From Deltaproteobacteria bacterium (GTDB taxonomy: Bacteria > Bdellovibrionota_F > JAHFAK01), in the NCBI GenBank assembly GCA_023250585.1, contig JAHFAK010000081.1, positions 1-11,036 on the forward strand: a stretch of DNA of 11,036 bases, read 5' to 3'. The notes under the pieces were generated by a model. It was not told the origin of the DNA. It was given only the letters and a program-made list of their open reading frames with translations, and did no database searches. This document shows positions 1 through 11,036 of this stretch, piece by piece (the stretch's first letter is position 1; every line of letters begins with the position of its first letter). Made by a program: the position numbers and the translations under genes.

Positions 1-911
1 TCTTGTTCTTTGGCTCCTGGATTAATTGATGCATTACTATCATCACAATCGACATTGGCAGTAAATCCATCGTTATCGCTATCGACATCTTTACAATTCA
101 ATATTACTCCATTGCAGTTATAATCTTTTGGACTATCGCATTTCTCAGGAGCGCCTGGATATGTTTTTGCATCAATATCATCGCAATCAGCTTGATTCTC
201 AGTAAATCCATCCTTATCGTCATCGACATCTTTACAATCAAGGTCTTTTCCACTGCAGTCTTGATCTATGCCATCACTGCAAACTTCTTGAGCGCCAGGA
301 TAAATCTTCGCATCCGCATCATTACAATCCACATTTGCAGTTGAGCCATCGTTATCATTATCGACATCTTTGCAATTCAGTATTGTTCCATCACAGTTAT
401 AATCTTTTGGACTATCGCATTTTTCAGTGGCGCCAGGATATGTTGCCGCATCTGCATCATCGCAATCAGCTTGGTTTTCAGTAAATCCATCCTTATCGTC
501 ATCGACGTCTTTGCAATCAAGGTCTTTTCCATTACAGTCTTGATCTATGCCATCACTGCAAATTTCTTGAGCGCCAGGATAAATCTTCGCATCCGTATCA
601 TTGCAATCACTCTGATTTTCTGTATAACCATCGCTATCGTTATCTACATCATTACAACTGATATCTTTTTCATTACAATCTTGATCAATACCGTCATCGC
701 ATACTTCGGGAGCGCCGGGATAAATACTTTTATCAGCGTCATTGCAATCCCCTTGGGTTTCATTAAAACCATCACCATCATTATCTGCTTTAAGTTCTGC
801 AAGTGTTGTTGATCGAAATGCGCTATCTCCAAAACATCCTGCTACACTAAATAATATGAGCACTAGCCCATGTATTGAGTAAAAACGTATGTTGTTTTTT
901 GTACTCTTCAT
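1..911 (-). CDS. MopE-like repeat lipoprotein, 5' part (runs off left edge)
   Basis: Reading from 911 down to 1 gives 303 codons without a stop; the 3' end lies outside the window. The ATG at 911-909 follows AGGAGG (921-916) by 4 nt. Residues 1-26 are a lipoprotein signal: KSTKNN with Lys/Arg, a hydrophobic stretch, and the lipobox V-A-G-C with Cys26 as the lipidation site, so the protein is likely membrane-tethered and exported. From about residue 43 come five full units and one partial unit of 46-48 residues. Each has a D-x-D-x-DG start, DC(N/D)D, YPGA, two further Cys and a closing KDVD. This matches the Asp/Cys pattern of the MopE-type putative metal-binding repeat (PF11617-like). Units come in two kinds: one with DGIDQDCNG, the other with SPKDYNCDG. 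Metal binding is inferred from the acidic DxDxDG loops. The C-terminal domain, and hence the real job, is not visible. It is transcribed away from the gene-free stretch at 912-1637 and has no operon partner in view. Confidence 0.9.
   Translation of the reverse strand, partial: MKSTKNNIRFYSIHGLVLILFSVAGCFGDSAFRSTTLAELKADNDGDGFNETQGDCNDADKSIYPGAPEVCDDGIDQDCNEKDISCNDVDNDSDGYTENQSDCNDTDAKIYPGAQEICSDGIDQDCNGKDLDCKDVDDDKDGFTENQADCDDADAATYPGATEKCDSPKDYNCDGTILNCKDVDNDNDGSTANVDCNDADAKIYPGAQEVCSDGIDQDCSGKDLDCKDVDDDKDGFTENQADCDDIDAKTYPGAPEKCDSPKDYNCNGVILNCKDVDSDNDGFTANVDCDDSNASINPGAKEQ
52..609 (-). repeat. 279-bp higher-order tandem repeat inside the MopE-like gene
   Basis: Bases 52-330 and 331-609 are two copies of a 279-bp (93-codon) block made of one 47-residue and one 46-residue MopE unit. 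They stay in register over their whole length. The best conserved part (about 181-330 against 460-609) shows about nine differences, all transitions. Beyond 609 the register breaks because the next unit is one codon longer. This indicates duplication of a two-unit block rather than of single units. Confidence 0.85.
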
Positions 912-1223
912 AATTCCTCCTAAAATTATAGACGTGTTCCACGCCATACTCCCTAATAAAGCAAATTGTATGCCATATTTATAATTCTTTATTAATAAAA
1001 AAAATTAATAATATCAATAGGCTTATAGCTAAAAGGCTTATGCGGAATTTCTTAATGTAAGAAAGAAAGAGATCATTAAGAAAGAAATTATGCAAAATTT
1101 ACATATCAGGCAATAGTAAATAAAAATCTAAAAATTTACCCTATTCACCACTAAATGCACATCGATTACTGTACCCTCCAAACTCAAATAGTGAATCAGA
1201 TGAGTGAGAAGAATTATTGTAAT
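912..1223. other. AT-rich gene-free stretch with a 10-bp inverted repeat
   Basis: No credible coding region lies here. It is the 5' leader and upstream region of the minus-strand lipoprotein gene. TTTCTTAATG (1048-1057) and CATTAAGAAA (1074-1083) form a perfect 10-bp inverted repeat around a 16-nt A/G-rich loop, with no T-run on either side, so it is not a standard terminator. I could not assign a convincing promoter to the lipoprotein gene; a weak minus-strand candidate (TTGCCT / CATAAT, near 1115-1090) has a short 15-nt spacer. Confidence 0.5.
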
Positions 1224-1464
1224 AGCTCAGAAGGTGTGAAAGAATCAGATTTCGAGGGTGGTCCCTCACCTGTCATTGCGAGGAGGACACGTTTTCTTGT
1301 CCGACGAAGCAATCTCAAGCAGGTTCGGGATAAACTCCGCAATCGTGCATATGTAAGAAGAGATTGCTTCAAACCCTTCAGGTTTTCGCAATGACAGTCG
1401 ATTTGGACATTTCAGTTTCCTATCGCTCTTTCTCAGAAAATGGAGCCCTCTCTTGATTTTTTCA
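1224..1464 (+). repeat. Dispersed palindromic repeat, copy 1 (241 bp)
   Basis: This stretch recurs in the same orientation at 10752-11034 with about 12 substitutions over 241 bp (about 95% identity) and one 42-bp gap. Its core, 1271-1396, is a nested imperfect palindrome. The outer arms are TGTCATTGCGA (1271-1281) and TCGCAATGACA (1386-1396). The inner arms are GAAGCAATCTC (1306-1316) and GAGATTGCTTC (1360-1370). A small hairpin, GGACA/TGTCC, lies at 1285-1302. The TCATTGCGA and GAAGCAATCT words are typical of short non-coding palindromic repeats scattered through many bacterial genomes. It encodes nothing credible. Confidence 0.88.
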
Positions 1465-1472
1465 TACCTTCA

Positions 1473-1546
1473 CAGTTAAATGGGAAAAATGAAGATGGAT
1501 CCCGCGGCTTGACCACGGGATCCATCTTCATTTTTCCCATTAACTG
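1473..1546. repeat. Long near-perfect hairpin (34-bp stem, 5-nt loop)
   Basis: The left arm (1473-1507) and right arm (1513-1546) pair around the loop cttga (1508-1512). The only defects are one bulged A near 1478-1480 and one C-A mismatch (1505/1515). Both arms contain GGATCCCG-type sequence. It begins 8 bp after the dispersed repeat ends and finishes 16 bp before the -35 box of the ATPase promoter. No T-tract follows, so it is not a classic intrinsic terminator, although a stem this long could still stop transcription or stall replication. It resembles the GGATCCCG...CGGGATCC palindromic units known from several bacterial genomes; that link is from memory and not proven here. Confidence 0.85.
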
Positions 1547-1562
1547 CGCTATTATGAATTAT

Positions 1563-1591
1563 TTGACAATTTTATTCATTTCATATTTAAT
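1563..1591 (+). promoter_or_regulatory. Predicted sigma-70-type promoter of the ATPase gene
   Basis: A perfect TTGACA (1563-1568) is followed after 17 bp by TTTAAT (1586-1591, 5 of 6 to TATAAT). The predicted start is near 1598, giving a leader of about 40 nt before the ATG at 1638. It lies just downstream of the 1473-1546 hairpin. Confidence 0.6.
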
Positions 1592-1637
1592 ACACTTAAT
1601 TATGAAAATGGCGTACAAATTTATAATAGAGTGAGTT

Positions 1638-2807
1638 ATGTATAAAAGATTATGTAATCCATTAAAATCACATAGTTTTTTTCTCTTTGGGGCACGAGGA
1701 ACCGGTAAAACTACCCTGATGAGAAGCCTTTTAGAAAAAGAAAATGTTTTTTGGATTGATCTCTTGGATAAGAATGAAGAGGATCGTTACGCAAGAAACC
1801 CAAGTCTTCTTTATAGAGAAGTACAGGCAAAATCGGGAACAATTAATTGGGTGGTGATCGATGAAGTTCAAAAAGTTCCACCACTTTTAGATACCGTCCA
1901 TCGAATTATTGAAACTCATGAATTTAAGGCACCACAATTTGCTCTTACTGGTTCAAGCGCTCGGAAATTAAAACATGGCGGCGCTAATTTACTCGCAGGT
2001 CGAGCTTTTGTAAATAGCTTACATCCACTTACCTTATTAGAATATGGAAATGATGTTGATTTAGACTTTGTCTTAAATTGGGGATCATTACCAAAAATTT
2101 TTTCCTTCACCAATGATAATGAACGACAAGAATTTTTGCGTGCCTACGGATTAACGTATTTAAAAGAAGAAGTATGGGCGGAACATTTGGTACAAGAACT
2201 TGAGCCTTTTCGAAAATTTTTGGAAGTATCTGCACAAACAAACAGCGAAATCATAAACTATTCCAAAATTGCTCGAGATGTAAATGTTCATGAAAACACC
2301 GTTAAAAAATATTTCCAAATTTTAGAAGACACATGGTTGGGATTTTTGCTTGAGCCCTATTCGAAATCAGTCCGTAAAAGACTCAGAAAAAATTCTAAAT
2401 TTTATTTTTTTGATCTAGGTGTTAAACGGGCTTTAGAAAGAACGCTGGGACAAAGCATTATAGAAAACACCTATGCTTATGGCAAGGCCTTTGAACATTT
2501 TATTATCCTCGAATGCTTCAGATTAAATGAATATTTCAAAAAAGATTTTTCATTTTCTTATTTACGTACGAAAGATGATGCTGAAATCGATCTTATCGTT
2601 GATCGCCCCGGTCAACTTACAATTATAGCAGAAATCAAATCTTCTGCTATAGCACAGGAAAGCGATATAAGGACATTAAAAGCATTTAATACGGATATTC
2701 CAAACTCGAAAGCTATTCTTATTTCACGAGATCCCCATGAGCAAATTATTGATGGAATACATTTTTTGCATTGGAAAAAAGCGATTAATGAAATTATGCT
2801 GATTTGA
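1638..2807 (+). CDS. AAA-family ATPase with C-terminal DUF4143 domain
   Basis: This 389-residue protein has the usual size and layout of the COG1373 type (AAA_14 followed by DUF4143). Residues 18-25 are the Walker A motif GARGTGKT, 72-76 the Walker B motif VVIDE, and 104-111 TGSSARKL, the sensor-like stretch typical of the family. A helical region around 200-240 may be a winged-helix-like segment. The C-terminal domain carries D318 (in DDAEID, 313-318) and E332-I-K334, the layout of a PD-(D/E)xK nuclease-like fold that is common in DUF4143 proteins but often of unproven activity. The family is widespread and mobile in bacteria and archaea, with no settled role; defence, partner-protein or DNA-related functions have been suggested. 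The start at 1638 has only a weak GAGTGAG ahead of it. It has its own promoter, appears monocistronic, and its last 14 bp overlap the end of the convergent dehydrogenase gene. Confidence 0.88.
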   Translation: MYKRLCNPLKSHSFFLFGARGTGKTTLMRSLLEKENVFWIDLLDKNEEDRYARNPSLLYREVQAKSGTINWVVIDEVQKVPPLLDTVHRIIETHEFKAPQFALTGSSARKLKHGGANLLAGRAFVNSLHPLTLLEYGNDVDLDFVLNWGSLPKIFSFTNDNERQEFLRAYGLTYLKEEVWAEHLVQELEPFRKFLEVSAQTNSEIINYSKIARDVNVHENTVKKYFQILEDTWLGFLLEPYSKSVRKRLRKNSKFYFFDLGVKRALERTLGQSIIENTYAYGKAFEHFIILECFRLNEYFKKDFSFSYLRTKDDAEIDLIVDRPGQLTIIAEIKSSAIAQESDIRTLKAFNTDIPNSKAILISRDPHEQIIDGIHFLHWKKAINEIMLI

Positions 2808-4182
2808 AAACTAATAATTTATCTTCCATCATTTCTGTCATGGTATAAGGAATTCCGCCAACCCCTATTCCCGAATGATTTTTACCACCAAAAGGCATCC
2901 AATCAACACGAAATGCAGTATGGTCATTAATCATGACGGCTTTGGCATTGAGTCTTTTTGCAGTATCAAAAGCAACATCAATATTTTTTGTACAAATCGC
3001 TGCTTGAAAAGCATATGGTACGTTGTTTGCCCGAGCGATTGCTTCACTTCTATCAGAATACGTATAAAGACACACAATAGGGCCAAACACTTCTTCACAT
3101 GATACACGAACATTCGCCGGCGGATTTAAAATAACGGTAGGTTCAAAACAGGTATTTGATAAACGCTTTCCTCCGCAGAGTATTTCTGCTCCACTTTCTT
3201 TTGCCTCTTTTACCCATGCTTCCATACGAGTAACTTCTTTCGGATCAATGAGTGGGCCTACATCAGTATTTTTATCTAAAGGATCGCCTGTTCGTAAAGC
3301 TTTAACTCGTTCTATAAATTGTTTTGAAAAATTTTTCATACTACTCTCATGAATATAAATTCTCTGGACTTTAACACATACCTGTCCGGCATGATACATT
3401 CCTCCTTTAACAAGAGCAGGAATGAGGCTTACAAGATCTGCATCAGGCTCGACAATAACTGGAGCTGCTCCGCCATGTTCTAAAGCACAGTGAGTTCCAG
3501 GAGCTAATTTTGATCGTAAATACCATCCAACTTTTGCAGAGCCAATAAATGAAAGATAGCGGACGCGGCTATCAGTTGCTAACTTTTCTGCCAATTCATT
3601 AGTGCACACAAAAGTCTGACACCAATTTTTCGGAAGTCCCGCTTCATAAAAAAGATTAACTAAATTAAAACATGACAGAGGAGTTTTTGTTGCTGGTTTA
3701 ATAATTACCGGACAGCCTGTAGCTATGGCTGGAATGGTCTGATGAATAGCCAAATTTAATGGATGATTAAAAGCTGAAAGCGAAACCACAACACCTATTG
3801 GCTCTTTAATGGTAAATGCCAATCGATGCTCAGAAGATCGAGTAAGCTCCATGGGAATTTCTTCTCCCTTCATCTGACCTAAATATTCGATCCCAAGCTT
3901 AACCCCATTAATCGCTCGTTCGACTTCAATTAACGAATCAGTATAGGGTTTACCTCCCTCCTCAGCTGCCATTTTGGTCAGCTCAGGAATTTTATTTTTC
4001 ATGAGAGTTATAAGGTTTTCCAATATCTCAATTCTCTTATACTTAGGAAGCCAATTCGATCGATCTACAAAAGTCTCATGCGCTACTCGCAGCGCTTTTT
4101 CTATTTCTCTTTCTCCCACAAGCGGCACTTCATTAATGAAATGGTTATCATAGGGGGAATAGACTTTAATTGTTTCACTCAT
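2794..4182 (-). CDS. NAD(P)-dependent aldehyde dehydrogenase
   Basis: This 462-residue member of the ALDH superfamily oxidises an aldehyde to an acid, or possibly an acyl product, with NAD(P). The key residues are in place: Asn139 (in FNHPLN), the general base Glu235 (in EHGG, where most relatives have ELGG), the nucleophile Cys269 (in GQVCVK, 34 residues after the Glu as usual), and Glu364 (in EEVFGP). FIGSAKVG is the Rossmann-type nucleotide-binding turn, and PFGGKNHSGIG is near the C terminus. The substrate cannot be read from sequence; by feel it is nearest to the lactaldehyde / phosphonoacetaldehyde / glyceraldehyde-3-phosphate group of ALDHs. The start is set by AGGAGG (4192-4187), 4 nt before the ATG. 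It is the last gene of the mgtC-like / acetolactate-synthase-like / ALDH series, separated from the preceding gene by a MITE-like element. Its 3' end overlaps the convergent ATPase gene by 14 bp. Confidence 0.93.
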   Translation of the reverse strand: MSETIKVYSPYDNHFINEVPLVGEREIEKALRVAHETFVDRSNWLPKYKRIEILENLITLMKNKIPELTKMAAEEGGKPYTDSLIEVERAINGVKLGIEYLGQMKGEEIPMELTRSSEHRLAFTIKEPIGVVVSLSAFNHPLNLAIHQTIPAIATGCPVIIKPATKTPLSCFNLVNLFYEAGLPKNWCQTFVCTNELAEKLATDSRVRYLSFIGSAKVGWYLRSKLAPGTHCALEHGGAAPVIVEPDADLVSLIPALVKGGMYHAGQVCVKVQRIYIHESSMKNFSKQFIERVKALRTGDPLDKNTDVGPLIDPKEVTRMEAWVKEAKESGAEILCGGKRLSNTCFEPTVILNPPANVRVSCEEVFGPIVCLYTYSDRSEAIARANNVPYAFQAAICTKNIDVAFDTAKRLNAKAVMINDHTAFRVDWMPFGGKNHSGIGVGGIPYTMTEMMEDKLLVFKSA

Positions 4183-4195
4183 AGATCCTCCTGAC

Positions 4196-4429
4196 TATAC
4201 ACGACGCCATAACTTCGCATACCATCGTTACTCCTCGTCTCGTCACTGCGTCCTACTACGCTCCTACGGAGCTTCGAAGGACAAGTTTTGTTTAAAGTAC
4301 TTGCTCTCACCAAAGCTTGTCCTGCGTAGTTCCGTAGGAACGAAGCAGGATCACTGCGGCGTACAAGTTCGTACGCCTCGCTCCTCGACTTCGTCGTGCC
4401 TTGGTCTGCTCGTTCTTGCGTCGTGTATA
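4196..4429. mobile_element. MITE-like palindromic element with 12-bp terminal inverted repeats
   Basis: Perfect 12-bp inverted termini, TATACACGACGC (4196-4207) and GCGTCGTGTATA (4418-4429), bound a non-coding 234-bp unit. It is richer in G+C than its surroundings (32 of 60 bases in 4201-4260). Inside, 4252-4290 and 4311-4349 form a 39-bp imperfect inverted repeat around a 20-nt spacer, and each arm is itself a hairpin (GCTCC-tac-GGAGC on the left, GTTCC-gta-GGAAC on the right). A further perfect hairpin, GGCGTAC/GTACGCC, lies at 4358-4377. Both ends carry TATA, so a TA target duplication as in IS630/Tc1-type MITEs is possible; no longer target duplication is visible. The element fills almost all the space between the acetolactate-synthase-like gene and the dehydrogenase, ending 3 bp short of the latter's Shine-Dalgarno. 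Confidence 0.72.
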
Positions 4430-4443
4430 TCTTCCACATAATT

Positions 4444-6090
4444 TCATAGTAAAAAGTGACATGTCTTTTCTTTAAGTTCTTCATAGAGGACTCGATTATT
4501 TTCTGAATAATCGATAGCAACATCAATGACATGAACACCTTTAGTCTTTAAAGAAGTCTCAAGACATTTTTCGAATTCTGCACAGCTTTTTATTGAGTAT
4601 CCCTTTGCTCCATAACTTTCAGCAAATTTTACAAAATCAGGATTATTAAATTCGAGTCCAAAATTTTTGAACCCCATACTTTCTTGCTTCCATTTAATCA
4701 TTCCGTACGCATGGTCATTAAGAATAATAAGAACCAGATCGAGATTCAATCGGATAGCGGTTTCTAGTTCATGGGAACTCATCATAAAACCACCATCTCC
4801 GCAAACAGCTAGTACTTTTTTTGTAGGAAAAAGCAATTTGGTTGCAATAGCTTGTGGAAGCCCCGCTCCCATACTTGCCAATGCATTATCGAGTAATAAC
4901 GTATTGGATTCATAACACAGATAATTGCGAGCAAACCAAATTTTATACATGCCATTATCAAGACTTACAATGCCATCTGCAGGCATACTCTCACGAACAA
5001 CTCGTACAATGCGCTGAGGAATCAACGGGAAACGTGTATCAGTTGATTTATTCATTATATATTGATCAAGTTCTTCTTTTGTCTTTAAGAAAAAAGTCTT
5101 ATTCCAATGGGATTGAGGCTTGATTCGCTTCGTTAATTGATCAACCGATAGTGAAATATCTCCAATGACATCAAGCTGTGGAAAATAGACTTCATCAATT
5201 TCGGCAGGAGAAAAATTAACATGAATAACTTTTTTATGATCTCTTTTCATAATAAACGGAGGTTTCTCTATAGTGTCATGCCCCACGTTAATAATCAGAT
5301 CAGAACGATCTATTGCACAGTGAATATAGTCATCTTGCGAAAGCGCTGCAGTTCCAATAAATAATGGATGACGTTCATCAACAACTCCCTTGCCCATTTG
5401 CGTATTACAAAAAGGAATACCCGATTTTTCTATAAATGCATGTAACGATACACATGTCCGTTTCCTATTTGCTCCAGCTCCAATGAGAAGAAGAGGCAAA
5501 GATGCCTGATGGATCATGGTAATAGCTTGATTAATCGCTTCTTCATCGGCAACAGGTCGACGCGAGACTTGTACATCAAAAAGATGCTCTTCAACTTCTT
5601 CAGATGCAATATCTTCAGGTAATTCCAGATGAGCTGTACCCGGACGTTCCTCGCAAGCAATTCTAAAAGCTTCACGTACACGAGAGGGAATATTATTTCC
5701 ATTGACGATTTGTTTAGTATATTTTGTTATTGGGCGCATCATATCGATTACATCAAGAATCTGAAAGCGGCCTTGTTTAGCGACAGTAATAGGCTTTTGT
5801 CCCGTAATCATTACCATTGGCATCGCACCTAAATTAGCATATGCAGCAGCAGTGACTAAATTCGTTGCCCCCGGTCCTAGGGTTGATAAACAAACACCAG
5901 GGACACCCGTAAGCCGACCAATTGTCGCAGCCATAAATCCTGCAGCTTGTTCATGCCGCGTAACAATAAGCCTAATTTTTGATTTTCTGAGCGCTTCAAG
6001 AAAATCAAGATTCTCTTCACCCGGAATACCAAAAATATATTCAATACCTTCATTTTCTAAAGCTTTAACAAAAAGCTCAGCAGCTTTCAT
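4444..6090 (-). CDS. Acetolactate synthase-like ThDP-dependent enzyme (catabolic, single-subunit type)
   Basis: This 548-residue protein spans the three domains of ThDP decarboxylase/carboligase enzymes (N-terminal PYR, central TPP_enzyme_M, C-terminal PP). It would join two pyruvates, or a related 2-oxoacid pair, to give acetolactate plus CO2. Glu47 (in TRHEQAA) is the cofactor-activating Glu, which argues against glyoxylate carboligase. GPGATN (72-77) and RPITKY (119-124) are typical of the acetolactate synthase group. GDG (431-433) with Asn458 is the Mg-ThDP motif. No small regulatory subunit gene follows, which points to a catabolic or stand-alone enzyme rather than the branched-chain biosynthetic pair. 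An upstream in-frame ATG at 6105 exists, but AAGGAG (6101-6096) lies 5 nt before the ATG at 6090, and MKAAELF matches the family N terminus, so 6090 is preferred. It sits 52 bp after the MgtC-family gene. Related ThDP enzymes such as sulfoacetaldehyde acetyltransferase cannot be fully excluded. Confidence 0.9.
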   Translation of the reverse strand: MKAAELFVKALENEGIEYIFGIPGEENLDFLEALRKSKIRLIVTRHEQAAGFMAATIGRLTGVPGVCLSTLGPGATNLVTAAAYANLGAMPMVMITGQKPITVAKQGRFQILDVIDMMRPITKYTKQIVNGNNIPSRVREAFRIACEERPGTAHLELPEDIASEEVEEHLFDVQVSRRPVADEEAINQAITMIHQASLPLLLIGAGANRKRTCVSLHAFIEKSGIPFCNTQMGKGVVDERHPLFIGTAALSQDDYIHCAIDRSDLIINVGHDTIEKPPFIMKRDHKKVIHVNFSPAEIDEVYFPQLDVIGDISLSVDQLTKRIKPQSHWNKTFFLKTKEELDQYIMNKSTDTRFPLIPQRIVRVVRESMPADGIVSLDNGMYKIWFARNYLCYESNTLLLDNALASMGAGLPQAIATKLLFPTKKVLAVCGDGGFMMSSHELETAIRLNLDLVLIILNDHAYGMIKWKQESMGFKNFGLEFNNPDFVKFAESYGAKGYSIKSCAEFEKCLETSLKTKGVHVIDVAIDYSENNRVLYEELKEKTCHFLL

Positions 6091-6142
6091 ACATACTCCT
6101 TGCATTCACCTTACGCTTCATTATTGATTAAAGAAACCTGTT

Positions 6143-6613
6143 TCAATTACCATTGCCTGGTGTTTCTTTTGTTGATTTAATGATCTTAAGCTTTTCCAAT
6201 TTTTCAACACCCAAGAGTACCACAACAGAAATAAGAGAAATAACAATAGCCACATCATATTGCCTAAGTCCTATTGCGGATCCAATAGCAGCAAGCATCC
6301 AAACTATTGCAGCCGATGTTGCCCCAATAACTCTTCCTTGGTTTTGCATCATCAGACCTGCACCAATAAAACCGATCCCCGTAATAACCTGTCCTAAAAC
6401 ACGCGTACTATCTTTATTACCATCCAGATTCTCACCGAGATAGATATAAATGAGTGTTCCTATGATAATTAAAAAGCAGGTACGAATGCCGATAGTTTTT
6501 CCTCGTCGATGGCGTTCAATACCAATAATAGAAGCACATATAATAGCGACAAAAATCTGTATCCAAAAATCGCCATCTAGTATATGAGGGAAATACGTGT
6601 ATAAAAAATCCAT
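6143..6613 (-). CDS. MgtC/SapB-family inner-membrane protein
   Basis: This 156-residue, very hydrophobic protein has about four membrane segments (roughly 16-32, 46-60, 76-90 and 98-135, the last probably two). The family signature is clear: GIERHRRGK (31-39), GIRT (42-45), DSTR with Arg71, the GIGFIGAG stretch (79-86) and the GATSAAIVWMLAAIG stretch. The length matches the SapB-like core; the C-terminal ACT-like cytosolic domain found in Salmonella MgtC is absent. MgtC proteins are linked to growth at low Mg2+ and to modulation of the F-type ATP synthase, but most homologues outside pathogens are uncharacterised, so no ion transport is claimed. AGAGAGGA ends 5 nt before the ATG at 6613. It is the first gene of the minus-strand series and is divergent from the large surface-protein gene. 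Confidence 0.93.
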   Translation of the reverse strand: MDFLYTYFPHILDGDFWIQIFVAIICASIIGIERHRRGKTIGIRTCFLIIIGTLIYIYLGENLDGNKDSTRVLGQVITGIGFIGAGLMMQNQGRVIGATSAAIVWMLAAIGSAIGLRQYDVAIVISLISVVVLLGVEKLEKLKIIKSTKETPGNGN

Positions 6614-6838
6614 AGTGTTCCTCTCTAATAAATATAATATTACTGCTCATTAAAGCAAGGTTCCTGTCAATAAATTATTTTCAAAAAGACCCTATTTTAG
6701 ACCCCTTTCGCAAAAATAAATTTATCGAGTGTTTTTGTGAATTATTGCAGGAAATTTCACGCTATTACCGTCTCTATTTACTTCTCTTAAAAAATAGGGT
6801 AAAATAATAATAGACATATTATTGTCTGAGGAGGATTT
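6614..6838. promoter_or_regulatory. Divergent control region between the mgtC-like and surface-protein genes
   Basis: No gene fits here. For the plus-strand gene, TTTACT (6777-6782, 4 of 6), a 17-bp spacer and TAAAAT (6800-6805, 5 of 6) form a fair promoter, starting near 6812. For the minus-strand gene a perfect TTGACA lies at 6670-6665, but no good -10 box is at the right distance; TTGCTT / TATATT is a weaker alternative. The inverted pair ACCCTATTTT (6689-6698) and AAAATAGGGT (6791-6800) is a possible operator, its right half touching the plus-strand -10 box. AATAATA-gaca-TATTATT (6806-6823) is a further small palindrome in the leader. The Shine-Dalgarno GAGGAGG (6828-6834) sits 4 nt before the ATG at 6839. 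Confidence 0.5.
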
Positions 6839-9800
6839 ATGCTCAAGCTTTTCAAACACTATGAACTCATAGCGAGAAAATACTATCCCCTGGGTATAGT
6901 ACTCATTATCGTCAGTCTTCTCATCATTATCTTTTCCTTTGGATTACCCTGTGGAGAGGATTCAGAAAATGTACAATTAATCAAACAACGGGGTATGTTT
7001 GAAACATGTAGAGCTCCTGCCGGTGATGGTGATGTGGATAAAGATGGAATTCCCAATGCCTGCGATCCTGATGATGACAATGATGGAATAAGAGATAGCA
7101 AAGATAACTGCTTTCCCATAGCTAACCCAGACCAAAAAGATAGCGATGGGGATGGACTTGGTGATGTCTGCGATGATAATTTTGATCGTGATGGAGTCCC
7201 TGATTCAGTTGATAACTGCCCTAAAGTCAAGAATCATAACCAAGGTGATTTTGATAAAGATGGTAGAGGTGATGCTTGTGATGATGATATCGATGGAGAT
7301 GGAATCCCAAACACGAAAGATCTCTGTAATTTCGATAAACGAAATACCTGTGCACAAGCTATTCTCAGGAATAAAAGAGACTCAAAAGCAGCAAAAGTTA
7401 AACTACCGGCAAAAAAAGATACTGATGGTGATGGAAAACCCGATAGTAACGATAATTGCCCTACCGTAGCAAACAAAGATCAATCCGATATCGATGCAGA
7501 TGGAATCGGTGATGCCTGTGATCCTTGTCCCAATGACCCTCAAAATGATGAAGATGGTGATAATGTCTGCGGAAATATAGACAACTGCAAAACCACACCC
7601 AATCCCTATCAAGAAGACTTTGATGGCGACAACATAGGAGATGCCTGTGATTCTGATGTGGATGGAGATGGACGGCCAAACGATACCGATAACTGCATGT
7701 ATGTGTCTAATCCAAGTCAAGCAGATAAAGATGGAGATGGCATAGGAGATGCTTGTGATTTTGTTGATGATACGGATAGTGATGAAGATGGACTACCGGA
7801 TGAAAAGGATAATTGCCCGGATATGTATAATCTTGCCCAGTCAGATCTTGATAACGATGGCATTGGAGATGCCTGCGATAATTGTCCCCAAACAGCTAAC
7901 TCAGGACAAGAAGACAAAGACGGAGACACAATCGGTGATGCTTGTGATACTACAGGTACTTCAAATCAGGGACAGATGTGTCAAGATTTTTGCAATGATT
8001 TATGGACAATCGTCAAAGAAGAGTGTGGAGAACCTCCCAATGAATATATGTATACTGTTTTTATGAATACATGTACTGATAATTGTGAATATTACTATCC
8101 TGATGAATGCCCCGATGATCAAGGCACCGTAGATGCAGTGGGTAAACAACTTGATGACTGCCTTACACAGCAAAAAGATTCCCTCAATTGTGAGGAAATC
8201 TATGATCCTTCAAACAATGTAAACTTAAGTGCCTGTTCGGATCAGTTTCAAGAAATTGTCACGATTTGTTCCGCTGCGACTAATGAAGAAAAGATGTGTG
8301 AAGATTTTTGTGAGGATCTCTGGACAAAAACAGTAGCTACCTGTGAGACTGAACCCAATGACTCCGTAAAAGATGCCTATATCAAAAATTGCACCAACTA
8401 TTGTGAGGACTTGTATCCTGAGGATTGTCCTACTGATGATGCAACGACAAGTCAGATAGAAACACAGCTTAACGAATGCGTTACTAAACTTACCAGCAAC
8501 GTAACCTGTGATCCCAGCAACCCTCCTACAACTGTTGCGTGGGATGTTTGTGAGGAGGACTTCAATACCATTGTTGCTATTTGTACGGAGAGCCAGGAGG
8601 AAGACAATACAAATATAGATGACAGCATAGAACTTATTGAAGCATATGAATTATATTCGATAGATTTTTGGATAGATGAAAATAATCAATTGCAATATAA
8701 GAATTTTTTGAAACACGTTCATTCATATACAGTTTATGCTAATCGTTATAAACAAGCATTAACGGAGACGCATTATCTTCTTAAAGGCTATGACCTTTTT
8801 GGTAATCTCATGTATGAATCGTATCTCAACTTTTCTACTCCAATTATTGAACCAGCTGAATATCATGAATGTACTTCTGAAACCGATTGTCCGGAAACAG
8901 CGATTCCTGTAGATGATACGTTATATGGAGGGGCACTTATACCATCAACGATGGGTACACAAGTACTCAAGAAAATTATTATTGAAACAGATGCCGGAGT
9001 AAAAGAATTCGAACTTGATATAACTCAGGCTATCTTGGTTACACAAAAGGATGATGAGCCAAATGAGAATAGTATGGTTAGTACTGTATTAAAAATGCAA
9101 TTCGAAAAAATTGCAGAGGCGGAAGAATTAAAGAATTGTTGTCAAATAATGACAGAGGAATGTGTCGAAAATAATTGGGGAATTGAAATAAGAAATAATC
9201 TTCCTCTTAACGCAGTTTATTCCAAATCTATATATTGTATGATAGATAATGCATATCTCAAAATGACTGATTTAACAAAGACAGACTTAACAAAAGAAAA
9301 GTTACATAAGTATGTGGAGGGGTTTGTTTTTGAAGATATGACAGAAACAACAAAGGATAAGACAGCAGCATATTACCATGGTTACAGAAGAACTATACAT
9401 ATAATTTTTAATAAAAGCGGCAATACTTACATACCTCTCATTGATACTCCAGGAGTTATCCATGAATTTGGACATGGTTGGGAAGAAACTTCATTAGAAT
9501 ATAATCCTACAACTAAATTTGGATATACGTTCTATGAAAACGCCTGGGAGAAAACTCATAAAGCGCATGGACCAGGTCTTTCAATACTTGATAGTTATGC
9601 TGCCTGTAGTTATGCAGCTTTAGGAATTGCTCATGAAGATGCTGCAGAATGGTTTAAGGCATACTTTACCGAGAGTGACCCGATACAAAACTCCTTTAAT
9701 CAAGGCTTGCTTAATCAATCTGAGAGAGCATATTATTGCAATCTTGATATGAGTACAAAGAAATATAAAGGTTGGACAGCAATGCCAGCAGCTGGATGTC

Positions 9801-10624
9801 GTAACTATTCTGGATTAGAAAAGCTAACATTTATGAAAGATACTCTTGTTATTAAAAAGAATATATATCAAAATATTGCTAAAGCTTTAAGCTGGAGTTC
9901 CTGTAAGGAGCAGGCAACGCCAGCAGCCCACAATGCAAACCAAATAACTACAGAAACCATTGCAAGCCAGCGCTGCCCTTTACTGGGAGAATGGAGCGTG
10001 ATTCTTGGTACTATACCAGACCCAAAAGTAATCACAGGATCTTCAACCCCAGAAGCAATAGCCCAATGTCAAAGTACCTGTAATCAAAAACAAGGAAAGA
10101 TTGGAGATACCATTAAGATAACATTTGGAGATTACAGTTTGCCCGATGATTTTGTAGGTAATATGGCATGCACACAGCTTGATGTAAAACGAGATGAGCT
10201 CAGTACCCCTGAGTGGTGTCAGCCTCAATGTAACAACCCACATGCTTTATTTACCATTGATAATCAAAATATGAGAGGTATTCCAGTGGTTCCAGGTGAT
10301 GACGAAAAAAAATGCGAATATTTTAAACAATGGGAAATAACGTGCCCACGACCTCCAGGTACGACAATCGCAGATCCACAGTATGATGCTGTCATTCAGT
10401 TAGATTCATCAGATGAGCCAGATGCATTCTTTCATGTCATGAATGCTGATTATAAATTCGCAAAGGCGGTCGCTCACGTAGGTTGGGACAATAACCAACA
10501 AGGTAATGCATACTGTGAATGTAACTGGAATTATCCCATCACCGTTACCCGAAAAGAACCGAAGAGTGGACAAGAAAATACCTACTACTACCCGACTGAT
10601 CAATGTAATTGGTCGAATAAATAA
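6839..10624 (+). CDS. Large membrane-anchored TSP3-repeat protein with twin 10-Cys domains and a probable zinc metallopeptidase domain
   Basis: This is a 1261-residue exported protein. Residues 1-17 are basic or polar and about 18-36 are strongly hydrophobic, forming a signal anchor or signal peptide; the Cys38 after G-L-P does not make a good lipobox. Residues 62-370 hold about eight thrombospondin type 3 repeats (DNCP...DxDGIGDACD), a calcium-binding rod, broken by a Lys/Arg-rich linker at 175-193. Residues 381-477 and 487-582 are two copies of a domain with ten cysteines in nearly identical spacing; I do not recognise it. About 600-800 is a mostly beta-looking region without a known signature. 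HEFGH (875-879) is an HExxH zinc site, and E933 or E937 in HEDAAEWF, 54-58 residues further on, could be the third ligand, as in gluzincin peptidases. The Cys-containing tail (about 1060-1261) is unassigned. Calcium binding and export are well supported; protease activity is inferred from the motif. It has its own promoter, a strong Shine-Dalgarno and no same-strand partner. Confidence 0.92.
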   Translation: MLKLFKHYELIARKYYPLGIVLIIVSLLIIIFSFGLPCGEDSENVQLIKQRGMFETCRAPAGDGDVDKDGIPNACDPDDDNDGIRDSKDNCFPIANPDQKDSDGDGLGDVCDDNFDRDGVPDSVDNCPKVKNHNQGDFDKDGRGDACDDDIDGDGIPNTKDLCNFDKRNTCAQAILRNKRDSKAAKVKLPAKKDTDGDGKPDSNDNCPTVANKDQSDIDADGIGDACDPCPNDPQNDEDGDNVCGNIDNCKTTPNPYQEDFDGDNIGDACDSDVDGDGRPNDTDNCMYVSNPSQADKDGDGIGDACDFVDDTDSDEDGLPDEKDNCPDMYNLAQSDLDNDGIGDACDNCPQTANSGQEDKDGDTIGDACDTTGTSNQGQMCQDFCNDLWTIVKEECGEPPNEYMYTVFMNTCTDNCEYYYPDECPDDQGTVDAVGKQLDDCLTQQKDSLNCEEIYDPSNNVNLSACSDQFQEIVTICSAATNEEKMCEDFCEDLWTKTVATCETEPNDSVKDAYIKNCTNYCEDLYPEDCPTDDATTSQIETQLNECVTKLTSNVTCDPSNPPTTVAWDVCEEDFNTIVAICTESQEEDNTNIDDSIELIEAYELYSIDFWIDENNQLQYKNFLKHVHSYTVYANRYKQALTETHYLLKGYDLFGNLMYESYLNFSTPIIEPAEYHECTSETDCPETAIPVDDTLYGGALIPSTMGTQVLKKIIIETDAGVKEFELDITQAILVTQKDDEPNENSMVSTVLKMQFEKIAEAEELKNCCQIMTEECVENNWGIEIRNNLPLNAVYSKSIYCMIDNAYLKMTDLTKTDLTKEKLHKYVEGFVFEDMTETTKDKTAAYYHGYRRTIHIIFNKSGNTYIPLIDTPGVIHEFGHGWEETSLEYNPTTKFGYTFYENAWEKTHKAHGPGLSILDSYAACSYAALGIAHEDAAEWFKAYFTESDPIQNSFNQGLLNQSERAYYCNLDMSTKKYKGWTAMPAAGCRNYSGLEKLTFMKDTLVIKKNIYQNIAKALSWSSCKEQATPAAHNANQITTETIASQRCPLLGEWSVILGTIPDPKVITGSSTPEAIAQCQSTCNQKQGKIGDTIKITFGDYSLPDDFVGNMACTQLDVKRDELSTPEWCQPQCNNPHALFTIDNQNMRGIPVVPGDDEKKCEYFKQWEITCPRPPGTTIADPQYDAVIQLDSSDEPDAFFHVMNADYKFAKAVAHVGWDNNQQGNAYCECNWNYPITVTRKEPKSGQENTYYYPTDQCNWSNK
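7979..8584 (+). other. Tandem pair of an unrecognised 10-cysteine domain (part of the large protein)
   Basis: Copy 1 is residues 381-477 (7979-8269) and copy 2 is 487-582 (8297-8584). Cysteine spacing in copy 1 is 3-10-15-3-7-16-9-14-10. Copy 2 is the same except for 13 in place of 14. Shared blocks are C-x-DFC-x-DLW, YP(D/E)(D/E)CP, QL(D/N)(D/E)C and F-x-x-IV-x-IC. Ten even-numbered cysteines in an exported protein suggest five disulfides per copy. The duplication is internal to the open frame, with a 9-residue linker. Confidence 0.85.
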
Positions 10625-10629
10625 TAAAT

Positions 10630-10710
10630 GAGCCGTCTAGCACTCTACAAATAACTATGTTTTTTAGAGGCTCCCTTATGACTATTCTACATGGTAATAG
10701 AGAATAGTCA
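10630..10710 (+). terminator. Two stem-loops after the large gene, possible terminator
   Basis: The first stem pairs GAGCC-g-TCTA (10630-10639) with TAGA-GGCTC (10665-10673) across a 25-nt loop, starting 6 nt after the stop codon. The second is a perfect 10-bp stem, TGACTATTCT (10679-10688) with AGAATAGTCA (10701-10710), with a 12-nt loop. Neither is followed by a clear T-run; a six-T tract lies inside the first loop side instead. They could end or protect the long mRNA, but this is not a textbook intrinsic terminator. Confidence 0.35.
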
Positions 10711-10751
10711 GTACTGTAAATTTCAAAAATAGACGAACGTAAATTAGTACC

Positions 10752-11034
10752 AGCTCAGAAGGTGTGAAAAAATCATATTTCTCACTTCGTTCGCAATGAC
10801 AGAAGACCGCATGTTGTCATTTCGAGGGTGGTCTCTTACCTGTCATTGCGAGGAGGGCACGTTTTCTTGCCCGACGAAGCAATCTCAAGCAGGTTCGGAA
10901 TAAACTCCGCAATCCTGCATATGTAAGAAGAGATTGCTTCAAACCCTTCAGGTTTTCGCAATGACAGTCGAATGGGACATTTCAGTTTCCTATCGCTCTT
11001 TTTCAGAAAATGGAGCTCTCTCTTGATTTTTTCA
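10752..11034 (+). repeat. Dispersed palindromic repeat, copy 2 (283 bp, reaches near the right edge)
   Basis: This is the same element and orientation as 1224-1464, with the core palindrome at 10841-10966 (126 bp in both copies). It carries 42 extra bases (10781-10822) that add another inverted pair, TCGCAATGACA (10791-10801) with TGTCATTTCGA (10815-10825, one mismatch). The core hairpin is GGGCA/TGCCC (10855-10872), where copy 1 has GGACA/TGTCC. Only two bases remain to the right of the shared part, so its true right boundary is not settled. The stretch 10625-11036 holds no gene. Confidence 0.88.
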
Positions 11035-11036
11035 CA

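What the first reader, a model, noticed from the sequence alone, without database searches (positions are those of the whole stretch)
7979..8584. Unrecognised 10-cysteine domain, duplicated in tandem in a surface protein
Two adjacent copies of 97 and 96 residues keep all ten cysteines with the same spacing apart from a single residue, while much of the sequence between them has changed. Strict Cys conservation after duplication implies a disulfide-stabilised fold under selection. I cannot match the pattern to a named family; it may be a new extracellular module, perhaps a binding or spacer domain between the calcium rod and the peptidase.
Basis: partly seen in the sequence, partly recalled or inferred. 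Interest (0 to 1): 0.62.

Follow-up and report, generated by a model that had tools for sequence, protein, structure and literature searches.

The report
Orphan ten-cysteine helical domain pair
A predicted surface protein of a poorly sampled bacterium carries two back-to-back copies of a small helical domain, probably stapled by disulfides, that matched no family or solved structure we could search and was found elsewhere only once, in a sister protein of the same genome; it may be a stiff connector between a calcium-binding stalk and a putative protease, but that function is untested.

Summary
Residues 381-582 of ORF 6839-10624 hold two 10-Cys units; all ten cysteines and eight of nine spacings are identical (C8-C9: 14 vs 13 residues), while only 33% of other residues match. 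The only relative found is a paralogue in the same genome, with one copy that keeps all ten cysteines. Pfam, NCBIfam, PHROGs, PDB sequences, plasmids, phages, viral contigs, two pattern scans of ~85,000 genomes and profile searches of several hundred genomes gave no credible relative. AlphaFold2 gives a four-helix bundle (pLDDT 85, pTM 0.77). Cysteines lie on one face of each helix, the genome has a VKOR-DsbA oxidase, and no solved fold stands out. So an unrecognised, probably disulfide-stabilised domain is supported, but it is lineage-restricted, not a shown widespread module. Cysteine pairing and function are unproven. Best guess: rigid connector between the TSP3 rod and a C-terminal region with HExxH. 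New variant of a known kind; interest moderate to low.

The parts
6839..10624 (+). ORF of 1261 aa that carries the finding: N-terminal hydrophobic segment, TSP3 rod, two 10-Cys domains, C-terminal region with HExxH
   Evidence: ORF list; TSP_3 Pfam E 4.3e-56
6863..6952 (+). N-terminal hydrophobic segment (about residues 9-38), signal anchor or signal peptide; no clean lipobox (GLPC)
   Evidence: read directly from the sequence; similar in the paralogue
7022..7948 (+). thrombospondin type 3 repeats (predicted calcium-binding rod), ending nine residues before the first 10-Cys unit
   Evidence: PF02412, 9 stretches; extent read from the sequence
7976..8272 (+). 10-Cys domain, copy 1 (residues 380-478)
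   Evidence: Cys map; AlphaFold2 four-helix model
8294..8587 (+). 10-Cys domain, copy 2 (residues 486-583); closest relative is the paralogue's single copy (50%)
8621..9094 (+). segment after the 10-Cys pair (starts SIELIEAYELYS; end approximate) that also occurs alone in a small protein with a signal-like N-terminus downstream of the paralogue, so it looks like an independent domain
9461..9649 (+). putative zinc-peptidase motifs: HEFGH, then after 53 residues EDAAE, invariant in both paralogues; no family match
   Evidence: alignment A2; no Pfam, NCBIfam or PDB match

Best explanation
The two units are copies of an undescribed, lineage-restricted extracellular domain of about 100 residues: a four-helix bundle stapled by (probably five) disulfides, with helices 1 and 2 forming a hairpin in which one CX3C faces another. 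In this protein the pair sits at the join between a calcium-stiffened TSP3 rod and the C-terminal globular part with an HExxH motif. Most likely it acts as a rigid, protease-resistant connector that sets the distance and orientation of the C-terminal part from the cell surface; copy number (two here, one in the paralogue) would tune that length. Shown: the Cys framework, its conservation in three copies, the absence of a family match, a fairly confident predicted helical bundle, the position between rod and C-terminal part, the copy-number difference. Inferred: disulfide pairing, surface location, connector role, peptidase activity of the C-terminal part.
For: All ten Cys kept in three copies while only 28-45% of the other residues match. 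Predicted four-helix bundle, pLDDT 85, pTM 0.77, from three sequences. Cysteines of each helix lie on one face (0/40/60 degrees in H1, 0/40 in H2, 0/20 in H4), within 20 to 70 degrees of the hydrophobic face. Route to an oxidising compartment: hydrophobic N-terminus, three DsbA-like proteins including a VKOR-DsbA fusion in the genome. TSP3 rod directly before; an independently occurring domain directly after. One copy in the paralogue against two here, the single copy being in the position of copy 2, as a length-adjusting connector would allow.
Against: Conserved non-Cys residues (C-x-D-F-C-x-D-L-W, YPxxCP) are more than a pure spacer strictly needs and could mark a binding surface. The domain is very acidic (23 and 21 D/E against 4 K/R), which could mean ion or partner binding. 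The model rests on three sequences, one of five models was poor (pLDDT 52.5), and pairing was not checked. No experiment exists on any member.
Confidence: 0.5

Rival explanations
1. Binding module: the pair recognises a ligand, a wall or glycan partner, or a substrate (exosite) for the putative peptidase, and the disulfides only hold the binding surface.
For: Conserved non-Cys motifs C-x-D-F-C-x-D-L-W and YPxxCP across all three copies; conserved aromatic residues; strongly acidic composition; adjacent to a putative catalytic region.
Against: No family or fold link to a known binding domain. Conserved residues may be structural. The copy number is not fixed.
Confidence: 0.3
2. Regulatory or inhibitory module for the putative peptidase, in the manner of a propeptide or a helical-hairpin inhibitor.
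For: It lies N-terminal to the putative catalytic part, where propeptides sit; CX3C-CX3C helical hairpins include trypsin inhibitors (alpha-hairpinins, PMC11591084).
Against: An independently occurring domain lies between it and the HExxH region; peptidase activity is unproven; no match to inhibitor families.
Confidence: 0.1
3. Thiol metal-binding domain in which the cysteines are reduced and hold metal.
For: High Cys content; a gene in the same window (1-912, minus strand) carries MopE-type putative metal-binding repeats.
Against: Extracytoplasmic location is predicted and the genome has a VKOR-DsbA fusion; CX3C spacing and helix-face arrangement fit disulfides; no metal-domain match above cut-off.
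Confidence: 0.07

Closest known systems
Alpha-hairpinin CX3C...CX3C helical hairpin (plant peptides)
   Same: Helices 1 and 2 of the model carry one CX3C each (C1-C2, C4-C5), as in the C1X3C2-Xn-C3X3C4 motif that folds as an antiparallel helix pair (PMC11591084).
   Different: The gap between the two CX3C is 26 residues and contains a cysteine (the published 4C motif allows 4-20 non-Cys residues); four helices and ten cysteines rather than two helices and four to six; about 100 residues inside a large protein rather than a short peptide.
Gaussia luciferase fold (10 Cys, five disulfides, all alpha; PMC7674443)
   Same: Small all-helical protein with ten oxidised cysteines, in which four cysteines of two CX3C motifs (C52, C56, C123, C127) lie close together.
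   Different: In the luciferase the ten cysteines are split over two repeats of five (C52, 56, 59, 65, 77; 120, 123, 127, 136, 148); here each repeat has ten, with other spacings. It did not appear in the fold search, which does not exclude a relation.
IZUMO1 N-terminal four-helix region (top VIA-align row)
   Same: Four-helix arrangement; Z 6.3, rmsd 4.0 over 100 residues.
   Different: 11% identity; tied with unrelated and designed bundles, and under the level the tool regards as informative for helical bundles.
TSP3-repeat surface proteins such as myxobacterial MtsC and TraB
   Same: Same type of predicted calcium-binding repeats (MtsC model 201 bits through the repeats; TraB has TSP3 repeats as a linker, PMC12045341).
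   Different: The MtsC score is below its cut-off of 350; its best stretch covers repeats, not the 10-Cys units; no MYXO-CTERM match in this genome.

Membership tests
Any Pfam, NCBIfam or PHROGs family | Match of the 10-Cys stretch above the curated score or at a clearly significant E-value over the domain | tested here: not met
   Best Pfam 16.4 bits (PPR_long, cut-off 27); NCBIfam none; PHROGs best E 0.0024 over only 20-36 residues
Alpha-hairpinin | CX3C-X(4-20, no Cys)-CX3C core motif | tested here: not met
   Gap of 26 residues that contains C3 in all three copies
Alpha-hairpinin | Two antiparallel helices joined by disulfides between the CX3C motifs | tested here: inconclusive
   Both CX3C lie in consecutive predicted helices 2-20 and 26-43; pairing not checked
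Gaussia-type luciferase | Two repeats with five Cys each, in the spacing of GLuc | tested here: not met
   Ten Cys per repeat, spacing 3-10-15-3-7-16-9-(12 to 14)-10
IZUMO-like four-helix bundle | Fold similarity clearly above unrelated bundles | tested here: inconclusive
   Z 6.3, not separated from unrelated and designed bundles at 5.3-5.7
Frizzled CRD and GDNF-receptor ten-Cys domains | Pfam profile match | tested here: not met
   Neither profile is among the Pfam matches up to E 10 for the pair or either copy; a fold relation is not excluded
Thrombospondin type 3 repeat protein (rod next to the finding) | PF02412 repeats over cut-off | tested here: met
   186.7 bits, nine stretches; cut-off 25
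Zinc metallopeptidase (C-terminal part) | HExxH conserved in relatives, with a downstream acidic ligand | tested here: inconclusive
   HEFGH and EDAAE invariant in two paralogues, but no family or PDB match and a failed structure model, pLDDT 28

The most novel reading that the evidence does not exclude
A new fold-level family: a five-disulfide four-helix bundle with its own Cys framework, confined to one thinly sampled bacterial lineage, that positions or targets a likewise undescribed family of surface metallopeptidases.
Probability: 0.25. Interest if true: 0.5.

Novelty: new variant of a known kind. Interest (0 to 1): 0.33.

Why it matters
Disulfide-stapled helical modules are a known kind of extracellular building block, but this Cys framework is not in the libraries searched and was found in only two proteins of one genome, whose phylum has two held genomes. 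If the disulfides hold, it adds a compact, tandem-capable helical scaffold to the list and gives a handle on two orphan surface proteins with a putative new peptidase. It does not by itself open or settle a major question.

Tried and rejected
1) Myxobacterial lead: I recalled (from memory) small myxobacterial lipoproteins with a similar order of ten cysteines. Tested with the three-copy profile on 5 plus 195 genomes of two phyla picked by their MYXO-CTERM proteins and with a bait sequence made up from that memory (no positive control, so its empty answer shows nothing). The weak profile matches that I inspected (L016, L018, L019) lie out of frame of the evident genes; most others have stop codons inside. 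Not supported, not excluded. 3) A stricter pattern in genome contigs gave six hits, none a relative; the Myxococcales one is a Cys-rich protein of another type. 4) Peptide patterns in genome contigs: 60 pattern hits, none confirmed. 5) The structure of the C-terminal part failed (pLDDT 28), so no fold search was made with it. 6) PDB profile hits at E 0.02 to TFIIA cover one helix only: taken as chance. 7) Foldseek: nothing significant in PDB or viral models (best E 1.7 and 0.91). 8) Papers: no description of this domain in the searches made.

Full report
OBSERVATION. The ORF at 6839-10624 (+) encodes 1261 residues. It starts with a hydrophobic N-terminal segment, continues with thrombospondin type 3 repeats (PF02412, 186.7 bits, nine stretches), and then has two adjacent units with ten cysteines each. 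Residues between cysteines are 3-10-15-3-7-16-9-14-10 in copy 1 and 3-10-15-3-7-16-9-13-10 in copy 2. The copies share 38 of 95 aligned residues, 28 of 85 without the cysteines; the alignment score of 212 far exceeds shuffles (maximum 70) and shuffles with fixed cysteines (maximum 109). Three of ten Cys codon pairs differ synonymously.

RELATIVES. The same genome (2.24 Mb in 164 contigs) has one paralogue on contig C22 (L003 3147-6053, minus strand). It has the same layout but fewer TSP3 stretches (five) and a single 10-Cys unit, spacing 3-10-15-3-7-16-9-12-10. A profile of the three units finds these three in the genome and nothing else up to E 10. It finds nothing at E 0.01 in the other 385 genomes of a wide sample, and only weak, chance-like matches in the second genome of the phylum and in two phyla picked by MYXO-CTERM proteins. 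No relative came from viral contigs, plasmids, phages (best E 5), or from two differently designed scans of about 85,000 species genomes. These scans depend on short exact patterns or exact Cys spacing, so distant members may be missed; and records close to the window's own genome may be left out of the collections.

HISTORY. Copy 2 is 50% identical to the paralogue's unit; copy 1 is 40% identical to copy 2 and 35% to the paralogue's unit. The C-terminal parts of the two proteins are 46% identical. The paralogue's unit occupies the place of copy 2. So copy 1 is either an old copy lost from the paralogue or a fast-diverged one; it is not a recent duplicate.

DOMAIN BOUNDARIES. Upstream, the TSP3 rod ends about nine residues before the unit. 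Downstream, the stretch starting SIELIEAYELYS also occurs by itself in a small protein encoded just after the paralogue (L003 2466-2933, minus), behind its own signal-like N-terminus. The 10-Cys units are therefore bounded on both sides by independent modules.

STRUCTURE. AlphaFold2 on the three-sequence alignment predicts helices 2-20, 26-43, 52-72, 75-78 and 88-103 with mean pLDDT 85 and pTM 0.77; four of five models have pLDDT near 80 or above, one does not (52.5). In model numbering the cysteines are at 5, 9, 20, 36, 40, 48, 65, 75, 90, 101. In each helix with several cysteines they lie on one face, near the hydrophobic face. The genome encodes a VKOR-DsbA fusion and two further DsbA-like proteins (fusion read from the sequence), so oxidative folding outside the cytoplasm is available.

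COMPARISON WITH KNOWN FAMILIES. No credible Pfam, NCBIfam, PHROGs or PDB-sequence match. Foldseek finds nothing significant (PDB best E 1.7, viral best 0.91). VIA-align lists IZUMO1 first at Z 6.3, rmsd 4.0, 100 residues, not separated from designed bundles. The CX3C pairs recall alpha-hairpinins (PMC11591084) and the ten paired cysteines recall Gaussia luciferase (PMC7674443), but the defining Cys motifs of both are not met. It may work like a hairpin stapled by CX3C pairs; it is not a member of those families by the criteria tested.

FUNCTION. The C-terminal part has HEFGH and, 53 residues on, EDAAE, invariant in both paralogues, but matches no family and could not be modelled. A zinc peptidase is therefore a reasonable guess, not a finding. 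The most economical role for the 10-Cys pair is a stiff, stable connector between rod and head, with copy number as a length setting; a binding or exosite role is the main rival. Neither has been tested.

VERDICT. A real, conserved, so far undescribed (in what was searched) Cys-rich helical domain with a very narrow distribution.

Noticed in passing
window 9461-9649: HEFGH plus EDAAE motifs, invariant between two paralogues, in a 670-residue region without any family or PDB-sequence match and without a relative in 385 other genomes: perhaps a new metallopeptidase family.
   Followed up: partly
L003 2466-2933 (minus strand): Small protein with a signal-like N-terminus just downstream of the paralogue that consists of only the domain following the 10-Cys units (profile positions 1-158).
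   Followed up: partly
L003 upstream of 6053 (minus strand): The paralogue's N-terminal hydrophobic segment is in frame, but no ATG, GTG or TTG precedes it; an AGGAGG lies upstream of a possible ATT start. Rare start codon or sequence error.
   Followed up: no
window 1-912 (minus strand): Predicted lipoprotein with MopE-type putative metal-binding repeats (PF11617, E 1.2e-41), cut by the contig end; its DNA holds 279-nt direct repeats.
   Followed up: partly
window 1249-1464 and 10819-11034: Two copies (95% identical, 216 nt) of an interspersed repeat outside the predicted genes; the second lies at the contig end and may explain the assembly break.
   Followed up: partly
L152: VKOR-DsbA fusion protein of the same genome.
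   Followed up: partly
window 1638-6613: Ordinary neighbours: AAA_14/DUF4143 ATPase, aldehyde dehydrogenase, acetolactate synthase large subunit, MgtC-family protein.
   Followed up: yes
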